Assembly (NCBI GenBank): GCA_022793145.1
Contig: JAAWCI010000035.1
Coordinates: 1 to 6,870, forward strand
Direction: 5' to 3'
Length of the DNA stretch: 6,870 nt
Source: Bacilli bacterium
Lineage (GTDB): Bacteria > Bacillota_I > Bacilli_A > RF39 > UBA660
Position 1 is the first letter of the stretch, and each line of letters starts with the position of its first letter. Below the pieces are notes generated by a model. It did no database searches, was not told where the DNA came from, and was given only the letters and a program-made list of their open reading frames with translations. This document shows positions 1 to 6,870 of the stretch, piece by piece. The position numbers were made by a program, and so were the translations under genes.

Positions 1-69
1 ATGACCGTTTTTAGGTAATATAAGGTCGTTCTTACATTTCTATTATAATACATTTCATATAAAATTAAA

Positions 70-98
70 AGACTGTTCTACATATTTGTCAACAGTCT
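70..98 (+). other. 8-bp inverted repeat upstream of the terminator
   Basis: Arms AGACTGTT (70-77) and AACAGTCT (91-98) are perfect complements around a 13-base loop. Read on the + strand it lies just before the terminator hairpin at 101-131. Read on the - strand it is followed by TTTTAATTTT, so it could also stop leftward transcription. The TTCTAC at 76-81 is complementary to GTAGAA at 106-111 in the left arm of the next hairpin, so an alternative pairing is possible. Its function is unknown. It probably belongs to the 3' end of a transcript from left of the window. Confidence 0.5.
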
Positions 99-100
99 GG

Positions 101-131
101 AGCAAGTAGAATTTTCTGCTTGCTTTTTTTT
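101..131 (+). terminator. Intrinsic terminator upstream of gene 1
   Basis: A 10-bp stem (AGCAAGTAGA, 101-110, with TCTGCTTGCT, 115-124; one G-U pair) closes a 4-base loop and runs into an uninterrupted T tract (124-131). This is a classic rho-independent terminator on the + strand. It most likely ends a gene left of the window. It could instead act as an attenuator if transcription begins near the TATAAT at 44-49. Confidence 0.8.
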
Positions 132-218
132 AGGCTGATTTAATTACTGCTAAATAGCTAAATATTATCAATATAAATAGTAATAAAAAAATTTATGGTA
201 TTATTGAGATATATTTAG

Positions 219-224
219 TATAAT
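219..224 (+). promoter_or_regulatory. Candidate -10 box for the NERD-HRDC gene
   Basis: A perfect TATAAT lies 46 bases before the gene 1 start and downstream of the terminator at 101-131. No good -35 box sits 16-18 bases upstream (the sequence there is TGGTAT-like), and the region is so A+T-rich that TATAAT-like words are common. The call rests on position between a terminator and a good ribosome binding site. Confidence 0.4.
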
Positions 225-255
225 AGTATTATTATAAAATAAATTATATTAATAA

Positions 256-263
256 AAAGGGAG
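256..263 (+). promoter_or_regulatory. Ribosome binding site of gene 1
   Basis: AAAGGGAG is followed by 7 bases and the ATG at 271. This supports that ATG as the start of the NERD-HRDC gene. Confidence 0.75.
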
Positions 264-270
264 TAGTATT

Positions 271-1350
271 ATGTCTAAGTATAGAAAAAATTATTATAGA
301 AAAGAGCCATCAGTAGATGATGAAATATTAGGCATTATTAGTATTTTTATATTTTTGATTTTATTTCAATATTGGCAATATGTTTTAGCTATTTTTGGGA
401 TATTAATATTGTTTAAATTAATTATCTGGGTTCACGATAAAGATTTATTTTCTCAATTTAAAAATAGCAAATTATACTATCATGGAGAAAGTGGTAAAAA
501 ATATTTAGATAAGCTAGAGCAAGAAAAATATGAAAGTGACCGAACTCAGTATAATATTAATTGCTTAAAAAAAGGTCAATATGGTGAGAGCAAAATATTA
601 TATACCTTATTACATATGCAAAATGTTCCAATGTATATTATTTATGATATTAGATTGCAATATAGAGATTTTAAAGCACAAATAGATTTTATTGCTGTTA
701 CGAAAAGGATGATTTATATTATAGAAGCAAAAGATTTAAATGGTAATCTTGATATTGAAGGAGATGGAACTTTTACAAGAATTTTTGGAAGAAAAAAAAG
801 TGGAATGAAAAATCCATTAACTCAGAATAATGATCATGAAAAAGTAGTGAAGGCGATTTTGAAAAATGAAAAAATAAAGACTGTCGTTACGTCTTTAGTT
901 GTGCTAACAAATGATGATAGTCATATTCATTTTAAACATGGAGCAAATGAATATAAAAATAAAATTTTTAGAAATGATAAATTAGAAGAAAATTTAATAA
1001 AAATGGAACAGAAAAAACATATTGTAAGGCAAGAAGAAAGAATACAATATATTTGTGATACTTTATTAAAATATAGAATAGAAGATATAAAAACTGCTGA
1101 TATTCAAAAAGAAGATGTTGATGCAATTATAGTGAAATTAAAAGCATATCGTAAAAAAATGTCAGAAGTAGAAAATGTTCCTGCATATATGATTTTTAAT
1201 GATAATACAATATTAGATTTGATTCAGAAAAAGCCTGCCTCAATGGAGGAATTAACCAATATTGTAGGGCTTGGTGAATATAAGGTAAATAAATATGGGC
1301 AAAACATATTGAATATTATGAATAATCAAAAAAACAAAAATAAAAATTGA
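271..1350 (+). CDS. Membrane-anchored NERD and HRDC domain protein
   Basis: The 359-residue protein begins with a short basic stretch and a hydrophobic block at about 19-54, long enough for two membrane passes split near Q33-Q37. A NERD (nuclease-related) domain covers about 100-215. Its expected acidic and basic positions are visible: G105-E106 in KGQYGES, D139 in AQIDF, and the E152-x-K154 signature in IEAKDLNG. These match the core of the restriction-endonuclease-like fold. A charged linker with many Lys and Glu follows (about 230-285). Residues about 287-350 look like an HRDC domain, with VPAYMIFND, a helix, then GLGEYKVNKYG; this nucleic-acid-binding module is best known from RecQ helicases and RNase D. 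The tail is Asn/Lys-rich. From family knowledge I infer a membrane-tethered, probably cytoplasm-facing DNA- or RNA-processing protein. Its substrate is not known. It is a single-gene unit with its own -10, ribosome binding site and downstream terminator. The putative catalytic residues are intact. Confidence 0.88.
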   Translation: MSKYRKNYYRKEPSVDDEILGIISIFIFLILFQYWQYVLAIFGILILFKLIIWVHDKDLFSQFKNSKLYYHGESGKKYLDKLEQEKYESDRTQYNINCLKKGQYGESKILYTLLHMQNVPMYIIYDIRLQYRDFKAQIDFIAVTKRMIYIIEAKDLNGNLDIEGDGTFTRIFGRKKSGMKNPLTQNNDHEKVVKAILKNEKIKTVVTSLVVLTNDDSHIHFKHGANEYKNKIFRNDKLEENLIKMEQKKHIVRQEERIQYICDTLLKYRIEDIKTADIQKEDVDAIIVKLKAYRKKMSEVENVPAYMIFNDNTILDLIQKKPASMEELTNIVGLGEYKVNKYGQNILNIMNNQKNKNKN

Positions 1351-1400
1351 TATACTTGTTAAGTAGAACTATTATTTTTGAAATATACTTAAAATAAAAT

Positions 1401-1428
1401 GTCTTTAGTTTGTAACTAAGACTTTTTT
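1401..1428 (+). terminator. Intrinsic terminator after the NERD-HRDC gene
   Basis: GTCTTTAGTT (1401-1410) pairs with AACTAAGAC (1414-1422) as a 9-bp stem with one bulged T and a tight 3-base loop, followed by six Ts (1423-1428). It separates gene 1 from the SDR operon. Its T tract occupies the place where the -35 box of the next promoter would be. Confidence 0.8.
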
Positions 1429-1442
1429 AATATTTTTATATT

Positions 1443-1451
1443 TGTTATAAT
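1443..1451 (+). promoter_or_regulatory. Extended -10 promoter of the SDR-ynbB operon
   Basis: TGTTATAAT is a perfect extended -10 (TG, one base, TATAAT). The region 17 bases upstream is the poly-T of the preceding terminator and not a TTGACA-like box, so promoter strength would depend on the TG extension. Transcription would begin near 1458, giving a leader of only about 20 bases that just includes the ribosome binding site. Confidence 0.6.
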
Positions 1452-1465
1452 ATAGAAAGAAAAAC

Positions 1466-1469
1466 GGAG
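1466..1469 (+). promoter_or_regulatory. Ribosome binding site of the SDR gene
   Basis: GGAG (in AACGGAGT) is followed by 8 bases and the ATG at 1478. This fixes the start just before the Rossmann-fold beta strand, as expected for this family. Confidence 0.75.
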
Positions 1470-1477
1470 TTGATCAT

Positions 1478-2218
1478 ATGGACAAAAAAGTAGTATTAGT
1501 AACAGGTGGAAGCAAAGGAATAGGAGCAGCGACAGTAGAGGTTTTTGCAAAGCACAATTATAATATTGTATTAAATTATGCTCATGATGAAGAAGTGGCA
1601 AAAGCCGTAAAGGATAGAATAGAATTAACCTATTCTGTATCAGTATTATTAGCAAAAGCAGATGTGTCAAAAAAAGAAGATGTTCAAAATATGGTAGAAA
1701 TGGCAATTCAAACATTTGGTCATATTGATGTACTGGTTAACAATGCGGGAATTGCAATCGACCAAACATTTGAAGATAAAACCGATTTTGAATTTAGAAA
1801 AGTGTTAGATGTAAATTTAATTGGACCATTTTTAATGTCTAAAGAAGTTGGTAAAAGAATGCAAGAGCAAGGACATGGAAAAATTATTAATGTAAGTTCT
1901 ACAAATGCAATTGATACACTTTATCCTGAAAGTATGGATTATGATGCCTCAAAAGCAGGTTTAATTTCATTAACAAGAAATTTAGCTACAACTTTTGCGC
2001 CGATAATCCAAGTAAATGCAGTAGCTCCAGGATGGGTAAATACAGAAATGAATAAGGAATTAGATGTAGAATTTGTAAAAGAAGAGGAACAAAAAATTTT
2101 ATTAGGAAGGTTTGCAGATCCTTCTGAAATAGCTTCTGTCATTTACTTTTTGACAACGAAAGAAGCGGGTTATATTAATGGAACTGTTATTCGCATAGAT
2201 GGTGGGTGGAATGCATGA
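1478..2218 (+). CDS. ymfI: SDR-family reductase, probable EF-P 5-aminopentanone reductase (YmfI-like)
   Basis: This is a complete classical short-chain dehydrogenase/reductase of 246 residues, the usual length. The nucleotide-binding loop TGGSKGIG is at 9-16, D62 sits in ADVS, NNAG is at 88-91, and N113 is the structural or catalytic Asn. The catalytic Ser is S141 in NVSS, with Y155-xxx-K159 in YDASK, then APGWVNTEM at 183-191 and the C-terminal DGGW. K13 in the glycine loop and the absence of an acidic residue at the end of strand 2 (LNY, 32-34) suggest NADPH use. By sequence alone it could be called FabG. However, no fatty-acid-synthesis gene is nearby, and its stop codon overlaps the start of a ynbB homologue. 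In Bacillus subtilis YmfI, an SDR, reduces the ketone intermediate of the EF-P Lys modification, and YnbB acts in the same pathway. I therefore infer the YmfI role; the SDR assignment itself is near certain, the specific substrate is not. Confidence 0.85.
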   Translation: MDKKVVLVTGGSKGIGAATVEVFAKHNYNIVLNYAHDEEVAKAVKDRIELTYSVSVLLAKADVSKKEDVQNMVEMAIQTFGHIDVLVNNAGIAIDQTFEDKTDFEFRKVLDVNLIGPFLMSKEVGKRMQEQGHGKIINVSSTNAIDTLYPESMDYDASKAGLISLTRNLATTFAPIIQVNAVAPGWVNTEMNKELDVEFVKEEEQKILLGRFADPSEIASVIYFLTTKEAGYINGTVIRIDGGWNA

Positions 2219-3459
2219 TAAAAACAAAAGAGCAGCTTCAAGAACTAGTAGACAGAGTAGAACAAAAAATAGAACCAGAAATAAAAAGAATAGAACAACA
2301 GTGTGAAAAAAACAGTAAAAAAGTATTAACTGCATTTCAGAATAATCAAATTACAGAAGCACATTTTGGAAGTACTTCAGGATATGGATATGATGATATG
2401 GGAAGGGATGCTTTAGAACGGGTCTTTGGTGAAATTCTAGATGCCGAAGATGCACTAGTTAGAGCACAGATGATTTCAGGAAGTCATGCCCTTACTGTAA
2501 CCTTATTTGCGCTTCTAAGGCCTAATGATATTTTACTCAGTATTACTGGAAAACCATATGATACATTAGATGAAGTAATTGGAATAACTGAAAATGATAG
2601 TTCATTAAAATCTTTTGGCGTTCAATATGAGCAAATTGATTTGGTAGACAACGATTTTGATTATGCAAAAATAGAAGAATTATTAACACAAAAGAAAATA
2701 AAAGTAATTGAAATTCAGCGTTCTAAAGGATATTCTACTAGAAAAAGTATTACGATAGAAAAAGTAGAAAAAGTAATTAAAGTAATAAAACAAGTTTCAC
2801 CAAACACGATTATTATGGTAGATAATTGCTATTGTGAAATGGTATCTGATAAAGAACCAACAACTGTTGGCGCAGACATTATGGTAGGATCTTTAATTAA
2901 AAATTTAGGTGGAGGAATTGCTCCAAATGGCGCCTATATTGCAGGAAAAAAAGATTTAATCAAATTATGTGCAGAAAGATTAACGCTTCCAGGAGAGGGA
3001 AGAGAAGTAGGCCCTACACTTGGAATCAACAAATCGCTTTATCAAGGACTCTTTTTCGCACCATCTGTAGTAGCAGCCTCTTTAAAAACAGCTGTTTTTA
3101 CAAGTGCTCTTTTAGAAGAATTGGGTTATGTTGTAGAACCAAAATGGGATGAAAAACGAGCTGATATCGTAGAAAATATTATATTTGGAAATTCAGAAAA
3201 TTTAATCAAATATTGCCAAGGAATTCAGATGGGATCTCCAATCGATTCTAATGCGGTACCAGAGCCATGGGATATGCCAGGATATCAAGACAAAGTAATT
3301 ATGGCAGCAGGAGCCTTTACACAAGGATCTTCTATAGAACTTTCTTGTGATGGCCCAATGCGAGAACCATTTATAGCTTATCAACAAGGTGGACTTACGT
3401 ATGAATATGGAAAACTAGGAGTTATAAAAGCCATAGAAAAATTATTAAATATCAAATAA
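2215..3459 (+). CDS. ynbB: PLP-dependent YnbB family protein (methionine gamma-lyase/aluminium resistance family, PF06838)
   Basis: The 414-residue protein has a fold-type I PLP-enzyme layout. The family signature near the N-terminus is HFGSTSGYGYDDMGRD (50-65). SGSHA (88-92) probably forms the cofactor phosphate-binding turn, D203 in MVDNCYCE should hold the pyridine nitrogen, and K229 in GSLIKNLGGG is the expected Schiff-base lysine. The C-terminal part carries the family-typical DMPGYQDKVIMAAGAFTQGS (353-372). Older annotation calls this family aluminium resistance protein or methionine gamma-lyase family. In Bacillus subtilis YnbB is required for the 5-aminopentanol modification of EF-P, though its exact reaction is not, to my knowledge, settled. 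I chose the ATG at 2215 because it forms an ATGA overlap with the SDR stop, with a weak GGTGGGTGG stretch at 2201-2209 as ribosome binding site; a GTG at 2206 would add three residues. Translation is probably coupled to the upstream reductase. A terminator follows directly. Confidence 0.92.
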   Translation: MIKTKEQLQELVDRVEQKIEPEIKRIEQQCEKNSKKVLTAFQNNQITEAHFGSTSGYGYDDMGRDALERVFGEILDAEDALVRAQMISGSHALTVTLFALLRPNDILLSITGKPYDTLDEVIGITENDSSLKSFGVQYEQIDLVDNDFDYAKIEELLTQKKIKVIEIQRSKGYSTRKSITIEKVEKVIKVIKQVSPNTIIMVDNCYCEMVSDKEPTTVGADIMVGSLIKNLGGGIAPNGAYIAGKKDLIKLCAERLTLPGEGREVGPTLGINKSLYQGLFFAPSVVAASLKTAVFTSALLEELGYVVEPKWDEKRADIVENIIFGNSENLIKYCQGIQMGSPIDSNAVPEPWDMPGYQDKVIMAAGAFTQGSSIELSCDGPMREPFIAYQQGGLTYEYGKLGVIKAIEKLLNIK

Positions 3460-3466
3460 TGGTTAT

Positions 3467-3493
3467 AAAGAAGGGACAATCTCTTCTTTTTTT
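3467..3493 (+). terminator. Intrinsic terminator of the SDR-ynbB operon
   Basis: AAAGAAGGGA (3467-3476) pairs with TCTCTTCTTT (3480-3489) with one G-U pair and a 3-base loop, ending in a run of seven Ts (3487-3493). It begins 8 bases after the ynbB stop and separates the operon from the deacetylase gene. Confidence 0.85.
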
Positions 3494-3506
3494 ATATTGC
3501 CTTTCA

Positions 3507-3512
3507 TATAGT
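3507..3512 (+). promoter_or_regulatory. Weak candidate -10 for the deacetylase gene
   Basis: TATAGT (5 of 6 to TATAAT) lies 14 bases after the terminator T tract and 20 bases before the start codon. There is no TG extension and the -35 position falls in the terminator's right arm (TTCTTT). A start near 3519 would leave almost no leader before the GAGGTG. Read-through from the previous operon is an alternative. Confidence 0.25.
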
Positions 3513-3520
3513 GAAATGAA

Positions 3521-3526
3521 GAGGTG
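3521..3526 (+). promoter_or_regulatory. Ribosome binding site that sets the deacetylase start
   Basis: GAGGTG is followed by 6 bases and an ATG at 3533. An in-frame GTG at 3524 lies inside this motif, so it cannot be the start if the motif is the ribosome binding site. ATG 3533 is preferred. Confidence 0.75.
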
Positions 3527-3532
3527 TCACGA

Positions 3533-4621
3533 ATGGAACAAAAACATAAAAGAATTATTTTAGGAATTACGTTTTTAATTTTTCTTTCTATTATCTTTAT
3601 ATGTTATCAAACTATATCAAAGAATGAAAAGAAAACAAATAAAGCAAAACAGGAAACATTAGCATTCACCTTAAAAGGTCAAAGTATGGTGACTATAAAA
3701 GTAGGAGAAAAGTATCAAGAACCAGGATATGAAGCTATAGACAAAGAAGAAGGAAATATCACCAGTAAAGTTTCTGTAAAAAGTACTTTAAATATTGACA
3801 TTCCAGGAACTTATCAAATTACATATACCATTACAAATAAAAAAGGAAATAAAAAAGAACTAAAAAGATTCGTAACAGTAGAAGGTAATAAAATTGTGAA
3901 ATATAAGGATGCTTATGACAACATTGATAATACACATAAAACATGGTGGAGTGGTAATAAAAAAGATCATACAAGACCAGTAGATGGTGCGGGAAATAAA
4001 GAAGATGTATTGAAGCAATATGGAGCCTATTATATGGGACCAGACGAAAAAATCATTTATTTAACCTTTGATGAAGGAAGTAATGATACTTATACCGAAG
4101 AAATTGTAGATGTTCTAAATGAAAATGATGTAAAAGCAACTTTCTTTTTCTGTAAAGGATTTATGAAAAATAATCCAGAATTAATGAAAAAAATAGCTCA
4201 GTCTGGTCATTCTGTTGGAAATCATACAGCCAATCATTATTCCATGCCTACTTTAGCAACTCGTACAAACTTCCAAAAATATTTAAATGAGATAGAAGAA
4301 AACGAAAAAGTATTTAAAGAAATAACTGGAGTAGAAATGGATAAAGTGTATAGAGAACCAAAAGGAGAATATAGTTATAGAAGTTTACAAATTGTTCACG
4401 ACTTAGGGTATAAATCATACTTTTGGAGTGCAGATCATTATGATTTTGACTATGATGTATCAAAAGAAAAAGCATTTAGCGAATTAGAAAAAAGGTATCA
4501 CAATGGTGCGATATATTTGCTACATCCAAAAAACAGAGGCAATTATGAAGCGATGGATAGTTTTATTAAACATATGAAAAATTTAGGATATACATTTGGA
4601 CTTGTCAGAGATATTCAGTAA
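3533..4621 (+). CDS. Membrane-anchored PdaA-like polysaccharide deacetylase with Ig-like (DUF5011-type) domain
   Basis: The protein has 362 residues. MEQKHKR and a hydrophobic helix (about 8-26) form an uncleaved signal anchor, so the rest should lie outside the membrane. Residues about 45-117 form an Ig-like DUF5011-type domain, with IKVGEKYQEPGYEAID and later DIPGTYQITYTITNKKGN. A NodB-type deacetylase domain covers about 170-360. Its motifs are TFDEGSND (178-185, D180 as base), GHSVGNHTANH with metal-ligand histidines H231 and H235, YREPKGEYS (273-281), FWSADHYD with W298 (297-304) and LLHPKNRGN with H331 (329-337). The acidic residue after the catalytic Asp is Glu instead of Asp, and the EYS in motif 3 matches the PdaA subgroup more than chitin deacetylases. 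PdaA removes the acetyl group from muramic acid in peptidoglycan, a step to muramic-delta-lactam in spore cortex. The substrate here is inferred to be peptidoglycan, but no spore gene is in view. It is flanked by terminators and is probably its own unit. Confidence 0.9.
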   Translation: MEQKHKRIILGITFLIFLSIIFICYQTISKNEKKTNKAKQETLAFTLKGQSMVTIKVGEKYQEPGYEAIDKEEGNITSKVSVKSTLNIDIPGTYQITYTITNKKGNKKELKRFVTVEGNKIVKYKDAYDNIDNTHKTWWSGNKKDHTRPVDGAGNKEDVLKQYGAYYMGPDEKIIYLTFDEGSNDTYTEEIVDVLNENDVKATFFFCKGFMKNNPELMKKIAQSGHSVGNHTANHYSMPTLATRTNFQKYLNEIEENEKVFKEITGVEMDKVYREPKGEYSYRSLQIVHDLGYKSYFWSADHYDFDYDVSKEKAFSELEKRYHNGAIYLLHPKNRGNYEAMDSFIKHMKNLGYTFGLVRDIQ

Positions 4622-4654
4622 AGAGAACTGTAAACTAAAACGTTCTCTTTTTTT
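4620..4654 (+). terminator. Intrinsic terminator of the deacetylase gene, overlapping its stop codon
   Basis: AAAGAGAAC (4620-4628) pairs perfectly with GTTCTCTTT (4642-4650), with an A-rich loop that can gain two more pairs (GT/AC), and seven Ts follow (4648-4654). The left arm begins inside the TAA stop. Confidence 0.85.
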
Positions 4655-4669
4655 ACTTTTCTTATTTTG

Positions 4670-4678
4670 TGTTATACT
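4670..4678 (+). promoter_or_regulatory. Extended -10 promoter of the InlB-repeat/BIG2 gene
   Basis: TGTTATACT carries the TG extension and TATACT (5 of 6). As at the SDR operon, the -35 region falls in the terminator's poly-T and has no good TTGACA match. The expected start near 4685 leaves about 20 bases of leader. Confidence 0.5.
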
Positions 4679-4690
4679 AATAATAGAATA

Positions 4691-4696
4691 AAGGAG
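4691..4696 (+). promoter_or_regulatory. Ribosome binding site of the InlB-repeat/BIG2 gene
   Basis: AAGGAG is an almost complete anti-16S match, 9 bases before the ATG at 4706. It is the strongest ribosome binding site in the window. Confidence 0.8.
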
Positions 4697-4705
4697 TGTT
4701 CTTAA

Positions 4706-6751
4706 ATGAATGTGAAAGATTTTTTAGAACCAATTCAAGACATGTGGAAACAATATAAGAAGCCATTTTTATTTGGAATTGCTATATTGGCTGGCATATT
4801 AATTTTTATATCTGTTTTATCTACTGTTACTTCAGCAATTGATAAAGCAATGGCTGTTTATGTAGAAGTTACTTTTAATACGAATGGTGGAACGATTATT
4901 AATCCAGCAAAAGTGAGAAAAGGAAGAAAATTAGACGATAATATAAAAACAGAAAAGCCAGGATTTGAATTTAAAGGTTGGGAATATGAAGGAGAAATTC
5001 TGGATATAACCAAACCAATAAAAAAAGATATGATGTTACATGCCAAATGGGAAAAAACAGGTGCAACTTTAGTCCATACTGTGACTTTTGAAACTTATGG
5101 AGGAACAACAATAGATCCAATTGAAGTAAGTCAAGGGAGAACATTCACTAAACCATTAAATCCAGAGAAAAAAGGTTATAAATTTTTAGGTTGGTATTTA
5201 GGAGAAGAAGCATATAACTTTATGAAAACTGCGGTTTCTAGTGATGTCACTTTAAAGGCAAAATGGGAAAGAATTGATCCTATTATCTTTACAGAAAAAG
5301 ATTTAGCAAGAAGTACATCTTTATATGAAGAGCTTTCTGGAATTTGGTATTTAAAAGAATATGAAGATATCTACATTACATTTACAGAAGAGAATAATGG
5401 ATTTGATGAGACATGGTATTTCTTGAAATGGTATAATATTGACTTGTTGGGAAATTGCAAACTTTATATAAGAGGAAATTATCAGAGAACGTTTGCTACA
5501 GAAAAGGCAGAATTTTATCAAAAAATAGCACAATTTCATTTTGAATTAAAAAATGGAGAGTTAGTCATGGAGAATCATGGCAAAGAATATGTGTTTACCA
5601 AGACACAAGGCTCAAAGAATCGTTATACAGATACTATTTATGAACATTCTGTGGGAAGATGGTTTTTAGAAAACTCTTATAGTTCTTATATTGATATTAC
5701 ATCAGAAAAAGCCAAAGATGTTTTGGATTATGATACCTATTGTATTAATACGACAAATATTAATCTGGGTACTCTACAATTAGGTTCTTCTATGGAATAT
5801 GGTTGTAGAAAAGCCTATGATGATTCATTATTTAAAAATTTGAAAATTAAAATTGATAATGATGTTATAACGATTGAAAATGAATATGGTGTAAAACATT
5901 TTACTCTCAACAGGGTTGCAGAAATCGGAACTGTAACTGGTGTAAAATTAGATAAAGTGGGTGTCGTATTAGAAAATGGAAGAAAAGTTACATTATCAGC
6001 AACTGTTATGCCAAGAGAAGCAAATAATACAAAAGTGGTTTGGGAAACTTCAGATGCAAGCATCGCTACAGTTGAGGGAAATCCAAACATCATTACAACG
6101 AGTGCAGATGGTGTTCGTTATTCTGCCACGGTAACAGCAAAAAAGGCAGGAACAGCAACAATTACTGTTCGAACAGTAGATGGTAATCATATTGCGACTA
6201 GTAAAATCACAGTTCCAGAAGTTGCGGTGGCTGCAATTAGCTTAAATAAAAGAGAAACAACAATATATGTAGGAAACTTTGAGCAATTAAAAGCAATCAT
6301 TACTCCTTCTAATGCTTCTAATCAAAAACTTTCTTGGTCAAGTTCAAACTCAGAAGTTGCCTCTGTTAATGGCAATGGTCAGGTGGAAGGAATCAAAGAA
6401 GGAAAAACTACAATTACTGTATCAACAGAAGATGGCTCAAAAAAAGCAACTTGTGTAGTAAATGTAAAATATATTACATTAAATGTTGTTACAGCAATGA
6501 CATATACCAGAAAGTCATTAAATGGAAATTATGTAAATGGTGTGAATGTAAATGTGACCCCTTCAGGTGGAAGTGGTAGTTATACTAGTTATCAAATTAA
6601 ATTGTATTATAATCATAGCTTGGTAAAAGAAAGTACTACATCAGAACTTTTTTATCCGACTGAATTGAAAGGCAATTATTATGCAGAAATTACAGTGATT
6701 GATTCAGAGGGACATAAGAGTGTTACTACTAAAGAATATATTAAAAATTAA
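4706..6751 (+). CDS. Exported or membrane-anchored multidomain protein: InlB B-repeats, duplicated G-x-W domain, BIG2 domains
   Basis: The 681-residue protein starts with a short cytoplasmic segment and one hydrophobic helix (about 21-41). AMA at 48-50 could be a signal peptidase site, so it is either anchored or secreted. Two InlB B-repeats (about 53-116 and 123-188) show TFxTxGGT, the KPGFEFKGW / KKGYKFLGW core and the closing LHAKW / LKAKW. Residues about 207-404 hold two diverged copies of a domain I do not recognise, each opening with YE, G-x-W and an aromatic residue, and ending in ENxxGxxxFT-like or MENHGKEYVFT strands. The G-x-W opening recalls lipocalin-like barrels. Two BIG2 Ig domains follow (about 408-503 and 509-587), then a beta-rich C-terminal domain (about 590-678) with TPSGGSGSYTSYQ and VIDSEGHKS, similar in style to PKD or Ig folds. 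There is no LPXTG motif and no enzyme motif. By analogy it is a surface adhesion or scaffold protein; the ligand is unknown. It follows the deacetylase gene but has its own promoter and terminator. Confidence 0.88.
   Translation: MNVKDFLEPIQDMWKQYKKPFLFGIAILAGILIFISVLSTVTSAIDKAMAVYVEVTFNTNGGTIINPAKVRKGRKLDDNIKTEKPGFEFKGWEYEGEILDITKPIKKDMMLHAKWEKTGATLVHTVTFETYGGTTIDPIEVSQGRTFTKPLNPEKKGYKFLGWYLGEEAYNFMKTAVSSDVTLKAKWERIDPIIFTEKDLARSTSLYEELSGIWYLKEYEDIYITFTEENNGFDETWYFLKWYNIDLLGNCKLYIRGNYQRTFATEKAEFYQKIAQFHFELKNGELVMENHGKEYVFTKTQGSKNRYTDTIYEHSVGRWFLENSYSSYIDITSEKAKDVLDYDTYCINTTNINLGTLQLGSSMEYGCRKAYDDSLFKNLKIKIDNDVITIENEYGVKHFTLNRVAEIGTVTGVKLDKVGVVLENGRKVTLSATVMPREANNTKVVWETSDASIATVEGNPNIITTSADGVRYSATVTAKKAGTATITVRTVDGNHIATSKITVPEVAVAAISLNKRETTIYVGNFEQLKAIITPSNASNQKLSWSSSNSEVASVNGNGQVEGIKEGKTTITVSTEDGSKKATCVVNVKYITLNVVTAMTYTRKSLNGNYVNGVNVNVTPSGGSGSYTSYQIKLYYNHSLVKESTTSELFYPTELKGNYYAEITVIDSEGHKSVTTKEYIKN
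4862..5269 (+). repeat. Two tandem InlB B-repeat coding units
   Basis: Units at 4862-5053 and 5072-5269 encode about 65-residue repeats sharing V-x-V/T-TF, GGT, G-R, a Gly-aromatic-F-x-GW core and a terminal AKWE. They are similar in protein but clearly diverged in DNA, so this is an old duplication. InlB B-repeats (Listeria-Bacteroides repeat family) are common in surface proteins of Firmicutes. Confidence 0.85.
5324..5914 (+). repeat. Tandem duplication of an unrecognised G-x-W beta domain
   Basis: Units at about 5324-5602 (residues 207-299) and 5636-5914 (residues 311-403) can be aligned by eye. Both open YE..(S/V)G-x-W-(Y/F)-L, then have Y-I-x-(F/I)-T, later a Leu-Gly stretch with CKL or TLQL, then an N-G/D-E/V-hydrophobic strand with EN and (Y/G)-V-(F/K)-x-F/T ends. 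Identity is low. No known family is assigned with confidence; a lipocalin-like barrel is possible. Confidence 0.55.
5927..6466 (+). repeat. Two tandem BIG2 (bacterial Ig-like) coding units
   Basis: Units at about 5927-6214 and 6230-6466 encode the BIG2 pattern: V/I-x-L-(D/N)-K, a Leu-x-A-x-(V/I)-x-P-x-(E/N)-A strand, the V-x-W-x-(T/S)-S-(D/N) core, (I/V)-A-(T/S)-V, and AGTATITV / EGKTTITV near the end. The first copy has an insert at about residues 457-471. Confidence 0.88.
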
Positions 6752-6785
6752 GTGGTATATTTGATTAAATATACTGCTTTTTTTT
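6751..6785 (+). terminator. Intrinsic terminator of the InlB-repeat/BIG2 gene
   Basis: AGTGGTATATTT (6751-6762) pairs with AAATATACTGCT (6767-6778), 12 bp with two G-U pairs, around the loop GATT, then eight Ts (6778-6785). It begins at the last base of the stop codon. Confidence 0.85.
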
Positions 6786-6836
6786 ATAACTAAAATCTTT
6801 TTTATTATAAAATTTAATAATAAATGAATATATGTA

Positions 6837-6850
6837 TCAAAACGGTTACA
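6837..6850 (+). promoter_or_regulatory. cre-like / LacI-family operator-like sequence
   Basis: TCAAAACGGTTACA matches the catabolite-responsive-element consensus TGWAANCGNTNWCA at every position except the second (C for G). It lies in the non-coding tail of the window, where it could serve a gene to the right. One such near-match in a window of this size could arise by chance, and overlapping TGTA (6833-6836) and TACA (6847-6850) half-sites would fit another regulator. Confidence 0.25.
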
Positions 6851-6870
6851 AAATAAAGATAGAAAAAAAG

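Follow-up and report, generated by a model that had tools for sequence, protein, structure and literature searches.

An overlapping SDR-ynbB gene pair from an RF39 bacterium as a probable module for EF-P modification

The window analysed here, a whole stretch of 6,870 nucleotides from an uncultured, gut-type Bacilli bacterium of the RF39 lineage, contains a short-chain reductase gene (SDR) that overlaps a ynbB gene. EF-P assists ribosomes at proline runs. As described for Bacillus subtilis (PMC5885033), EF-P modification in that species strictly requires ynbB, gsaB and ymfI, with yaaO, yfkA and ywlG as helpers without a strict requirement, and YmfI reduces 5-aminopentanone. The question raised by this locus is whether the overlapping pair represents an EF-P modification module that stands alone, and of what kind such a module would be. 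The initial annotation regarded it as a possible stand-alone 5-aminopentanol operon with the SDR as the counterpart of YmfI. From the results below, the pair is probably a stand-alone module for EF-P modification, most likely a minimal one that depends on neither GsaB nor fatty acid synthesis. Among the open-access papers listed, no title or abstract beginning described an SDR-ynbB or efp-SDR-ynbB unit, and nothing was found in this literature on EF-P together with RF39.

Gene order of the window and the YnbB protein

According to the ORF list and family models, the genes for a NERD/HRDC protein, the SDR, YnbB, a PdaA-like deacetylase and a repeat protein all lie on the + strand of the window. 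The features are as follows.

271-1350, + strand: NERD/HRDC protein (ORF and family models)
1446-1451, + strand: TATAAT, possible -10 element 5' of the SDR gene (by eye; weak, not flagged by the scan)
1465-1469, + strand: CGGAG, likely SDR ribosome binding site, 8 bases 5' of the ATG (by eye)
1478-2218, + strand: SDR carbonyl reductase, 246 aa (ORF, NCBIfam, Pfam, alignment)
2205-2210, + strand: GGTGGA, purine-rich, in the end of the SDR gene, possible ynbB ribosome binding site
2215-2218, + strand: ATGA, in which the start of ynbB and the stop of the SDR gene overlap (ORF list, sequence)
2215-3459, + strand: YnbB-family PLP enzyme, 414 aa, PF06838 (Pfam 574 bits, PDB neighbours)
3467-3489, + strand: terminator-like hairpin and T-run, intrinsic type (hairpin scan, folding)
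3533-4621, + strand: PdaA-like polysaccharide deacetylase (ORF and family models)
4706-6751, + strand: large surface-type repeat protein (ORF and family models)

The start codon of ynbB (ATG, 2215-2217) and the stop codon of the SDR gene (TGA, 2216-2218) overlap as ATGA, and the ORF coordinates confirm this part of the initial annotation; translation of the two genes is presumably coupled. The single terminator proposed for the pair is also supported, by a hairpin after ynbB (3467-3489) with a 10-bp stem and a following U-run (-9.4 kcal/mol, z -3.9). A weaker hairpin lies 5' of the SDR gene at 1401-1422 (-5.6 kcal/mol, z -1.9). With hairpins on both sides, SDR and ynbB therefore constitute a plausible separate unit. 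The proposed single promoter found no such backing, as the consensus scan of the window returned 9 sites against 11.4 expected in shuffles, a number not above chance, and passed over the TATAAT at 1446-1451.

The YnbB protein covers positions 2-404 of the 405 in PF06838, and its nearest solved structures in the PDB search are 3gwp/3i16, 3hvy ('YNBB B.subtilis ortholog') and 3jzl. It is thus a full-length member of the family named for methionine gamma-lyase or aluminium resistance, to which 3gwp, 3hvy and 3jzl belong. The name of the family is no evidence for a lyase function; YnbB falls far under the methionine gamma-lyase cut-offs, with 37 bits on TIGR01328 compared to a cut-off of 549.7.

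Distribution of the pair and position of efp

The nearest locus (L001) was found in an uncultured Tenericutes MAG (G001), where YnbB is 85% and the SDR 80% identical to the window proteins and the order SDR-ynbB-deacetylase-repeat protein is the same as in the window. This MAG shares its taxonomic order, presumably RF39, with G013, whose efp cluster was the first to be noticed. Similarity to YnbB was used to collect 80 loci, and in 46 of them a co-oriented SDR gene lies no more than 700 bp 5' of ynbB. By mechanical ORF calls, the two genes overlap in 33 of these 46, lie within 40 bp of each other in 7, and have 431-591 bp between them in 6. The SDR is located 1.4-2.5 kb upstream of ynbB in L041 and L055, and the remaining loci are mostly labelled Clostridia. 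Among these 46 loci, several of which are short, no other gene is shared by more than 14. The conserved element is the two-gene unit SDR-ynbB.

A similar distribution can be seen throughout the order of G001. YnbB is over the cut-off in 232 of its 288 genomes, and 197 have a match (1e-65 or better) to a profile built from the linked SDRs. Both proteins occur in 195 genomes, only YnbB in 37, only the SDR subfamily in 2 and neither in 54 (Fisher p 3e-31, a value which ignores kinship and the joint loss of neighbouring genes in MAG gaps, the joint absence being inflated by incomplete MAGs and by the adjacency itself). Adjacency counts in the order rest on the matches listed, which comprise 149 YnbB, 145 SDR and 150 EF-P genomes of the 288. 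Among these matches, the SDR is directly upstream of ynbB (<150 bp between matches) in 77 of the 105 genomes for which both genes are listed; the spacing is 0.2-0.64 kb in 16 and 1.4-1.5 kb in 3, and in 9 the SDR is elsewhere or on another contig. From 46 of 80 loci and 77 of 105 genomes, it follows that the adjacency is not due to chance, and the pair is not unique to the window genome. Members of the SDR subfamily away from ynbB are represented by L131, L222 and L234. Additionally, efp was considered as the filler of the 0.5-kb gap present between SDR and ynbB in some loci and was rejected: the gap holds a different protein of 146-170 aa from no Pfam family, and nothing in the PDB matches its predicted model (mean pLDDT 75) with an E value of 0.001 or lower.

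EF-P (PF08207) is present in 43 of 50 genomes of a mixed set and in 275 of the 288 genomes of the order. The PGKG loop lysine is retained in each of the 66 distinct EF-P sequences encoded in the collected loci, those of Clostridia among them (51 PGKGA, 14 PGKGS and 1 PGKGP). The loop of G001 reads HVKPGKGAAFVK, contains KPGKGAA and keeps the lysine as well, so that an EF-P with the modifiable residue, one of the points to be checked after the initial annotation, exists in the relatives of the window genome.

The most telling connection between the pair and EF-P is the gene order in several genomes. In L028/G013, efp (2467-3024), SDR (3090-3848) and ynbB (3851-5080) are consecutive on one strand, and the co-oriented, contiguous arrangement efp-SDR-ynbB occurs in 8 genomes, the others being L208/G058, L209/G170, L210/G249, L230/G061, L231/G103, L232/G204 and L233/G193. 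Five further genomes (L211-L215) with efp within about 4 kb bring the linkage total to 13. Their orders are SDR-ynbB-rpmG-efp (L211), ynbB-efp on a contig that ends before any SDR (L212), SDR-ynbB and efp with a gene between them that we read as penicillin-binding-protein-like (L213 and L214, the latter with one more ORF), and efp divergent from SDR-ynbB (L215). Among the matches listed, efp is directly upstream of the SDR on the same strand in 8 of 79 genomes, compared to an expectation of about 0.04 for random placement, which assumes 1,100 genes and ignores kinship; SDR and efp are within about 4 kb in 12 of 79 and YnbB and efp within 3 kb in 9 of 81, again among the matches listed. On the YnbB tree, a quick tree with many weak branches, at least 6 changes of efp linkage are needed, a minimum that stays the same if short-flank loci are left unscored, and at least 4 changes of the state 'efp directly upstream'. 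Therefore, a single inherited accident is unlikely. The link to EF-P, which had been proposed from homology and context, thereby gains support that is independent of B. subtilis, since it is genome context that ties YnbB to EF-P. In most of the genomes listed, and in G001, efp is not beside the pair. The presence of YnbB and that of EF-P are weakly associated (p 0.02), with 7 genomes having YnbB without EF-P and 50 having EF-P without YnbB.

Identity of the reductase and pathway genes of the relatives

The SDR matches PF13561/PF00106. Its residues N113, S141, Y155 and K159, which we take to be the catalytic ones, are invariant in an alignment of 20 linked SDRs. Its C-terminus is RIDGGWNA; among 69 distinct ynbB-adjacent SDRs, GGW near the C-terminus is found only in the window and L153, and a subtype with an altered C-terminus exists in some loci (L039, L078, L149 and L170). 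The best single model is the general FabG model TIGR01830 (212.3 bits, cut-off 297.75), and the YmfI model NF047420 gives 180.4 bits (cut-off 238). The SDR is over no cut-off of the 25 NCBIfam families shown, the FabG models among them included. In the PDB, the FabG structure 2uvd matches best by sequence, and the one named match of the homologue search, among the matches listed (120 of 8000), is a '3-oxoacyl-ACP reductase FabG' from Clostridiaceae. In G001, another SDR scores higher than the linked SDR on the YmfI model (185 vs 170.5). A decision between YmfI and FabG from the HMM score alone was dropped, because clostridial FabG encoded beside FabF reaches 232-246 bits on the YmfI model.

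For the SDR tree, 82 of 130 sequences of at least 200 aa were used after removal of identical rows, rows >75% alike and one distant row; its YmfI side consists of clostridial YmfI-model proteins and L121, with no YmfI from Bacillus or Staphylococcus. All included ynbB-adjacent SDRs, plus a few non-adjacent ones, fall into one group (SH-aLRT 98). The YmfI-model proteins, six rows from clostridial genomes and L121, form a separate group (SH-aLRT 100), and FabG beside FabF forms another (SH-aLRT 99). L121, which the linked genome G017 encodes in addition to its linked SDR, obtains 201.8 bits on the YmfI model (7.6e-60), below the cut-off; in G017 the job of YmfI could lie with L121 and not with the linked SDR. 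Trees in which the linked SDRs were forced together with YmfI (p-AU 0.18, no Bacillus YmfI being in the tree) or with FabG (p-AU 0.43) were not rejected. The YmfI model is over its cut-off in none of 42 linked genomes. At class level, a search at 1e-70 gave a match to it in one genome out of 395, with a positive B. subtilis control, though this threshold is too strict for weaker YmfI relatives such as L121.

Compared to the EF-P 5-aminopentanone reductase YmfI (NF047420), the window SDR is likewise a short-chain reductase of equal length with the same active-site residues, and it shares the GGW near its C-terminus with the clostridial YmfI-model proteins. However, it scores 180.4 bits where 238 are required, belongs to its own clade and appears to have one extra residue before the catalytic Tyr. 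With FabG it shares the SDR fold and its top generic model score, but it remains below the cut-offs, its gene is placed with ynbB, and the linked genomes are without FabF. Judged by sequence, the window SDR appears to represent a subfamily of its own that is not identifiable as a YmfI orthologue, and the linked SDR would be the natural candidate for the work of YmfI in this lineage. The view that the SDR is YmfI's counterpart and not FabG thus holds in part. Orthology with YmfI is not borne out by the score, the rival SDR of G001 or the separate clade, whereas a FabG role is indeed unlikely, given the absence of FabF from all 42 linked genomes and the missed FabG cut-offs. The SDRs lie outside FabG in the best tree, yet the tree that joins them to FabG has the p-AU of 0.43 given above.

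All pathway-gene counts come from relatives of the window genome. The set of 50 genomes was drawn from the 80 loci, 30 being left out; 42 of the 50 were chosen for an SDR adjacent or close to ynbB, and for the other 8 no such SDR was seen. In L041 of this set the SDR is 1.4 kb away, and in L038 the upstream stretch is masked. GsaB is 48% identical to HemL (PMC6522883), and it should therefore show at 1e-20 in a HemL search. In the order, the GsaB/HemL model is over the cut-off in 0 of 288 genomes, with 5 weak matches of 103-124 bits; in the mixed set of 50, the search at 1e-20 gave 4 matches that all stay below the cut-off, and the 42 linked genomes account for 3 of these. L113 (from the mixed set) and L237 (from the order), the two weak matches of linked or order genomes that were identified, had been considered as a hidden GsaB; both are diaminobutyrate transaminases and were rejected. 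L111 of G044 is glutamate-1-semialdehyde aminomutase-like, and no SDR was seen beside ynbB in G044. YwlG (PF04260) and YfkAB (PF08756) were each found in 0 of 50 genomes, and YaaO (PF01276) in 1 of the 41 searched for it (36 linked, 5 others), the B. subtilis controls being positive for all three. None of the 42 SDR-linked genomes has the FASII condensing enzyme FabF; 4 of the other 8 do. Although MAGs are incomplete, gaps in them cannot account for genes that are missing from every or almost every genome. This makes FASII an unlikely origin of the carbon unit here, in contrast to the proposal considered in PMC5885033. The window genome presumably resembles its relatives in gene content. The suggestion that the 5-aminopentanol pathway extends to this lineage consequently goes too far, as GsaB and nearly all helpers were not found in the relatives.

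Alternative readings and a possible two-enzyme route

The 5-aminopentanolylation system of B. subtilis (YnbB, GsaB and YmfI; YaaO, YfkA and YwlG) has a YnbB-family enzyme and a YmfI-fold reductase in common with the window, and an EF-P with the PGKG lysine in common with its relatives. The differences are that the window SDR is of a distinct subfamily, that the genes form one overlapping unit, sometimes clustered with efp, and that the relatives show no GsaB and nearly no helpers, those with the linked pair being also without FabF. It is conceivable, if on balance doubtful, that the ordinary pathway operates nonetheless and yields the B. subtilis product, which would add 101.084 Da to the loop lysine, with an unrelated aminotransferase in place of GsaB and the SDR as a diverged YmfI; the EF-P link is common to this reading and to that of a separate module. 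The EF-P loop of L028, VVEFQHVKPGKGSAFVR, is of the type that carries 5-aminopentanol in Staphylococcus aureus, where the modified peptide is VIDFQHVKPGKGSAFVR (PMC7327921). Moreover, of six clostridial genomes with YmfI-model matches over the cut-off (G043-G047 and G050), all except G044 are without a GsaB/HemL-like match at 1e-20, which suggests that GsaB may be replaceable, and the tree joining the SDRs to YmfI was not rejected. These points are opposed by the strict requirement for GsaB in B. subtilis (PMC5885033), by the lack of any HemL over cut-off in the order, by the identity of the two named weak matches as diaminobutyrate transaminases, and by the lack of a further conserved gene beside SDR-ynbB. 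The near absence of YmfI from the class at 1e-70 also speaks against it, at a stringency that weaker relatives would escape.

A metabolic pair unrelated to EF-P, in which YnbB is a carbon-sulfur lyase or aluminium resistance protein and the SDR reduces a released small keto compound, is improbable. The family names in Pfam and PDB would agree with it, as would the surroundings of ynbB where no SDR is adjacent: of these 34 loci, 31 have a flavoprotein gene near ynbB, as a rule downstream (TIGR00275 type in the one protein examined), and 8 have a gene of MTA/SAH nucleosidase-like type (one examined). Nevertheless, the methionine gamma-lyase score is very low, efp clustering recurs, and B. subtilis genetics tie YnbB to EF-P (PMC5885033). 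Even less probable is that the SDR serves fatty acid synthesis as a FabG-type 3-oxoacyl-ACP reductase and just happens to lie next to ynbB. The top model, the tree joining the SDR to FabG and the match to 2uvd point in this direction; the missed FabG cut-offs, the 42 linked genomes without FabF, the occurrence of the SDR subfamily with YnbB in 195 of 197 genomes and the separate clade of clostridial FabG beside FabF all point away from it.

For the preferred reading, a minimal EF-P modification module, the following steps can be proposed. YnbB, a PLP enzyme, would build or attach a small keto group on the EF-P loop lysine (Lys32 in B. subtilis numbering), and the overlapping SDR would then reduce the carbonyl with NAD(P)H, the job of YmfI in B. 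subtilis. Because GsaB is seemingly missing, the two enzymes could work one after the other, as the initial annotation suggested. Both the chemistry and the order of steps are proposed by analogy. The B. subtilis authors considered that the modification resembles or draws on fatty acid synthesis, and FAB manipulations in the same study had no effect (PMC5885033). Against the module stand the 37 of 232 YnbB genomes without the SDR subfamily at the threshold used, and G049, which has YnbB and EF-P and no SDR match on the YmfI model at 1e-20.

A lineage with YnbB and a reductase, repeatedly clustered with efp, in which neither GsaB nor FabF was found, narrows the problem to two enzymes, and it argues against FASII as the source for YnbB-dependent EF-P modification. 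Tentatively, the two-enzyme route of YnbB and SDR would be free of GsaB and independent of FASII, and its product would lack the terminal amine of 5-aminopentanol. If true, the EF-P modifications of bacteria would gain one more chemical class. Candidates, put forward equally tentatively, are the reduced forms of the pentenone or hydroxypentanone intermediates that are known from B. subtilis, with calculated shifts of about +84.058 or +102.068 Da on EF-P.

SDR genes located away from ynbB

In three genomes, members of the linked SDR subfamily, which groups the SDRs encoded directly upstream of ynbB with their relatives, are located away from ynbB:

Locus L234 (genome G188), 1596-2342, SDR
Locus L131 (genome G003), SDR
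Locus L222 (genome G044), SDR

Because of these separate positions, some members of the subfamily may have a different function. The SDR of L234 adjoins a putative fumarylacetoacetase-like protein, as read from its sequence.

In G017, a genome with an SDR at or near ynbB, a second SDR (L121) was grouped in the SDR tree with the clade named after matches to the YmfI model NF047420, and scored 201.8 bits on that model against a cut-off of 238. Both YnbB and EF-P are present in genome G049 (locus L048), and a YmfI-model search of this genome at 1e-20 gave no SDR match.

Genes between the SDR and ynbB, or beside ynbB alone

A protein of 146-170 aa is encoded between the SDR and ynbB in 6 loci:

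L019, 5550-5999
L021, 5535-6014
L045, 5493-5933
L063, 2446-2949
L075, 4230-4742
L080, 5399-5881

No Pfam family was found for this protein, and its structure model, of moderate confidence, gave no PDB match at 0.001. Within the order of the window's closest relative among the genomes compared, the SDR-ynbB gap is 0.2-0.64 kb in 16 of the 105 genomes with matches to both genes listed.

Of the 34 loci in which no SDR adjoins ynbB (among them L003, L005, L009, L025, L042, L048, and L062), 31 have a flavoprotein gene near ynbB, with TIGR00275 as the family of the one protein tested, and 8 have a gene resembling an MTA/SAH nucleosidase. The nucleosidase-like protein of L003 scored 73.0 bits on TIGR01704 (cut-off 73.8); at L155, from the same order as above, the nucleosidase gene overlaps ynbB and its product exceeds this cut-off with 96.6 bits. 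These neighbours may point to a substrate of the adenosyl type.

Other genes of the window

Three further genes are encoded in the window:

271-1350, protein with NERD nuclease-like and HRDC domains
3533-4621, PdaA-like polysaccharide deacetylase, with a Bact_surface_Ig-like domain ahead of the deacetylase
4706-6751, surface-type protein with 2 Listeria-Bacteroides repeats and 2 Big_2 domains

The N-terminal segment of the NERD/HRDC protein appears hydrophobic by eye. Among defence models, DpdF and PglW matched this protein weakly. Loci L043, L047, L052, L057, and L074 likewise encode a homologue of it upstream of the SDR-ynbB pair.
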